A DNA stretch of 64,000 nt from Paenibacillus polymyxa M1 (lineage in GTDB: Bacteria > Bacillota > Bacilli > Paenibacillales > Paenibacillaceae): NCBI RefSeq assembly GCF_000237325.1, contig NC_017543.1, positions 62,001 through 126,000 on the forward strand, read 5' to 3'. This document shows positions 1 through 64,000 of the stretch, piece after piece (within the stretch, counting starts at the first letter, position 1; each line of letters opens with the position of its first letter). The notes below the pieces were generated by a model. That model worked only from the letters and a program-made list of their open reading frames with translations, ran no database searches and was not told the origin of the DNA. The translations under genes and the position numbers were made by a program.

Positions 1-3000
1 GACGTCGAACAAGCCGTTTGTATGGTGATCCCCGGACCTTGAAAATCCAGTTTGTATGCCACGCGAGTTGCCAAATAATTCTCATGGTTTGCTGTAGTTA
101 TCGCAAACATACTGGTCGGGTCTGCCGGGTCCATACGAGGAAGAAGTGAGCACAACAAATAAGTGCTTTGAGTGGTACCTGCGTAAACCCCAATCGCACC
201 ATCGCTTCCGTTAGGAGCATAACCAGCTCGTTCCATTGCTTCCCAAGCACATTCCAAGAACACTCGGTGTTGTGGATCAAGAATCTCGGCTTCACCTGGG
301 GTATATCCAAAAAATGCAGCGTCAAATGACTCAATCCCTTCCAACTTCCCTCCAAAGTTTACAAAATGTCGGTCACCACGCATTTTTTCAGGAACTCCTG
401 CTTTCCCCAACTCTTCTTTCGAAAAGCTTCGAATTCCGCATTCTTCATGCAGCAAATTGCTCCAGAATGCTTCGATCCCTTCCGCGCCAGGGAATCGACC
501 AGCCATTCCTATGATCGCAACTTCATTCGTTCTCTTGAATGGGGCTGCTGTTCCCTCTGTGGTACCTCGCTTTTGTCTGAAATGAGAATTCGCTTCATTG
601 CTTTGTCCGACCAAATATCGCGCTAGTTTGGCAACAGTTGGGAATTGAAACAATTCAACGATGCTTAATTCTCTTGATATTTCAGTCTGAAGTCGGTCTC
701 TCACCTCCACCAGGAGCAGCGAATGCCCACCTAAATCAAAGAAGTTATCGTGTATGCTTACCCGCTCAACTTGTAGCGACTTCTTCCATATCTCCGTTAT
801 GCATTGTTCCATGTCTGTGACTGGAGGGGTAAAAACAGATTTTTCAGGAATCGAAGCTCCTGTCCAACTTTGGAGCGCCCTACGGTCAATCTTACCTGTT
901 ACCGTAACAGGCAAAGTGTCCATAGGAACATATACTGCAGGAATCATATGCTCCGGCAGATATTCACTTAAAAATTTGCGCAGTTCTGCCGGGTCACATG
1001 GTTCACCTTCTTGCACCACATAGGCGATCAAACGCTTGTTTCTATTATTTTGCTCTGTAGCAGTGACTACGGCATTGCGAACTGTCGGGTGACGGATAAG
1101 AACCGACTCAATTTCACTCAGTTCAACACGCATGCCGCGAATTTTGACTTGATGATCTCGTCTGCCTTCAAAAAGAAGCGTGCCGTCTGGACGCAATCTA
1201 CCGATATCCCCAGTCCGGTAAAGGCGTTCGTCTGGACCCTCGGCATGCGGAAAGTGTATAAATCGGTCTGCTGTTAAGTCCGGATGATGGAGATACCCCC
1301 GAGCTAAGCCAGCGCCTCCGATGCAGATTTCACCAGCAACCCCGAGAGGGATCGGACGAAGCCGCTCATCTAAAAGACAAATCCGCATATTGCGAAGTGG
1401 TCGTCCGATTGGAACGCCGATCCCTGGAGGAGGGGATGTCATGGCGTGGAATGTTGCATCTGCCGATACTTCCGATGATCCATAAATGTTGATTAACGTT
1501 CGCCCAGGCAGCAGTTCGAAGAACCGCTCACATAATACTTGAGGGAGAGTTTCTCCGCTCACAGACCAGTAGCGCAAATCTTGTAGATACTCTTTTCGCT
1601 TGGCACATGTTTCGAGAAGAACTCGCAGCAAAGAGGGAACCATGACTATGCGCGAAATACGGTGTTTCAACAAGGCATCCACCAAAATCAGGGGGTCTTG
1701 AAGAGCCTTCTTTGGCAAAATAACAGCCGGGATACCGCACAGGAGCGGAGCAAACGTCTCGGCGATCGCATCTACAAAAGTAAGTGCGGCCTGATGGCAA
1801 CAAACTTCGTTTGCAGAATATGGATATGTTTCCCATCCCCAACGGAGACGGTTTAGTATTCCTCGATGTAAACCCACAACCCCTTTGGGGTCTCCTGTAG
1901 ATCCTGAGGTATAAATGACATACGCTGCATTGTCCCCGTGGACATCAGGAGCTGGAGGATTCTCGTTATAATGCTCCGTCTGTTCGTCTAACAAATCCAC
2001 ACTCAAAATACGGTAATCTCCTGTGGGTATCCTGGATGCAAGAAAAGATTGGGTCACAACTACGGGAGGGGCTATTTTTTTTAGAATTAATCGTATCCGC
2101 TCGGTCGGATGCTCTGGATCAAGCGGTACATAAGCTCCTCCAGCTTTTAAAATACCTAATAGTACGGCTGTTCGCTCAATTCCCCGCTCCATGCAAACGC
2201 CGACCAATACTTCCGGTCCTACATTGGATGACAAAAGTTGCCATGCGATCCGGTTTGCCATACGGTTCAGCATCCCGTAGGAAATACATTGTCCGTCCTC
2301 AATTAAGGCCGTGCGATCCGTACTGGACTGGACTTGTCGGTCAAACAGCTCCAGAAGAGAAGTTTCTTCGTCCTCGGCAACAGTTACCGGTGTATGCCAG
2401 TCTTTTAGCACCTGGCGTTCCTCTTCTGAAGTCATGAGCGGCAGATCCATTATTGAACAATGCGGATTGGCAACAGCAGCAGCTAGGATAGTCTTATAAT
2501 GTCCCAGTAGCCTTTCCACCGTTTCAGCGTCAAAAAGGTCCTTGCTGTATTCCAGCAAAACTGAGAGGCCCGATCCTGTTTCTTCCACATACAAGGTCAT
2601 ATCAAATTTGGAGGAAGTTCCAATACTGCTTACCTTGGAGAACTTTAGCCCCGGAAGATCCGGCAACGACGATGGTACCGTCTGAACCACCATAACCTGA
2701 AACAACGGAGAGGCATCCAGAGTACGCTGTGGACGGAGTTCTTCAACGATCTTCTCAAAAGGTATGTCTTGATGAGCCAAAGCTTCGACCATCGTATTTT
2801 TTACTTGTGAGAGAAGTTCCAGGAAGGTGAGACTACTTGAAACGTTCACTCGCAGAGCAACCGTGTTCACAAAAAGACCAACCACTCCCGCCGTTCCACT
2901 TTCGTTGCGATTAGCGACAGGACAGCCTAGAACGACATCATGTTGACCGCTATATTTGGCAAGTAGTGCATAAAATCCGGCGAGAGCCGCCATAAAAACG

Positions 3001-3821
3001 CTCGCTCCCCTACCTTTAGCCAAACCCTTAAGCCCTTCGACTATTTCCGTCGGCAGTTCAAGCGAAACTGTACCGCCACGCATCGTCGGCGTGGCTGGCC
3101 GTATTCGGTCGACAGGCAATGCCAGTTGAGGCGGATTGTCGTGAAGTTGCACCTTCCAGTAAGCTAGTCGTTGTTTGAGGATATCTCCAGCTAACGCAAG
3201 ACGCTGACGATGTGCATATTCTCCATAGGTAAAAGGCAAAGAGTCAAGTTTGGGTGTTTCTTCCTGAACATAAGCTAGGTAACAGGCCTCGATTTCACGG
3301 ATGAGAAGCTCGAGAGACCAACCATCGGAGATTAGATGATGCATGGTCAACAGGAGAATGCCTTCTTTTTCGCCCAACATGATCCAATGGGCACGAATCA
3401 ACCGATCATGGGCTATGTCAAATGGAGTTTCCGTTTCAACCTGCTGAAGCCGGGATATCTCCGTTTCTTTTTCTATCGCCCCCCATTGACTCAAATCTGT
3501 TACACCTATGGGAAAGCAAGTGATTTCTGCTGGTGGGTCGACATACTGTATTGCTCCACCGTTCCTGTTCTGAAACCGAGTACGTAAACTCTCGTGCCGT
3601 CGCACAAGGTATCGCATACACTGCTCAAACAACTCCAGCTTGAAATCACCTTCAATGTGAATGGCTGTTGCAATCAGGTAAGATGTATTTCCAGGTGCCA
3701 TCTGTTCTAAAAACCACAATCTTTGCTGAGATAAGCTGAGGGGATATTGCCGAGGTTGCAATTCCCGTTCCTGCAGCAAGCGCATCAACCGAAGTCGTTT
3801 TTCCTCCGTACTGAGCTCCAT
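1..3821 (-). CDS. Hybrid NRPS/PKS, C-A-PCP-KS... (3' end outside the window)
   Basis: This is the fourth assembly-line gene in transcription order; its reading frame runs off the left edge, so the C-terminal part is missing. Seen in order: an LCL-type condensation domain (HHLISDG near residue 162), an adenylation domain (YTSGSTGDPKG near 640), a PCP (DLGGHSLL near 1030) and the start of a ketosynthase that ends at its active-site TACSTS at the window edge. Pocket residues read by alignment to GrsA are V-D-A-V-S-S-I-A-D-K. That matches the published beta-alanine code (VDWVISLADK) at seven of ten positions, so a beta-amino acid substrate is inferred. ATG 3821 is the first in-frame start after a stop, 45 bases downstream of the preceding gene. 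The domain calls are firm; the substrate is a prediction. Confidence 0.9.
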   Translation of the reverse strand, partial: MELSTEEKRLRLMRLLQERELQPRQYPLSLSQQRLWFLEQMAPGNTSYLIATAIHIEGDFKLELFEQCMRYLVRRHESLRTRFQNRNGGAIQYVDPPAEITCFPIGVTDLSQWGAIEKETEISRLQQVETETPFDIAHDRLIRAHWIMLGEKEGILLLTMHHLISDGWSLELLIREIEACYLAYVQEETPKLDSLPFTYGEYAHRQRLALAGDILKQRLAYWKVQLHDNPPQLALPVDRIRPATPTMRGGTVSLELPTEIVEGLKGLAKGRGASVFMAALAGFYALLAKYSGQHDVVLGCPVANRNESGTAGVVGLFVNTVALRVNVSSSLTFLELLSQVKNTMVEALAHQDIPFEKIVEELRPQRTLDASPLFQVMVVQTVPSSLPDLPGLKFSKVSSIGTSSKFDMTLYVEETGSGLSVLLEYSKDLFDAETVERLLGHYKTILAAAVANPHCSIMDLPLMTSEEERQVLKDWHTPVTVAEDEETSLLELFDRQVQSSTDRTALIEDGQCISYGMLNRMANRIAWQLLSSNVGPEVLVGVCMERGIERTAVLLGILKAGGAYVPLDPEHPTERIRLILKKIAPPVVVTQSFLASRIPTGDYRILSVDLLDEQTEHYNENPPAPDVHGDNAAYVIYTSGSTGDPKGVVGLHRGILNRLRWGWETYPYSANEVCCHQAALTFVDAIAETFAPLLCGIPAVILPKKALQDPLILVDALLKHRISRIVMVPSLLRVLLETCAKRKEYLQDLRYWSVSGETLPQVLCERFFELLPGRTLINIYGSSEVSADATFHAMTSPPPGIGVPIGRPLRNMRICLLDERLRPIPLGVAGEICIGGAGLARGYLHHPDLTADRFIHFPHAEGPDERLYRTGDIGRLRPDGTLLFEGRRDHQVKIRGMRVELSEIESVLIRHPTVRNAVVTATEQNNRNKRLIAYVVQEGEPCDPAELRKFLSEYLPEHMIPAVYVPMDTLPVTVTGKIDRRALQSWTGASIPEKSVFTPPVTDMEQCITEIWKKSLQVERVSIHDNFFDLGGHSLLLVEVRDRLQTEISRELSIVELFQFPTVAKLARYLVGQSNEANSHFRQKRGTTEGTAAPFKRTNEVAIIGMAGRFPGAEGIEAFWSNLLHEECGIRSFSKEELGKAGVPEKMRGDRHFVNFGGKLEGIESFDAAFFGYTPGEAEILDPQHRVFLECAWEAMERAGYAPNGSDGAIGVYAGTTQSTYLLCSLLPRMDPADPTSMFAITTANHENYLATRVAYKLDFQGPGITIQTACST

Positions 3822-3866
3822 GTTTTATCCACTTCCCATCCATTCATCTTCACACTAAAACGTAAA

Positions 3867-6800
3867 TCACTCGGACTCGAACAGCGTGATATCTTTGCCA
3901 GACCCCGCTTCCATTCGTTTCAGTAAGGTATCTATCTCTTCATCCGTCATACTGTTCACCCGCTCCAGTAACTCTGCAGAATCGTCTATCCCCAGTGAAT
4001 CCAAATCCGTTCGCCCCTCCGTTGTTTGTTGTTCCTCCACTAGAAGAACCAAATGTGCGATGCATGGATATTCAAAAAAACGTGGTACCTCAATGTCAAA
4101 GCCCATAGTTCGCTTAATTTCCGCTGTCATTTGTACAATTAGAAGAGAATGTCCGCCCAAATCAAAAAAATCATCATGTGTTCCGATTTGTTCAATACCG
4201 AGAATCTTCTTCCAAATTTCCACTAGACCTGCTTCCAAAGGAGTCTCCGGTGGCTTAAAAGGCGTTGCTAGTTGAGGGCGTGGATACATTTGTTCTGCTG
4301 ATTCCACAATCGGAGCTATTTCCTCCACAGCGCCGTGTAAAGGAACCTGACCTATGCCGAGTCCACATAATGCTGCGTTCGAAAACACAGTCAAACGAGG
4401 TTCGATCCAATAGCGTTGACGCTCAAACGGATACGTTGGCAATTCTACCCGGTTACGCACCCGGGACTCGTGTAACGCTCCCCATCCGATGCTTACACCT
4501 CCGCTCCACAGTTCTGCCACGCTTCTCAGCCACTGCCCCCGTTCTCCGCCCCCGGTTTTGTACATTGGTAATGTACGCATGCCTCTGTGCTCCGCTTCCC
4601 AGCAGCCTGACTGCCGCATCAATGTCGTTAATGTCTGCCCCGGACCTAATTCTATGACTACCGCATTCGGATACCTCTTTAGCACCTGCTCCGCATTGTC
4701 TGCAAACCTCACCGCTCGGCGCGTATGCGACACCCAATAGGCCGGATTGCTTGCCTGCTCCTTGGTAATCCACTCCCCCGTTTCGTTAGATACGTAAGGT
4801 AGCTGCGGTGCATGGAGCTTTACACGCTTCAAAGCCTCTTCCAGTTCTCCCAGCACCGCTTCCATCCGCGAGGAATGAAATGCGCTGCCCGTTCGCAGTT
4901 GGCGGCATTCTACACCTGCTTCCTGCATGCGAACCATCAATTCTTCTACCTCTTCCGTCTGTCCCGTCACCACGCTCATTTGCGGTCCATTGATGGCTGC
5001 GATCTCCAGCGTTCCTCCTAATTGTTCGGCCAACTCGGACGCGACCATGCCAACTGCCGCCATCGCTCCCGCTTCACATCGCTGCATCAGTCGCCCACGG
5101 ACGCTCACCAGCTCCAGCCCTTCCTCCAAGCTGAACACTCCTGCTATACAGGCGGCCGTATATTCTCCCAGACTGTGCCCGATCAGCGCAATGGGTTTCA
5201 CCCCCACACTCATCCACAACTGGGCCAGGGCATATTCGGTCACAAACAGCGCTGGTTGGGTCAGCCATGTCTCCTCTAATTGCTTCTCTTCAAAGCCATC
5301 TCTTCCCAGCAACGCATCCCGGATATCCATACCCAGTTGCGGCTTTAACAGCTCGGCACAGCGATCCACCGTTTCCCGGTATTTCGCCTCCTGCAGGTAC
5401 AGTTCCGCGCCCATGCCTACATATTGGCTTCCCTGTCCGGGAAAAGCGAAAATAACCGGACGCTCTCCCGCAGCTACTGCACCGGTGCGAACTAGGCTTA
5501 CGTCGTCGCCTCGCAAGGCGCGCAACGCCTGCTCCGTACTGCCGCACACGGCGCTCCAGCGATGATCGAATGCCTTGCGCCCCTGTTGCAGAGTGAAAGC
5601 CACATCGGAAAGCTTTTGCGACGGATGAGCCTCTAAGTGCGCTGCCAATCGCTCGCACATGGTTTGTAACGCCGACGGCGTTCGAGCCGACAACACGAGC
5701 ACCTCTTCCGCTGATGGAGCGTCCGACGTCCGTTGTGCAGGAGCTTGTTCCACAATGACATGCGCATTCGTGCCTCCAATGCCAAAGGAACTGACCCCTG
5801 CCCGGCGAGGATGAAGTGATTGGTCATGGGTCCATGGCTGTGTCTTATCTACGACATAAAACGGGCTGTTGGCCCAATCCACTGCCGGGTTGCCCTTCGT
5901 ATAATGCAGACTCGCCGGTAGCATCTCGTGACGCAGCGATAACGCCACCTTGATCAGGCTGGCCACCCCTGCGGCAGCATCCAAATGACCGACGTTGGTT
6001 TTCACCGAGCCAATCCCGCACCAGGGACCATTCGCCGAAGCTCCAAACACCTTCGTTAGCGCCGCCAGCTCAATGGGGTCACCAAGTGGAGTGCCGGTCC
6101 CATGAGCCTCCACATATGAAATGGTCTCGGGTTTGACACCTGCCGAATCCAGTGCCATCTGGATAACTTCCGCCTGTCCCCCAATACTTGGAGCCGTGTA
6201 GCCTACCTTTCGTCCGCCATCATTGTTAATGGCAGATCCTTTAATGACGGCATGAATGGTATCGCCATCTTGTAATGCCTTGTTCAGCAGTTTAAGGACC
6301 ACGACACCTACACCGCTTCCAGCGACCGTTCCCTTTGCCTGAGCGTCAAAAGCCCGACAATGGCCGTCTGGCGAGAAAATCCCCCCCTCTTGGTAGACAT
6401 ATCCCTGTTCGTGAGGAACAGTAATGGTCGCTCCACCCGCAATGGCCATGTCACAATCGCCTCGCGACAATGCTTGGCAGGCAAGATGAACGGCTACCAA
6501 AGAAGTCGAGCACCCAGTCTGCACCGAAAGACTGGGCCCCTTCAAATTTAATTTGTAGGCAGTACGAGTTGACAGATGGTCTTTATCATTCCCCATAAGC
6601 GCTTGATAAGAAAGTAGCGGATCTGCCAGATTAAAGTGAGAGAACAGCGCGAAAAGTAAGTAGGTGCTAATGCCTGACCCCGCATAAACACCTATAGGAA
6701 TTTCACCTCTTGAGGGATCGTATCCGGCTTTCTCCACCGCCTCCCAAGCACAGTCAAGGAACAAACGCTGCTGAGGGTCAAGCATCTCCGCTTCCCTTGG

Positions 6801-9800
6801 ACTATAGCCGAAGAAGCTTGCATCAAACCATTCAATTCCATCAATCGTTCCTCGAGCAGATACATATTCAGACGATGCATATATATCTTTGGAAAGGCCG
6901 ATTTTTTCCAGCATATCTGGCGTGAAATGCCGGATGGATTCGACCGCGTTAGTCAAATTTGCCCAGAACAGTTCTATATCGGATGCTCCAGGGAATCTTC
7001 CCGACATGCCAACAATGGCCACCGATTCATCTTTGGGGTCGGCATCTACCATGTCTCTTGCTGCAAGTTCCGTTCGATTCGGAGTGTTCTCCACATTCTC
7101 TTCTGAGAAGTGAGTTAACCGCTGAGTCAATAAACGAACCGTTGGATACTCGAACAACTCCAACAATTCAATATTGCTGGAAAGTTCGGCATTTAATCTG
7201 GCGTGGACCTGTGCAAGCAATAAAGAATGCCCTCCGATATCGAAGAAATTTTCATCAAGACCCACACTGCTGATATTTAGCAGGTCTTTCCATATGGAGG
7301 CAACCGCGCATTCAACTGCAGTTTGAGGAAACTGCTGTGTGCCTGAATCTTGTTCACGAGCTTCTTCAGGTGCAGGAAGCCGTTTGCGATCAACCTTCCC
7401 ATGCGGTGTTAATGGTAGTTGTTCCATAAACACAATTTGTGATGGGAGCATATAATTTGGCAACCTTTGCTTACCGTAGCTGCGAATTTCATTGGCACTC
7501 ATCGGAAGTGTTGGAGTCACCCAATCTTTCACCTTAGTCTCTTTGAGTTCGCGAGTCGCATAAATATAATAGACGCTTTGCGAAACATCCAGAGACCAAT
7601 CTTTCTCCGAGATCACTTCGAAGCCATGGTGCCTTAACAGCTCGGTGACGATATGAAGACGGCCCTCTACATCGTGGAGTTCCAATACAACTTGTTCGAT
7701 TTTGGGCCAATCTTCATTGTCTATCCCTTGGAGCACGGCTAATTCAGCTTTTTCTACATTAATTTTCAATAAATCAATGCGTTCGACCTGATATTCGCGC
7801 ATTATATCAGAGAGCCTGCGGACAGGAACAGACAGTTGTACGCTTTTCAAACGGTCGTTCAGAATAGTCTCCAGCGCTTGATCCATGTCCATCGATGGGG
7901 TACCGTTACGGCGAATGTAGGAACGCACCAGTTCTTTTTCTTCATGTAAATCTGTGTGTAAACCTGACAAAAAAGAAAATTTGGGGTAAAAAGCAAACTC
8001 TCCCATTCCTTCCTCCGCGGCGAGCGCGCAGTCTATGATCGTGGCCTCGACTTCATACAAACGAGCGTTTAAAGTCGTTAATTCCCGTACATATGGATTG
8101 GGTTCAAATGCGAAAATACGCACGCCGGGAGCTTGCATATGGGCCTGCAGAGTAAACAAACCGATATTGGCACCTACGTCAAAAATAGTATGGTTTTCCT
8201 CAATCGATATACCATGCCGAAGATAAGCCAGATTTTCATAAATATCGTGATACAAAAAGTTGGTCTCATTTTTATTCAACTGCACGACAGCCAGACCATT
8301 GTCCAGTAGATATCGCCTGTGCCCTGAAACCATGGGAGCACGTTCGAGTGTCGGTACGACATAGGCAACTAAAGTATCCTGTCCCGCTTCATCTTTACGA
8401 ACTACGACACATGTTTCCTCGATATCTGGATGACTAGTAAATACAGATTCAATTTCACCTGGCTCAATCCGAAATCCGTGGATTTTGGTTTGGTCGTCGA
8501 TCCGGCCCAAAAAAGTGATTGAACCGTCATCACGCTGTTTTCCAATATCGCCGGTCCGATATAGTCGGGCTCCTTCCACATCAGAAAAGTGATCCGGCAA
8601 AAATTTTACTGCTGTCAAATCCGGTCTATCCAAGTAGCCTTCGGATACGCCGGAGCCACCGATCCAGATTTCACCGTTAACTCCTAGGGGAACCCGATTC
8701 TGATGTGCATCAAGCAGGTGAACTGTAACGTTAGATAATGGATAGCCTATGGAAGGAAAAACACTGTCTCGCACCCGGGCAACGGTAGCATCTACCGTAC
8801 ACTCTGTAGGTCCGTATAAGTTATAAAACTCCAGTCCCTTGGCTTCACGCATCTCCAACCATGTTGATTCCTCGATCGGCTCTCCACCGATCAATCCAAG
8901 CAATGGACGATTACCCTGATGCTCCAAAAGCCCGAATCTCATCAACATTCGGCACTGGGAGGGCGTACAGTCGAAAGCGTCAATTCCCTCATCTCGAAGG
9001 TAAGCCACGAAGGCGCTGCCGTTCAAACGAATATCTTCAGGGATGATATGCAATGTGCGGCCCCGAAAAAGCTGAATAATCTGTTTGACCGATGTGTCAA
9101 AGGATAAAGAACCGTTTACTGCAATCTGCTGTACTCCTGAATGATGTCGATAAATCCTTTCCTCTAAGGCCTCACTTAAATAGAATACTGATTTGTGCAT
9201 TACAACGACCCCGCGAGGCTGACCTGTCGAGCCCGAGGTATAGATGACATAGACCGGATCTTCTGGCATTGCCAAACGATCCAGATTAAGATCGGATTCT
9301 TCAGCTAGCCCTTCTTCCCCGGCCTCCAAATATACACGAATCGCTGAATTGTCGTTAAGCTTGCTATCCAGAAACTTGTCAGTCAGGATCACTGCCAGTG
9401 AAGCATCTTGGATCATGTAACGAATTCGATCTTCAGGATAAGTGGGATCAATTGGAACATAAGCACCGCCCGCTTTTACAATCCCAAGCAAACTCACAAT
9501 CGCTTCGATTGAACGATTAAGGCAAAAGCCTACCCGAGTCCCCCGTCCCACACCGAGTTTACGTAAACGATGGGCCAAACGATTGGAGCGTCTATTTAAT
9601 TCGCGAAAGGTCAATTTCTCATTTTTGTAAACAAGTGCTGTCTGATCAGGATAGGCTTCCACAGCCGCTTCAAAACACTCATGCAATGTGCGTTCCTGCA
9701 CCAAAGCAGTTTTGGTCGCATTCCATTTCTCCTGCATCCGGATTTCTTCAGACGTAAGTAAAGGCAGTTCGGATAGAAGAGCTTGGGGGTTTGCAACAAT

Positions 9801-11300
9801 TCCATTTAAAAGCAATTCTAAATGCCTGATCATTCGACGAATAGTTAAAGGTTCAAACAAATCTGTTGCATACTCTAAAGCTCCTTCTAACCCGCGTTCA
9901 GTGGAAGTGAGTAACAGCACAATATCGAAGCGAGAAGTGCCTAAAGGGACCTGGATGGAAGCAGTTTGCAATCCGGGCAATTGAATCAAAGAAGACTTAA
10001 CAGTCTCAAATAAGAAAAGCACTTGAAATAAAGGCGATTGACTTACGCTTCGATCTGGTTGAACTTCTTCTACCAACTTGTCGAAAGGATATTCCTGATG
10101 CTCGAATGCTTCGATAGCCACGTCCCGCACGCGTTCCAGTAATTCAAGAAAAGTAGGTTCTTCAGCTACATCAATCCGCATGATTAACGTATTCATAAAG
10201 GTCCCGATTACCTTTTCTAATCCGGTTATCCTGCGTGTAGATACGGGGGTGGCCAGCGAAATCTCATCCTGTGACGTATATCTGGTTAAAAGCACGCTGA
10301 CAACTGTCAAGACGGTCATAAACATGGTTACACCCTGTTGACGGCTAAAATCAGCGAGCGCTTCGGCTAATGAAGAAGGAAATAAAAAGGTTTCCATGTC
10401 CCCTTTAAAACTCTGCCGGGCTGGACGAGGATAATCCGTAGGCAGTTCTAAAGGAGGCAAATGCTCCAACTTTTGATGCCAATACGCTTTTTGAGTTTGT
10501 AAAGCATCTGTCTCTATCCATCGACGTTGCCAATAAGCGAAATCAACATATTGGATTTCCAATTCGGGCAGGGGCGACGGCTCTCCTGTCAAAAAGGCTC
10601 CATACAAAATCGAGATCTCTTGGCCCAAAATCCCCATAGACCATCCATCAGTTACAAGGTGATGTAGATTCAATGCAAGAATATATGATTCATCCTCTAC
10701 ACGGATCAACTTTGAACGAATTAGCGGACCCGATGCAATGTTAAAAGGAATGCGTGCTTCCTGTACGACCAACTTCAGGGCTAGGTTCTTCCGATTTGTA
10801 TTTACTTCCCCCCTAAGATCGACACGTTCTAATTTGAGAAACATCGAGTCTTGGATATGTTGCACTGGCTTTCCATTAGATGATGGAAATGTGGCCCGCA
10901 GCGTTTCATGCCTACGGATGATTTCGTTCAAACAACGTTCTAGAATGTCAGCGTCCAATGCCCCTTCAATCTGAGTAGTAATCGGTACATTGTATGAAAT
11001 ATGAGTAGGATCAAGCTGTTGCATAAACCACAATCTTTGTTGGGCAAATGACAGAGGCAGTTCGGCTTTTCTACTAATGGGGGCGAGTGGTAGGCTTAAC
11101 AGCCCACTACCTCCCTCTTGTTCCTGCAAATAAGATAACAGCATTTTTTTGTGAGCTTGAAGATCGCAACGTAACTCCGGTGTCAGAACTCCTTTGGGCG
11201 CGCGAAACCGTAAATTTCCATCTTCAACCCACAGATCAATCCCCTTTTTACGAATCTGGTCTACTTTGGCGCGTATAAGGCTGGTAGTGGTATCATTCAT
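3867..11300 (-). CDS. Hybrid NRPS/PKS: docking-C-A(FkbM MT)-PCP-KS-AT-carrier
   Basis: This 2477-residue synthase adds one amino acid and one ketide unit. Domains: a TubC-like N-terminal docking domain (residues 1-60), a C domain (HHLVTDG near 215), an A domain (YTSGSTGQPRG near 688), an FkbM-family methyltransferase inserted between core motifs A8 and A9 (FDVGANIG near 1040, about 960-1235), a PCP near 1355, a KS (TGCSTS near 1597), an AT (GHSLGE near 2040; SAFH suggests malonyl) and a second carrier (DLGGHSLL near 2380). No KR or DH is present, so the beta-keto group should persist. The pocket code D-T-K-D-L-G-L-V-D-K is close to the Glu code DAKDLGVVDK. ATG 11300 shares a base with the upstream stop (TAATG) and follows GGGAGGAAGG; the frame stays open seven codons further upstream. 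The AT stretch is markedly GC-richer than its flanks. Confidence 0.92.
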   Translation of the reverse strand: MNDTTTSLIRAKVDQIRKKGIDLWVEDGNLRFRAPKGVLTPELRCDLQAHKKMLLSYLQEQEGGSGLLSLPLAPISRKAELPLSFAQQRLWFMQQLDPTHISYNVPITTQIEGALDADILERCLNEIIRRHETLRATFPSSNGKPVQHIQDSMFLKLERVDLRGEVNTNRKNLALKLVVQEARIPFNIASGPLIRSKLIRVEDESYILALNLHHLVTDGWSMGILGQEISILYGAFLTGEPSPLPELEIQYVDFAYWQRRWIETDALQTQKAYWHQKLEHLPPLELPTDYPRPARQSFKGDMETFLFPSSLAEALADFSRQQGVTMFMTVLTVVSVLLTRYTSQDEISLATPVSTRRITGLEKVIGTFMNTLIMRIDVAEEPTFLELLERVRDVAIEAFEHQEYPFDKLVEEVQPDRSVSQSPLFQVLFLFETVKSSLIQLPGLQTASIQVPLGTSRFDIVLLLTSTERGLEGALEYATDLFEPLTIRRMIRHLELLLNGIVANPQALLSELPLLTSEEIRMQEKWNATKTALVQERTLHECFEAAVEAYPDQTALVYKNEKLTFRELNRRSNRLAHRLRKLGVGRGTRVGFCLNRSIEAIVSLLGIVKAGGAYVPIDPTYPEDRIRYMIQDASLAVILTDKFLDSKLNDNSAIRVYLEAGEEGLAEESDLNLDRLAMPEDPVYVIYTSGSTGQPRGVVVMHKSVFYLSEALEERIYRHHSGVQQIAVNGSLSFDTSVKQIIQLFRGRTLHIIPEDIRLNGSAFVAYLRDEGIDAFDCTPSQCRMLMRFGLLEHQGNRPLLGLIGGEPIEESTWLEMREAKGLEFYNLYGPTECTVDATVARVRDSVFPSIGYPLSNVTVHLLDAHQNRVPLGVNGEIWIGGSGVSEGYLDRPDLTAVKFLPDHFSDVEGARLYRTGDIGKQRDDGSITFLGRIDDQTKIHGFRIEPGEIESVFTSHPDIEETCVVVRKDEAGQDTLVAYVVPTLERAPMVSGHRRYLLDNGLAVVQLNKNETNFLYHDIYENLAYLRHGISIEENHTIFDVGANIGLFTLQAHMQAPGVRIFAFEPNPYVRELTTLNARLYEVEATIIDCALAAEEGMGEFAFYPKFSFLSGLHTDLHEEKELVRSYIRRNGTPSMDMDQALETILNDRLKSVQLSVPVRRLSDIMREYQVERIDLLKINVEKAELAVLQGIDNEDWPKIEQVVLELHDVEGRLHIVTELLRHHGFEVISEKDWSLDVSQSVYYIYATRELKETKVKDWVTPTLPMSANEIRSYGKQRLPNYMLPSQIVFMEQLPLTPHGKVDRKRLPAPEEAREQDSGTQQFPQTAVECAVASIWKDLLNISSVGLDENFFDIGGHSLLLAQVHARLNAELSSNIELLELFEYPTVRLLTQRLTHFSEENVENTPNRTELAARDMVDADPKDESVAIVGMSGRFPGASDIELFWANLTNAVESIRHFTPDMLEKIGLSKDIYASSEYVSARGTIDGIEWFDASFFGYSPREAEMLDPQQRLFLDCAWEAVEKAGYDPSRGEIPIGVYAGSGISTYLLFALFSHFNLADPLLSYQALMGNDKDHLSTRTAYKLNLKGPSLSVQTGCSTSLVAVHLACQALSRGDCDMAIAGGATITVPHEQGYVYQEGGIFSPDGHCRAFDAQAKGTVAGSGVGVVVLKLLNKALQDGDTIHAVIKGSAINNDGGRKVGYTAPSIGGQAEVIQMALDSAGVKPETISYVEAHGTGTPLGDPIELAALTKVFGASANGPWCGIGSVKTNVGHLDAAAGVASLIKVALSLRHEMLPASLHYTKGNPAVDWANSPFYVVDKTQPWTHDQSLHPRRAGVSSFGIGGTNAHVIVEQAPAQRTSDAPSAEEVLVLSARTPSALQTMCERLAAHLEAHPSQKLSDVAFTLQQGRKAFDHRWSAVCGSTEQALRALRGDDVSLVRTGAVAAGERPVIFAFPGQGSQYVGMGAELYLQEAKYRETVDRCAELLKPQLGMDIRDALLGRDGFEEKQLEETWLTQPALFVTEYALAQLWMSVGVKPIALIGHSLGEYTAACIAGVFSLEEGLELVSVRGRLMQRCEAGAMAAVGMVASELAEQLGGTLEIAAINGPQMSVVTGQTEEVEELMVRMQEAGVECRQLRTGSAFHSSRMEAVLGELEEALKRVKLHAPQLPYVSNETGEWITKEQASNPAYWVSHTRRAVRFADNAEQVLKRYPNAVVIELGPGQTLTTLMRQSGCWEAEHRGMRTLPMYKTGGGERGQWLRSVAELWSGGVSIGWGALHESRVRNRVELPTYPFERQRYWIEPRLTVFSNAALCGLGIGQVPLHGAVEEIAPIVESAEQMYPRPQLATPFKPPETPLEAGLVEIWKKILGIEQIGTHDDFFDLGGHSLLIVQMTAEIKRTMGFDIEVPRFFEYPCIAHLVLLVEEQQTTEGRTDLDSLGIDDSAELLERVNSMTDEEIDTLLKRMEAGSGKDITLFESE

Positions 11301-14300
11301 TACAATATGCCTTCCTCCCAAACGTATTCTTCTCCGTCCCCTTCCAGATCGTTAGTCTGGCTTTCGGGTACTCCGCCGAGAAGTGAATGCACCAGCACAT
11401 GATTGTCTTTCAATTTGAACAGACTTCGGATAGAATCAAATTCGATTACGCCGACTGGGCATAGACCCAGCTCACATGCTGACGCTTCAGACATAAGTAA
11501 CTGTCCCATATAACCAGATTCAAGAGTGCACAGACGGGTAGCCTGCTCTCCGTACATCGGTCCGATGGCATCCAGATCAGCTATTAGGAAAATCGTGAAA
11601 GCTGCCTGCTCGAATACGGGCTGATATACGAACGGGACGTGAATATCTTTACTTAACCGTGCTTCAGGCGACAGGAACAAAAGCCTATTTTTGGACGGAT
11701 CATAGTAATATATCCCCTCATCCAATCCTTCGACGTGTCTACCATGAACATATAAATACGTCTGAACCGCATAGAGTTCCCCGAAAGATGGGTATTGCCT
11801 GCTGCTTTTTCCACCCACCTCACTATGCCGCAGCGATTGGAGCATTCTTGCCAGACGGATAAAGGGTACAATCTCTTGCGCAAAATGGCGACATGGCTCC
11901 AATCCTTTGAATCCGGCAGATTTTTTCTTGTTGGTTAGGTCAATTGAAGGAGCGTACGGTTCCGATCGCAACCAGTGACGCTGTCGTTTAAAATGCTCGC
12001 GTTCTTCAGGGTCCAAAATGATTTCATAATCAACCATAGCGGTTTCTTCCTCAGCTTTGACCGCCTGGGCCTGCCGGGATTTCACCATTGTATTTTTATC
12101 CAGTCTGGAAGTATACGAGCGTATTATGTCCCCAACTGTCGGATGACGGTAGAATTCATCGAATTTAATTCGAATACCGAATGCTTTTTCCAAAGCATTC
12201 GCCATTCGCACAACATCCATCGAGGTAACGCCAAGCTTAAGAAGATCGGATTCCTCTGTTAAAATCTCAAACTGTAAGGTCTCCCTAATTAAGGCCAAAA
12301 TTTGGTTCCGATTTGTTTCTTTCTTTGGTTGGCTTGCATCCGTTTTTGTGGTCAGTCCAATCTGATGTGGTGCGGGCAAGGCCTTGACATCCAGTTTTCC
12401 ATTAGCGTTTATTGGCCACTGCTCCAGGATAAAGACTGTGGCTGGAACCATGTAATCCGGGAGTTTATCGCTTAGGTACATTCTCAAGTGCTGACCGTCG
12501 AGTTCATTGGTATAAGTAGTATGAAGCAGCACATATCCTGCAACTAAAGAATCACCCGATGGACCCGCCTTCACTGTTACAAGTGCCTCCTTAACGGCCT
12601 CATGCCGCCTCAGTGCTTCTTCAATCTCGCCAAGTTCGATCCGAAAGCCACGAATCTTGACTCGAGTATCCTCTCGTCCCAGGAACTCAATGTCACCGCT
12701 TGGCAAGTACCGTCCCAAGTCTCCGGTACGATACAATCTTTCTCCCGACTCTGGATGAGTAATGAAGCTGTGAAGAGTTTTGTCCGCATTTCGCCAGTAT
12801 TCCCGGGCTAATCCGATTCCCCCAATATACAATTCCCCGGGAACCCAGACAGGACGATGCTCCAGTTTTTCATTCAGCACATAGAGATGCTGGTTAGCCA
12901 TTGGTCGACCATATGGGATGCTTTTCCAAGCCAACTCAATATGTTCAATGGGATATAGAACCGACCAAATTGAGGCTTCCGTCGCACCCCCTAAGCTCAC
13001 AATTTTCACATCGGGCCGAGCAATTTCACGAATCCTTTCTGGTAAGCGAATAGGAATCCGGTCGCCGCTTAGTAATATCAACCTCAGGCTGTCCGGCAAA
13101 CGCCGAAATGACGCATTCGCATAATCAACCAAAAGACCCATTAAAGCAGGAACTGTGTTCCAAACAGTAACCTGACATTCATCCATTCGGTCAAGCCAAT
13201 GTTTGGGGTCCTTCGCTCCCTCGGAATGTGGATAAACGACTGCACCGCCTGATTGAAGCATGCCTACTAGATCAAACACCGACAAGTCAAAGCTAAGCGA
13301 AGATAAAGCCAGTACCCGATCTCCAAACCCTATCTGATAGCGGGTACGCAAATCTTCTAGTGTATTCTTTGCACCTCTATGCGTAATAGCTACCCCTTTG
13401 GGTACCCCTGTTGATCCCGACGTATAAATAATGTAGGCCAAATCATCCTCTGAAGCCGAATGTTGCATAGGTTGAAGGATTTCATCCTCCTGAAAATTGT
13501 GATCGTCCACACAGTAACGTTCGACCCGGTTGGGCCAGTCAATACGTGAATTCACCCTTGATTGCGTTATGGCATAACGGATGTTTCCATCTGAAAACAG
13601 CAATTGAATCCGCTCGTCCGGTAAGCTCGGATCAATCGGAAGATACGAGGCACCGGCACGCAGGATTCCAAGCACAGCTACCGCTTGCTCCCATCCCTTC
13701 TCCATCACTATCGCCACAGGTTGATCCCGAGTTATACCCCGGCTTTCGATCCAGCAGGCTAAGTTGTTTGCAAGACACGCCAATTCAACGTAAGTTAATG
13801 TTAATTCAGGCGTTTGTATGGCCAAATTCCCCGGATGTTGGCGTGACAGTTCAAAAAATGGCTCATGAAGCAATCCTCCCGGTAGTGTTGTCTCCGTTGC
13901 ATTGATTTCATGAATCCGCTCCAAATGGTTCATCGGCAATAAGTGTCTGACAGGCTCGTCCCAAGCCTGAGCCTCTTCCGTCAATCGGCTGAGCAAAGAA
14001 CAGTAGGCCGTAAACATATCGTCGATCATTCCAGGAGGGAAAAGTTCCTCAGCCACATCCCAATGAAAACGCAACATGCCGGCATCTTCGTAAACCTGAT
14101 GATCCAGAAAGACTTGCGGGGTTTGACTTATCCCATACACCACATCGCCCAAGCCCCGCATCACGGAGGCATCCAGACCATCGACCGCCGTTAAAGTGCT
14201 AGTGAAAACAACCGGCATAACTACGCCAGCCTTGTCCAGATTGGTGCGCGCATAATCACGCATCACTTTTACACCACTATAAAAACGATGATCTAAATCC

Positions 14301-17300
14301 TCCCAAAGCTTCTGCTGAATCATTTTTATCCGCGATCCAAATGAAGCTTCTTTAGAACAGTCCACCTCTAATAACGTTAGAGTCGTAAAATCGCCAATAA
14401 TCCGGTTCACATCTGGATGTAAGGGAAGGCGGTTGAAAAGCGTTAAATTTATCGTAAACCTCGGATTCCTGCTCCAAGCGGCTAGCACTTCACTGAATGC
14501 CCCTAGTAAAATAATCGATGGAGTAACTCCGAAGCGTCCTCCATAGCCACAAAGCAAACGCCAATCTTCCGCATGAAGAAAAGAAGCGAGACGGCGAAAC
14601 CTTGATGCTTTTAATGGACCCGCCGAGCGGACAATAGGTAGTTCAGGGGCTGGCGGCAGTTCCGGTATCCGTGCGGCCCAATAAGCTTCCGAACGAGTAT
14701 ACGCTTCACTTTCAAGTATCTGCTGCTCAGCAAGCACATAGTCGCGGAATGTTAACTCTAATGGTTTTAAAGGAACTTGCGGATTATGGATAAGCTGAGT
14801 AAGTTCTTGCAGCAAAACGTACCAACTTTGTGCGTCCCCGATTAATAGGTCTACACTAAAATGCAAACGAAGCTTGTCTATGGAAAAGCGGGTTACACTG
14901 ACATCAAACATAGGATACTGATCAGCAGGTTTATTAAGATGTGAGAGTTTATTCCGAATTTCATTAAGTTTTTGCTCTGCCTCGATGGAGTTCAAATGTT
15001 GCAAATCTCTGTATTTTACTTCATAATGCGGAACTTCTTTAAGAATAATCTGCATTCCATCGTTACGGACGATAGCTCGCATCATCGGATGACGATTAAT
15101 GAGTACGTTTAAAGCATGATTCAAACGTGAGACCGGGAATATATCGGTCTCAATCTCGATATAAAGATGTGCTCCTACATCGCCAAGCTCAAATTCAGAA
15201 CGACGGCCGATCCAGTAAGCTTGCTGCACATCATTGAGCGGGAAAGGCTCATAGAGATCCTCTGGGGCTGGAACAGCAGGTTTCCAAGCATAATCTCCAG
15301 AACTTTGCGGCAACCCGGAACAAGCTCCTGCGGCTGCAGCTTTATCCAAGTAAGCCGATAGCTCAGCAATCGTCGGTGCAGCGATTAATTCACGCAGGGG
15401 GCACTCTATTTTTAAAATCTCTCGGATTTTGGAAACTAATTGAATGGCTAAAAGAGAGTGTCCTCCTAATTCAAAAAAACTGTCCTCTATTCCAATCTCA
15501 CCAATACCGAGAAGTTCGCTCCATACTTGGACCAACGTTCTCTCTAACGGTGTCCGGGGAGATACTTTTGCCTTGTCTTTGTCCCACTGCGACGCATCGG
15601 GTGAAGGCAAGGAGTTACGATCAGCTTTGCCATTGCCCAAGAGGGGGATATGTTCCAGTTCAATGAACAATGAAGGAACCATATATGCAGGTAACGCTTG
15701 CCGTGTATATTCACGAAGGTCAGCGATCGATAGCGTTGCGCCCTCTGCTCTCACCCAATAGGCGATAAGTCTGGAGCTACCCGAGGCATCGGGCTGCGCA
15801 ATCAGGACAACATCACATACGCCCGCATGTTGCCTCATCACTGCCTCGATTTCCCCCAGTTCAATCCGAAATCCACGGACCTTGACCTGATCATCATTAC
15901 GGCCGAGAAACTCTAACGCACCGTCCGACCGAAAGCGTGCCAAATCGCCAGTACGATACAATCGAGCGCCGGGTCTGTCTGTATATAGATCAGGCAAAAA
16001 TCGTTCCGCTGTCAGTTCTTCCTGGCCCCAATAGCCGCGAGCTACACCTACTCCGCCTATATAAAGTTCCCCTGCCACTCCGATCGGCACACGATGTCCT
16101 TGAGCATCCAATACATACATCTGCATATTCGCAATAGGTCGACCTATGGGCACTGTTAATTCATCCTGCTTGCATTCCCACCAAGTGGCTTCGACTGCGG
16201 CTTCTGTTGGGCCGTACAGATTAATCAAACGGACTCCTAGTCTTTTTATACACGCTTGCGCAATATCTGGGGCAAGTGCTTCGCCTGTACAATAGACCTG
16301 CTGGAGTGAGGAACAGCGACTCAAATCCCGCTCCTGCAGAAAAATTCGCAGCATAGAAGGGACGAAATGAGCCACGGTAATTCTGTGTTTTGAGATGAAA
16401 TCAACCAAGTACGCACTATCCACATGCCCGTCCGGTCTGGCTATCATCAGCCGTGCGCCCGTTATCAGCGGCCAGAACATCTCCCAAATGGAGACGTCAA
16501 ACGTGTATGTCGTTTTTTGAATGACTCGATCGCAGGTTTCAAGCTGAAAAGTTTCAAGCATCCAATGCATTCGGTTGCAAATCCCTCGGTGTTCGTTCAT
16601 AACCCCTTTGGGCTTGCCCGTCGAGCCGGAGGTATATATGACATATGCTAGATGCTCCGGTTTTATATCGACGTTTACCGGCAATACACTTTCTTGAGAA
16701 ATTTTGTTCTCCCATTCGGCATCAAGCATAACCGCATGAATTTCCAACTCAGGAAAAACTTCCTTTAAGTGCGTTTGTGTAAGAAGAACCTGCACGTTAG
16801 AATCTTCAATCATAAAGCGGATTCGTTCCAACGGATAATCCGGACCTATAGGTACGTAAGCCCCGCCGGCCTTGAGGATACCTAAAATGCCAATAACGAG
16901 CTCGAACGAACGATCCAAAAGCATACCTACCGTCTGTTCCGGTCCGATCCCTTTCTTTCTCAGATAGTGAGCCAGTTGGTTACTTTTCTGCTCCATTTCC
17001 AGATATGTGAGCTTTTCACCTTCAAATTCTAAGGCTACGGCATTCGGTGTACGACGAACCTGATTCTCAAACATTTCGTGGAGCAGCCAAGGGCCGTCAT
17101 AACTGGACGACGTATTGTTCCATGCTTGAAAATCAAGCAATTCCTCTTTGTTAAGTATCGGTAGTTCGCCAATCGACAGTTCCGCATTGCTTGCAGCGGA
17201 TTCAAGCAACGTTTGCCAATGAGATGAAATACGGGCTACGGTAGATTCATCGAACAGATCGGTATTATATTCGATTTCGAGCTCCAATCCCTCCTCGCAT

Positions 17301-18586
17301 GGAGTAACTTGAAACGTAAGATCGAATTTAGAGGTTCCACAATCTACTGGAATTTGTTGTATCGTTAAGTTAGCCAGATCCAGAGGTGGCATCGGTGAAT
17401 TCTGAAAAAAGAAAGCCACTTGAAATAAAGGGTTGTGACTCAAGTGTCTTTCAGGCTGCAATTCCTCTACCAATTTTTCAAAAGGGACATCTTGATGTTC
17501 AAGTGCTTCCAGAGCGATAGTACGAACCTGATCCAACAACTCAATGAAAGAAAGTTCAGAAGACAGATCAGCACGCATAACAAGTGTGTTCATAAAAACA
17601 CCGATCAGATCCTCCATTTCCGGATATTTCCGGTTCGCAACAGGACAGCCGATGCGGATCGTGCTTTGGTTAGAATAACGGTACAGTAGAGCATGCAAAC
17701 CAGCTAATAGGATCATAAATAAAGTGGCATTTCTTTTACGAGCAGTATCTTCCAGTTTTTGCTGCAGGTCAGATGGTAGCATTACTCGCAATTTGGCTCC
17801 CTTGTACCTTTGAATTGCCGGACGACGATGGTCTGCAGGAAGAAAAATAGGAGTATTATCATGTCCCAGCTTCTTTTTCCAGTAAGCTAGTTGCTCCCGC
17901 ATGTCCCCTGCTTCATACTTGCTCCGTTGCCATTCGGCAAAGTCAGAATACTGGATTTTAAGATCGGCTAATGGCGATGCATTTCCTAATCTCAACGCAT
18001 CGTAAAGAGCGGTCAGTTCCTTCAAGAACACTCCGAGCGACCATCCATCTGAAACCATATGATGCATAACAACCACAAATAAAGACTCTTGTGGGCTCAT
18101 TTGCACGACCACTCCCCGAATCAAAGGAGCTTTTCCCAGATGGAACGTGCGACTGGCTTCGGCCAAGACGATTCTCTCTGCTTCTGTTGATTTGTCAGGC
18201 TCTGACAGTGTGCTACAATCGAAAAACGATAAACGAAAATCTTCTACTGGCATTACGCGCTGAACGACTCGCCCCTCTTCTTCAATAAAAGCGGTGCGTA
18301 GTACTTCATGACGGCGGACGATTTCGCTCAAACTGCGTTCCAGTACAGAGAAATCCAACGCCCCCGTTAGATGAAGAACCCCAGGAACGTTGTAATACGG
18401 ATTGTCCGGATCAAGAAGCCACATGAACCACAATCGCTGCTGGGTTAAAGAAAGACCTGCTTCATGTTCCTTATGGTCACGACGTGGTATAGGGGTCATC
18501 CCCTTTTTCTTGCTTCCTATACGCTCCAGTACTTGGTTCAACTGCGTTTGCGTTAATGCTTTCATTTTTTGTGATGACTCGTTCAC
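11300..18586 (-). CDS. NRPS: C-A(Ser-like)-PCP-Cy-A(Cys)-PCP-oxidase
   Basis: This 2428-residue NRPS incorporates two residues and makes a thiazole. Order: a C domain (HHMVSDG near 177), an A domain (YTSGSTGKPKG near 652), a PCP (LGGHSLLA near 1042), a heterocyclization domain with DLLIGDAQS near 1246 in place of HHxxxDG, a second A domain near 1724, a PCP (LGVTSMD near 2119) and a C-terminal McbC/SagB-type FMN-dependent oxidase (about 2200-2415, YPSFGELYAVQ). The second A code D-L-F-N-L-S-L-I-W-K differs from the Cys code DLYNLSLIWK at one position. With Cy and Ox this predicts Cys to thiazoline to thiazole. The first A code D-V-W-H-Y-T-L-V-E-K is closest to Ser codes but not exact. GTG 18586 is chosen because GGGGGGAG sits just before it; the open frame extends 12 codons further upstream. 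Confidence 0.92.
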   Translation of the reverse strand: MNESSQKMKALTQTQLNQVLERIGSKKKGMTPIPRRDHKEHEAGLSLTQQRLWFMWLLDPDNPYYNVPGVLHLTGALDFSVLERSLSEIVRRHEVLRTAFIEEEGRVVQRVMPVEDFRLSFFDCSTLSEPDKSTEAERIVLAEASRTFHLGKAPLIRGVVVQMSPQESLFVVVMHHMVSDGWSLGVFLKELTALYDALRLGNASPLADLKIQYSDFAEWQRSKYEAGDMREQLAYWKKKLGHDNTPIFLPADHRRPAIQRYKGAKLRVMLPSDLQQKLEDTARKRNATLFMILLAGLHALLYRYSNQSTIRIGCPVANRKYPEMEDLIGVFMNTLVMRADLSSELSFIELLDQVRTIALEALEHQDVPFEKLVEELQPERHLSHNPLFQVAFFFQNSPMPPLDLANLTIQQIPVDCGTSKFDLTFQVTPCEEGLELEIEYNTDLFDESTVARISSHWQTLLESAASNAELSIGELPILNKEELLDFQAWNNTSSSYDGPWLLHEMFENQVRRTPNAVALEFEGEKLTYLEMEQKSNQLAHYLRKKGIGPEQTVGMLLDRSFELVIGILGILKAGGAYVPIGPDYPLERIRFMIEDSNVQVLLTQTHLKEVFPELEIHAVMLDAEWENKISQESVLPVNVDIKPEHLAYVIYTSGSTGKPKGVMNEHRGICNRMHWMLETFQLETCDRVIQKTTYTFDVSIWEMFWPLITGARLMIARPDGHVDSAYLVDFISKHRITVAHFVPSMLRIFLQERDLSRCSSLQQVYCTGEALAPDIAQACIKRLGVRLINLYGPTEAAVEATWWECKQDELTVPIGRPIANMQMYVLDAQGHRVPIGVAGELYIGGVGVARGYWGQEELTAERFLPDLYTDRPGARLYRTGDLARFRSDGALEFLGRNDDQVKVRGFRIELGEIEAVMRQHAGVCDVVLIAQPDASGSSRLIAYWVRAEGATLSIADLREYTRQALPAYMVPSLFIELEHIPLLGNGKADRNSLPSPDASQWDKDKAKVSPRTPLERTLVQVWSELLGIGEIGIEDSFFELGGHSLLAIQLVSKIREILKIECPLRELIAAPTIAELSAYLDKAAAAGACSGLPQSSGDYAWKPAVPAPEDLYEPFPLNDVQQAYWIGRRSEFELGDVGAHLYIEIETDIFPVSRLNHALNVLINRHPMMRAIVRNDGMQIILKEVPHYEVKYRDLQHLNSIEAEQKLNEIRNKLSHLNKPADQYPMFDVSVTRFSIDKLRLHFSVDLLIGDAQSWYVLLQELTQLIHNPQVPLKPLELTFRDYVLAEQQILESEAYTRSEAYWAARIPELPPAPELPIVRSAGPLKASRFRRLASFLHAEDWRLLCGYGGRFGVTPSIILLGAFSEVLAAWSRNPRFTINLTLFNRLPLHPDVNRIIGDFTTLTLLEVDCSKEASFGSRIKMIQQKLWEDLDHRFYSGVKVMRDYARTNLDKAGVVMPVVFTSTLTAVDGLDASVMRGLGDVVYGISQTPQVFLDHQVYEDAGMLRFHWDVAEELFPPGMIDDMFTAYCSLLSRLTEEAQAWDEPVRHLLPMNHLERIHEINATETTLPGGLLHEPFFELSRQHPGNLAIQTPELTLTYVELACLANNLACWIESRGITRDQPVAIVMEKGWEQAVAVLGILRAGASYLPIDPSLPDERIQLLFSDGNIRYAITQSRVNSRIDWPNRVERYCVDDHNFQEDEILQPMQHSASEDDLAYIIYTSGSTGVPKGVAITHRGAKNTLEDLRTRYQIGFGDRVLALSSLSFDLSVFDLVGMLQSGGAVVYPHSEGAKDPKHWLDRMDECQVTVWNTVPALMGLLVDYANASFRRLPDSLRLILLSGDRIPIRLPERIREIARPDVKIVSLGGATEASIWSVLYPIEHIELAWKSIPYGRPMANQHLYVLNEKLEHRPVWVPGELYIGGIGLAREYWRNADKTLHSFITHPESGERLYRTGDLGRYLPSGDIEFLGREDTRVKIRGFRIELGEIEEALRRHEAVKEALVTVKAGPSGDSLVAGYVLLHTTYTNELDGQHLRMYLSDKLPDYMVPATVFILEQWPINANGKLDVKALPAPHQIGLTTKTDASQPKKETNRNQILALIRETLQFEILTEESDLLKLGVTSMDVVRMANALEKAFGIRIKFDEFYRHPTVGDIIRSYTSRLDKNTMVKSRQAQAVKAEEETAMVDYEIILDPEEREHFKRQRHWLRSEPYAPSIDLTNKKKSAGFKGLEPCRHFAQEIVPFIRLARMLQSLRHSEVGGKSSRQYPSFGELYAVQTYLYVHGRHVEGLDEGIYYYDPSKNRLLFLSPEARLSKDIHVPFVYQPVFEQAAFTIFLIADLDAIGPMYGEQATRLCTLESGYMGQLLMSEASACELGLCPVGVIEFDSIRSLFKLKDNHVLVHSLLGGVPESQTNDLEGDGEEYVWEEGIL

Positions 18587-18624
18587 GTTACTCCCCCCTC
18601 GCTTCTTCTGTTTGGCGAACATAA

Positions 18625-21600
18625 TTATTCGAAAGCATCTTCTGCTAATGCGATTTCTTCCAATATCTCGCTCCCCACTTCTTGTACCAGCAAGTCTGCT
18701 ATGTGTTCGGATAATAAAGCAATCGTGGGAGAGGTGAACAGTTCAACCAAACGTACCTCAACCATAAAAGCTGCGCGAACTCGACCCACAAATTGGGTGG
18801 CAAGCAGTGAATTACCTCCAAGATCAAAGAAATTGTCATTCACTCCAACCTGATCGATACCTAAAATCTCAGAAACAATAGTAGCCAGCATTTCTTCAAT
18901 CGGGTTGCGGGGTTTCACGTAAACAGTTTCCAGCTCAGGCCGTTCGGAATCGGGCTCGACAAGAGCTTTATGGTCTAGCTTTCCATTTTCAGTAAGAGGA
19001 ATTTTATCCAAAATCACAAATGAAGATGGAACCATATGAGCAGGCAACCTCTCGGATACATAAGTGCGTAAAAGTGGTACAAGCTTCCTTGCCAACGTAC
19101 CTTGGAATGGGTCATTTGCATACGAAATTAAAGGTCTCTCCTCAAATATAGGCTCAGGCAGAAAAAAACGTTTTCCCTGTCTGCTCATCCCTCGATGCAA
19201 CAAGACAGCATGAAAAGAATGGCGCTCATCTGCTGTATCACCACAACCAACATGAACGGAATAAGGCAGTTCGTGCTCCCAAGCCCACAGTTCTTCAGGA
19301 TCAATGCCTTCCTTAGTCCAAGTTGAAAGCAGAGGCAGCACGTCCAATTTCGTCCGCTCCTTGGGTCCATGCATGACCTGCTCCCAAATCCCCAGTTCAC
19401 TGGACAATCTCCGGTTCGGTATCCTCTTTACGATTAAAGCTTCAGGATTCTCTTGCTCTATCATGCTTCGTAGAGAAGAGAGGGTGAGGCTTTCATTTTG
19501 CCAATCAAGCACTAGTGGATTACATTCAGGTGAATCCGCACTGAAAGCATCCTCAGCAGAAATGTGAAGCATCACGTCATAACGATACCGTACCAACTCA
19601 CTGTCGCAGCTTCCATGTTTGAGATAAATCTCCACATGACTTATTTGCGGTATCTGACGTTTGAGTGCATAAAAAAATTCAGGTTCAGCGAGCAGTTCGT
19701 TTTCTTCTCTTACTGCATGCTGGGCAGCAGCACAAATACGTGATAACTTCATGTCCTCCGGCGCATGAAAAAATTGTATGGAGGTATGAAAAATTTCTAG
19801 CAGAGCAGCGTTCCTTACATCGCCAACAAAGATTGTCCCACCTGGTTTCACCCGTTGCACCGCTTGATGCAATATATTTATAAAATACTCAATGCTCGGT
19901 AAATACTGCATCATGGAGTTGATGATGACTGTATCATACGAATGGTCTACCAGTCCGGATAGGTCATCTGCGGATCGATGGAGCAATTGCACTTTGTTTT
20001 CCTCTATCCCCACAGTTGCCATTTGACTCCGAATATAGTTCAAAGCCACATCGGACAGATCTAAAGCCGTATAGCATGTACAACCTGGAGCCAGCCGAAA
20101 CAAAAGCATACCGGTACCGCAGCCTATTTCCAAAATACGATCCGCTTTTAATCTTTTAATTTGTGCTACCGTATGTTCGACCCAAGCATGCATTTCATTT
20201 TTAGGGATTGGCTGATTGGTATAGCTGCTAGTCCAACCTGTGATGTTCAAGGTAGGATCTTCATATGCTTCTCCCTGACCATAGGTCGTATCGAAGACGG
20301 TTTGCCATTGAAAAACTTGCTCTTGTTCCATTTGTTCTCCGAACAAAACAGTTTTAGCACTTTCTGGCTTTGCAACGACATGCGCAACCAATCGGCGATC
20401 CTCTGATGTCGGTTCCCATACCTGCAGCACACAATCTTGAACCATTGGATGCTGCTTGATCACAGCTTCAATCTCACCTAATTCAATGCGAAAACCACGA
20501 ATTTTGACTTGCCCGTCTCCACGCCCGAAATATTCTAGCGAACCTCCTGGCAACATACGTCCACAGTCTCCCGATCGATATAAAAGTTTGCGTGTATCGA
20601 ATGGATTCTTAATCAGCCGAGATTCTGTCAAATCAGGACGATTCAGATAACCTTGGAAAACCCCAGCTCCACCAATGCAAATTTCTCCTATAGCTCCAAG
20701 CGGCAGTGGACGCTGGCTAGAATCGAGAATATGAATCTGAAGATCAGGTATTGGCATGCCGATCGAAGCGGGATGCAGTATCGCCTCTTGTATGGATTGG
20801 ATTGGGGCATAGCTCACATGTACCGTCGTCTCCGTAATACCGTACATATTAATTAACTGTGGACTGTCTAATCCGTATCGCTCAATCCAAGGGACAAGTT
20901 GCCTAGGGTCAAGTGCTTCACCGCCGAAAATTACATATCGCAAACCAAGTGGAACCGAATCAGAGCGCTGACAAATCGCGTAAATCAGAAGACGGAAAGC
21001 AGAAGGAGTGTGGTTCAACACCGTTACTTTTTGTTCACGTAACAAGTCCAAAAACAATTCTGGCGAACGACTTGTAGTATAAGGGACCACGACCAGCTTA
21101 CCCCCATGAAGTAACGCCCCCCACAGCTCCCAAACGGAGAAATCGAACGCATACGAATGAAACAAGGTCCATACGTCCTTTTCTCCAAAATGATACCAAT
21201 CCGTTGTTGCCTGAAATAGCCGAACGACATTATAATGTGTGATCAGTGCCCCCTTTGGATTTCCTGTTGAACCCGACGTATAAAGGACATAAGCAAGGTC
21301 ATGGGGACTCACAGCAACTTTAAGAGGCTTGCCATCTTCTAACCGGGGCTTCACTCTAGCATCAATACAGATGATTTGAGCCCCCTTCAATTGAAGCGCA
21401 CGCTCACGCGTTGTCTCTTGTACCACAACGAATGTAGCTGATGAATCACTGAGAATAAAGTTTAAGTGTTCTGTAGGGTACACTGGATCTAAGGCTATAT
21501 ATGCAGCCCCGGTTTTCAAAACACCAAGAATTGCAATAACCGTTTCAATGGAGCGTTCGGTACAAATACCAACCCCAATCCCTTGCCCAACTCCCAAATC

Positions 21601-24600
21601 AATGAGTCTGCGTGCCAAGTAATTCGATCTGACTTCTAACTGCTCATAGGTCAGTTGGCTGTCGCCACAAACTACGGCCACGTTGTCAGGATGAGATTGA
21701 GCCTGTTTCTCAAACAATTGATGCAAACAAGCTTGTGGTGAAAATTCGATAAGATTTTGTCTATTCTCTGTTATTAACCTACGCTTCTCTGTCTCTGATA
21801 AAAGCGGCAAGTCCTTAACAGCACATGTTGGATTAGTGACCAGCCCCCACATCAAAGTTTCATAGCTTTGAATAAATCTTTCAATAGTCGTAGCATCGAA
21901 TATCTCGGTATCAAACTCGCATTCGATCAGCAAACCTTTTGGAGTTTCAAGAAGGTCGAAAATCAAATCCAGCTCAGACGTACCATTGTCGATCTGTGCC
22001 ACTGGAGCGATAAAGGAGACATCCAAGGCAGGGCCAATCTTTAGCGAAGTCGCTCTGTCTGAAAATGTATGCATAACAACTGCAATATCATACAATGGAT
22101 TTCGATTGCCATAACGGTCAGGATTAACCGCATTAACAATTTTCTCAAAAGGACATTCACTATGAACAAAAGCGTTCAAAACTGTGTTTCCAACCCTTTG
22201 AATGAATGACAAAGCACTTTTTTCCGCACTCACTGTCGTACGCAAAGGCAAATGATTGGTAAAGTCACCCACCAGATGTTCAAGCTCGTCCGTTGTTCGA
22301 TTGGACACAGTTGTGCCAATGATGAGGTCTTCACGGCCAGTCCAGCGATACAATAAAGCCTTCATACCCGCAACTAGTGTCACGAAAGGAGTAACGTTCT
22401 GAGCCCGACTCAATGCATTCACCGCTTCTATTAAATCAGTTGACAGGTAAGCGTGTATCCTGCGCCCAACATGCTTAGTAAAGGCATTTCGCTGCCGATC
22501 GGCTGGAAAGCAGGGTTCAAAAGAAGCCCCTTCCAAATGCTCTTTCCAATAGTGCAAATGAGGAGCGAGATAAGTGGCACTTAATCGTGACCGCTGCCAC
22601 TGGGCATAATCAACATATTGAATTCGCAGTTCAGGAAGCGGGTAATCATCCCCCTTCAAAAACGCGGTGTACAATAAATCCAGCTCTTGTAGTAATACAC
22701 CGACCAAAGACCATCCGTCTGCCACGATATGGTGAAACAAGAGGAGCAAAATGTGATCCTCATCACTAAGTCTTATAAGCTGCGCCCGCATAAGCGGATT
22801 TTTATTCAAATCCAGCGGAGAACTGGCCTCCTCTAAAGCAATACGGCGCGCTTCTTGCTCAGCCCGTTCTAGTGAGAGATGGCGAAGATCAACGATTGGT
22901 AATGGCATTGGTTCGGGAGCAAGTACCCGCTGGCGTGGTTCCCCTTCAACAACATCAATACGAACCCGTAGAATCTCATGTCTGTCAAGAAGCTCCTGAA
23001 GGCATCGGTGTAAGATGTCTTGTTGCAGCGTTCCTTTCAGTCGCAGGCCAGTAGGCAAGTTGTAAGCAGTCGTTAAAGGGTCTATTTCTTGAAGCAACCA
23101 GAGTTGCATTTGCGACGTCGACAGCGCGAACGATTTTTCTTTCCTGTCCAGTCGCATAATCACCTCTGGCTCAACTTGCAAACCGGCGTTTATCGCAAGG
23201 TCCACGAGTCGAGCACATTCTGAAGCTATACTTACTATTGTCGCTTCCCCCATCAGCAAGGCGATGGATAGATCAATCCCAAGATCACATTTCAGACGAT
23301 TGCGCAATTGTATAGCCATCAACGAGTCGAATCCCATTGTGCTCATCACTTGCTGGTCTTCCAGAGATTGTTCTGAAAGCATTAGCATTGAAGCTAGCAC
23401 ATCGTGAAGATAAGCGGCTAGCGCCTCTGTTCGATCTATTCCGTTCTCAAGGATTCGCTCAATATAGTTGATGTCCTCCTTCCGCACATCGCAGTACGGG
23501 TGATCCTCTATCGTTGACTCGAATCCAGAAGATAAGATGTTACTTAATTCAGCTTTACTTGTAAGCTCGCTTCCTCTTGCTTCCCTGTAATTTGACCAAT
23601 CAGCCGTTACTGATGGACTCCAATAATGCTTTTTATCGAATGGATAAGTAGGGAGTGCAATTTTTTTTGACTGTCGTGTATTTCTGCCGCTCCAATTTAA
23701 AATAGATCCTCTCGAATACAATGATCCTAGTGTCTCCAAAAGAGTTCTTCTTTCGTCCCCTCCTTTCCTCAATGACGGAAGAGAGACGGTATTAATCAGA
23801 GTCTGAGATATCAAATGTGTGAGTGTTGCTGTTGGCCCGATTTCGATAAATACATCACAACCCAGCCCACCGAGCACTTGTATACCCGCCGCAAATTTTA
23901 CCGGCTGACGAAGGTGATCACGCCAATACTCGGCATTCGGCTTTACTCCAGCTTGCCAAACTGTCCCAGTCAAATTACGAATGAGTGGAATTTGAGGTGC
24001 TCCATAAGCGTATTTTGTCGCAACAGCCTCAAATGGCTCCATCACTACATCCATTTTGGCAGAATGAAAAGCATGCGAAACCCGCAATAGTCGACTATCC
24101 ACTCGATTGGCATTCAGATGCTCGCACAGTTGGTCAATAGCCTCTGTATCCCCAGCAACCACAGTATTCCCTGCACTATTAATAGCAGCGACTGATAAAC
24201 GATCTGCATAAGGTGCCAGCAGGTTTTCTACTTCGGCTAATCCCAGCATAACAGCGACCATGCGGCCGGGTTCTACTAAAGATTGCATTAACTGACCGCG
24301 TTCGGCCACCAATTGCAATCCATCCATCCAGCCCAACATGCCGGAGGCACACGCAGCAGAAAATTCTCCTAAACTGTGACCACTCACAGCAGAAGGTTCA
24401 ATCCCCCAAGTGCGGTAAAGTTCAGTTAGGGCATACTGAAAAGCAAAAAGAAGCGGTTGAACATAAGAAGTGTCTTCCATCCAGTTGTTTGCTTCCTTCT
24501 CTCCAAGAATTGCAGCTTTAATTGATCGCCCTTGAAATGCAGGAAATGCCTGAAGCGTTAGATCACAAGCATTAATGGTCTTTCGGAATATGAATTCCGT

Positions 24601-27600
24601 CTCATACAGTTGCCGACCCATACCGGGGTACGCCTCTCCTTGTCCAGCGAAAATGAAAGCAATTTTGGGTGTTTTGAAAGTCTTTGTTAAAGAGAGTGGT
24701 TTGTCCATTCTTTTATCGATTAAGAGCAATTGAGCAGACATTTCCTCTTTAGTTGCCCCCACCATAGCAATTCTATACTGCAGATCAGCTCGCGTCGTAT
24801 TTGCCGCATGACAGAAATCTGCTAATGAAACTGACGGAGATTCTTGCAGAAACCTCCCGTATCGTTCTGCCAAAGTCCGTAGCGACCATTCACTGCTCGC
24901 TGACAAAGTTAGCAGTTGTAACGAAGAATCGACAGGTTCTGTTATTGGCTTGTCTACAACAGATGGCGCTTCTTCCAGAATAACATGTACATTCGTTCCG
25001 CTGAATCCAAATGAACTGATTCCAGCGATCCTTCGTAGAGAAGGTCCTGGCTGCCAGGGCATATTTAGTGTCGGTACTTTGATAGGAAGCGAGTTCCAAT
25101 CAATGTAAGGGTTAGGCTGATAGAAATGGAGGTTTTTGGGTATAGAGCGATTTTGCAGCGAAAGAACTGTTTTTAGTAGACCCGCGATGCCAGCTGCTGA
25201 TTCCAAATGACCTATATTCGTTTTTACAGATCCGACAAAAAGAGTATTTTCCCCATTTCGTTCCTCACAAAGCGCGTCTGCGAGAGCATGCATTTCTATA
25301 GGGTCTCCCAATACAGTTCCTGTACCGTGCGCTTCCACATATTGGACCTCATTCGGCAGTACACCCGCATTGCTGAGCGCTTCGCGTATAACCGAAGTCT
25401 GGGCAGCCTTGTTCGGTGCGGTGAGACCATTCGTTCGCCCGTCTTGATTGGCAGCCGAACCACGGATCACCGCTAAGATATTGTCTTTTGCAGCTTGAGC
25501 ATCCGATAGCTTCTTCAATACAATTACTGCGCAACCTTCCCCACGTACATACCCGTCGGCGGTACTGTCGAAGGTGTGGCATCGTCCTGTTGGGGACAAC
25601 ATTTTTGCCTTTGAGAGACTAATATACAGTTGGGGCGCGATCGTAAGATTGGCACCACCCGCTAGTGCTATCTCGCATTCTCCATTGAGTAAGCTTTGGC
25701 AGGCCAAGTGCACGGCCATTAACGAAGATGAACAGGCGGTATCTACTGCTATTGAAGGCCCTTGTAGTCCCAAGCAATATGAAATTCGTCCTGCAGCCGT
25801 GCTTAACGCTCCGCCAGAAACAGCATACGGGCCAAGTCGTTCAATATCCATAAACTGCAACCGTTGATAGTCACTGTTGCTAAGACCAAGAAATACCCCT
25901 GTAGGATGACCTGCCAGACGATCTGGCGACTGACCGCTACGCTCCAGAGCCTCCCAACTCAACTCCAGCAGAATCCGCTGCTGCGGGTCCATTTCCATTG
26001 CTTCAGGACGTGAGATATTGAACAATCCAGCATCAAAGACATCAATATCGGATAGGAACCCCCCATGCCTGCTATAAGTTTTTCCTGGCACGTCAGGATC
26101 AGCATCATAATATTTTTCCAGAGACCAACGATCTGTCGGGATCTCGCTAATACAGTCCTCTCCTCTCTGAAGCACCTGCCAGAAATCTTCCGGATCGGAT
26201 GCTCCAGGGAAGCGACACGCCATTCCAACAATCGCAACAGATTCCACATTATCGGTTGGCTTGGGCGGATTTGACTCAAGTTTGTTCACCCTGTTGTTAA
26301 CAGAATTTCTCTCTGTTAGGTATTTCGTCAACTCATGGATGTCTGATTGCTCATAAAGCAACGTCGAAGATAGCTTCCATCCGACGTACGACTCTATCTC
26401 ACTCGTCAGAAGGATGGTTTCTTTTGAGCTGAGCCCCAAAGACGAAAAAGGCATCCGCACGTTAACTTCCTCAGGAAGAATGTCTAGCCGGGGAGCTATC
26501 TGTTCACAGATCCATCGCTCCAGCGTCTCTGCTTTCTCAGGACTGGCATATTTCCCCCATTTGTGATGATCCACTTGAATTGCCCTGTCTTTCTTTTGAG
26601 ATTGCTCCAAGGAACTCCAACTAACAATAGTATTCAGCAACCCGTTTTCATAAGCCTTACGGCTGGCGCTACGTTGAATTTTCCCACTGCTTGTTTTTGG
26701 AATGCTTCCAGGACGAATTAGGGCGAGGCATACTAGTGAAATACCATGAGCGCCGGAGATCGTCTCCCGAATTTGATGAGCAATCGCCTCTATGTCAAGT
26801 TTAGCCTTGCGAGCTGAACGCTCGATTTCGTAGACAACACCAACCCCTTCCGTTCCCATGGTCGTTACAGCAAATGCTGCGCCCGCACCTCTGCGTACAA
26901 TAGAGCAACTTTTCTCTACAGTGAGTTCTATATCCTGTGGATAGTGATTTTGCCCATCGACGATAATTAAATCTTTAAAACGCCCCGTAAAGTACAATTC
27001 TTCGTTCCGTAAAAAACCTAGATCACCTGTACGTAAAAAAGGTCCTTCATTTGTTTCGCTAGTATAGGCCTGGAAAATATCTACTGTCTCCTTCGGCTGG
27101 TTCCAATATCCTGCACTTACCGAGCTGCCTGCTACCCATATTTCACCCACCTGATTATCGGGACAAACTTTAAGTGTTTCCGGGTCAACGATAAGAATTC
27201 TCGTATCCCAACCGGCGTTCCCACAGGATGGCAAGGCAACTCCATTTGTTTCATCATTACAATCTACAATTCGATTCAAGGCCAATTCTGAAGCATCTGC
27301 TATGACATAGGACGGTCCATTATTTAGGGATGACGCAACTTGAAGGGTTGTTTCCGCCATCCCATACGCGGGTGCCAACGCTTGCCGTCTAAATCCGCAA
27401 GTGGCGAACCTTGATGCAAATTGCTCTAACGTATCTTTTCGAACGGGCTCTGCCGAAACTGCTACGGAACCCCAACTGCTCAAATCTAACTCACTTATTT
27501 GCTCTGGCGAAACCTTTTGTATACATAAATCAAAGGCAAAGTTTGGACCTCCACCATGCGTAACCTTCCACTGTGTAATCGCCTCAAGCCAGCGAACTGG

Positions 27601-28341
27601 CCGCTGCACGAAAGAGACCGGGTCCATCAGATATCCACAATGCCCATTGTAAACTGGGAGCATAATTCCTTCGATTAGTCCCCAATCATGAAAAGGAGGG
27701 AGCCATATAAGAGAAACGGAGTCCTCTTTATATCGCAAGGATTGCACCATAAGATGACATTGTGCCAACAAGTTACCGTGCGTGATCATTACTCCCTTGG
27801 GGGTGGAAGTTGAACCAGATGTGTATTGAAGGTAGGCTACCATGTCCGAAGTTGCATCAAATGGAACATAGGAGTTCGCTTGACCACAAGGGATGTGATC
27901 AACCACTAAGCGTAGCACCGTTAAGAGTTCGGGGACCTGTTCTTTACAATCTTCAAGTTGTGCCAATAAACCCGATTCAGTTAACAGAATTACGGGATTA
28001 GAGTCTTGAATTATAGAGCAAATTCGTAGGCTCCCCCGGTCAAGTGACTGATGTCTAAGACGGGGAGGATAAGCAGGAACCGCAATGACTCCAGCATATA
28101 AACACCCAAAAAGCGCTGTTATATAATGGATGCCAGGATTAAAAAGAAGAATCGCCCGCTGACCCGGTTTAACCTTTACCTGTAAAGCACTTGCTATGGC
28201 TTTGGCTCGAAGGTCTAGCTGAGCATAGGTGAGCAAGTCAGACGGTAATTCTCCGTCCTTAAGAAACGTATGTATCGTTTGATTTGGCATTTCTACCACA
28301 CGTTGTTGGATAATTTCCAGAATTGAAGATTTCTTTAACAA
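18625..28341 (-). CDS. Initiating hybrid PKS/NRPS: FAAL-ACP-KS-AT-ACP-C-A(NMT, Thr)-PCP
   Basis: This is the loading and first extension protein, about 3240 residues. It starts with a fatty acyl-AMP ligase (YTSGSTSTPKG near 175; the long N-terminal insertion typical of FAAL) and an ACP (LGLSSKE). Then follow a KS (TACSSS near 870), an AT (GHSLGE near 1325, HAFH implying malonyl), an ACP (MGFDSLM near 1675), a C domain (HHIVADG near 1878), an A domain near 2360 interrupted between A8 and A9 by a SAM-dependent methyltransferase (LEIGCGTG near 2743), and a PCP (DLGGNSLL near 3179). The A code D-F-W-N-I-G-M-V-H-K is the standard Thr code, so N-methyl-Thr is predicted. TTG 28341 is preferred because GGAGGTG lies seven bases before it; GTG 28356 also keeps the frame open but has no separate ribosome site. 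No promoter is obvious in the short gap upstream. Confidence 0.93.
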   Translation of the reverse strand: MLKKSSILEIIQQRVVEMPNQTIHTFLKDGELPSDLLTYAQLDLRAKAIASALQVKVKPGQRAILLFNPGIHYITALFGCLYAGVIAVPAYPPRLRHQSLDRGSLRICSIIQDSNPVILLTESGLLAQLEDCKEQVPELLTVLRLVVDHIPCGQANSYVPFDATSDMVAYLQYTSGSTSTPKGVMITHGNLLAQCHLMVQSLRYKEDSVSLIWLPPFHDWGLIEGIMLPVYNGHCGYLMDPVSFVQRPVRWLEAITQWKVTHGGGPNFAFDLCIQKVSPEQISELDLSSWGSVAVSAEPVRKDTLEQFASRFATCGFRRQALAPAYGMAETTLQVASSLNNGPSYVIADASELALNRIVDCNDETNGVALPSCGNAGWDTRILIVDPETLKVCPDNQVGEIWVAGSSVSAGYWNQPKETVDIFQAYTSETNEGPFLRTGDLGFLRNEELYFTGRFKDLIIVDGQNHYPQDIELTVEKSCSIVRRGAGAAFAVTTMGTEGVGVVYEIERSARKAKLDIEAIAHQIRETISGAHGISLVCLALIRPGSIPKTSSGKIQRSASRKAYENGLLNTIVSWSSLEQSQKKDRAIQVDHHKWGKYASPEKAETLERWICEQIAPRLDILPEEVNVRMPFSSLGLSSKETILLTSEIESYVGWKLSSTLLYEQSDIHELTKYLTERNSVNNRVNKLESNPPKPTDNVESVAIVGMACRFPGASDPEDFWQVLQRGEDCISEIPTDRWSLEKYYDADPDVPGKTYSRHGGFLSDIDVFDAGLFNISRPEAMEMDPQQRILLELSWEALERSGQSPDRLAGHPTGVFLGLSNSDYQRLQFMDIERLGPYAVSGGALSTAAGRISYCLGLQGPSIAVDTACSSSLMAVHLACQSLLNGECEIALAGGANLTIAPQLYISLSKAKMLSPTGRCHTFDSTADGYVRGEGCAVIVLKKLSDAQAAKDNILAVIRGSAANQDGRTNGLTAPNKAAQTSVIREALSNAGVLPNEVQYVEAHGTGTVLGDPIEMHALADALCEERNGENTLFVGSVKTNIGHLESAAGIAGLLKTVLSLQNRSIPKNLHFYQPNPYIDWNSLPIKVPTLNMPWQPGPSLRRIAGISSFGFSGTNVHVILEEAPSVVDKPITEPVDSSLQLLTLSASSEWSLRTLAERYGRFLQESPSVSLADFCHAANTTRADLQYRIAMVGATKEEMSAQLLLIDKRMDKPLSLTKTFKTPKIAFIFAGQGEAYPGMGRQLYETEFIFRKTINACDLTLQAFPAFQGRSIKAAILGEKEANNWMEDTSYVQPLLFAFQYALTELYRTWGIEPSAVSGHSLGEFSAACASGMLGWMDGLQLVAERGQLMQSLVEPGRMVAVMLGLAEVENLLAPYADRLSVAAINSAGNTVVAGDTEAIDQLCEHLNANRVDSRLLRVSHAFHSAKMDVVMEPFEAVATKYAYGAPQIPLIRNLTGTVWQAGVKPNAEYWRDHLRQPVKFAAGIQVLGGLGCDVFIEIGPTATLTHLISQTLINTVSLPSLRKGGDERRTLLETLGSLYSRGSILNWSGRNTRQSKKIALPTYPFDKKHYWSPSVTADWSNYREARGSELTSKAELSNILSSGFESTIEDHPYCDVRKEDINYIERILENGIDRTEALAAYLHDVLASMLMLSEQSLEDQQVMSTMGFDSLMAIQLRNRLKCDLGIDLSIALLMGEATIVSIASECARLVDLAINAGLQVEPEVIMRLDRKEKSFALSTSQMQLWLLQEIDPLTTAYNLPTGLRLKGTLQQDILHRCLQELLDRHEILRVRIDVVEGEPRQRVLAPEPMPLPIVDLRHLSLERAEQEARRIALEEASSPLDLNKNPLMRAQLIRLSDEDHILLLLFHHIVADGWSLVGVLLQELDLLYTAFLKGDDYPLPELRIQYVDYAQWQRSRLSATYLAPHLHYWKEHLEGASFEPCFPADRQRNAFTKHVGRRIHAYLSTDLIEAVNALSRAQNVTPFVTLVAGMKALLYRWTGREDLIIGTTVSNRTTDELEHLVGDFTNHLPLRTTVSAEKSALSFIQRVGNTVLNAFVHSECPFEKIVNAVNPDRYGNRNPLYDIAVVMHTFSDRATSLKIGPALDVSFIAPVAQIDNGTSELDLIFDLLETPKGLLIECEFDTEIFDATTIERFIQSYETLMWGLVTNPTCAVKDLPLLSETEKRRLITENRQNLIEFSPQACLHQLFEKQAQSHPDNVAVVCGDSQLTYEQLEVRSNYLARRLIDLGVGQGIGVGICTERSIETVIAILGVLKTGAAYIALDPVYPTEHLNFILSDSSATFVVVQETTRERALQLKGAQIICIDARVKPRLEDGKPLKVAVSPHDLAYVLYTSGSTGNPKGALITHYNVVRLFQATTDWYHFGEKDVWTLFHSYAFDFSVWELWGALLHGGKLVVVPYTTSRSPELFLDLLREQKVTVLNHTPSAFRLLIYAICQRSDSVPLGLRYVIFGGEALDPRQLVPWIERYGLDSPQLINMYGITETTVHVSYAPIQSIQEAILHPASIGMPIPDLQIHILDSSQRPLPLGAIGEICIGGAGVFQGYLNRPDLTESRLIKNPFDTRKLLYRSGDCGRMLPGGSLEYFGRGDGQVKIRGFRIELGEIEAVIKQHPMVQDCVLQVWEPTSEDRRLVAHVVAKPESAKTVLFGEQMEQEQVFQWQTVFDTTYGQGEAYEDPTLNITGWTSSYTNQPIPKNEMHAWVEHTVAQIKRLKADRILEIGCGTGMLLFRLAPGCTCYTALDLSDVALNYIRSQMATVGIEENKVQLLHRSADDLSGLVDHSYDTVIINSMMQYLPSIEYFINILHQAVQRVKPGGTIFVGDVRNAALLEIFHTSIQFFHAPEDMKLSRICAAAQHAVREENELLAEPEFFYALKRQIPQISHVEIYLKHGSCDSELVRYRYDVMLHISAEDAFSADSPECNPLVLDWQNESLTLSSLRSMIEQENPEALIVKRIPNRRLSSELGIWEQVMHGPKERTKLDVLPLLSTWTKEGIDPEELWAWEHELPYSVHVGCGDTADERHSFHAVLLHRGMSRQGKRFFLPEPIFEERPLISYANDPFQGTLARKLVPLLRTYVSERLPAHMVPSSFVILDKIPLTENGKLDHKALVEPDSERPELETVYVKPRNPIEEMLATIVSEILGIDQVGVNDNFFDLGGNSLLATQFVGRVRAAFMVEVRLVELFTSPTIALLSEHIADLLVQEVGSEILEEIALAEDAFE

Positions 28342-28451
28342 CACTTTCACCTCCACAAATAAAAAGCCATGTAAAATTAAAAAGTGTTTCTTCTTTTGAA
28401 AAGTGAAGGAACACTTTTAGATAAGATTGGCTGGAATGATAGAGTGAATAG

Positions 28452-28490
28452 TGCCGCCACCGTTGAAATGCTAATCCATCGATGGCGGCA
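28452..28490. repeat. Inverted repeat between the small gene and the FAAL gene
   Basis: Arms TGCCGCCACCG (28452-28462) and CGATGGCGGCA (28480-28490) pair with one mismatch around a 17-base loop. There is no convincing T-run in the direction of the minus-strand operon, so this could be an RNA processing or partial-termination element rather than a plain terminator. Confidence 0.45.
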
Positions 28491-28494
28491 TTTG

Positions 28495-28839
28495 TTAAAT
28501 TGCTGTGTTAAATTCGAAGCGTTTCGTAATCTTGCTCTTCCATATCTTCATAGCTGCAGAGTAATCGTTCAGAATACGGATTCCTTCCTCTTGACCGAAA
28601 TACTCAATAACAATTTCAGGTGTATGCATCCATAGATCCATATCACCCAACGACTCCATTGGAAGCGTCAATGACAAAACGTCATCTCCACCAATAAACG
28701 TCCGGTAAAATGTCAGCCTGTGTCCCAGTCCTTGAGGATGATTATTATGTGCCACAAGGATTTTGGTGAAGTTTTCTTCAAATTGAGTTTTTTTGCTTGG
28801 TATTATATAGAAATCAAGGTTATATAAAAATTGTTCCAT
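28495..28839 (-). CDS. Small protein paralogous to the neighbouring 28890-29669 product
   Basis: A 114-residue soluble protein of unknown function, with no signal peptide or membrane segment. AAGGAG lies eight bases before its ATG. Its sequence aligns along its length with the C-terminal half of the upstream neighbour: AHNNHPQGL against AHNQHSQGL, LTLPMESLGDMD against LYVPMRSFGEMD, and a similar helical end after YFGQEEG/YGSEEA. The size and alternating strand-helix pattern are compatible with a dimeric ferredoxin-like (ABM/NIPSNAP type) fold, which is inference only. It lies on the same strand as the NRPS/PKS genes and about 150 bases upstream of them, so it may be co-expressed with the pathway. 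Confidence 0.8.
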   Translation of the reverse strand: MEQFLYNLDFYIIPSKKTQFEENFTKILVAHNNHPQGLGHRLTFYRTFIGGDDVLSLTLPMESLGDMDLWMHTPEIVIEYFGQEEGIRILNDYSAAMKIWKSKITKRFEFNTAI

Positions 28840-28889
28840 AAGTAAACAACTCCTTTTTTAAAGTTCAAAATAATCATATATTTAGATTA

Positions 28890-29669
28890 CTACTCAACGA
28901 ATTCACAACCGGAATTATCGCAACTAGGTACGAAAGTCATCAAATATGATTTGTAGTCTTCAACGCCGGAAAGGAGTGAGTCATAAATTCTCTTTGCCTC
29001 TTCACTTCCATATACGCTTAAAATATCCCTTAGACCTTGCCAATGATCCATTTCACCGAAGCTTCTCATTGGCACATATAGATGAAGCATGCGATGATTT
29101 GTCCCCTCTTCGACATAGGTTACCCACTTTAAGCCTTGACTGTGCTGATTATGGGCTTGAACTGCTTTGGATACCATTTCTTGATATTCTTCCGTGTCAG
29201 TTAGCTCGTTGAGCTGGACGATGGCGTAATAAATATACTCCAACGGCGTTTCTTCCTTTTCTTTTGAAGGGTTACTGGCCGTAGGATAGTATTTTAGCAA
29301 CTTGCTTTCACTTGAAATCAGCGTAGAAGCAAACGCTTCTAAGCATTCTTTGCCTTCCTTTTCCCCGTATATTTCATACATAATTTCCTTATCAGAGGGC
29401 GCTTTTTCACGTCCATCAGCGTCATTTAATGGATACATTAGCCATACTACTCCTTCACCAATCCAACTTCCATAACAGGAATAGGTGCTCCCATTTTCGT
29501 GTTCTTTGTGAGCATTTGCAATTTTCAACAAACAATCATGGAACAGCATACCTGGTCCTACTTCATGATTTAAATCAATTTGGTACATATAAGGCGAAGG
29601 CTCTGTTCCATTAGGAGAGGTATACGGAAACCCCCATTTTAATTCTAAACTCGGAATAACTTGTGCCAT
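28890..29669 (-). CDS. Two-repeat protein of unknown function upstream of the biosynthetic operon
   Basis: A 259-residue soluble protein starting MAQVIP; ATG 29669 follows AGAGGAG with good spacing, better than the upstream in-frame ATG at 29687. Its two halves resemble each other: an N-terminal AHKEH ... YPLNDADG ... YGEKEGKECLEAF series and a C-terminal AHNQHSQG ... VPMRSFGEMD ... YGSEEAKRIYDSL series. The 28495-28839 protein matches the second half, giving three copies of one module in two adjacent genes. No catalytic motif is recognised beyond the conserved AHxxH and acidic positions. The 50-base gap to the next gene and shared strand suggest one transcript, possibly leading into the NRPS/PKS genes. 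A pathway role (binding, tailoring or self-protection) is conceivable but not shown. Confidence 0.8.
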   Translation of the reverse strand: MAQVIPSLELKWGFPYTSPNGTEPSPYMYQIDLNHEVGPGMLFHDCLLKIANAHKEHENGSTYSCYGSWIGEGVVWLMYPLNDADGREKAPSDKEIMYEIYGEKEGKECLEAFASTLISSESKLLKYYPTASNPSKEKEETPLEYIYYAIVQLNELTDTEEYQEMVSKAVQAHNQHSQGLKWVTYVEEGTNHRMLHLYVPMRSFGEMDHWQGLRDILSVYGSEEAKRIYDSLLSGVEDYKSYLMTFVPSCDNSGCEFVE

Positions 29670-30050
29670 GTTAATAACTCCTCTCATTTAAAAAGTGGTG
29701 TTGCGGTTTTGGTAAATCAGATATGTAAAATCAAGATGTGCGGAAGGAATTGGATCGTAGTTAGAAGGCGATAACTCGTCAAACTATCACTGAGAAATTT
29801 AAGAATAAAATTTTCATCATAAATGTTCTATTTATAATTTATAACTCGATATGCAATAATGGTTATTTTTATAACAAAAGTAAATATTGACTTAATTAAA
29901 AGATTATTTGGTATTAATTTCTAAAGATTATTCTACCATTTGTCTTCAACGGCTTTTGACAGAATTATGATACCCAAGCTAAAAGTTTTCTTTATCGTTT
30001 ATTCAAGTAGATTTTGTTCTAATTTACGTCTTTATTTTAAACTCTCAACT
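29670..30050. other. Non-coding stretch upstream of the small paralog pair
   Basis: AT-rich and without a credible gene. By position it should hold the promoter of the 29669 gene and perhaps of the whole biosynthetic operon, but I could not fix -35 and -10 boxes with confidence. Confidence 0.4.
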
Positions 30051-30082
30051 AAAAAATGCGAATCAACCTTTCGGTTGATTCG
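30051..30082 (-). terminator. Intrinsic terminator (minus strand)
   Basis: Perfect 10-base-pair stem cgaatcaacc/ggttgattcg (30059-30068 and 30073-30082) with a four-base loop. Read on the minus strand it ends in CATTTTTTAG. It would stop minus-strand transcription coming from the lipoprotein side before the biosynthetic operon. Confidence 0.75.
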
Positions 30083-30338
30083 TGGGGTTGATTTTACCTA
30101 AAATGATTACAAGCTCTACCTACATATGAGAAACTACAAACATATTTATTAGCCTATTGAAAGTCTGACTTATTCGGTCAGTATAAGATTCGATTCCACC
30201 GATTTTTTTCACATAAAAGGGGTACACCCAAAGGCTTAAGGATAACCTAAGACATCAACAATTTCCTTCGCTCTTTTTATATAATTTTCAACAATAAATG
30301 TTAGTATATGGAATGTAGATTACAGATTAAGAAGGAAT

Positions 30339-30522
30339 TTGAGCGAATACTCTGAAATTTATAAAGGAAAAAGCCATAGAGATTAAAGAAGCAGAGTTTC
30401 GAGTAAAAAGTGAACGGCACGAAAAATTATCTGAATTGAAGAATGAACTGTCGGAAAAACATTCAAATAGGATTGCTGAGTTAATAGAAAAGTTCCAAGC
30501 TAGTAAAGACGAAAAAATGTGA
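30339..30522 (+). pseudogene. Short charged coiled-coil ORF, probably frameshifted at its start
   Basis: From 30352 to the TGA at 30520-30522 the plus strand encodes about 56 residues of strongly helical, charged sequence (KFIKEKAIEIKEAEF, ELKNELSEKH) with coding-like codon use but no usable start in frame. A TTG at 30339 preceded by AGAAGGA opens a different frame (LSEYSEIYKG) that closes after 15 codons. A single indel near the A-rich stretch around 30365 would join the two, so a frameshifted small gene is the simplest reading. The terminator at 30590-30628 follows on the same strand. Confidence 0.35.
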
Positions 30523-30589
30523 TTAGCCCCATCATTTAGTATCATAACCATGAGCATTTTATATTAGAATACCGATGGCCATTAAAATG

Positions 30590-30628
30590 AAAGCCGGTGA
30601 ACTACTCTATAGTAGGATCACCGGCTTT
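30590..30628 (+). terminator. Intrinsic terminator; same hairpin family as 41854-41892
   Basis: Stem AAAGCCGGTGA/TCACCGGCTTT with an inner CTACT/AGTAG stem, followed by TTA on the plus strand. It closes the small coiled-coil ORF and may also act on the opposite strand. Confidence 0.65.
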
Positions 30629-30792
30629 TATACTTATTATGTCTCTAATTAGTCTGTATCCTTATTTTGCTCTTCTACAGAGCCACAGTTGATCTAATCA
30701 CTCCTGTACATCATATTTAAACCACACTCTTCAAGGCACCTTTCTCGTAACAATGCAGCAAGTTTTTTTCACCAAAACTGCTTATTTAACAG

Positions 30793-31800
30793 TTAATTTA
30801 TATCAATTAGGGCTTCATAAATAGAATCTTTTCCTCTATACTTGTAAGTCCCTATCATTCTTAATTCTTTCCCATCCAAAAAATACTTATCACCTATATG
30901 TGGATGAGGTATACCTTCTATAGTTGAATAGTCGACGAAGCGAAGTTCATCGTCTAGGTATCCAATTCTTACTATATCATCTGAATGTTCAACATAAAGC
31001 CATTGGCCACTCTTTGATCTCCCAACAAAATCTCCAAGTAATAATGGATATTTTTTAGGTTGGCCCAGATCGTCAAATTGTGGTTCACCGGTTTTAAGAT
31101 TAAGTATATAAATATTTGAATCAGCTGTTGCTACAATATCTCCAGAATTCAGGTCTATATATTGATAATCAAAACGCTCTGACGAACCAAACTTAAATTT
31201 GATATTAATATCTATAGAATGTTGATAATCGCTACATAAAATGAGCTTTACAGAGTCTCCTTTGTCGAATTTTAAAGCGTACCCCTTGGATGTCAAAATA
31301 ATTTTATCCAGTTTCCACGATTTGTCTATTCCATTATCAACAAAAGAGTGTACTTGAATTTTATTATTGCTGTCTAGGTACTTTACTGAATATGATTCCT
31401 TATCAGCAAAGATAAAGCCACCAGGAACCCCCTCAGCATAAGCATATTGTTCTAATTGACCTAATGCTAAATCTTTTGATACCCAGTTTCCATCTTTTCC
31501 CACTGACATATATATTTTTGGAGTATCGAAATAATTACTTGGATTCGTTTGAGAAGAGACTGTTAATCTGTCATCCTGTTCAAAGGCATACCTACTCGTG
31601 GATTCATCATTTATATTCGTGTACTGCTGATTACCATATTGTAAATTTACTTTTTTTAGAACAAATTGTTCTTTTGTAACTTCACTTGTTGATGTTGAAT
31701 CATAATCTATTTGTTTATAAGATTCAGATGGATCTTGATTGCTGCAAGCAGTAGCACCAAATATTATTAGCAAAATTAGTAAAACAAGAATCTTTTTCAT
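30793..31800 (-). CDS. Secreted lipoprotein of unknown function
   Basis: A 335-residue protein with an N-terminal Lys pair, a hydrophobic stretch and a lipobox-like ATAC-S at residues 16-20, so it is expected to be lipid-anchored outside the membrane. The body is rich in beta-strand signatures with repeated W, Y and G positions (for example GRSKSGQWLYVEH, YLDDELRFVDYS), suggesting a propeller-like or other all-beta fold. No catalytic motif was recognised. AAAAGGGG lies upstream of the ATG. It stands alone on the minus strand, with a long gene-poor region upstream and a terminator about 700 bases downstream. Confidence 0.8.
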   Translation of the reverse strand: MKKILVLLILLIIFGATACSNQDPSESYKQIDYDSTSTSEVTKEQFVLKKVNLQYGNQQYTNINDESTSRYAFEQDDRLTVSSQTNPSNYFDTPKIYMSVGKDGNWVSKDLALGQLEQYAYAEGVPGGFIFADKESYSVKYLDSNNKIQVHSFVDNGIDKSWKLDKIILTSKGYALKFDKGDSVKLILCSDYQHSIDINIKFKFGSSERFDYQYIDLNSGDIVATADSNIYILNLKTGEPQFDDLGQPKKYPLLLGDFVGRSKSGQWLYVEHSDDIVRIGYLDDELRFVDYSTIEGIPHPHIGDKYFLDGKELRMIGTYKYRGKDSIYEALIDIN

Positions 31801-32620
31801 AAATTTAATTTAACCCCTTTTTCATTTCACATATGACTTGATCCTGGCTAATCCTCTCCATAAAAAACAAAAAGTTCATCATCTCATTTTCAATTACCAC
31901 TTGGCACCGCATCCGTAAAAAGAATTGGAGTTGAAATTGAAATTCAATGTCTCAGATAGTAAATTAACACGCTGATTATAGAGAAACGATAAACATCAAA
32001 ATAGCTAATTTTTTGTCCGTCTCTATAATAATCGGGTCCCCCCCTCTTCACCTATATATGTCCAGATACAAAGTCGATATATTCGTTATTAGGGATCGTC
32101 TAAAACTCGTTTTCTCTCCTATTTATATCGTTTCTTCAACTGTTCGATAAATTTAGTACCAAATCCATGTAAAAATCAATATCACGCAATTTCAAAAAAC
32201 GATAAACTTCCCGCTTTCACTTAGGATGTAAATTATGCCAATAATATAATACGACAAATTAGATCAAATTTCCTCCTTTTTATATTGTAAAGTAGGAAAT
32301 TAGTCACTTGTCTTTCAAAGAGCGCTCCATTGTTAGAGATGGGGAACATCCAACCAAGGATACTCTCTACCTCTTAGTCAGACGCGAACGAGTATGTTTA
32401 CGTAAAAATGCTAGCTTCAGCGTTCTTTAAATCATAGTTCGCATGGCTGACTTCATTAAATGTACATAATAAATAGCTTCCTGTATAACGGCTGAAAGCG
32501 TGAGCGCCCTCTTCTTATCGATTTCTCAACTTCTCAAGTAATCTTGAAGCTGGCTGGAGCGCTTGGCATCTGCTGCCCCTGTTACCATGCGGAAGTCAAA
32601 AACGAAAATGCGCGTTCAAT
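31801..32620. other. Gene-poor region with a possible gene remnant
   Basis: About 820 AT-rich bases without an intact gene. On the minus strand around 32119-32250 two frames resemble the tail of a decayed protein (GFGTKFIEQLKKRYK then a stop; LKLRDIDFY in another frame). I could not assign a family. The 5' end should contain the lipoprotein promoter. Confidence 0.35.
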
Positions 32621-32646
32621 AAAAAGAACCGGCTGCAGCTGGTTCT
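32621..32646 (-). terminator. Intrinsic terminator (minus strand)
   Basis: Near-perfect palindrome agaaccggctgcagctggttct (split arms agaacc 32625-32630 and ggttct 32641-32646 with GC pairs inside). On the minus strand it is followed by TTTTTATT. It lies just downstream, in that direction, of the GC-rich structured stretch and could end a transcript of that region. Confidence 0.6.
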
Positions 32647-32699
32647 CTCCTTCTAACTTGACCTACTTTCAAAACGATTTTAATCGATAAGCGCGATGA

Positions 32700-32980
32700 T
32701 GGAGCGCAGCGGAATCATGGTGCTGCCCTGTGCATGCATACATGATGATTAGCGCAGCGCCAGCGTAGCGGTTCATGATGTATGCTTGCCATCTTTGATT
32801 CAACCCACAGCTCTTACGCTCCGTGGGCTCCGTGAAAGGAACGACAGGAACGTAGAGCGCCTTGGCCGGGCGCTTTCTCCTGGCGTAGGCGCTCTAGTTA
32901 TCGGCGTGAGTAGCGGCCCAGCGGTACGTACTGGCTCTTAGGTGACCGCTCTTGCTGCCTTAGAGCCAGTAGCATGAGCC
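32700..32980 (-). ncRNA. Candidate structured RNA or origin-like element, GC-rich with several hairpins
   Basis: This stretch stands out from AT-rich surroundings and carries at least three long inverted repeats: 32736-32748 with 32773-32785 (12 of 13 pairs), TAGAGCGCC 32853-32861 with its complement at 32888-32896, and TACTGGCTCTTAGG 32929-32942 with 32958-32971 (13 of 14 pairs). The only open frame (32898-33083, minus) has no ribosome site and no recognisable product. With the minus-strand terminator at 32621-32646 the layout would suit a roughly 350-450 base RNA. Alternatives are a plasmid single-strand origin, a transfer origin or the remnant of a mobile element. The strand is inferred only from the terminator. 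Confidence 0.35.
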
Positions 32981-33342
32981 AGCCTCCCCGCTCTTCCTTT
33001 CGCTCGCTCCCATACTTACCGATCAGCCATTCTAATTTAATGGTTTTAACCAATATATTCCTACTTAAGCACGTTGAAGACACGCCCTAATTAGAACCGT
33101 TTCTTTAAGTAAGCTTTTTGAATCATCTGTAACATATTTTTAATTCTAATTTTCGGCTTCCACTTCTTCATACTTCTCTATCTTCTCAACCTTTACGCCT
33201 AGATGATTTAAATTCCTATTTTCTTCGTCAATTATCAGTAATTAAAGCTGTCATGAGCGACTTTATTGTGCTAATTATAGTGATATTGTTCGGGATCTCT
33301 TGGATTATTTAAGCTCGAATTTCATAGTGAGCTGACAAATGA

Positions 33343-33385
33343 AAAGAAAGCTTCAGACCGGATGAATCAGCCTGAAGCTTTCTTT
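33343..33385. terminator. Strong bidirectional intrinsic terminator
   Basis: Arms AAAGAAAGCTTCAG (33343-33356) and CTGAAGCTTTCTTT (33372-33385) pair perfectly. It ends the sigma/anti-sigma operon on the minus strand. Confidence 0.8.
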
Positions 33386-33415
33386 GTTTCGTTTATTGCG
33401 TTTTAATTAACTATA

Positions 33416-33544
33416 TCAAGCACCATACTTTTTAGCTGTAACGAAGTTTACTGCGTGGCTAGCAGGATGAGCAACCCAAAATACATCAATTGCATTTCGA
33501 ATGCGTAATATAAGAATATCTAAAAAGTAAAATACATGCGTCAT
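33416..33544 (-). CDS. 42-residue ORF at the end of the sigma/anti-sigma operon
   Basis: This ORF lies 22 bases downstream of the anti-sigma gene and before the operon terminator, so it is transcribed with them. It encodes a basic and aromatic peptide (segments HVFYFLDILIL and VFWVAHPASHAVNFV) ending in KKYGA. The N-terminal half could span a membrane. The ribosome site is weak (GGGAGAC is distant), so translation is uncertain. I do not recognise the family. It could be a small regulatory or envelope peptide, or a fortuitous frame. Confidence 0.4.
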   Translation of the reverse strand: MTHVFYFLDILILRIRNAIDVFWVAHPASHAVNFVTAKKYGA

Positions 33545-33566
33545 TTCTGGCGCCTGTATTGTCTCC

Positions 33567-34634
33567 CTACCAAGGCGTTTCCGTTTTGTGTTCAATCACT
33601 TTCAATACTTTGGGTTCAACAATCCGTTTCAATAGTTCCAGCGTATGATCGTCAACAGTAGCTCCACCATGCGGATTGGTTTGGATTTGTTTTTTTGCCT
33701 GCGTATTTGCGATTATGTCGACGACTTGTTGTTTGGAAATCTTTTTAGATGCAGCGATCTCGACGACCGATGCCCCCTTTGCCAATTCTTGTTTCAAGTC
33801 TTCTGGACTCATGCGAAGTAAAGAAAAGAGCTTTTCATCGTTTAAAAAGACATCCGCAGTATAGTCAGGCTTGCCGTTTGTCGTGAAAAAGCCTTCCACG
33901 GATGGAGCCGGGCCGCCTCCGATCAGAGAAACGCTGATCGTATTCCCTTGTACAAGTACCTTATAAAACGGCGTTTTTGATCCCTTTTCGGTGTAGTTCA
34001 ATATAAGCGTTTTTTGGTCCGGATTCTGCATCGTCTCCATGTTACATTCGTACTTACTGGAGCTACCGTACAGTTTGTTAATGAGATCATCTACTTTCGA
34101 TTTGATTTCTTGATCGGTTAAGGAGATGACCGGTTTCTCCTGAGGCTCCCAATTTTCTTGGTTCACCTGTTCGATTTCACCCGTGGCGTTCAAATCAAGT
34201 CGGATCTTTTTGCCGTGAGCTCCCTTTTCCTGCAGCACGATGCTTGTTTGAATGGCTTTCCCCTGACTTGCATTCGTGGGGTCTCCTCCAAGCCGGCTGG
34301 CATCGATGATTTCAAACGACTTGGTTTCCGGATAAGAGCGATACAACTTTTCAAGTGCTGCTTCGCCAACCGCATCCATCTTGACTTGTTTGGCTGTCAT
34401 CGGTGTTCTCGTAATCATTTCAATCATGGGAGGGGCCGCGAATGCCGCGGTTGGAATCATAATTACTGCAGCAACGATGCTGCCAATCAATCGTTTTTTC
34501 ATCGTTTTTTTGCTCCTTTGCTGTTGTACGTATTGAGAATAAGATTGTTCGATTCGTTTGGAAACAGCCGGGGGACATTCCATGGCCTCTGCCTCTTGGT
34601 GCAGGTACTCGCTGATTTGTCTTTCAATAGGCAT
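33567..34634 (-). CDS. Membrane-anchored anti-sigma factor
   Basis: A 355-residue protein with a cytoplasmic N-terminus of about 55 residues, one membrane helix (LIGSIVAAVIMIPTAAFA) and a large outer domain. Such proteins bind the cognate ECF sigma factor and release it on an envelope signal. The start ATG 34634 overlaps the last 11 bases of the sigma gene and follows AAAGGATGG; the frame also stays open 38 codons further upstream, but that stretch lies inside the sigma gene. The outer part has alternating strand-helix character and no recognised enzyme motif. The assignment rests on topology and on translational coupling to the sigma gene. Confidence 0.8.
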   Translation of the reverse strand: MPIERQISEYLHQEAEAMECPPAVSKRIEQSYSQYVQQQRSKKTMKKRLIGSIVAAVIMIPTAAFAAPPMIEMITRTPMTAKQVKMDAVGEAALEKLYRSYPETKSFEIIDASRLGGDPTNASQGKAIQTSIVLQEKGAHGKKIRLDLNATGEIEQVNQENWEPQEKPVISLTDQEIKSKVDDLINKLYGSSSKYECNMETMQNPDQKTLILNYTEKGSKTPFYKVLVQGNTISVSLIGGGPAPSVEGFFTTNGKPDYTADVFLNDEKLFSLLRMSPEDLKQELAKGASVVEIAASKKISKQQVVDIIANTQAKKQIQTNPHGGATVDDHTLELLKRIVEPKVLKVIEHKTETPW

Positions 34635-35199
34635 TGTTTTTATCCATCCTTTCCAACGGGAGATTTCCCAATTGTTTTCGAAGCGACTGCAGACCAGCAT
34701 GATATCTGGACTTGACTGTACCCAGCGGAATATCGAGTAATGTCGCAATCTCCTCCAGCGTATAATCGTGATAAAAGCGGAGGATGATCACCGTTCGCTG
34801 TCTATCGGTCAGCTTGTGCATGGCCCTCGATATCTCGGGGTCTGTCCCATCCGTCCTCAACGTGGGCTGATCCCAGTGATGCTCTTCCCGAGAAAAGACA
34901 CGGATGCGTTCGAAAATTCGGAATCTCCTCCAGCTTTTCACCCGGAATCTTTGCACTTGTCGGATGACCAAGCCGTGCAACCAGAAGTGGAAAGGACGAC
35001 TCGGATCGTAGTTGGGAAGCGAGGTCCACATTTGCATGTAGATCTCATTCATAATATCTTCGCGATCCTGCGGATGATCCATCAGAAAAGAGACGGTCCG
35101 GTAAACATCCTTGTAAGTGGCATCATACAACGTATGAAACGCCTTCTGATCTCCTTCGATCATTTTTGTGAGCACGTGGTACATAGATTCACTTTGCAT
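34624..35199 (-). CDS. ECF-family RNA polymerase sigma factor
   Basis: A 191-residue sigma-70 family member of the extracytoplasmic function group. The sigma-2 region is at about 25-95 (DREDIMNEIYMQMW, FHFWLHGLVIRQVQRF) and the sigma-4 helix-turn-helix at about 130-185 (LTDRQRTVIILRF, LEEIATLLDIPLGTVKSR). The ATG follows AGGAGGG by nine bases. The gene overlaps the anti-sigma gene in the usual coupled arrangement. The target regulon cannot be read here; autoregulation from the 35200-35370 gap would be typical. No sigma-3 region is present, in keeping with the ECF type. Confidence 0.93.
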   Translation of the reverse strand: MQSESMYHVLTKMIEGDQKAFHTLYDATYKDVYRTVSFLMDHPQDREDIMNEIYMQMWTSLPNYDPSRPFHFWLHGLVIRQVQRFRVKSWRRFRIFERIRVFSREEHHWDQPTLRTDGTDPEISRAMHKLTDRQRTVIILRFYHDYTLEEIATLLDIPLGTVKSRYHAGLQSLRKQLGNLPLERMDKNNAY

Positions 35200-35367
35200 T
35201 CAGAGGGCCCTCCTGAGCAAGCAGCTACACCCTATATTGTCGCTCGATGGAAAAAAGGTTCGGTTTTTTATATTTTCGGTTGGGAGTCTATGGATTTAGG
35301 ATGGATAAGAAGAACTGATGACCTAGGAAGAATCTTTATACCCGATAGATATCACAATTTTTTTTCA

Positions 35368-35625
35368 TTACTTGGCCGTAATACGATCCTCCAGTTGATG
35401 TTGCTCCAGAACTTTGATTCTGCGCCTTCTCATTTCCTGGCGTACACGGTACTGTTCCTTTGATACACGATCCTGCATCGTCCTCATGTGTAGCTCGAAC
35501 AGAGGGCCAAGCTTAAAATTTGATTCCTTTATCTTCTTGATATTCAGCTCCAGTATCGTCAACAAAAAGGGCAGCTCCACGTACTCAATAACAAGTTGCA
35601 ATTCTTTCACATTGTCTGCCTGCAC
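35368..35625 (-). CDS. Small hypothetical protein, helical and basic
   Basis: An 85-residue protein starting at GTG 35625 just after GAGGTGAGAA. It is mostly helical with an Arg-rich stretch (MRRRRIKVLEQHQLEDRI) near the C-terminus, which suggests nucleic-acid or membrane-surface contact. It lies about 170 bases upstream of the sigma gene on the same strand. No family was recognised. Confidence 0.6.
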   Translation of the reverse strand: MQADNVKELQLVIEYVELPFLLTILELNIKKIKESNFKLGPLFELHMRTMQDRVSKEQYRVRQEMRRRRIKVLEQHQLEDRITAK

Positions 35626-35790
35626 TTCTCACCTCAACGCGACCCCATATTTTCATTTCATATTCCTTCTCTTTTGATTAAAAATTATTTCCGAACCATT
35701 ACATGTTATGAAATACATCGTATCCCTTATCAGTAGGTTGGTATAGTTGTGTCTAAGAAGCTATATTCAAGAATTATTACTGCATTATTC

Positions 35791-35823
35791 TTGCATTCTT
35801 TTTGCATTCTTCTTGCATTCTTT
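35791..35823. repeat. Three tandem copies of an 11-base unit
   Basis: TTGCATTCTTY repeats three times (35791-35801, 35802-35812, 35813-35823) with a degenerate fourth copy just before. The 11-base phase is about one DNA turn. It lies about 165 bases upstream of the small gene at 35625, so it could be a protein-binding array or simply slippage. Confidence 0.6.
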
Positions 35824-35894
35824 TTGAATTATTCCCATTGTTCCCAAATGTGTTACATGGTATATTGGACATAGGATTTCCGATAAAGAAAAAA

Positions 35895-35918
35895 ACCGTA
35901 ACCTAAAAATGGCTACGG
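35895..35918 (-). terminator. Intrinsic terminator (minus strand)
   Basis: Stem CCGTAaCC/GGcTACGG with a seven-base loop, followed on the minus strand by TTTTTTTC. It would end transcripts coming from the small-membrane-peptide and recombinase side. Confidence 0.65.
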
Positions 35919-36011
35919 CTGAGACTTTTAGATGATTTACGAAGCAATGTATATTCAAGTAATCCGGTTACTTTGGATGTACTTGTGATACAAAAACAAT
36001 ATAATTGGACG

Positions 36012-36055
36012 GTAAAAGGATTGCCAAACTTTGGTCGGTTGGGGCGTCCTTTTAC
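36012..36055 (-). terminator. Hairpin closing the small hydrophobic ORF
   Basis: Arms GTAAAAGGA (36012-36020) and TCCTTTTAC (36047-36055) enclose an inner CCAA/TTGG stem. It abuts the stop codon of the small hydrophobic ORF. The T content on the minus strand is modest. Confidence 0.45.
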
Positions 36056-36162
36056 TATTTTATAAGCATTATAAATGTTAATAACGCTAACAAAGAATTA
36101 ATGGCTGTAAAAACGACCATCAAGATATTGGTTACGATAGAAACGTTTTTTATGCTGTTCAC
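36055..36162 (-). CDS. Possible small hydrophobic peptide (holin-like or type I toxin-like)
   Basis: About 35 residues, nearly all one membrane helix (NILMVVFTAINSLLALL then TFIMLIK), too short for most gene callers. The start is unclear. GTG 36162 opens the frame but overlaps the only ribosome-like site GGGAGGTGA, which would instead fit an unusual ATA at 36153. The peptide is followed immediately by a stable hairpin. This layout resembles Bacillales type I toxins and holin-like toxin peptides, but no antisense RNA can be demonstrated from sequence alone. Confidence 0.35.
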   Translation of the reverse strand: MNSIKNVSIVTNILMVVFTAINSLLALLTFIMLIK

Positions 36163-36355
36163 CTCCCGGATTTCCGGAAGACTTGCACCGCACCGTTTTG
36201 CTCATCCTATAAGTCTCGTGATTAAGTATATCATGTTCCCATGTTTTAGGTATAGGTGACTATTTTCGAATAATAATAGGTTTTGGTAAACATCGGGTAT
36301 ATTTTTTCACGGTTTCTTAACGTTTCGGATTTCTAAAGAAACAGCTCAAATGTAT

Positions 36356-36439
36356 TCATACTTCCTCTATGATAGAACTCATCAGAAACCTTGCCACGTA
36401 AGGACTCAGCTCTTGTAAAGATTTTTCCGTATCTTCCAT
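36356..36439 (-). CDS. 27-residue ORF downstream of the recombinase
   Basis: Starts with ATG 36439 after AAAGG at suitable spacing, 35 bases downstream of the recombinase stop, and encodes an acidic helix (MEDTEKSLQELSPYVARF). It is probably co-transcribed with the recombinase. The function is unknown and the call is weak because of its length. Confidence 0.35.
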   Translation of the reverse strand: MEDTEKSLQELSPYVARFLMSSIIEEV

Positions 36440-36473
36440 CGTCTATACCTTTTTTTAACATTAGTCATTTGAA

Positions 36474-37086
36474 CTATTTAGCTACCGCAGCTTCGTATTC
36501 CTTTACACGGCGATAAAAGGTAGGTTTTGTTAATCCGGATTGCTGGATAGCCGCCGTTGCCGTTATCCTGCCAGCCTTCCATTCCTTATAAGCTTGAATA
36601 AACGTTTCATCAATTTTTTTCTTGGGCCTGCCGAATGTCACTCCAGCTGTTCGTGCAACTTCAATCCCTTCCGCCTGCCGCTGCATGTTCTTTTTCCGCT
36701 CCTGCTCAGCCACGTAAGCCAGCATGCTCAAAAATTGGTCCTCAAGTAGTTTCCCTAAGTCGCCCATCATTTTAAACTTCCTTGAATCGAACAAAGCTTC
36801 GTTGTCAAGACATACAATGTCTGCGTTTTTTTTCACGGGTGATATATTTCCACTCCGCGATAATCCCGTCGTAATCCCGGCCAAGCCGATCCAACGCATC
36901 CATATAAACAAGGTCGCCTTCACGAATCAGCAATCTAATAGCCTGATACTTAGGGCGCTCAAAATCCTTGCCACTCATCTTATCGACAAATATGTACCGT
37001 TCATCCACGCCCAGCTCTCGAAATTTTACGAGTTGCCGTTCTGGGTTTTGATCTTTTGAAGAAACTCGTCCATATGCCAGCTTCAA
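36474..37086 (-). pseudogene. Serine recombinase (resolvase/invertase family), frameshifted at an A8 run
   Basis: The N-terminal part (ATG 37086) has the catalytic motif YGRVSSKDQN, DKMSGKDFERPKYQ and the DRLGRD motif of small serine recombinases. The remaining catalytic-domain and helix-turn-helix part (FGRPKKKIDETF, AIQQSGLTKPTFYRRVKEYE) continues in another frame. The break is at eight consecutive A on the minus strand (around 36826-36833); seven would restore ITREKNADIV. It is either a pseudogene, a sequencing indel or a slippage-dependent gene. Such recombinases resolve or invert DNA at nearby res sites, and a res-like array lies directly upstream. Confidence 0.85.
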
Positions 37087-37106
37087 TTATCACACCTCCG
37101 AAATAC

Positions 37107-37170
37107 TGTATCAAAATATTAGTATTCTTTTTGATACGTTTCTAAAGTCATTTTAGTACATTTTGATACG
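37107..37170. promoter_or_regulatory. Candidate res site of the serine recombinase
   Basis: Imperfect palindrome GTATCAAAA ... TTTTTGATAC at about 37108-37137, followed by a third half-site ATTTTGATACG at about 37160-37170. Spacing and position directly upstream of the recombinase fit a resolvase binding subsite array and its promoter. Confidence 0.5.
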
Positions 37171-37190
37171 CTAAAAAGGGGGGATTTATA

Positions 37191-37253
37191 GTGTCTCGAA
37201 AAGCATACCTTTACGGACAGAATGACGAGGTATATGTGCTGCTATATGAATAA
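37191..37253 (+). CDS. 20-residue ORF divergent from the recombinase, perhaps truncated
   Basis: GTG 37191 follows a clear ribosome site (GGGGGG) and opens a frame that begins MSRKAYLYGQND and stops after 20 codons. The good start with an abrupt end suggests the first codons of a gene lost by rearrangement. The 37322-37363 hairpin follows about 70 bases further on. Confidence 0.35.
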   Translation: MSRKAYLYGQNDEVYVLLYE

Positions 37254-37279
37254 AAAAGGGCATTCGTAGGGATGCTCTT
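37251..37279 (-). terminator. Possible terminator (minus strand)
   Basis: Stem AGGGCAT/ATGCTCT with one mismatch, flanked on the minus-strand 3' side by TTTTTTA. No minus-strand gene ends nearby, so its purpose is unclear. Confidence 0.35.
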
Positions 37280-37321
37280 CCAGGATGTCGAAAAATCATT
37301 TGGCTGCGTCTCTGACCACAG

Positions 37322-37363
37322 GACCAGCGCCGGGAAAATCCAGCGATTTTCCCGGCGCTGGTC
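37322..37363. repeat. Perfect 19-bp hairpin, GC-rich
   Basis: Arms 37322-37340 and 37345-37363 are exact complements around a CAGC loop (gaccagcgccggg... ). No T-run follows on either strand, so it is not a typical intrinsic terminator. It may be a mobile-element end, a recombination target or a transcribed structural element. Confidence 0.75.
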
Positions 37364-37623
37364 GGCTCACATGAGCAACCAAAATCTATACTTCATTTCA
37401 AGAACATATTAATATTATTTATGAATAAAGTTAATCTTATGTCTTTTAAATCACAAACAGCAATACGCCCAAATTAAATCCAATGTCAAAACTAATAGAT
37501 TCCCCATATAATAACATCTACTTTGCGGGTGGTGTCACATACGCATACGCTCCCCAACTATGTAAATTCATACCATTCTCTTGAATTAGTTGCTATTATT
37601 AGAGGTGAAAAGGAGTGAAATCA
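37364..37623. other. Upstream region of the AbrB-type regulator
   Basis: About 260 AT-rich bases with no gene. It should contain the promoter of the plus-strand regulator. Two ribosome sites sit at its end: GAGGTG (37602-37607) fits GTG 37615 and AGGAG (37611-37615) fits TTG 37624. Confidence 0.4.
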
Positions 37624-38082
37624 TTGAAAAGTACAGGTATGACACGTCCCTTAGATGCGCTAGGTCGTATTGTCATTCCCAAAGAAATGCGGAGAGTGCT
37701 AGATTACGAGATAGGCGATCCCATTGAATTCTTCCTTGATGAAGAGGCGGGTATTCTTTGCCTTCGGAAGTATATTGGAGTTGCTTGCATGCTGTGCGGA
37801 TCATTGGAGGGCTTAACTTACTTTAGAGACTCATTTATGTGTGTAAACTGCATTTGTGAGCTGAAGAGTCATCCAGGTTCCAGTAAATTACCTTCTCCCT
37901 ATCCAGCAGCTGCAGATGATGTTTATCCGAAAACTAAAAAAAGAATGTATCAATCCGCACCGCAAATGCTTGATAAGCTTAGAAGGCTTATTGAATCAGA
38001 TCCAAACGCCTCCCAAAAAGAATATGCTAAACAACTTGGTATATCGCAAGGGCGTGTTTCGCAACTTAAAAAATTACTGTAG
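37624..38082 (+). CDS. AbrB-family regulator with zinc-knuckle and C-terminal HTH
   Basis: A 152-residue DNA-binding protein. Residues 1-50 form an AbrB/SpoVT swapped-hairpin domain (KSTGMTRPLDALGRIVIPKE, LDYEIGDPIEFF). A CxxC (C55, C58) and a second CxxC (C73, C76) form a likely zinc knuckle, and residues 115-152 form a helix-turn-helix (KEYAKQLGISQGRVSQLKK). TTG 37624 is preferred because family members begin with the KSTG segment and AGGAG precedes it by eight bases; the alternative is GTG 37615. AbrB-type proteins repress transition-state and secondary-metabolism genes. Its targets here are unknown, and no operon partner is visible. Confidence 0.85.
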   Translation: MKSTGMTRPLDALGRIVIPKEMRRVLDYEIGDPIEFFLDEEAGILCLRKYIGVACMLCGSLEGLTYFRDSFMCVNCICELKSHPGSSKLPSPYPAAADDVYPKTKKRMYQSAPQMLDKLRRLIESDPNASQKEYAKQLGISQGRVSQLKKLL

Positions 38083-38098
38083 ACAGTAGAATTGAAAA

Positions 38099-38122
38099 AG
38101 GCTCCCTATTTTAAGGAGCCTT
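38099..38122. terminator. Bidirectional terminator after the AbrB-type gene
   Basis: Perfect stem AAGGCTCC/GGAGCCTT with an eight-base loop. Its T-run is stronger on the minus strand (CCTTTTTC) than on the plus strand. Confidence 0.7.
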
Positions 38123-38249
38123 CAGATTTTATAGGAGTTACTTTCAAGCCAGCGTGATAACTGCTGCTCGTCGATCTGTTTATTGGCCACTGGATGGCCA
38201 TATTAAACGATCGATGAGGTTCAGCTCCATGCCATTTATATTTAAATTA

Positions 38250-39125
38250 CTATTTTCGTTCATTCTTCGTTTGTATTGTTCTTCCGGCAGTAAATATATA
38301 CTGCAAAGGATCATCATTTATTTTGAGATACGATAGACTTTGAGACACGCTGCCTTCCGGATTAACTTTTGGACGTTTTCGATCCGGGATATCTATAGAC
38401 GCGAAGTCTGCATCCATATCCAACGTTTGATTAAATAAGCAAATGATGTGCAAATCTTCTTTCCCTTCTCTAATCGTAGAGCCTGTCCGATTTAATCCAC
38501 TCACCGTAATACTCCCTCTGGTTTCGCCTGCTGAGTTTTTCTCTTCCACAAGCTTGAAATTTTGAATATCCAGTGCAGAAGGATTGTCAAGAATGAATCT
38601 TCCTTGGTCCGCTTCTATTACTTTTTGAAAAATCTTGCTTTGGTCAAAAGACGGATTTTTTAAAATCACTTTGTTGTTCCTGTACTCAAACGGGATATTC
38701 ATACTTCTCAGCAATACTCCAAGCGGAATGACAAAGGCATCCTGAATCACTTCGGGCTGAGTGTCCATCTGTGCTGGAGTATTGTTCAGTTTATATGTTT
38801 TTGCTCCCTTTTGAAACACAATTTCATTTGAACTCCACCTGATTTTTGCTTCCTGAAGTTTACCGTTAAAATCAACTTTTGCGCCAAGAAGCTCGGCAAC
38901 GGAACGAAGCGAAACCATGAGACGTTTTTCTTCATTAACGTAGGGACCAATCGGTGTGCAGTACAAAACATCATAATCATTCACTTTGAGCAAAGAGGTT
39001 CCATTGACATGAATAGAGTGATTAATCGGTGCTGCATTAGCGTTATAAGAAGAGGTTCCAAATATAGCACTCACAAGAACTGCAAGAGATAATACAGCCG
39101 TTCTATAAAAATATTTTCGTTTCAT
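38250..39125 (-). CDS. Secreted protein with copper-amine-oxidase-like N-terminal (stalk) domain
   Basis: A 291-residue protein with a signal peptide (about 1-31, cleavage near ANAAP). Two beta-rich repeats follow of the type found at the N-terminus of copper amine oxidases (VNEEKRLMVSLRSVAELLGAK, FVIPLGVLLRSMNIPFEYRNN). These are common in Paenibacillus cell-surface proteins and are thought to mediate wall or protein contacts; no amine-oxidase active site is present. The ATG follows GGAGGG. It is the last of three minus-strand secreted-protein genes that may share a promoter near 40.65 kb. Confidence 0.8.
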   Translation of the reverse strand: MKRKYFYRTAVLSLAVLVSAIFGTSSYNANAAPINHSIHVNGTSLLKVNDYDVLYCTPIGPYVNEEKRLMVSLRSVAELLGAKVDFNGKLQEAKIRWSSNEIVFQKGAKTYKLNNTPAQMDTQPEVIQDAFVIPLGVLLRSMNIPFEYRNNKVILKNPSFDQSKIFQKVIEADQGRFILDNPSALDIQNFKLVEEKNSAGETRGSITVSGLNRTGSTIREGKEDLHIICLFNQTLDMDADFASIDIPDRKRPKVNPEGSVSQSLSYLKINDDPLQYIFTAGRTIQTKNERK

Positions 39126-39178
39126 TTTTTTACCCTCCGTTTATATAACGAAGCAAGGTCTTTTTTTGTTGCAAACAT

Positions 39179-39718
39179 TTACGGAACTCTAATATTTATA
39201 GTTTCTTCACCAGGATTAATAAATGAAGCTGTAACTTGCGAAATCGGTACATTGCAGTATCCTGCAGTTTGTGACGATGTAGTCCACGGAGTATTATTTG
39301 TTGAGCTTGTGACATTATATGAATTGTACCAGTGAACTCCGTTAATAAACGATCCAGAATGTGGAGAACCTGTAGACGCTATAGTTGTCGATCGTTTAAT
39401 AGATTGATTATAGCCACTAGTATTCCAACCCTTAACATCTCTTACCACAGTGCAATCTTTTTGAGAACTACCTACAATGGAACCCGCTGCATATAAAGCG
39501 ACTTTATCAGACGTTGGAACATAAAATTTCAAAAATACATTTTGGCCCGATTCAAAGACTAGACCTCGTGAATAGCCATTCTGTCTTATGAACATTGCCC
39601 AGTTATCGTTTGTAGGCTGATGGAAAAAACCCGCATCAACCTCATTTGCTGCAATTCCACCTGCATAAATGTGGGCTGTATCACCATTTCCTCCAGGTTT
39701 ATTCTCATCTAAACCGAT
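39179..39718 (-). pseudogene. Secreted-type protein lacking a start codon
   Basis: The frame is open from 39718 and coding-like (GLDENKPGGNGDTAHIYAGG, then NDNWAMFIRQNG), but there is no start codon or ribosome site before an in-frame TGA at 39719-39721. Translation could only begin at an internal ATG (39595), with no ribosome site seen. The remaining 180 residues are rich in G, S, T and N, as in extracellular domains. It starts ten bases after the stop of the 39729-40628 gene, so it probably lost its signal peptide, or was once the C-terminal part of that protein. Family not recognised. Confidence 0.6.
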
Positions 39719-39728
39719 TCAGTATTAG

Positions 39729-40628
39729 CTAGTGTTTTCTCGTCTCATTAGGAATAGATTGGATAACATCTATATAGGATTTCGCCTTTGCAGTAATCTC
39801 CTTTTGTTGACCTTTATCATCGTTGTATACAGCTTTGATATTCCCATTCTCATCATTAAACATCATAATATCAGTTACCCATTCAACATAATTATAACTT
39901 GGTCTTTGGCCAGCACTAGATACAATATCATCCAGACCATTTCCTGATGTAAATTGCCAAACTGCCTTAGCAACTCCATCCTTAATTTCAACTACCGTAT
40001 TACCAGCTGACCAATCATTGCTAAAATACATGTATCTGGATGAATCCCCTCTTGGGAAAACGTAAGTATATTCTTTGTTAGCCCCCGGCTTTTCTAAAGA
40101 AGAAAGCGATTTGAAAGAAAATTGAACCGGCAGCGATATAGCAACCTGACGAGCGGTTTGTAAATCTTCTGCCTGTAAGCTCTCTTGGTCTACCTTATAA
40201 TTACTATCTTGAATGAATAATATGGACCGAATCTTCTCATAGTTTGCCTTGTAGCCAAAGTTCTCCGACACAAAACGAAAAGGTACCAGTATCCTTCCTT
40301 GAGTCATTTGGACAGGAACGTATACCTGAACTGCTTGGTTATTTTTAAATGCTTCTTTTTTGTTGGCCGTCAGCTTAATTTGATCTTTGCCTTTTGTGAT
40401 GAGAGCAGATTGACTTTTACTATCCCATTGATAGGTTACCCCAAGTGAAGCAAGCGTGCGTATAGGGAACAAAACACGCCCGTCCTTAATAATAGGTGAA
40501 ACATCAGTTGCTATAAACTTTCCATTCACATTCACCGCATTAACGGATATCGGATTGGCAGCATCAGCAATGGCCCAAGATTGAAACGTAAGTACGAAGA
40601 AAAACACAAACACAATAACCTTTTTCAA
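39729..40628 (-). CDS. Secreted protein with copper-amine-oxidase-like stalk domain
   Basis: A 299-residue protein starting at TTG 40628 after GGAGGAAA, with a signal peptide ending near AIADAAN. Residues about 25-145 contain the stalk-domain pattern (VSPIIKDGRVLFPIRTLASLG, MTQGRILVPFRFVSENFGY). The C-terminal half is a separate alpha/beta domain with no recognised function (YVEWVTDIMMFNDENG). It is paralogous in its N-terminal half to the 38250-39125 product. The possible promoter lies in the 40629-40746 gap shared with the divergent plus-strand gene. Confidence 0.8.
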   Translation of the reverse strand: MKKVIVFVFFFVLTFQSWAIADAANPISVNAVNVNGKFIATDVSPIIKDGRVLFPIRTLASLGVTYQWDSKSQSALITKGKDQIKLTANKKEAFKNNQAVQVYVPVQMTQGRILVPFRFVSENFGYKANYEKIRSILFIQDSNYKVDQESLQAEDLQTARQVAISLPVQFSFKSLSSLEKPGANKEYTYVFPRGDSSRYMYFSNDWSAGNTVVEIKDGVAKAVWQFTSGNGLDDIVSSAGQRPSYNYVEWVTDIMMFNDENGNIKAVYNDDKGQQKEITAKAKSYIDVIQSIPNETRKH

Positions 40629-40746
40629 GATAAATTTCCTCCTTTTTCAATGAGCACCCTCATATATGACGAATGAATTATCCGAAAAGTTTCTATTATA
40701 TTGTATAATAATTGTATAACTGTAAATTCAGTGAGGGGAAAGAACG

Positions 40747-41109
40747 ATGCTAAAAAATCCTTATTATTTAACTATTGTTCTTTTGGTATGGCTCATAGCT
40801 AGTCTAGATTTGCGAATTTCATATAGTTATCCGAATGCTCTTTATAACTGGTTATTAGCATTATTAATAATCCGTTTAATTGTACGTGCTATTCATGCAA
40901 CATATCAGAAAAATGGGATGACCAATAGGATAACTGATTGGGTTGTAGAATTATTTATGCTTCTCATTTCATCCGGAGTTATCATATCCATATTTTCAAC
41001 TAAGGACTTTTCAGGGTCAGATCAATTAATCTTTCTGCTTGCGGAGCTAAATTTACTTATTGGTGTGTGCGTAAATATTTTTGAAATCAGAAAAAAAGGA
41101 CAGAATTAG
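40747..41109 (+). CDS. Small membrane protein, three predicted helices
   Basis: A 120-residue protein with hydrophobic segments at about 6-22, 30-48 and 65-105 separated by short charged loops. GAGGGG lies upstream of the ATG, and TATAAT-like boxes are in the preceding AT-rich gap. No family recognised; it sits just before a second small membrane protein. Confidence 0.7.
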   Translation: MLKNPYYLTIVLLVWLIASLDLRISYSYPNALYNWLLALLIIRLIVRAIHATYQKNGMTNRITDWVVELFMLLISSGVIISIFSTKDFSGSDQLIFLLAELNLLIGVCVNIFEIRKKGQN

Positions 41110-41187
41110 ATAATATGTTTATTGATGCATAACAGTAATAATTTGTATTCGTGAAGTATAGTTGAATTGAAAAAGAAGGTGATACCA

Positions 41188-41523
41188 ATGACGACTTTTG
41201 CTCTTGTATTATTTATTGCAGCTGTGATTCAATTTATTCTGGATAAAATTATCAGCAAAACAGATGAGAAGATATCAGACACGGATGGTTTTATCCCTTA
41301 CAGGTGGTTCGTTGTGATTGGGGGTATTGGTATATTTTTATCACTTTTTTTTGTTAATGAACCCCCTTATAAATATGTTTGGATTGGCGTATTACTTATT
41401 ATAGTGTTCGGTGTTCGATCTATCTTTCAATGGAAATATATTCGCAGTTCACAAAAGCATATTATTTCACTATTGATGATGGCCATATCTGTAGTTGGTA
41501 CAATTGTTTACGTTTTAATTTAA
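41188..41523 (+). CDS. Small membrane protein resembling the DUF4181 family
   Basis: A 111-residue protein with about four membrane helices. The pattern of an N-terminal helix, an ISDTDGFIPYRW loop and later helices ending in FQWKYIRSSQKHIISL resembles DUF4181 proteins of Bacillales, from memory and not checked. ATG 41188 is preferred over TTG 41167 because AAGGTGA precedes it. Function unknown. A strong terminator follows directly. Confidence 0.7.
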   Translation: MTTFALVLFIAAVIQFILDKIISKTDEKISDTDGFIPYRWFVVIGGIGIFLSLFFVNEPPYKYVWIGVLLIIVFGVRSIFQWKYIRSSQKHIISLLMMAISVVGTIVYVLI

Positions 41524-41524
41524 C

Positions 41525-41554
41525 AAAAAACCGCATACTTAGTGCGGTTTTTTT
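41525..41554 (+). terminator. Intrinsic terminator
   Basis: Stem AAACCGCA/TGCGGTTT followed by TTTTTT on the plus strand, directly after the stop codon of the small membrane protein gene. Confidence 0.85.
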
Positions 41555-41573
41555 GTTGTACTACTATTGATGA

Positions 41574-41765
41574 TTAAGAAGAGTAAATCCAAGTTCCATC
41601 GAGTCGTGGCATGCGGTCAATAGGACCAGCTTGAGTGATGTAACGTGTTATACCTTCAGCGTTGGAGTACTCTACAAAAGCAGCAATGAGTCCAGTGTCT
41701 ACGCCGTCAACGTTATCCCCTGTCATCCAACATTTACATAGCCTTTATCACCATTAACGCTTGTA
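41574..41765 (-). pseudogene. C-terminal remnant of a protein gene
   Basis: The minus strand encodes a coding-like tail (GDNVDGVDTGLIAAFVEY ... RMPRLDGTWIYSS) from ATG 41726 to the TAA at 41574. Just upstream, SVNGDKGYVNVG appears in another frame before a TGA, so at least one frameshift separates the pieces and no start region remains. The family is not recognised. Confidence 0.5.
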
Positions 41766-41853
41766 GATTTTTATATTATTGTTATCTCATATATCCTTGA
41801 CCTCCTTTGAATGTGTAAGAAGAACATGTCCTAATGGTAGAAGAGCCAATTAT

Positions 41854-41892
41854 AAGCCAGTGAACTACAGGTAAGTAGCTTCACCGGCTTTT
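41854..41892. terminator. Hairpin of the same family as 30590-30628
   Basis: Outer arms AAGCCaGTGAA/TTCACcGGCTT and an inner CTAC/GTAG stem, then TTTTC on the plus strand. The arm sequences match those of the hairpin at 30590-30628 closely. Confidence 0.55.
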
Positions 41893-41912
41893 CTACTCCT
41901 CGTAGATCCCAA

Positions 41913-42100
41913 TTATCCCCTGTACACTTGGTTGAGAAATTCATCATCTTGTTCAAAGGCATCTACGCTCGATCGGCCAATTCTTGCTTCATTGTTAGTT
42001 TCATGGTTTTCAAGCTCATAGCCCTGAGCTAAAACCAAGCAATAGTGATAGACTACCTTTTTGAGGTAGAGGTCGACTGTCTTTTACTTAAATATCTCAT
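41913..42100 (-). pseudogene. Short gene remnant next to the ubiquitin-like operon
   Basis: From 42083 to the stop at 41913 an open frame of 56 codons reads like a real protein tail (VDLYLKKVVYHYCLVLAQGY ... DAFEQDDEFLNQVYRG) but has no start codon. A plausible start, ATG 42100 (MRYLSKR), lies in another frame, so one indel would rebuild a small gene of about 60 residues. No ribosome site is visible. Family not recognised. Confidence 0.4.
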
Positions 42101-42128
42101 CGTGAGTTTTTCTCGTTTAGCTCATAAA

Positions 42129-42186
42129 AAATCCCTCTATAAGTAAACAGATTAATCGTCTTTCTTTTTTTCTGTCTATTATAGAG
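42129..42186 (-). terminator. Terminator of the MBL/E2-E1-JAB/TM operon
   Basis: Arms CTCTATAA (42135-42142) and TTATAGAG (42179-42186) with an inner ACAGA/TCTGT pairing. On the minus strand it is followed by GGATTTTTTATG. It lies 12 bases beyond the last gene of the operon. Confidence 0.65.
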
Positions 42187-42197
42187 AGATCATAACA

Positions 42198-42875
42198 TTA
42201 CGATGTGCTTTCTTTTTTTAGCGTTTGCTGTTTGTACCAAGCCAGAAACGCATCAAATGGAATCGAATCCGAGAAGCTTTTAAATTTACTATAGCTTTGT
42301 CGGAAGAGAAAAATTAGACAAAAATCAAAAACAATAAAAGCAACATGCGGCGTAATAAACACGCTTTGCAAAATCAGGATTTTCGCTAAATAGTAAAACA
42401 AGAAAGCAAAAGCGAGCATCAAAGTCGTACGCATCATATTCGCTATAGCTAAGAACATGTCCCGCTTCGCCATACGATCGTGAACAATGCTATAAATCAT
42501 ACCGAAATTCTCGCTGCTCGTTATGTCCATATCATAGCCGTATACGTTTTTGAAGGCTTCTTTAACAGCCTCGGCTTTTTTTTGACTCATAATGACTGTA
42601 GTCGTACGACTTTGAAAAGCGATTTGGCCGCCTCCTACTTGCTTCTCACTTATAAAAAACCATTTGATCCACTTTACACGCTCGAGCATTCCTGATAACG
42701 TAGTCAGCAATTGCCCGCCAATATAGGCAACCACTACTATAACAGCAATAGTTCCCACTTGACCAGCGTCTTGCCAAACCGCAACTTCCGGATGTTGGCT
42801 TTGAATGAAAGAGATCAGCACGATTCCCGGAAAAAGAACCGCGATGAAATCATAGATCTGAAGAGGAATGTTCAT
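42198..42875 (-). CDS. Four-helix membrane protein of the ubiquitin-like operon
   Basis: A 225-residue protein with two N-terminal helices (about 9-27 and 41-63), a soluble segment of some 70 residues, two further helices (about 145-190) and a short basic C-terminus. It begins within the stop of the E2-E1-JAB gene (ATGA overlap), with AAAAGGAG as ribosome site, so its production is coupled to that protein. It has no recognised enzyme motif. By analogy with membrane effectors in anti-phage operons it may be an effector or a membrane anchor, but this is inference. Its soluble loop could also be a conjugation target. Confidence 0.85.
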   Translation of the reverse strand: MNIPLQIYDFIAVLFPGIVLISFIQSQHPEVAVWQDAGQVGTIAVIVVVAYIGGQLLTTLSGMLERVKWIKWFFISEKQVGGGQIAFQSRTTTVIMSQKKAEAVKEAFKNVYGYDMDITSSENFGMIYSIVHDRMAKRDMFLAIANMMRTTLMLAFAFLFYYLAKILILQSVFITPHVAFIVFDFCLIFLFRQSYSKFKSFSDSIPFDAFLAWYKQQTLKKESTS

Positions 42876-45283
42876 GTTCGCTCCTTTTCAACTGCAGCTT
42901 GAGATAAGGGATCAAGCGACGGATTTGTCTCTGCGTACGACCCGGGAACGATCACAGCCGCAAAACGTTTGTAGCTGCCATCCTTTTGATGAATGGTCAC
43001 GCCCAGCTCTTTGTTTTCAGAGATAATAATCGATACTGCTTCTTCAACTGCATAATGACGTTGATTCGCGATATCTTTGAGACTTTTAATATCTGTTTGA
43101 CTCGGCTCGTAAGCGGCACTAGGATGGGAATGCCATTCACCTGCGTATCGGATCTTTCGACCGGTCTCCGTCTCTATCTGATCCAAATATGCCTGACAGT
43201 ACTGATTATCTCGAACAAAGAGATCCGGACACTCTGTCGAATGTGGACCTGAGTCTGAGGCACCCGTGATATACATGATGCCGTGTTTCAGATAACCGAC
43301 CAGGATGCCACCAGTTTCAGCTGGAGCAGCTGTATTCGATTGCGACAAAATGGACTCCGCCACATCGCCATATATACGAACACTGCGGATTTTCGTTCCG
43401 GCGCAAAGGCGGCATAATGAATGCGGCTTAAGCGATCGCTGATGGAGCCGAAAGGGGGAAGCTTGATCATAATCCACCCCCTCAATTTCTTCTGTTGTCC
43501 AAACCCAGTGGTTAGCTTCGCCAGGTGTTTCTTTCTGCAGCTCTTCCAGCACCAGGCGGCTTGTCAGCGAAGAGATCAGCTCGAGATCTGCAGCGCTTGC
43601 CGGACGGATCGGATTATTACACTCATTCGTTATGACCGGAAGGGCCGAATCCTCCGGAATGTCGATGAAATCTGGATGTCCTTCCGCGAAGTAATGTGCT
43701 AGGCACTCCTTACAAGCGTCGGTACCGGGAATGACCCGAAAAATCCGAGCAGCTTTTCCGCCCCTAAGAGCGCGTACATAATACATGGTCGTATTTTCAC
43801 TGATCGCCAGCTCATTCATATACGCTTCGACATTATCGTCCGCTATGCTTGAAATTGCTGTCTGGCAGCCGCTCAAAACTCTCCAAGACTCGTTATCCAG
43901 CAAATAAACGCTGCAAGGCGGCCACTCCCGGGCGAATACAAATGGATTTTGTTCAGCTACCATTCCTCGTAACGCTCTCGTCTTCGGCATTGTGATCCAG
44001 CTTAGGGACGCCTGGTGGCGCACCAAGTTGTGCGCGTGAACCATGTCTTTATCAAAAAGGTTCAAGTAGCCAACACCTGCCTTGCTGAATTGAAGAACCA
44101 GTGTGGACCCAAGCGCTCCTAGTCCAAAGAACGTAATTTTCTGATCTTTCAAATCCTTACGCGAAACCCGACCACGGTTCCTGATATGGAACTTTTCCTC
44201 GGTCATGTCTTCGGTGAAAATTGCCTCGACATCATACAAATCAATACGATCGCGAAGTTCCTGGACATCCAGCGGGCCGAGATCCAAGAGGGGAGAGGCT
44301 TCACCAGTACGAACAAATCTGAAGAAAGACCATTCCAACTCACCTTTACGACTGGGATACCGAATTCCAATAAAGAAATGAGCGCTTGCCCTTTTCAAAA
44401 GTGGTTCCAGCTCTCGTAGCCACGATTCAGAGACCTTTCCAGCTTCATCTCGGAATAAATCCAAAAAGGTCTGTTTGTCGATCACAAGGTTGGGTTCGGA
44501 ATTGAGTGACCACCATCTCCCTTTAATCAACGTTCCAGCTTGCAGACCTTCCTGGACAATTTTCTTCTCTGAAAACCATTCCTCAGCACTTGTCTGGAGC
44601 GTACTGTCGAGCAAATTTCGGCTTCCAAACGAGTAGCTCGATACTCCATTTTCCGCTTCACCGGCAATGCCTGCTCCATAAAAGAGGGTCCCCGAAAGGG
44701 CGGTCATCTGCTCGAAATAGAAATCACCCTTGATTATCGTCAAATCAAAAAAAGCGTCGCTGATGATAAAATTCAGATCCTTCGCATGCTTGTGAAAATG
44801 CTGAATCAGCTCAAATTCATTGGTATCGAGAGGGAATTCTCCGGTTAATGTTCCCCGACACCATTCCATGACACGGTTGATAATATCGCCGACACTTACC
44901 ACTTCCGCTTGCTCGCTGTGCAGGTCATCCGTTTCTAAAATGCAGAGCATGCCTTCGACATTCTGATGGCGTGTAAAATAAATCTTCTTTTTTCGAATTG
45001 CCAGATGAAAGGCATTGGTAGAGCTTGGCGCACTCGTTACTTGGTCGACTTCCGCTTGCGTTAATGGCTCTTCTAACAAAAAGACGTGCGGCGTTTGATA
45101 TGGGGTCGCGTCTGGATAAAGGATCATGATCGGAAAGAGACCGGAATGACTACCTCTCACCCGAATATTGCCGGACGAAATAAGGCGCTTATTCAGCGCC
45201 CATGCTTTTTCATCGTAATTCGAATTTTGAGAAAGCTCCGATCGTTGGTCTTTAAAGTATGCTTCGTGATCTTTCCACCACAT
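42872..45283 (-). CDS. E2-E1-JAB fusion, ubiquitin-like conjugation and deconjugation enzyme
   Basis: An 803-residue protein combining three activities. Residues about 1-150 form an E2-like domain (YPDATPYQTPHVFLL; candidate active Cys C114 in NVEGMLCILE). About 375-600 is a ThiF/E1 adenylating domain: nucleotide loop GLGALG 387-392, acidic LFDKD 409-413, zinc pairs C524/C527 and C624/C627, and a candidate catalytic Cys C555 in NECNNPIRPASAAD. About 635-790 is a JAB/JAMM isopeptidase with E657, H718-S-H720 and S728-x-x-D731, all metal ligands present. This is the set found as Cap2 (E1-E2) plus Cap3 (JAB) in type II CBASS, here in one chain. The MBL gene ends two bases before it and its end supplies the ribosome site GGGAGGG. 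Confidence 0.93.
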   Translation of the reverse strand: MWWKDHEAYFKDQRSELSQNSNYDEKAWALNKRLISSGNIRVRGSHSGLFPIMILYPDATPYQTPHVFLLEEPLTQAEVDQVTSAPSSTNAFHLAIRKKKIYFTRHQNVEGMLCILETDDLHSEQAEVVSVGDIINRVMEWCRGTLTGEFPLDTNEFELIQHFHKHAKDLNFIISDAFFDLTIIKGDFYFEQMTALSGTLFYGAGIAGEAENGVSSYSFGSRNLLDSTLQTSAEEWFSEKKIVQEGLQAGTLIKGRWWSLNSEPNLVIDKQTFLDLFRDEAGKVSESWLRELEPLLKRASAHFFIGIRYPSRKGELEWSFFRFVRTGEASPLLDLGPLDVQELRDRIDLYDVEAIFTEDMTEEKFHIRNRGRVSRKDLKDQKITFFGLGALGSTLVLQFSKAGVGYLNLFDKDMVHAHNLVRHQASLSWITMPKTRALRGMVAEQNPFVFAREWPPCSVYLLDNESWRVLSGCQTAISSIADDNVEAYMNELAISENTTMYYVRALRGGKAARIFRVIPGTDACKECLAHYFAEGHPDFIDIPEDSALPVITNECNNPIRPASAADLELISSLTSRLVLEELQKETPGEANHWVWTTEEIEGVDYDQASPFRLHQRSLKPHSLCRLCAGTKIRSVRIYGDVAESILSQSNTAAPAETGGILVGYLKHGIMYITGASDSGPHSTECPDLFVRDNQYCQAYLDQIETETGRKIRYAGEWHSHPSAAYEPSQTDIKSLKDIANQRHYAVEEAVSIIISENKELGVTIHQKDGSYKRFAAVIVPGSYAETNPSLDPLSQAAVEKERT

Positions 45284-45285
45284 TC

Positions 45286-46317
45286 TTATTGCCCTCCCAT
45301 CGGCTTCCGATCTAGTTGCGTCTTCGTGTACGGGTTGATAGGTGCATTCTGGTTGGAAGTAGACTTTTCTTCCTTGAAGCCGTACGTTTTTGCCAGCTCC
45401 TTGTCCGTTTTAATGGAATAGGTTCCGTCTTCTTGAATATCAACGATGACGCATTCACGATTTTCACCAAGATGAAAGATGTTACTTTCCTCAAAATAGT
45501 TTTTGTATAGATTCATTGCGACAGTATGTGGGTGTTCGTGCTTACTTTCTGATTGCCGCGGGGCACTGACCACGAGGTAAGTAGAGTTCATTTTATCCAA
45601 GTGCGTCAGATATGGCTCGTCGTCTTCTTTTTCCATGAAGAAGGTTCTCGATCCATGGTGAACAGCGCTAAGAATTGTAGAAGGGAGTCGTTCCTTATGG
45701 TACTCGGTAATATGTTCTTTCCAGGCAACCCAGTCCGCATCACCGGTGATGAGAACCTGCTTCTCGTTCGTCCCGTACTTGAACCGGATAACGGCACAAT
45801 GTTCATGAATTCGCTTGTTGACCTCATCATCCGTTCCGCTCATGATGTCATCGCTTACGTGTTCGGCTGGTGAAAGGATATCGTATTTCACATAGCCAAT
45901 TTCAGCTTCTGATCGTGTTCCTCGCAGAACTGTCGTATTTTCTTCACCAACTTTTTCGATCAAGTCGGTCAGCTTCTCGTAGGTTCCAACATGATCGCCC
46001 TTCGGCTCAAATCCTGAGTGCCAAACTTCGCGAATATCGATCTCTTCCGAAATGCAGTCGAGCCCGCAAAGATGGTCTTTGTGTGGGTGCGTATTTACAA
46101 ACGCATCGAGCCCATCGTCCAGCAAATCTTTCAGCAGTGGGACCAGGTCAATCCCTTCCGCTTTTCTGTCTACATTGCAGTCTATGAGCATCCATTTCCT
46201 TCCTTCAGCTGATGGAATCGAGAGCAGCGTGGCATCGCCTTGTCCTACGTATAGGAAACAAATTCGAAACGTCTTGTCGTCAGCAGGTACCAAAACATTC
46301 TTTGCTGTGTTAGTCAT
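45286..46317 (-). CDS. Metallo-beta-lactamase-fold hydrolase (ComEC-C-terminal-like)
   Basis: A 343-residue soluble protein with the metal-binding HPHKDH (H77, H79, D81, H82), a TGDAD motif and a VHHGSRT motif in the order typical of ComEC/Rec2-related MBL hydrolases. Those act on nucleic acids or phosphodiesters, but the substrate here is unknown. The catalytic core spans about 15-310. The last 30 residues are a polar, probably disordered tail ending PMGGQ. It is the first gene of the operon with the E2-E1-JAB fusion and the membrane protein, and starts after GAGGGATAGG. The C-terminal Gly-Gly is intriguing given the E1/E2 partner, though the same bases form the next gene's ribosome site. 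Confidence 0.9.
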   Translation of the reverse strand: MTNTAKNVLVPADDKTFRICFLYVGQGDATLLSIPSAEGRKWMLIDCNVDRKAEGIDLVPLLKDLLDDGLDAFVNTHPHKDHLCGLDCISEEIDIREVWHSGFEPKGDHVGTYEKLTDLIEKVGEENTTVLRGTRSEAEIGYVKYDILSPAEHVSDDIMSGTDDEVNKRIHEHCAVIRFKYGTNEKQVLITGDADWVAWKEHITEYHKERLPSTILSAVHHGSRTFFMEKEDDEPYLTHLDKMNSTYLVVSAPRQSESKHEHPHTVAMNLYKNYFEESNIFHLGENRECVIVDIQEDGTYSIKTDKELAKTYGFKEEKSTSNQNAPINPYTKTQLDRKPMGGQ

Positions 46318-46774
46318 TTCCTATCCCTCTGTTCTTTTTGTTTTAATGAGGTTTTTCACTACAAGAAAAACTGTCTGGGTAATGGCGGAAAAACGCAAAC
46401 AGATGTTCCGCACCGATTATAGCATAGTGCTTTAGGAGACAACAAGGATAATATGGAAGATTTGCCCCCTGTTCCAGATGAAAGGGTACGTGTACATATG
46501 GCCTCCCTCTGCAGCCTTATGGCTAATTAATGCTTGCAAAGAAAAATCCCAGTTGAAATGACGGGAATTTTTCTAGAATAGATGAGCAGCTCGGTTCATA
46601 CATTTTCTCTTTTGTCCTAGCGATTGTATGTTTTTGAATAAAATTGATGAAATGTTCTAACTAATAGATTCATCGTCAGTATCCAGTTGGAACGAATGAA
46701 AGGAGCCAGAGCAAATAAACCAAGCTGTCATTTGTCTTGTGAAATGACTCCTCCCCTAAAAATTGATAATGAAT
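46318..46774. other. Non-coding gap between the ubiquitin-like operon and the regulator/peptide locus
   Basis: Contains the presumed promoter of the MBL operon at its left end and a hairpin at 46542-46572 (AAAAATCCC/GGGAATTTTT, terminator-like on either strand). No gene seen. Confidence 0.4.
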
Positions 46775-46801
46775 AAAAAAGACCAGCTCATTTAGCTGGT
46801 C
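46775..46801 (-). terminator. Intrinsic terminator after the propeptide gene
   Basis: Perfect stem GACCAGCT/AGCTGGTC with a five-base loop, followed on the minus strand by TTTTTTATTC. It lies 23 bases beyond the propeptide stop. Confidence 0.85.
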
Positions 46802-46823
46802 CTAAAATTAAATTTAGCTTTTT

Positions 46824-46940
46824 TCAGCCATTTCCATGCTGAATCATAGGTTTAAAGATAGGTTCTTTTGCAAGTGTAGGAATTACAAACACAAAAGCAA
46901 AGCTAACCGCCAAACAAAGTAAAACGATTGCCTTTTTCAT
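46824..46940 (-). CDS. Phr-like secreted propeptide overlapping the regulator gene
   Basis: A 38-residue product: Lys-Lys start, a hydrophobic export segment (VLLCLAVSFAFVFVI), a signal-peptidase-like site at PTLAKE, and a short polar tail ending KPMIQHGNG. The gene starts inside the last 38 bases of the HTH-TPR regulator gene in another frame and has a strong ribosome site (AAAGGAG, seven-base spacing). It is followed by a terminator. Size, secretion signal and position match the propeptides of Rap-Phr, NprR-NprX and arbitrium systems, where the processed C-terminal 5-10 residues are re-imported and bind the TPR domain. The mature peptide cannot be fixed from sequence; something within FKPMIQHGNG is likely. 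Confidence 0.75.
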   Translation of the reverse strand: MKKAIVLLCLAVSFAFVFVIPTLAKEPIFKPMIQHGNG

Positions 46941-48300
46941 TTTTACTCACTCCTTTAATTATTCTTTGATAGATAGCAATGATTTCAGAACTAGCCTTGT
47001 CTCTAAAAGATTCGAACAACCCTACACACATTATTATATATGATTTATTATTTGTCGAAGCAGATTTTTCCAAACATGATACTAAAAAGTCATATCCTTT
47101 AGAATATATGCTATGATTCAGGTAATAATCCGCTATTTCATAAAAAAGATAAATCATATATTCCACTATAAGATATTCAGTATACATCCCCACAGCGGTT
47201 TTCGATATAAATCTATTTAATTCAGTTTCAAACTTATGAAGTATAGGATCTACATTTTGGTTAAAACGGTTGGCAGCTTCCATGATATTTACTAAGGCAG
47301 GGAGAATCTCATCTTCATTATTTTGGATATAATCAAGATACTCTGGTAGGATTTCAAAATCCCCTGATAAAAGTTTGTTACCATAGGTGTTGGCCACAGC
47401 CCATTCCCTAAAAAGATTTTTCCAATGTAATGTCTGTTCATCATCTTCCTTTACCCAACTTAAATCAGCATAAGCATATGTGCACTGTAGTGCATTGGTA
47501 TAATCCCCTCGGGCTTCGAAGACTCCTGCCATAAGAAGGCTGGAATAAGCCAGGTAAAAAAATAGCGGTCTCTTGGGTGACTTTAAGGATTCAAGGTTAA
47601 TACATTTCCCATCACGTTTATGATGGTATTGGTAATGTGCCTTATTTTTTAATTTAATCACAATTTCTTCGACTTTATACCACCGTCTTAAAGAGCGATA
47701 TGTATTGGCCAGATCCTTCAGAGCGTCCAATTGATCTAATTCATTTAGTCGTTCTGCAAATGGTTCAAATTGGCTGGCAGCCTGATAGTTTTGCTGCTGA
47801 TTATCACCTTGCTTTATCAAAAAAATCCGATACTGACACTTTGCCAACCTTTCAGAATATTGATTTTTTTCATTCTCAGCAACGGCTTGGTAAAGAAAAA
47901 CCGCCCCCTCCATCTTACCGTTTTCAAATAAATCCTCAGCTATTTCAAATAGAGAAGAAGCATAATTTATTTTATCCTTAAACCTTGTAACAACCTTTTC
48001 AAATAAATCTAAATTATCAAGTTCAACACTGTGGTACAAAATAGAACTTATTCTAGTCCAGTTAGGCTTTAAGTCAACTAAATATTCCTCGAAATATCGC
48101 TCATAAAAATGACCTTTGGGGAGTTCCATTACTGATGTGATCCTATCTAGTTCATCCATGGAAAGAGTACGGTTTCCGCTAAGAATAGCACTCACTGTAC
48201 CAGGGTTCAAATGTGTTGACCTTGCGAGTTGAGCCATACTATACCCGTTCTTAATCATTAAATTTTCCAACTCTATGCGTATCGTGGTTGCATTATTCAA
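46903..48300 (-). CDS. HTH-TPR transcriptional regulator, RRNPP-like peptide receptor
   Basis: A 465-residue protein starting at TTG 48300 after GGGGG. Residues about 6-65 form an XRE-type helix-turn-helix (YSMAQLARSTHLNPGTVSAILSG split across two helices). The rest, about 75-455, is a helical repeat array consistent with TPR units (for example LFENGKMEGAVFLYQAVAE, LADTYR-like LANTYRSLRRW). This is the build of RRNPP-type quorum-sensing regulators (PlcR, NprR, AimR, Rap relatives), here somewhat longer than AimR. The overlapping downstream propeptide gene makes a peptide-controlled switch likely. Targets could be the adjacent operons on the same strand, or the promoter region upstream at 48301-48646. 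Confidence 0.85.
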   Translation of the reverse strand: MNNATTIRIELENLMIKNGYSMAQLARSTHLNPGTVSAILSGNRTLSMDELDRITSVMELPKGHFYERYFEEYLVDLKPNWTRISSILYHSVELDNLDLFEKVVTRFKDKINYASSLFEIAEDLFENGKMEGAVFLYQAVAENEKNQYSERLAKCQYRIFLIKQGDNQQQNYQAASQFEPFAERLNELDQLDALKDLANTYRSLRRWYKVEEIVIKLKNKAHYQYHHKRDGKCINLESLKSPKRPLFFYLAYSSLLMAGVFEARGDYTNALQCTYAYADLSWVKEDDEQTLHWKNLFREWAVANTYGNKLLSGDFEILPEYLDYIQNNEDEILPALVNIMEAANRFNQNVDPILHKFETELNRFISKTAVGMYTEYLIVEYMIYLFYEIADYYLNHSIYSKGYDFLVSCLEKSASTNNKSYIIMCVGLFESFRDKASSEIIAIYQRIIKGVSKNEKGNRFTLFGG

Positions 48301-48646
48301 GATATAGCTTCCCCCTTTACGTTAACATGGTGGTGTTACCCAACGTTATAATTATTTATATTTTTTCAGGTAAATATTTTCAATCTATCATACCATCTTT
48401 TGTAATCATTATATAGTGTTGGGAAATATGAGATAACAGGTGGATTCTACTCTGAATTAGCAGAGACAGAGAAAATAATTAATTTTTTATCACTACTATT
48501 TCCTAATATAAAGCAACAGCTAATACCCATCCAATATTCAATTGCACATCACGGGTATTCTTATCTATACCATTTTGTATCAACAGTAATGGTTTATTTA
48601 TTTTATCCTGACACAATGAGTTGATTAAAAATACATTCTCAGTTCG
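48301..48646. other. Non-coding gap upstream of the regulator
   Basis: AT-rich and without a gene. It should hold the regulator's promoter; partial inverted elements CCCAAC (about 48336) and GTTGGG (about 48418-48423) could be operator half-sites, but this is weak. Confidence 0.35.
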
Positions 48647-49750
48647 TTATTCAAGATTTCGATGGTGCCAAATAACCTTTGGTGAGTTAGGGTTGTTTCT
48701 CCAAAAAGAAACATCAATATAATTACCAGCACTCAAATTTAAAGCCTGAACGTCAACATCACTTAAATAGATTCTAAGGGGTGTATCGTTCCAGATGATG
48801 CTTATCCGCTTATTATTTGCAACCCCTTTAAAAGGTTCATAGTGTTCAACATACCAGCTACTTTCGTTTTTTTCTAATATACAGTAGTTAAATTGTATAC
48901 GTTCAGTTTGAACAAGTGATACCTTCTCTACAATTTCAAAGTCATAATATTCCTGTTCATTTTTTGTAAACCTGCTAGTGAGTTTTAGCTTATCACCATG
49001 CTCAATATTTTTTTCTCTGACAATTCGCTCAGAAATAAATATCCCACTTGGTGGGTAATCCGGTACTATCCCCCCTTTTAAATTTCTTTTGAAAACGTAG
49101 ATAGTTTTTTTATCATTCTCATAGGATAAAGTAAATTGATCTTCGTCGGATAGCTCAGGTGAAACTGTTGGGGGAATTCCATAGTCTTCAGTTACGAGAC
49201 GAGTAGAAGATTTAATCTCATTATTCGGTAGCTTTGGACTTACAATAGATATATCCGAGTAGTTTGAGGGCCCTTCCCATACAAGCTTTGTTTTTTCCAT
49301 TTGCATATAGTGAAGAAATAACTTATCGATTTGATTACGAAATCTCCAAATATCTGCAGATGATTTTATAATTTCAATTTCATTAATACTTTCTTTAAAG
49401 ATAGTCCACATTTCTGTACCATCTTGAAGCAATTGCTTTAAATGTTCTTCAAGTAGGGCTTGATAATTCATGTGTATTGTCGATAATACTGCCTTTTGTA
49501 ATTTCATGAAAACCAAAATTTTATCCTCATTGGTAATATTATCAGGAGACCAATAAGGGTTTTCGTTAAGATCGATAAGTTCTTTCCAGTGGATATTCAT
49601 GTAATCTTCAAGCATATCATCCCAGTTTTCATTTTTCCATATTCGTTGAATATCACTCAACCCATTTTGTATATATTCTAAGTACCTAGAAAATGTACTT
49701 TTTGAAATTAACTCACTTATTTTTAATGCGGACTGATCAAAACGTTTCAT
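48647..49750 (-). CDS. Hypothetical protein, helical N-terminus and beta-rich C-terminus
   Basis: A 367-residue soluble protein. The start ATG 49750 has GAAAGGGG before it and is preferred over the upstream in-frame ATG at 49795. The first 150 residues are helical with many aromatic and acidic positions (IWKNENWDDMLEDYM). A charged linker follows (about 160-215), then a beta-rich domain with paired G-D positions (NLKGGIVPDYPPSGIFISERIV, IEHGDKLKL). No enzyme motif or membrane helix is seen and I do not recognise the family. Its neighbour at 50071-51015 is an ATPase on the same strand, so both may serve the same element-encoded apparatus. Confidence 0.75.
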   Translation of the reverse strand: MKRFDQSALKISELISKSTFSRYLEYIQNGLSDIQRIWKNENWDDMLEDYMNIHWKELIDLNENPYWSPDNITNEDKILVFMKLQKAVLSTIHMNYQALLEEHLKQLLQDGTEMWTIFKESINEIEIIKSSADIWRFRNQIDKLFLHYMQMEKTKLVWEGPSNYSDISIVSPKLPNNEIKSSTRLVTEDYGIPPTVSPELSDEDQFTLSYENDKKTIYVFKRNLKGGIVPDYPPSGIFISERIVREKNIEHGDKLKLTSRFTKNEQEYYDFEIVEKVSLVQTERIQFNYCILEKNESSWYVEHYEPFKGVANNKRISIIWNDTPLRIYLSDVDVQALNLSAGNYIDVSFWRNNPNSPKVIWHHRNLE

Positions 49751-49961
49751 TATGTTTCCCCTTTCAGTTATAAAGCCTCCTTGTAGACAAGCCACTATAT
49801 CAATTATATGGTTATAATAAAAAAATAGAAATTTATACTGATTTTTTTCCTAGTCAACTTAATCCCCTATTACTTAAATCGTTAATAGACTTGTTTGTTA
49901 TAAGAACCTTCGGGTTCCATAATTTCTTATTAAGTTTATATTTCACTATCAGCCAAAAAAA

Positions 49962-50004
49962 CCTCTAAAAATGTGACATGGTTTTATCGTCATATCTTTA
50001 GAGG
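49962..50004 (-). terminator. Long intrinsic terminator after the ATPase gene
   Basis: Outer arms CCTCTAAA (49962-49969) and TTTAGAGG (49997-50004) with an inner ATGTGAC/GTCATAT pairing. On the minus strand it runs into TTTTTTTGG. A small UUCG-loop hairpin (gaacc-ttcg-ggttc) lies near 49908-49915. Confidence 0.75.
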
Positions 50005-50070
50005 CGTTTAATATGAATTCTAGTTAAAGCTTTCGTGTCAAAACAAAATTATAAAATCAGTTAAGTTAAG

Positions 50071-51015
50071 TTAACTTAACCCAGCAAATCCTTTATCTAA
50101 GTAGGTCAGGAGTTTATCAAAAGAATCATTCCGATCAATCCATGAATAATATTGTTTGATAAGACCTTCTGAGTCATATGGCAATTTAGTTTTATCCTCG
50201 GGCAAGGATAGCTCAGATGATATTAAGGGTAGATATTCTTTACACACTGTATTAAGCCAACCATACAAAAATGTGTACCCAAGAATATTCTGTTCAATCC
50301 CGATGGCACACAATTGAAGCAAGTCTGGAATATCCATCGCCATAATTTCTCCATCTTCTTGGTACCAGCCACCTAACCCTCCATCTTCTAAACTATAATT
50401 CATATTCGCAAGCTGAACAGCTGCTTTTTGTGCTGGAGTTAGTACTTTTAACCATTCAGCTCGAATGTACATGTATGGATAGAGATCACGCTGAAAAATA
50501 TCCATTTTATTATTAGCATCAAAAAGTAATCTATCATGAATTGTGTTTATTCTTACACTATGAATATTATTACGGTCCATAAAAATAATAATGTCTGAGT
50601 ATGGAGTAATCTTCTTATCCATACTGATAATGTCTTTGATGCTGGAAGTAAGAAAGGTAAATATGACACACTTACTATTATTGCTTTTAAGATATCTAAT
50701 CAATGATTCAACGTTATTTCTCTGTTCGTCAATGACAATAAAATCGGCTTGGCCGCTTTTACTAAGTCGGTCTTTATTATCATTTGTTAACTCGCAGTCA
50801 TGCCCATTAGTATAATACTCGAAACATTCATTATTATTTTTTAAACGGATTAGCTCATTGAGGAAATTTGTTTTACCCGAACCTATACTTCCATGTATAA
50901 GGATCTTTCCCTCCCCATCCAATTTTTCTAGTATATCTTTGGCATTCTTTGCTGATAATCCCCACTTTATCAAGCGTAAGATTTTGGCTTCGTCACTGAG
51001 AATATTTTTTGCCAT
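50071..51015 (-). CDS. P-loop ATPase, possibly VirB11/CpaF-like
   Basis: A 314-residue protein. A Walker A motif GSIGSGKT stands near residue 42-49 after a short helical start, and a likely Walker B FIVIDE near 92-97. The loop after the Walker A (NFLNELIRL) and the compact domain resemble secretion or pilus ATPases of the VirB11/CpaF group, but the downstream motifs are not clear enough to exclude another AAA-type family. The C-terminal 120 residues are helical and unassigned. The last bases contain a 16-base palindrome (GTTAAGTTAACTTAAC, 50066-50081) spanning the stop. It may work with the VirD4-like protein at 51747-52826. Confidence 0.65.
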   Translation of the reverse strand: MAKNILSDEAKILRLIKWGLSAKNAKDILEKLDGEGKILIHGSIGSGKTNFLNELIRLKNNNECFEYYTNGHDCELTNDNKDRLSKSGQADFIVIDEQRNNVESLIRYLKSNNSKCVIFTFLTSSIKDIISMDKKITPYSDIIIFMDRNNIHSVRINTIHDRLLFDANNKMDIFQRDLYPYMYIRAEWLKVLTPAQKAAVQLANMNYSLEDGGLGGWYQEDGEIMAMDIPDLLQLCAIGIEQNILGYTFLYGWLNTVCKEYLPLISSELSLPEDKTKLPYDSEGLIKQYYSWIDRNDSFDKLLTYLDKGFAGLS

Positions 51016-51469
51016 TATACGAATTCCCCTTTTGAATTTTCATGTTTAAACATATTCTTAGTTAATTCAATTGATATTCAATAAGTTAATAGCTTATTAT
51101 TTAAAAAAAGCGCCTATATATGACACCAGTAAAAAACAGACACTCCCAGATAAGCTGAAGGACTTGACATACCAATTGTAACTTAAGTAAATATAATTCG
51201 AGAAAGACTTAACCTTCCCCTAGTTTATTATTAACTCGTCGGTTCTTTTTGTATTAACTCGATTGGTGTTCCATTAAGAGAGCAACAACATGTTATTATG
51301 CCAACATCTGCACCTTTTGAGAGAGTATTTTCTTTCTGTCCACCTACCTTCCAAAGCTGCCTACTTGATCAACGATTCGTTCAATGACGCCACATTATAT
51401 TATTGTTCCGTTGGACAATTGTTTATTTATACAAGTATACTTATGATATGTTGAAAGGTAGTGGATTGA
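51016..51469. other. Non-coding gap
   Basis: About 450 AT-rich bases with no gene recognised. The left end is the presumed promoter region of the minus-strand ATPase and the right end that of the plus-strand small membrane protein. Confidence 0.4.
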
Positions 51470-51682
51470 ATGAATCATAAAATGGTGGGTTGTTGTACCA
51501 TAATAGCTATTACAATTGTTCAGTTTTTCTATTTGATTTGGGATATCATTCTTTTAAGTCCCCGAGCTATCTTGATCACTGGAGTGGGTCTCCTCATAGA
51601 ACTAATTATCATTCGCTTTTTCTTTATTGATCAAGCAAATGAACTATACGATAGAGTTAAGGAAAATTTCTTTTCTAAATAA
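51470..51682 (+). CDS. Small membrane protein, two helices
   Basis: A 70-residue protein with hydrophobic segments at about 7-27 and 33-52 and a charged C-terminal tail (NELYDRVKENFFSK). The ribosome site GAAAGG is present but far. It is the only plus-strand gene in this part of the element. Function unknown; small proteins of this type occur as entry-exclusion or regulatory peptides on plasmids, which is only a suggestion. Confidence 0.55.
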   Translation: MNHKMVGCCTIIAITIVQFFYLIWDIILLSPRAILITGVGLLIELIIIRFFFIDQANELYDRVKENFFSK

Positions 51683-51746
51683 ACATAAATGCCATCATAT
51701 TGGAGCTCTCCTGGTTCCTTATACTTAAAGTTATTACGGCAATTGG

Positions 51747-52826
51747 TTAATCTCCAAATAAAGACTTAGTATACTTTTGAAATGATAAATAAACTCCGGA
51801 TTTAAGCTCTTTCCCCTTCTGTAGAATCCATTCGATAGGTAACAGGTCATAATTTCGCGAATCATCGACAGTTAGAAAACATGAATGAGCAACCGTAGGC
51901 CGTTTGACTAACTCCATTACAAAAGCATATAAAAATAGATTCCCTAGCATTTTCCCACCTTTTAAATTGGATGAATGTATGAAAACAATTTTACTTGAAT
52001 TAATTGCATCGGGAACTCTAAATGTAGAAGTACTGTTTAGGATCTTAGACAATTGTCTATTACTTAAAATCTCCTCAAGGAGTCTAATTAATTCTACATT
52101 CGTCGTTTCATGTCTGGAAATCACAATTTGCTGACTTTCATACTGATGACCTATTGGATAAATCGAGGGAACAATGACCCCATCGTGCTCGTGGTGAAGG
52201 TAAGAAAAGATGTAATTGTTAAAGTAATCTATAATGGAGCTCCACTCAGGATTTTTATCCATGTCCTTAATTTCCTGTAATTGAATAACTACATTAGCTA
52301 GGTATCGACAATCTTTATATAGATGAAGTAAGTGAGTGAAATTAACATTCTCTTGGAAAAAAGCCTTTGCCAATCTTATCATCCATACACAATCCCGTTC
52401 TATAATGCTTTTAAGGTTCTCGTCAACTGATAAACTCCTTGCTAATGCCTTCGAAACGGTATGTGGAGCATGTTCTTCTAAAAGTGGATTCCAGCCTGAT
52501 TCAAATTGTGGATTACAAGAACTTAAAATGACCACTTGAGTTGGTGAGATTGCAAGTCCATTCATTTGTTTCTCAGCATTCCTAAGTAAAGTACCCTTCT
52601 CCTCCAAAACCACTAAAGAACGTTCCTCACCACGCGCAATTCTAATCAAGTCATCAGTAATCCTTCTTAATAAGTGACTGGGAGATTTACCAGTCTCCTT
52701 ACATAAAAATGCTTCAGAAAAAAAGCGGTCAATGTCGGTAAATAAACTGGGTTCTGTGCTTACATGCTTCTTAAATCTAACATCCTTTGCTTTTTTGAAT
52801 ATTTTATTTCCAAAGAGTCTGAACAT
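51747..52826 (-). CDS. VirD4/TraG-like protein lacking a recognisable Walker A motif
   Basis: A 359-residue protein starting at ATG 52826 after AAAGGAG (the frame extends 12 codons further upstream). Several segments match the order seen in type IV coupling proteins and HerA-like ATPases: SLVVLEEKGTLL (where VVDPKGEL is usual), ESGWNPLLEE (the NP motif), SSKIVFIHSSNLKGGKMLGNLFLYAF, and a Walker B-like CFLTVDDSRN followed by LQKGKELKSGVYLSFQ. No GxxGxGK[ST] loop is found, and the N-terminal membrane anchor is also absent. It may be a degenerate or regulatory paralog of a coupling protein. A long hairpin sits just ahead of its ribosome site. Confidence 0.6.
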   Translation of the reverse strand: MFRLFGNKIFKKAKDVRFKKHVSTEPSLFTDIDRFFSEAFLCKETGKSPSHLLRRITDDLIRIARGEERSLVVLEEKGTLLRNAEKQMNGLAISPTQVVILSSCNPQFESGWNPLLEEHAPHTVSKALARSLSVDENLKSIIERDCVWMIRLAKAFFQENVNFTHLLHLYKDCRYLANVVIQLQEIKDMDKNPEWSSIIDYFNNYIFSYLHHEHDGVIVPSIYPIGHQYESQQIVISRHETTNVELIRLLEEILSNRQLSKILNSTSTFRVPDAINSSKIVFIHSSNLKGGKMLGNLFLYAFVMELVKRPTVAHSCFLTVDDSRNYDLLPIEWILQKGKELKSGVYLSFQKYTKSLFGD

Positions 52827-52864
52827 GAAAGCCTCTCCTTTATCATTTTGGGTAAAATACAAAT

Positions 52865-52905
52865 AAGCACCTCAAAGAAACCGTTATGGCTTCTTTGAGG
52901 TGCTT
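52865..52905 (-). terminator. Leader hairpin (terminator-like) before the VirD4-like gene
   Basis: Arms AAGCACCTCAAAGAA (52865-52879) and TTCTTTGAGGTGCTT (52891-52905) pair perfectly. The structure ends 38 bases before the ATG and just ahead of the ribosome site. The T-run on the minus strand is interrupted (GCTTATTTGTATTTT), so it may attenuate rather than stop transcription. Confidence 0.6.
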
Positions 52906-53233
52906 CCTCATTAAACTAATATATATTCCCATTATTTAATATAGAATGATATACGTCAAGTAACCGAGTGGGAGAAGTTAAGATTTCAAAAGACAATGTG
53001 TATTAGTAACTAAAAAAGAGCAATATCAAAAAAAATTTAAGGAAAAGATCGCAATGCGTTAAGTCAATGATCTCAGTAGTTATAGTCATGATATTATGAA
53101 CGTATTTGCCAGTAGACGTCTCTACCAATGAAAGAGAAATAGCTATGGCAGTTTCTAATAACTAAGTATTTTTTAACTTTAGTTGAACTAAGCACCTATG
53201 AATTCCATAAAAGTACCTAGTTCATATATGTGT

Positions 53234-53281
53234 TTAATTTGATGATAGATCCGAAAAGTAATATATAATATAAGAAATCAT
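53234..53281 (-). CDS. Possible 15-residue signal peptide gene after the second HTH-TPR regulator
   Basis: It begins 16 bases after the stop of the regulator gene, with AAGGGTGG five bases before the ATG. The product MISYIIYYFSDLSSN is short and hydrophobic at its N-terminus, reminiscent of SHP-type leaderless pheromones. The length makes chance occurrence quite possible. Confidence 0.3.
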   Translation of the reverse strand: MISYIIYYFSDLSSN

Positions 53282-53297
53282 ATGGTCCACCCTTATC

Positions 53298-54665
53298 TCA
53301 GTAACGAGGTTTTGGTAAAAGATACAACAACTTATCAAGTTGATATTTATGTTCATATTTTTTTATAACATCTTGAAATATTGAAGCTACTTCATAAAAA
53401 GGTGAAATTGACTCATTTTCTTTTAATGTTGCAAGTTCGAATAGAATGAAGCCTTTCTCTTTATTCATATTTTCGTCAACAAAATACAAGGCACTTCTTA
53501 ATGCATCATTTTGTTTAGTTAATTGCTTACTCAATTTATAGAAATTCGAAGCTAGCCAATAGGTCTTATAATTTGTATGCGGTGATACCTTGTTTTTCAT
53601 TCCCATACACCAATCTAGTAGTGGTTCAATATTATCTAGTCTTTTTTCTTCAATTAATTGTTCTATCCATAAATGAAGATATTCTATCTGAAATGATTCT
53701 TTATCTACAATAGTAAGATAATTAACTTCGAAAAAATCACGTATCTCAGAGTATTTAAAACGATCTATCTTATAAAGTATATAAAAGCATTTGTACATAT
53801 TATTTATCGAATCGCTGTCTTTTATTTTTTGGTAGAAGGACAGGGATTCTGAAATATAGCTATATGCTCGGTCTTTATCTTCTTTAATTAAATATAAAAC
53901 TCCTAAAGTAAATTTGATTTCCGTCAGATAATATAGATTTTCTTGTGATATTTTTTCAGCGTTATGAGCATGAAAAATAGCTATGTCTGTGTACCCAACA
54001 AAACTATACAATAGAGCCATATTTAAATATGTATTGTACCGCTGCTCTTCAGACAAGTTTTTATCAAAACGCACATCAGCACGTTTTGTAAACTTCAATG
54101 CTACAATAATTTCATTCTGATTAAATGCCCTACATGCTAATGCATTTAGTGAGCGAACCCTGTAATGATTCAGGAGTGAGTGATTTCCAGATAAATTAAT
54201 TATTTTTTTGTAAATAGCTTTAGCTTCCTTGTATAATCCACTCGAAGAATAAATCTCTGCTTGAGTAAACAATAATGCGGGGTGGACCCATTTTTGTTCT
54301 CTAGAACTTAATGTGATTTTGATCTTTTCTGTTAATTTTTTAGCTTCATTTAACAGCCCTGCAGTTACAAATTGTAGGGCTAATTCGAGATCCGAAGTAT
54401 ACTTTTCAATAGGTGGTTTTAATAGTGCATCATCATTCAAGATATTAGCCACAGGTATATTTAATGATTCTGCTATAGAGTTTATCTCATCATAATAGTC
54501 TTTATGTATCTTTCCTTTTTCTATAGAGGATATTTTTCCAACAGAGATATTAACGTTTTTTGATAAGTTGGCTATACTTACTTTAGCATTTTGGCGTGCC
54601 TTTCTTAGATTGATCCCAACTTTAACGGGATCAAAATCTTGAAAATTATACATTTTCTTTTCCAC
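53298..54665 (-). CDS. Second HTH-TPR regulator, RRNPP-like
   Basis: A 455-residue protein starting at GTG 54665 after GAGGGG. Residues about 16-75 are an XRE helix-turn-helix (LRKARQNAKVSIANLSKNV, ISVGKISSIEKGKI), and the remainder is a helical TPR-like array (FTQAEIYSSSGLYKEAKAIYKKI, LNMALLYSFVGYTDIAIFHAHNAEKI). It has the same build as the regulator at 46903-48300 but a different sequence, so the element carries two putative peptide-responsive regulators. A short ORF with a good ribosome site follows directly. Function and ligand are unknown; a role in timing of transfer or expression of the element would fit. Confidence 0.85.
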   Translation of the reverse strand: MEKKMYNFQDFDPVKVGINLRKARQNAKVSIANLSKNVNISVGKISSIEKGKIHKDYYDEINSIAESLNIPVANILNDDALLKPPIEKYTSDLELALQFVTAGLLNEAKKLTEKIKITLSSREQKWVHPALLFTQAEIYSSSGLYKEAKAIYKKIINLSGNHSLLNHYRVRSLNALACRAFNQNEIIVALKFTKRADVRFDKNLSEEQRYNTYLNMALLYSFVGYTDIAIFHAHNAEKISQENLYYLTEIKFTLGVLYLIKEDKDRAYSYISESLSFYQKIKDSDSINNMYKCFYILYKIDRFKYSEIRDFFEVNYLTIVDKESFQIEYLHLWIEQLIEEKRLDNIEPLLDWCMGMKNKVSPHTNYKTYWLASNFYKLSKQLTKQNDALRSALYFVDENMNKEKGFILFELATLKENESISPFYEVASIFQDVIKKYEHKYQLDKLLYLLPKPRY

Positions 54666-55325
54666 ATGAGTTCCCCTCTTATAAAGAAATCAAATAGGGA
54701 CTTCCGTCCTATTGTGAGATAATTATAAACTAAAAATTCACATTAAAGAAGGAGGCTAACAAAATAGCGGAACTATAACAAAGAACTAATTTGTATATTT
54801 AAACAATCATAATATTCATTGGTTTTAATTACCTTTCCGATATATTTTTAACCTATATAATCTGAAGAGTTGAAATAATGATCCGGGAGTAATTATCGGA
54901 GTGTTCCCTACTGCAAGATAAGCAATAAGAAGGTGAAGGCAGGCAGAGAACATCTCTCATCTCTCGTATAAATGTCAACATGCGAGGAATATCATGAGAG
55001 GGAAAGCATGCCGTTACAAAAAACAACAAATTGTCCTGGCGTAGGTCCACCTTATCCACTTAAAAAGCTGCATGCGGCTTGACCTAGGGGTCTTCCTTGT
55101 AGCTGAATACTGAGTAATGGACGAACACTCTAATATCCTAGATTTAAATGAATTGTTTTTTGTCTTCATTGTTTCACACCAAGGAAAGATTTTGCGTATG
55201 TGATTTAGAAAGAAGCACTTTCTGGTTGTCTAATAGTCCCCCTCCCAACTAAGATTTGGCTTTGTCTTCTGGTACATAGAATATCCCTGAATTTTATCAC
55301 TCTACTCCATTGAGGGTACAGGGAT
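54666..55325. other. Gene-poor gap with one short plus-strand ORF
   Basis: About 660 bases. A plus-strand frame at 54972-55082 encodes 36 residues (start MSTCEEYHERESM, centre TNCPGVGPPYPLKK) and has AGAGGG before its internal ATG, so it may be a tiny gene. Nothing else is convincing. An ATCCCTG/CAGGGAT inverted repeat lies near 55288-55320. Confidence 0.35.
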
Positions 55326-55982
55326 TCAGTCTAGCCAACTTGTGTAAATTCTATTTGGTGTACTGCCTTTTTCTTGATTATTTCGCATTATAGACATAGC
55401 CGCTTCACCTGCAAAGTATGAGGTATATTTTTGAGCAGGATGTCGATACCCTAGTCGATGAAGCCATGCATGCCAAAGAGAACCAGATAAAAATACTGTG
55501 GATACTGTTGTAAAATCTAATGCTTTTGGATTTATCGTTACTGACAAGGAGTTTACTTCTGGGTTTGATGCATTTTTTCCTTTAACCGTTGAGGTTTTCA
55601 GCGGAGATTCTAGGTACATGATATACGTTTTAACTTTGCCAAATCCATTTGCAGCTACTGCAGTTGTGAATGCGTCCATTGATACACTGGCTGCAGCAGA
55701 ACCATTTGCTATCTTCTCTTCAAACCAAACTGGAGCTAAATTAAATCGTGCGTACTTATTACAACTGATTTGGTACCTTGACCTTACTGCTCCACTATTT
55801 AATTCCTCGAAGTGATTGTTCCAGTTATTAAGGACAACAGAGATCATCTGTCTTATTCGAATCACCTGAGTCGTAGTAAACTGCGTATCCACGTAAAAAA
55901 ACATAGTTTCCGGCAGCGCTTCGCTTACAGGTGTAACTGGCACACTAACTTGAATTTTTTTATACATCGCTATATTGATCAC
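55326..55982 (-). CDS. Metzincin-like protein with the catalytic Glu replaced by Ala
   Basis: A protein of about 218 residues, with no signal peptide. Near residue 171-181 it reads HAWLHRLGYRH, which fits the metzincin zinc motif HExxHxxGxxH except that the catalytic Glu is Ala. Some 15 residues later comes AAMSIM, like the Met-turn (SIM) of astacin-type metzincins. The spacing of both elements supports a metzincin fold that can bind zinc but should not cleave peptides. The N-terminal 150 residues are alpha/beta with no further motif. Start: GTG 55982 has AAAAGG at good spacing; TTG 55988 and ATG 55967 are alternatives. It is a single gene between terminators, in plasmid-like surroundings. 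Confidence 0.7.
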   Translation of the reverse strand: MINIAMYKKIQVSVPVTPVSEALPETMFFYVDTQFTTTQVIRIRQMISVVLNNWNNHFEELNSGAVRSRYQISCNKYARFNLAPVWFEEKIANGSAAASVSMDAFTTAVAANGFGKVKTYIMYLESPLKTSTVKGKNASNPEVNSLSVTINPKALDFTTVSTVFLSGSLWHAWLHRLGYRHPAQKYTSYFAGEAAMSIMRNNQEKGSTPNRIYTSWLD

Positions 55983-56101
55983 CTTCAACCTTTTCAGTTT
56001 GCCTATTGTTTAGTATATGTTTGCCAATCTTCCGATGGAACACAAATGGATTGTTTAGTAAGCACAAAAGGTTGTCTGAAGGGTAATTATCTAAATCAAT
56101 A

Positions 56102-56143
56102 AAAAACAGCGACAGTCTTATTTTCTCGTCTGTCGCTGTTTTT
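56102..56143 (-). terminator. Strong terminator after the TopIII-FtsK operon
   Basis: Arms AAAAACAGCGACAG (56102-56115) and CTGTCGCTGTTTTT (56130-56143) pair perfectly. It is effective on both strands and lies about 95 bases beyond the end of the 158-residue gene. Confidence 0.85.
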
Positions 56144-56237
56144 ATGGGGGCAGTCTTTATATCTTATTTGCCTTAAACACTTAAAATAACTGAGCTGATG
56201 AGTGAGTCATTAATACTTAAAGCTAAGATTGAGCGGA

Positions 56238-56714
56238 TTATTCTACAGTTCTGAGTTGTTCTAATTGTAGATGAACTAGCTCCTGCATTCGTTTTTGAGA
56301 CAGCCCCAAATCTTCCAAAGCTTGAGAGTTTGCAAAGGGATGAATCTTTTTACCTATTGTTTTTTTGTAGTAATTCAGTGTAAACTTTACCCTTTTCCGC
56401 GCTGAAATACTACTACTTACACTTGCTCTACAGAACAAGCTTAACTCCGCAAGTGCTGAAGCCGTCTCTGTTCTAGAAAGTTTTGTCCAAATGATATAGT
56501 TTTGTCTATCTTGGATGCCTGATTGAAGGACCAGTTCTGCGACTTTAGGAAATTTCGAAAGATCAATAGTATAATTCATGATAACTTTTCCCCTTCCATC
56601 TTCAGAAACATACGTTGAACCATGTATCCGAAGTAATAGATAAGAAAATCCTAATCTTGGAGTCGGATTGTTCTCTTTCTTTCTCATTATGTTTGAGTCA
56701 TTATCAATTATCAA
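56238..56714 (-). CDS. Small protein coupled to the TopIII-FtsK gene
   Basis: A protein of up to 158 residues that begins 16 bases after the stop of the TopIII-FtsK gene, so the two form an operon. The N-terminus is uncertain: ATG 56579 has GGAAGGGG before it and would give a 113-residue protein starting MNYTIDLSKFPKV, while the longer form starts at 56714. The body is helical with several basic positions (SARKRVKFTLNYYKKTIGKK) and ends with LSQKRMQELVHLQLEQLR. It could be a DNA-binding or adaptor partner of the fusion protein; the family was not recognised. Confidence 0.65.
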   Translation of the reverse strand: MIIDNDSNIMRKKENNPTPRLGFSYLLLRIHGSTYVSEDGRGKVIMNYTIDLSKFPKVAELVLQSGIQDRQNYIIWTKLSRTETASALAELSLFCRASVSSSISARKRVKFTLNYYKKTIGKKIHPFANSQALEDLGLSQKRMQELVHLQLEQLRTVE

Positions 56715-56730
56715 TTTTCTACAGGAATAT

Positions 56731-59700
56731 TTATTTATCCTCTCGATAAGGATTCGTTTGAGAGATGTAATTCACCACATTTTCTATTTCTTCATCTGAT
56801 ACATAAGCCGAAACAAGTCGCTGCCTTGGCCCATCTTTAGGTTTAAAGATCATGTCTCCTTTTCCAAGTAAATCTTCTGCACCAGACTCGTCTAAAATAA
56901 CCATAGAATCATTCGTAGCTGCTACAGCAAACGCTAAACGTACAGGTAAATTAGCTTTTATATTCGGAGATAAAAATTGCTTTGTTGGCCTTTGGGTAGC
57001 TATTACCATATGAATACCTGCAGCTCGGGCTAGTTGAGATAAACGTTGAATTTGTATCTCTACGTCTGCAGCAGCAGTCATCATAAGATCTGCAAGCTCA
57101 TCTATAATAAGCACAATATACGGAAGTTTTGATGCTTTCGGATTTTTTTGTGTAATTTGCTCATTATACGATTGAATATTTCGAACACCCAATTCAGCAA
57201 AAAGATCATATCGTTTATCCATTTCATTGGTTAAAGATTTAAGTGCCATAATTGCCCTTTGAGGATCAATTATTATCGGACAGAACAAATGCGGAAGTTT
57301 AGAATATACCGACAGCTCTACCTTCTTTGGATCAATCATAACAAATCTCAATTCGCTAGGCTTCAAACCATAAAGCAAACTGATTATAAGTGCATTGAGG
57401 AACACAGATTTACCCGCGCCGGTTTCACCTGCTATTAGTAAATGGGGCATCTTCGCTAAATCAGCAAAAATCGGATTTCCAACCATATCAACACCAATGG
57501 GGAAAAGGAGAGCACTCCGTTTCACGAGAAAATCTCTATTATCTAACATTCCTCTTAAATTTACGATATACGGGTTTTTGTTAGGTACCTCAATACCAAC
57601 GTGATTCGAACCTGGTATGGGTGAATATAGTGTGATTCTTTCGGCCTGAAGAGCTGCCTGGAAATTATCCTTATAACGTCGATAATTCGAAATATTAATC
57701 TTTAACGTCTCTGGGAGCATTTCATAACGAACAACTTTAGGGCCATGAGAGACTTTTTTTACTTTTGCAGGCATCTTAATCATCGCAGTAGCAGTTTCAA
57801 TCCATTCGATCTCCTGACGATTGTTCTCTTCTGATTTATGTTGTTCTTGAAACCGTAGTAATGATGTAGGCAATTGAAGTACTCTCGGTTCGGGAGACTT
57901 GAATTCGATGCCAGCATTGTCTTTCATAACAATTGCCGCATCAAAGTAATCGTTAGCATTTTTCCTTTTGAATCCTTTTTTTACTGGGGTTTCACCTTTA
58001 TTAAGTAATTGCTGAACATCATCTTTTGTTATCTCCACACCGAGAATCACTTTACTAATCGTGAAATCACAACCAGTATACTTGTATCCGCTGCAACCAT
58101 AAAATCTACCTTTATCTACGACTAAAGCTGCCTGACACTTTGGACAATAGCCGAGATCATGCATATTCATAGCTTTGCGTGACTGCATCGGCGACCGATT
58201 GTTCTGCTTAGATGCTTCCCCACTAGTTTTTGTATAATTAACAAGTCGAGTTTGGGAAGCAGTGTAACCGAGACCTTCTTTATTGCTCTTCAAAACCGTA
58301 GGTTTATTTTCATCTTGAGCTAGCTGCTGCATCTCAGGAGTTGTATGATCAGATGAAGATATAGGTTGATTATAAACTTCCTCTATTAGACTTGTAGCCT
58401 GTGTATTTACCTCAGGAGATAATTTTGTCTCTTCACTCCGTACTGTATACGATGAATTTTGCTGCACTTGCTGTTGAACCGAGTCCGCTGATACACGCGG
58501 AAATCGTTTTTGTAACTCTATAAGATCAATAAGTACTTTTCGTGGTGAGTATCCTAAGTAAGGACCGATAACGCCATCCTGTTCCATCCGGTCAATGAGT
58601 CCTGCACATTCTGTATAACCAAGGGCTAATCGTCTCTGTAAGAAAGAAACACTAACCTGCCTTGATTGTACAACCTCTGAGACGGCTTTAAAGTATAACT
58701 CATCCCCTAAATTAATCAACTCATTATTAGTACTTTGAGCCTGAGCATAAGTATGGTGTAAATGCTGTGTGCCAATTACGGAAGCAGAAACCTTACTTTG
58801 TAATCCTGCGATTTCAGTCGAAGGCTGAGATAAGTCTTCTTTAGTTGAATCAGTTGTTGTCTGAGGACCTTCTCTCCTCATCGAATTTCGTGAATTGGAT
58901 ACACTAAGGGTTTCAGCAATTGATGCTGATGGTGAAGCAACAGAAGAAGACATTCGTTGCACTGAAACATATCCCTCTTGAACCAAGTTCAAGGTTAAAG
59001 CTTTTACCTCTTCGATAAATTGATTGTAATTTACTTTGCCCTGTCCTATTTCACGAAGCTTTTTCTCCCATTGGCCAGTCATTTCTGCACTTGCAAGAAT
59101 TGATTTACCGATCGCTTGGATGAGTGTTCTACCTTTTGAAGTTGAGTAAACCAAATTCCTTCTTATTTCAATGTACTTTTGTTGCTTGAGTTTACCTATC
59201 ATCCCCGAACGTGTAGCTTCAGTGCCCAAACCATCAATGCCTTGAAGTATTTTTTCCAACTCTTGATTTTCAAGACTCTTTCCGGCATTTTTCATTAAAG
59301 TAATCAGATCACCTTCAGTGTAACGTTTAGGAGGTTGCGTCTTACCCTCCTTAGAAATAACCTCAGTAGCTATACCTTGTTCCCCTATCACAAGAGGAGG
59401 TAGATTTTGCTCATCTGCATCAATTGTCTCCTTTTCTTCTATTTGTCCTCCTGGATAAAGTACTTTACGCCACCCTTCCTGAACTATGATTTTCCCTTTA
59501 GAAATGAAGGAAAACTTAGCATCTACATATGTGATAATTTCTTTGTAATCAAAAATTGCATTTTCATAATGAGCCGCAATTAATGAACGTGCAATTAACC
59601 CGTAGATATGTCGCTCACGATCATCTAAATCAGAAAGTTGGGGGACGTTTTCTGTTGGAATAATGGCATAGTGATCAGAAACTTTTTCCGGATTTACGTA

Positions 59701-60801
59701 CCTTCTATTTCCAATCAATGTACTAATGGGGGCAGGTAGTAGATCAGAAAATTCATGTACATTTTTTAACTTATTAAGAATTAACGGAAATATAGCTGCT
59801 TCATTTTCTGTGATATATTGTGAGTCAGATCTCGGGTAGCTCACAATCCCACGCTCGTAGAGTCCCTGAACGATATCCAACACTTCTTGAGTTGAGTAAC
59901 GATACTTTTTATTTGCTAAAGTTTGCAATGATGAAAGATTATGTAGCAAAGGTGGTTTAAACTGCTTCTGATCTTCTTTAACATCACGTATAACTGCAGG
60001 TTTACCCTCACAAGCATGCTTCAAATCTAAAGAAAGTTTCTGTACAGGTAAATTCGTCAATGAATCTTTATACCACTGACCACGGTATTTCTTTCCGTTC
60101 ACCTCAAACTCAGCGAAAACTTGCCAAAATGGCTTTGAAACAAATTTTTCAATTCCAAGTTCTCTTTCAACGATTAATTCGAGCAACGGAGTTTGTACAC
60201 GTCCTGTGGAAAAGATACCATCCTCTTTAGCACCTTTTTTTTGAAGCATTAATGTATACAAGCGAGACGTATTCATACCAACTAGCCAATCTGCGCACTG
60301 TCTACTGTATGCCTCGTAGTAAAGATTCCTCTTTGCAGCCTCAGGGAGTAAGTTTTGAAAGGCTTGCTCAACAGCACTTTTGGTAAGAGAGGAAGTCCAT
60401 AAACGTTTTATAGGTTTCTTATTCCCTACTTGCCTTAAAATAAGTCTAGCTATAAGTTCACCTTCTCTACCAGGATCGGTAGCTATTATGACTTCGGTCA
60501 CCTTTGAATCATTTACAAACTTTTTAATAATACTGTAAAGCCCAGACTTAGCACGGTCGATTTTATATTTAAATGTCGAAGGGACTATGGGTAGATCTTG
60601 AATGTCCCATTTTTTATATTTTGGATCATATTCATCGGGCTCAGCTAAAGAAATCAGGTGTCCAGAAGCCCAAACAAGAAATCCTCCTTTAGGAAAGGTT
60701 TCACTTGGTAGTAGTTCAATGTATCCGTGAGCTTTTTTATGAGGAAAAGGTTTCGCCAATTCTTCAGCTTGAATTTTTTTCTCCGCAAGGACGACTTTCA
60801 T
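56731..60801 (-). CDS. Fusion of topoisomerase III with FtsK gamma domain and FtsK/SpoIIIE motor
   Basis: A 1356-residue protein starting after AAAGGAGG. Residues about 1-600 are a type IA topoisomerase: TOPRIM acidic motif ATDPGREGE near 107, active-site Tyr in SYPRSDS near 320, and GTEATRSGMIGKL. About 697-757 is an FtsK gamma winged helix (VSVSFLQRRLALGYTECAGL, GYSPRKVL), the KOPS/SRS-reading domain. About 884-911 is a topoisomerase-type zinc motif (CPKCQAAL ... GCSGYKYTGC). About 1050-1345 is the FtsK motor (Walker A GETGAGKS near 1124, Walker B LIIDELADL near 1230, ATQRPT). FtsK normally carries gamma after the motor; here it precedes it. No membrane helices are present. The combination suggests a DNA translocase that decatenates as it moves, for element segregation or transfer. 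Confidence 0.93.
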   Translation of the reverse strand: MKVVLAEKKIQAEELAKPFPHKKAHGYIELLPSETFPKGGFLVWASGHLISLAEPDEYDPKYKKWDIQDLPIVPSTFKYKIDRAKSGLYSIIKKFVNDSKVTEVIIATDPGREGELIARLILRQVGNKKPIKRLWTSSLTKSAVEQAFQNLLPEAAKRNLYYEAYSRQCADWLVGMNTSRLYTLMLQKKGAKEDGIFSTGRVQTPLLELIVERELGIEKFVSKPFWQVFAEFEVNGKKYRGQWYKDSLTNLPVQKLSLDLKHACEGKPAVIRDVKEDQKQFKPPLLHNLSSLQTLANKKYRYSTQEVLDIVQGLYERGIVSYPRSDSQYITENEAAIFPLILNKLKNVHEFSDLLPAPISTLIGNRRYVNPEKVSDHYAIIPTENVPQLSDLDDRERHIYGLIARSLIAAHYENAIFDYKEIITYVDAKFSFISKGKIIVQEGWRKVLYPGGQIEEKETIDADEQNLPPLVIGEQGIATEVISKEGKTQPPKRYTEGDLITLMKNAGKSLENQELEKILQGIDGLGTEATRSGMIGKLKQQKYIEIRRNLVYSTSKGRTLIQAIGKSILASAEMTGQWEKKLREIGQGKVNYNQFIEEVKALTLNLVQEGYVSVQRMSSSVASPSASIAETLSVSNSRNSMRREGPQTTTDSTKEDLSQPSTEIAGLQSKVSASVIGTQHLHHTYAQAQSTNNELINLGDELYFKAVSEVVQSRQVSVSFLQRRLALGYTECAGLIDRMEQDGVIGPYLGYSPRKVLIDLIELQKRFPRVSADSVQQQVQQNSSYTVRSEETKLSPEVNTQATSLIEEVYNQPISSSDHTTPEMQQLAQDENKPTVLKSNKEGLGYTASQTRLVNYTKTSGEASKQNNRSPMQSRKAMNMHDLGYCPKCQAALVVDKGRFYGCSGYKYTGCDFTISKVILGVEITKDDVQQLLNKGETPVKKGFKRKNANDYFDAAIVMKDNAGIEFKSPEPRVLQLPTSLLRFQEQHKSEENNRQEIEWIETATAMIKMPAKVKKVSHGPKVVRYEMLPETLKINISNYRRYKDNFQAALQAERITLYSPIPGSNHVGIEVPNKNPYIVNLRGMLDNRDFLVKRSALLFPIGVDMVGNPIFADLAKMPHLLIAGETGAGKSVFLNALIISLLYGLKPSELRFVMIDPKKVELSVYSKLPHLFCPIIIDPQRAIMALKSLTNEMDKRYDLFAELGVRNIQSYNEQITQKNPKASKLPYIVLIIDELADLMMTAAADVEIQIQRLSQLARAAGIHMVIATQRPTKQFLSPNIKANLPVRLAFAVAATNDSMVILDESGAEDLLGKGDMIFKPKDGPRQRLVSAYVSDEEIENVVNYISQTNPYREDK

Positions 60802-60831
60802 GTTTATACCTCCTTTTGATAAAAAACAAAT

Positions 60832-60876
60832 GCAAAAAAAAGCACAACTATCCCATTAAAGTGGGAAAGAGTGCTT
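60832..60876 (-). terminator. Leader hairpin (terminator-like) before the TopIII-FtsK gene
   Basis: Arms AAGCAC (60840-60845) and GTGCTT (60871-60876) with an inner CCCA/TGGG stem, followed on the minus strand by TTTTTTTTGC. It lies about 30 bases ahead of the ATG. It could end the upstream transcript or act as an attenuator. Confidence 0.7.
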
Positions 60877-60984
60877 CTCTTTTGTATGTTTTATGATATT
60901 TAATACTATTATAGCAAAAATCTGATACCGTGTACCATTTGAGTTATCTAAATAAAGGACAGATATACATCCACTAAAATTATG

Positions 60985-61293
60985 TTATTTCAGAAGATTA
61001 AAAAACGTATACTCATCTTCTGAGATGATGCCGAAATCAAAGTAAAATTGCAGTCGTTCTTTATCAATTTTATTTGGAGCTTGACTCCAGATTAGAAGTA
61101 ACAAATCAACTTGTTTACTATCTATAATCATGATATAAGTTCCATTTTGGTTGTATTCATATGAGCGCAATTCAAATACTTCACGAGTCATTTCCTCGGG
61201 GTCTCTATTTTCAAACAGTTCATAATAGCAGTTATTCTCCCAGTAGAAGACAACCCCAAACAAGCTAATGGGGTATTTAATTGATTGAGTCAT
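60985..61293 (-). CDS. Small hypothetical protein
   Basis: A 102-residue protein beginning MTQSIKYPISLFG at ATG 61293, which follows GAAGGTG; the frame runs on upstream into the previous gene, but that part overlaps it. It is acidic and aromatic (WENNCYYELFENRDPEEM, YFDFGIISEDEYTFF), with no membrane helix or known motif. It starts 28 bases after the 61322-61897 gene and is likely its operon partner. Confidence 0.6.
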   Translation of the reverse strand: MTQSIKYPISLFGVVFYWENNCYYELFENRDPEEMTREVFELRSYEYNQNGTYIMIIDSKQVDLLLLIWSQAPNKIDKERLQFYFDFGIISEDEYTFFNLLK

Positions 61294-61321
61294 GTATATT
61301 TCACCTTCTTCACTCCACATC

Positions 61322-61897
61322 TCATATACTCTCTTCGTTAAGCCTCTCATAGTCCATAGAGTCTAAAAGGAAGATAATTAAATCTTTTTGAGCACAAGGA
61401 GGTTCTTTCATTTTATTTGCATACCGTACTGCTGGGGTAACATGTTTACGTATAAGCGAATTTAGATCAGCTCCATAGAAAGTAAATTCAGCGTGGCCCT
61501 TAAGTCTATCAGCAAACAATTTTCCATATGTTCCGGTATCTACTTCTAACAGAGATAGTAGTATAGCTTGAATATTGCTTTCTTTGCTAAGGAAATAAAA
61601 CATGTGTGGCTTTATTTTAAAGAGCCTGCGTAGATATTGACGTATTTCACCATGCTGTAAAAGACCACGATTATTGTAGCCCTCGAACATAAGCGTGATG
61701 GAACTACGTGCTTTTGTTTTTTTCTTTTCCGCTCGCTCAATAATATTTAGATGTTTTTGGATCTGTCCAAGCTCAAGCTCTTCTCTCTTTACGCTTATTG
61801 ATATCTTCGTTTTCTCTGAGTCAACTAATTCAACGAAATCTTTTTTTGTCTTTGTACAAGACATCATAATTTGTTCAATGAATTCTTCTCTATTCAT
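61322..61897 (-). CDS. Hypothetical protein, helical
   Basis: A 191-residue protein starting at ATG 61897 after AGAAAGGTG (a GTG at 61906 is also in frame). The N-terminal half is charged and helical with a Lys-rich stretch (ERAEKKKTKARSS). The rest has hydrophobic helices of soluble type (FKIKPHMFYFLSKES, AILLSLLEVDTGTYGKLFADRL). No family recognised. The neighbours suggest an accessory plasmid or element protein. Confidence 0.6.
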   Translation of the reverse strand: MNREEFIEQIMMSCTKTKKDFVELVDSEKTKISISVKREELELGQIQKHLNIIERAEKKKTKARSSITLMFEGYNNRGLLQHGEIRQYLRRLFKIKPHMFYFLSKESNIQAILLSLLEVDTGTYGKLFADRLKGHAEFTFYGADLNSLIRKHVTPAVRYANKMKEPPCAQKDLIIFLLDSMDYERLNEESI

Positions 61898-62255
61898 AAA
61901 AAACACCTTTCTATTTGAGAGTTAAAAGAATGATAAAACTCGTTAGATATAGATTTCTTGCCTTTTTAGTTTGGCTATGCTACTTATTCGATTAGATAAT
62001 TTTCACGCTCACTAAAAAGGATGAATGGAATCTACCATCATCCTCCACAAGGTTCAAAGAAAAAAGCAATATATATACAATTAGGTTTGGAGTCGACTTC
62101 TTGTCGAAGAGGTAATCTAATCTGTACGTCCTTTTTATCCAATGTTTCTTGGATGTACTACATCATACGAGGGTTCATCATAGAATATTGATACTTTTTA
62201 TATAATAAACGAAAAGGTTTTTTTCGAGAAACAAAACCATTATATTCTGAGGCAA
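61898..62255. other. Non-coding gap with a possible 34-residue ORF
   Basis: A minus-strand frame at 62038-62142 (TTG start, no clear ribosome site) encodes a short protein with a coding-like middle (DVQIRLPLRQEVDSKPN) ending EPCGG. It is too short and weakly started to call. The remainder is AT-rich promoter-type sequence. Confidence 0.3.
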
Positions 62256-63014
62256 CTATTTATCTTTTGTTGGAAACAGACGGAGCAAACTACGTGTGTA
62301 TTGCTGGAGGTTTCGTATATAATTAAGAGCAGCCTCACCTTCTTTAGAGATCATAAGTACTCCGATATCTGTAAGACGATAAATATAATGATGTCTTCGT
62401 ATGGAATTCCATTTACCCTCAACCCATCCATTACTGATATCTTCCATTTCATGAGCAAGATCATATATGTACCCTTCTCCACATTGCCAGTTATATCGCT
62501 TTTCCATTAATTCATAAATGTTCACTACTGTCCCTAACTTATGTTCAAGATCATTCAAAATCAGTAGAAACAGATAGCGGGCCAGATGTCGTACACTGAT
62601 GAGACGGTTGAAATGTTTCAATACACCTTCATCCCAAATAGGCTGTTCTCTACTTCCGGAACCAGTAATAATATATGCGAAGTAATCTGCAGCTCCCTTC
62701 AGACGTTGCAATAAATTCAAGTATGTATTTATGAATTGCTCATGTTTTTTTATTCCAGAAGTAGTAATAGTCATGATACGTCTCTTCCCTCTAGTCTCGA
62801 TACAAGATATCCATCCTCTTAAATCCATATCTTGGACAGCTTGATAGATATAAGACTTAGATTTCAAATTGACTGATTCATTTATAACTGAGTCAAATAA
62901 TTCTTTTATATATTTTGGACCATTTTGAAGTTCACGAAAAACAATTAAATAAATAACGTCTTTCGCACTAAGGCCGATTTTAGTGGGTATCAAGGGAGTC
63001 AAGGTTTTTTCCAA
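62256..63014 (-). CDS. Regulator with two PadR-like winged-helix segments
   Basis: A 252-residue protein starting at TTG 63014, chosen because GGAGGAG lies six bases before it; an ATG at 63080 is in frame but has no ribosome site. Two parts look alike: residues about 15-100 (KDVIYLIVFRELQNGPKYI, KSYIYQAVQDMDLRGWIS, RRIMTITTSGIKKHE) and about 160-245 (LVVNIYELM-like segment, GYIYDLAHEMEDISNGWVEG, HYIYRLTDIGVLMI). Both follow the PadR wing pattern of a YIYxxLxxMExxGWIxxxxxxRRxYxxT type. PadR proteins usually dimerise to form such a pair of wings, so a tandem copy in one chain is notable. Targets unknown. Confidence 0.65.
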   Translation of the reverse strand: MEKTLTPLIPTKIGLSAKDVIYLIVFRELQNGPKYIKELFDSVINESVNLKSKSYIYQAVQDMDLRGWISCIETRGKRRIMTITTSGIKKHEQFINTYLNLLQRLKGAADYFAYIITGSGSREQPIWDEGVLKHFNRLISVRHLARYLFLLILNDLEHKLGTVVNIYELMEKRYNWQCGEGYIYDLAHEMEDISNGWVEGKWNSIRRHHYIYRLTDIGVLMISKEGEAALNYIRNLQQYTRSLLRLFPTKDK

Positions 63015-63119
63015 GACAACTCCTCCTACTTTACTTAAATTCTTTTTTCTTCTGACACTGTTTATGAGTTCACAAATCAAGAATTTTTTAACAAGGATCT
63101 TTTTTAAGTATTACTTTTT

Positions 63120-63299
63120 TTACACACTCACTGAGACAATTGAGCCAACTCTTTGAAGAATAAGTAATCCTTCTTCTATACTATCAATAAAATACTTTCT
63201 ATCATCCAATACCACTACATCATGCTGGTTCAATTTAACTTCACTTTTAAAATAAATGAAGTTGTCTACTCTTGGAAGAGCCCCCTTATAGTAAAACAT
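63120..63299 (-). CDS. Small hypothetical protein (59 residues)
   Basis: ATG 63299 follows AAAAGGAGAGG at normal spacing, and the 59-codon frame has typical codon use (MFYYKGALPRVDNFIYF, VVVLDDRKYFIDSIEEG). It is beta-rich and soluble, with no known motif. It lies between the PadR-like regulator and the 63328-63564 gene on the same strand and is probably co-transcribed with them. Confidence 0.65.
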   Translation of the reverse strand: MFYYKGALPRVDNFIYFKSEVKLNQHDVVVLDDRKYFIDSIEEGLLILQRVGSIVSVSV

Positions 63300-63327
63300 T
63301 TCATCCTCTCCTTTTTAAGTATATCAT

Positions 63328-63564
63328 TTATAATCTAAGTCCATTCAGCGGCAATAACATACTCACACATTTCAGAATAGTGGATCTCAACCTCTCAACT
63401 GTAATATAGGTTTCTTTGCTTAGTTGCATTGGACTACAGCCGAGAACAATTCCTCTTCGCAGTGTGGGTATTTCTTCATTGTCATGCTCCTTGTCACCAT
63501 ACCTTCGTTTACAAACACTTTCGCTTTCAATGAAATCCCCTCCGATGAAAATAAATAATTTCAT
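63328..63564 (-). CDS. Small hypothetical protein (78 residues)
   Basis: Starts at ATG 63564 after GGGGGAG, though the spacing is short. The product is basic with two Cys (KRRYGDKEHDNEE, GIVLGCSPMQLSKE) and a hydrophobic end. It lies 28 bases upstream of the 59-residue gene. Family not recognised. Confidence 0.5.
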   Translation of the reverse strand: MKLFIFIGGDFIESESVCKRRYGDKEHDNEEIPTLRRGIVLGCSPMQLSKETYITVERLRSTILKCVSMLLPLNGLRL

Positions 63565-63837
63565 CTACTCCCCCAATCTTTGCCCTACTCTTTTTTTAAA
63601 CTTAATGTACATAATATTTTAAATATTTAAGAAGTTATATAATCTTTTAATTTTAGCATAGACTAATCTTTAAGGACATAGAGGCTTATAACCTAACAGA
63701 GTTTTTAAATATAGGTAAATGAAGAATGATTGCTTAGTAGCTAGATACATCACATTATGTACTTTATATGTCCGTAGAATGAGGTGTTTGAAAACTTGTA
63801 TATACGGAAATAATCAAGTTCAATTTCTTATAAAAAA
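63565..63837. other. Non-coding gap
   Basis: AT-rich sequence with no supported gene. The left end should carry the promoter of the small minus-strand genes. Confidence 0.4.
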
Positions 63838-63871
63838 TAGAAGAGAAACAAGTCGACTTGTTTCTCTTCTA
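63838..63871 (-). terminator. Perfect 34-base palindrome, terminator-like
   Basis: TAGAAGAGAAACAAGTC (63838-63854) is the exact complement of 63855-63871. On the minus strand it leads into TTTTTTATAAG, so it would end the gene that enters from the right edge. The absence of a loop makes cruciform or operator roles possible too. Confidence 0.65.
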
Positions 63872-63928
63872 AGTTTTAGTCATTGGATTTTCAGAATTCT
63901 TAATACGTAAGTTCATTGTAATTTCGAA

Positions 63929-64000
63929 TTATAACTTGAATTCACTATTTATCTCAGACAACTCGGAAACGATCTTATTAATGTCGATGCCATTAGTGGA
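63929..64000 (-). CDS. C-terminal end of a gene entering from the right edge
   Basis: The minus strand is open from 64000 to a TAA at 63929-63931, giving a 23-residue tail (GIDINKIVSELSEINSEF) of helical character. The terminator at 63838-63871 follows. Too little is present to name it. Confidence 0.55.
   Translation of the reverse strand, partial: STNGIDINKIVSELSEINSEFKL

Follow-up and report, generated by a model that had tools for sequence, protein, structure and literature searches.

The window analyzed here, 64,000 nucleotides of the megaplasmid pPPM1a of the soil bacterium Paenibacillus polymyxa M1 (C2 in the comparisons below), contains on its minus strand a single ATG-initiated ORF of 1356 aa occupying exactly 56731..60801, in which a complete topoisomerase III (TopIII) and an FtsK-type motor are joined in one chain. 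TopIII decatenates DNA and FtsK pumps it. The TopIII core (residues 1-629, 58915..60801) is spanned by the NCBIfam model PRK07726 'DNA topoisomerase 3' (658 bits, cut-off 597), and includes a Toprim domain with ATDPGREGE (residues 3-137, 60391..60795; PF01751, 37.1 bits) and a Topoisom_bac match (residues 157-596, 346.5 bits). The core is followed in order by an FtsK gamma winged helix (residues 700-758, 58528..58704; PF09397, 69.5 bits, cut-off 30.6), which also matches the FtsK gamma chains 2j5o/2ve8 (E about 2e-8); the C-terminal zinc region of TopIII (residues 884-968, 57898..58152), comprising a Toprim_Crpt repeat (residues 910-968, 55.8 bits) and a C4 zinc match that falls under its cut-off (Zn_ribbon_Top1, residues 884-906); the FtsK alpha domain (residues 984-1074, 57580..57852; PF17854, 58.5 bits); and the FtsK beta motor (residues 1082-1272, 56986..57558; PF01580, 205.4 bits) with GETGAGKS and LIIDELADL, the alpha and beta domains together retaining Walker A and B. 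The Toprim, Topoisom_bac, FtsK_gamma, Toprim_Crpt, FtsK_alpha and FtsK_SpoIIIE matches each exceed their own Pfam cut-offs. The translation contains both SYPRSDS, with the active-site tyrosine, and DPGREGE, with the acidic Toprim residues, which we take to be the TopIII catalytic residues, and the four cysteines of the zinc region are invariant in two alignments (9/9 and 12/12 sequences).

The gamma domain precedes the motor, whereas the SpoIIIE of the host has it at the C-terminal end, as is usual in FtsK/SpoIIIE. No membrane anchor was detected in the fusion, the highest 19-residue hydropathy being 1.56. An earlier note on this DNA had described TopIII, gamma and the motor in one chain, with gamma in a permuted position, on the strength of the motifs ATDPGREGE, SYPRSDS, GTEATR, GETGAGKS and LIIDELADL. 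All of these are found in the translation and the order stands; the FtsK alpha domain had been missed, and the zinc motif is the C-terminal repeat of TopIII. Its statement that no described protein with such a combination is known agrees with our literature search, which found no published description of a TopIII-FtsK fusion in open-licence papers.

The fusion gene is flanked upstream by a gene for a PadR-like regulator (62256..63080, minus strand; Pfam), and ORFs with similar N-termini, recognized by eye only, precede the fusion in genomes G052, G058 and G082. Directly downstream is a small ORF with no family match (56238..56714, minus strand), and farther downstream a gene for an HTH-TPR regulator (53298..54665, minus strand; Pfam), with similar ORFs, again by eye, in G052 for the former and in G052 and G082 for the latter. 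A defence or conflict role might be read from the PADLOC models DpdF and SspH, which match the TopIII and motor parts, but these matches span only portions of far longer models and just one of seven neighbors scanned has matches, of a weak HTH type; we consider such a role very improbable.

A family of TopIII-FtsK fusions

Fusions of this type occur in 13 genomes and, beyond these, in two named plasmids; the window protein is a member of a family, about half of which lacks gamma, rather than an isolated oddity. Among 75 genomes of the genus the fusion is seen in few. Public annotation labels these proteins either 'DNA topoisomerase 3' or 'DNA translocase FtsK'. The same domain order stands in an open frame in G052 (57% identity) and in G518 and G290 (69%); a search row flags one TGA in the G290 copy, whose open frame of 1439 codons nevertheless contains the entire protein. 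The earlier note had allowed that the frame might result from an assembly join. For this, or for chance read-through of two genes, we found no support, the irregular copies being one interrupted by a group II intron (p-YT9A) and one split across contigs (P. terrae, G068). The uninterrupted fusion frames in other, independent genomes exclude a join, and the probability of this explanation is negligible.

In a tree of TopIII cores, the nine fused ones sampled group together to the exclusion of 13 stand-alone TopIIIs (100/98), and gamma comes and goes inside this clade; loci L001, L003, L051 and L053, in which the pattern used did not find TopIII, were left out. In a tree of motors, the fusion motors branch apart from ten SpoIIIEs (100/100) on long branches; the copies of p-YT9A and P. 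terrae enter this tree alone, through their open parts. Both trees sample a subset of the 13 fusions. The C-terminal halves of the more distant fusions have diverged to 43-49% identity. None of 308 matching phage records covers 80% of the fusion query, and six peptide patterns run against IMG/VR recovered no relatives in viral contigs.

The permuted gamma domain

The gamma domains of six other members are 44-85% identical to that of the window protein, whereas the two linkers flanking it are 8-45% identical in the same comparison. Conservation between such divergent linkers indicates that gamma is under selection and is not a relic. Its recognition helix is nonetheless changed, the first arginine being lost in all seven members compared. 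Gamma is absent from the fusions of pART37, pY5S7-1, G082, G467 and G647; altogether seven fusion-bearing replicons or contigs lack it, two of them judged by match ranges only.

The SRS of B. subtilis and the heptamer of L. lactis form the background to the question of polar recognition sequences. In C2, p-YT9A and G052, three gamma-bearing replicons pooled, the most skewed heptamer is GAGAAGG (140:20). The octamer GAGAAGGG has a polarity of 26:3, placing it 4th by ratio and 21st by count among 56 composition-matched permutations; two gamma-minus plasmids are likewise polar (25:6), and the polarity of the replicons is a general purine polarity. As GAGAAGGG does no better than composition-matched octamers and gamma-minus plasmids are polar too, we rejected polar octamers as evidence. 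With the recognition helix changed and the octamers failing to discriminate, the earlier supposition that gamma reads orientation sequences gains no support from these data. KOPS is given as GGGNAGGG in the available portion of PMC13342612.

XerS and dif-like sites at or near the skew switch

C2 and p-YT9A are each organized into two replichores, with 85% of coding on the leading strand (counted over ORFs of 100 aa or more). Five gamma-bearing replicons encode XerS at or near the cumulative GC-skew maximum, the apparent replication terminus. The maximum falls inside the xerS gene in C2 (P if uniform 0.003), in G244:C2 (0.0125, of 80 kb fetched) and in G290:C13 (0.017, of 60 kb fetched), and lies 231 bp from it in p-YT9A (0.004) and 831 bp from it in G052:C35 (0.009); for G052, a change-point model moves the switch to 90 kb, which is some 5 kb away from the gene. 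The C2 and p-YT9A proteins score 364 and 365 bits with the curated XerS model, above its cut-off of 267, and those of G052, G244 and G290 were assigned by similarity. In P. terrae, a XerS 94% identical to that of p-YT9A is on a different contig from the fusion. On pY5S7-1, an 84-codon tyrosine-recombinase fragment is annotated about 5 kb from the skew maximum.

XerS shares a contig with the fusion in 5/7 gamma-plus and 1/7 gamma-minus cases (one-sided p=0.051, a statistic that ignores relatedness); several of these 14 rows are draft contigs, one of them (G467:C80) only 24 kb, and P. terrae stands outside the count because its fusion gene is split over contigs. A strict rule that gamma occurs if and only if the plasmid has XerS looked strong initially and was abandoned: it is broken by G647:C4, which is gamma-minus yet carries XerS, and is unmet by G058:C5 and G518:C252, which have gamma and no XerS on the contig, the former having its own skew switch without XerS there. 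The idea that XerS marks termini generally fails on the host chromosome, where it lies at 3.03 Mb amid negative skew, at least 183 kb from the switch (37 of the 38 ten-kb bins over 2.85-3.23 Mb are negative, the remaining one being +0.001).

A dif-like imperfect palindrome precedes xerS in C2, G244 and G290. It is found at 10 of 12 C2-type loci, that is, at all ten scanned, C2 among them; the other two, L175 and L176, align only from residues 33 and 39, were outside the motif scan, and have no dif-like motif in the flank inspected. Because C2 is part of the matrix its own score is not independent. In G244 and G290, which are outside the matrix, the best matches lie upstream of xerS (29.3 and 31.5 bits). 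After the best match, the G244 list has another dif-like site at a distance of 1.7 kb (26.9, and 14.3 on its other strand) and a second, inverted copy near xerS (16.8); for G290 the list continues with the best site read on its opposite strand (14.1) and with matches of 9.6 and 9.4. No convincing dif was found for p-YT9A, P. terrae or G052, nor any by pattern at the G647 XerS loci L294 and L303. A dif common to all plasmid xerS genes was discarded as no 28-mer stood out across the C2, p-YT9A and G052 flanks, as was an 11-6-11 palindrome about 200 bp upstream of p-YT9A xerS, which is absent from P. terrae. Among 12 of 22 chromosomal XerS flanks, no common palindrome was found.

Segregation, repair or transfer

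The replichore-like megaplasmid, XerS at or near its skew switch and the dif-like site together favor a role in plasmid segregation. We propose, with about even confidence, that the fusion is a soluble, megaplasmid-encoded FtsK-type translocase with a built-on TopIII that acts in late megaplasmid segregation. A hexameric alpha-beta motor would run along the plasmid duplex to the terminus, while the tethered TopIII would unlink sister plasmids by strand passage, perhaps at gaps. Where present, gamma might load or orient the motor and/or aid XerS at dif in dimer resolution; gamma-less members might only unlink and pump, or use another resolvase. The available text of PMC5357621 describes XerS/difSL recombination as using FtsK, and that of PMC11724359 reports an FtsK-controlled Xer site on all enterobacterial replicons of >250 kb. 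Against this reading, the fusion has no membrane anchor, whereas known XerS systems need septal FtsK: the portion of PMC5357621 consulted reports a requirement for FtsK at the septum, and states that XerS lacks the residues that XerD uses to contact FtsK. Counting against it as well are the fusions without gamma, the gamma-bearing contigs without XerS, the gamma-minus G647:C4 with XerS, the position of the host chromosomal XerS, the undiscriminating octamers and the lack of a convincing dif in p-YT9A, P. terrae and G052. An extension that we offer tentatively, and think somewhat doubtful, is that some Paenibacillaceae megaplasmids carry a self-contained terminus machine, with their own XerS, dif and TopIII-fused FtsK coupling translocation, decatenation and dimer resolution independently of the septal FtsK of the host, gamma being retuned away from the sequence that the host SpoIIIE recognizes.

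Alternatively, the fusion might be a motorized TopIII for plasmid replication or repair intermediates (precatenanes, converging forks, recombination joints), akin to a helicase-TopIII pair in which a duplex translocase stands in for the helicase, and XerS would be a separate matter served by the host SpoIIIE/FtsK. About half of the fusions retain TopIII and motor without gamma; XerS matches occur in 74 of the 75 genomes of the genus, against the few with a fusion, and therefore the plasmid XerS could serve with the host SpoIIIE/FtsK; and the Rossellomorea plasmid CP128836.1 encodes, besides XerS, a protein of zinc repeat plus motor and a separate TopIII. The constraint on gamma in the seven members compared argues to the contrary, as does the location of XerS in five gamma-bearing replicons, at or close to the terminus, and we judge this alternative unlikely, if a serious contender.

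Transfer, which the earlier note had offered beside segregation, is the less supported of the two. Here the fusion would pump and unlink the plasmid for conjugation, like TraB-like FtsK proteins or plasmid TopIIIs. In keeping with this, the plasmid family has transfer genes (in p-YT9A, for a VirB4-like ATPase, VirB2/PrgI-like proteins and a TraM-recognition coupling protein at 215-254 kb), p-YT9A is typed MPF_F, 3851 of the 5000 matching records listed are typed conjugative, and the plasmid TraB family NF041214 matches the fusion weakly (53.9 bits, cut-off 800). However, about 114 kb separates the p-YT9A fusion (367-371 kb) from these genes, although those for a CpaF-type ATPase (at 328-330 kb) and for a replication-relaxation protein (at 317-318 kb) lie closer; a dedicated coupling protein already exists; PLSDB types p-YT9A, pART37 and pY5S7-1 as non-mobilizable; and transfer leaves the XerS-terminus pattern unexplained. 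We regard it as improbable.

To our knowledge, and as far as our searches reach, wherever translocation, decatenation and Xer recombination are known to be linked at replication termini, the linked activities belong to separate proteins. In the present family a decatenase-type enzyme shares one chain with an FtsK motor, and this chain is retained on large plasmids despite divergence, providing a single protein in which the coupling of pumping and unlinking is measurable. The late-segregation proposal gives a testable account for megaplasmids that may not borrow the host FtsK-Xer system, and XerS near the apparent terminus of several such plasmids suggests that they come with machinery of their own for parting completed copies. 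Like FtsK/SpoIIIE, the fusion has alpha, beta and gamma domains, its motor being 46-47% identical to Paenibacillus SpoIIIE-type proteins; unlike them, it lacks the membrane N-terminus, places an altered gamma ahead of a separately branching motor, and has TopIII in front. It shares the full core and C-terminal zinc repeat of TopIII (TopB, PRK07726), its nearest stand-alone relatives being 50-54% identical and mostly about 660-860 aa long, and differs in the gamma-bearing linker between core and zinc repeat and in the appended motor. The FtsK of Rossellomorea CP128836.1 (WJV31790.1) combines the zinc repeat with an alpha-beta motor (53% identity across residues 867-1355), but is unfused to TopIII, which is encoded elsewhere on that plasmid, and has no gamma. 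In XerS near the GC-skew peak and, for C2, G244 and G290, a neighboring dif-like site, these plasmids resemble the XerS/difSL systems of streptococci and lactococci, as presented in the available parts of PMC5357621 and PMC2731167; they differ in dif sequence and in encoding an FtsK-type translocase of their own, one that lacks a membrane anchor and is joined to a topoisomerase. Finally, they are reminiscent of the large secondary replicons served by FtsK-XerCD in the accessible text of PMC11724359 and PMC13342612, in size, replichore skew and a (here putative) recombination site opposite the origin, with the difference that those replicons use host FtsK and host XerCD, whereas here both recombinase and motor are plasmid-encoded.

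Domain order and distribution of the fusion

The gene at 56,731–60,801 of the window (minus strand) lies on a contig of 366,576 bp (G000:C2), of which the window covers 62,001–126,000. A published table (PMC11577871) lists this size for the Paenibacillus polymyxa M1 plasmid pPPM1a; the genome also has a contig of 5,864,546 bp. Its single ATG frame codes for 1356 aa on the minus strand, in which Toprim (residues 3–137; Pfam) and Topoisom_bac (157–596; Pfam), together recognized as DNA topoisomerase 3 (1–629; NCBIfam), are followed by FtsK_gamma (700–758), a topoisomerase zinc repeat (910–968), FtsK_alpha (984–1074), and the FtsK_SpoIIIE motor (1082–1272; all Pfam). The earlier note's order of TopIII, gamma, zinc repeat, and motor is thus confirmed, with FtsK_alpha lying between the last two. 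Its reading of the gamma position as a permutation also holds, because the host's own SpoIIIE carries gamma at the C-terminus, whereas in the fusion gamma is N-terminal to the motor. A membrane anchor was looked for in the protein sequence and none was found.

At least 6 of 197 relatives have full or split fusions, as do 9 of 394 genomes of a Paenibacillaceae-family set, 9 of 392 of an order-level set (search E up to 1e-140 in both), and 4 of 398 of a class-level set (E up to 1e-130), limits at which weaker members may be missed. These overlapping sets unite to 13 genomes (G000, G011, G052, G058, G068, G082, G244, G290, G467, G501, G518, G647, and G686). At least three of the 72,556 plasmid records searched, p-YT9A, pART37 (by its length and coordinates one replicon with G011:C2), and pY5S7-1, have one place spanning 80% of the query; none of 308 phage records spans as much of the fusion. 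Presence across the 13 genomes and these plasmids shows that the frame is no artefact of an assembly join, the objection the earlier note had anticipated. The gene is split over contigs in P. terrae (G068) and broken by a group II intron in p-YT9A. This intron, with ltrA, occupies about 12,000–15,000 of locus L060 (p-YT9A 364.4–367.6 kb), near fusion residue 117, and is lacking in the window copy.

Searches of the open-licence literature with co-occurring terms and explicit fusion names recovered no description of a TopIII-FtsK fusion, in keeping with the suggestion that no protein combining TopIII, gamma, and an FtsK motor had been described. The accessible text of PMC5512222 mentions the FtsK winged helix in polyvalent proteins and gives no such fusion; that of PMC7824862 has neither.

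The VirB4-like, VirB2/PrgI-like, and coupling-protein genes of p-YT9A lie at 215–254 kb, some 114 kb away from the fusion; genes for an ATPase of the CpaF type and for a replication-relaxation protein are closer to it. Matches of the fusion to PADLOC defence models cover parts of longer models. Other plasmid cargo includes large NRPS/PKS genes at 3867–28,356 of the window (condensation, AMP-binding, and ketosynthase domains in the two of three genes scanned) and, on the soil plasmid pY5S7-1 (L159 32,675–35,707), distant vanG-cluster-like genes (PLSDB prediction, identity 31–55%).

Presence and maintenance of the gamma domain

Gamma is present in the pPPM1a, p-YT9A, P. terrae, G052, G058, G244, G290, and G518 fusions; it is absent from pART37, pY5S7-1, G082, G467, and G647, whose sequences were read directly, and for G501 and G686 its absence was judged from just the length and the ranges of the matches. 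In a TopIII tree, nine fused cores cluster together, apart from 13 stand-alone TopIIIs (support 100/98). This tree needs three gamma changes, at least two of them by well-supported branches, and the motor tree two, at least one by such branches. The motor tree also sets the fusion motors apart from ten SpoIIIEs, although its long branches call for caution. On the Rossellomorea plasmid CP128836.1 (L268 11,683–13,140), a 485-aa protein with the TopIII zinc repeat and FtsK motor occurs without the TopIII core; on the same long-branched tree it groups among the fusion motors.

Across six members, gamma is 44–85% identical to the window copy, as against 8–38% and 14–45% for its flanking linkers, so gamma is being maintained in these fusions. 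The recognition helix of the host SpoIIIE gamma reads TRAARLID. Its first arginine is replaced by E in pPPM1a, P. terrae, G290, and G052, V in G518, L in G058, and T in G244; the second position is G in pPPM1a, K in P. terrae, G290, G518, and G052, and R in G058 and G244. Recognition-helix positions of this sort in gamma contact KOPS.

XerS and a dif-like site at or near the skew switch

By GC skew, pPPM1a and p-YT9A have two replichores, with 85% of the coding sequence on the leading strand. The pPPM1a minimum lies near 175 kb, with ParM ~10 kb away, and its maximum, the presumed terminus, at 347,197, inside a gene for the tyrosine recombinase XerS (346,538–347,608; L078 538–1608). In p-YT9A, xerS (L081 45,665–46,738) is 231 bp from the maximum. 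Approximate 95% intervals place the switch at 343–349 kb in pPPM1a and at 93–97 kb in p-YT9A. Both proteins pass the XerS equivalog cut-off; being only 38% identical, they represent two types. Local maxima likewise fall inside xerS in G244:C2 (80 kb around the gene analyzed) and G290:C13 (60 kb), and xerS of G052:C35 is 831 bp from the cumulative maximum, a two-level model instead placing the switch at 90 kb. Thus, XerS of two types sits at or near the skew switch of these five Paenibacillaceae megaplasmids. Other tyrosine recombinases of pPPM1a (14 and 311 kb) are not at the switch, and those of pART37 (37 and 84 kb) are away from its switch at 421 kb; in pY5S7-1, the distance between the skew maximum and a short recombinase fragment is ~5 kb. 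On CP128836.1, XerS at 497 kb is near the gene-strand switch, ~6 kb off the local skew maximum.

An imperfect palindrome starting with AATTACG(T/C)A lies 53–148 bp upstream of xerS in all 10 scanned loci of the pPPM1a type (two of them, L167 and L168, near copies), with 8 of 12 pairs matching in pPPM1a. The two further loci of the twelve (L165–L176), L175 and L176, whose matches start at residues 33 and 39, were left out of the scan, and the motif is absent from the flank inspected. A matrix built from nine scanned loci, pPPM1a included and G244 and G290 excluded, finds its top match upstream of xerS in both G244 (270,528; 29.3 bits) and G290 (68,559; 31.5 bits). A second, inverted copy follows 96–98 bp further on in pPPM1a and G244. 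The flanks examined of both G647 XerS loci hold no dif-like pattern, and no convincing site was found for the p-YT9A type. Transposon-end-like repeats, GTAGGCAACTTTGTGTCA / GTAGGCAACTTTATGTCA, occur just upstream of xerS in pPPM1a (about 345,950–346,230) and G052:C35 (about 96,000–96,700). A second XerS, of the pPPM1a type, lies ~46–180 kb from the general XerS in seven Paenibacillaceae genomes (G006, G014, G034, G040 [counted across contig ends], G045, G047, and G244), with the dif-like motif upstream in those inspected. A stand-alone TopIII gene lies ~26–29 kb from xerS in G000:C1 (3,033,185 and 3,063,662), G004:C179, and G011:C1.

A putative terminus translocase

We propose that the fusion is a translocase which the plasmid encodes for its own terminus, with the TopIII part stripping links as the protein runs along DNA and gamma, in members that have it, serving XerS. 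The fusion itself, its conservation, and XerS at the terminus are observed; loading, polarity, decatenation, and XerS activation would be parts of the proposed role. FtsK gamma locates orienting octamers and activates XerD. Several observations count against this role, namely the existence of gamma-minus fusions, a XerS match in 74 of 75 genomes of the genus, the host chromosomal XerS lying off the chromosomal skew switch, and octamer polarity, which did not discriminate. So does the association of XerS with gamma: the fusion contig carries XerS in 5 of 7 gamma-plus cases (exceptions G058:C5 and G518:C252) and 1 of 7 gamma-minus ones (G647:C4), with one-sided p=0.051, kinship ignored, P. terrae outside the count, and several contigs draft. 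No open-licence paper was found that treats Paenibacillus together with XerS.

Among known systems, XerS/difSL is reported in the accessible text to require FtsK at the septum, whereas the plasmid fusion lacks a membrane anchor, and XerS is reported there without the residues through which XerD meets FtsK (PMC5357621); both points also weigh against the terminus role. The proposed role as a terminus translocase draws on FtsK gamma with XerD and on what these sources report: XerS/difSL acts together with FtsK (PMC5357621), every enterobacterial replicon >250 kb has an FtsK-dependent site (PMC11724359), and KOPS polarity flips at dif on large replicons (PMC13342612).
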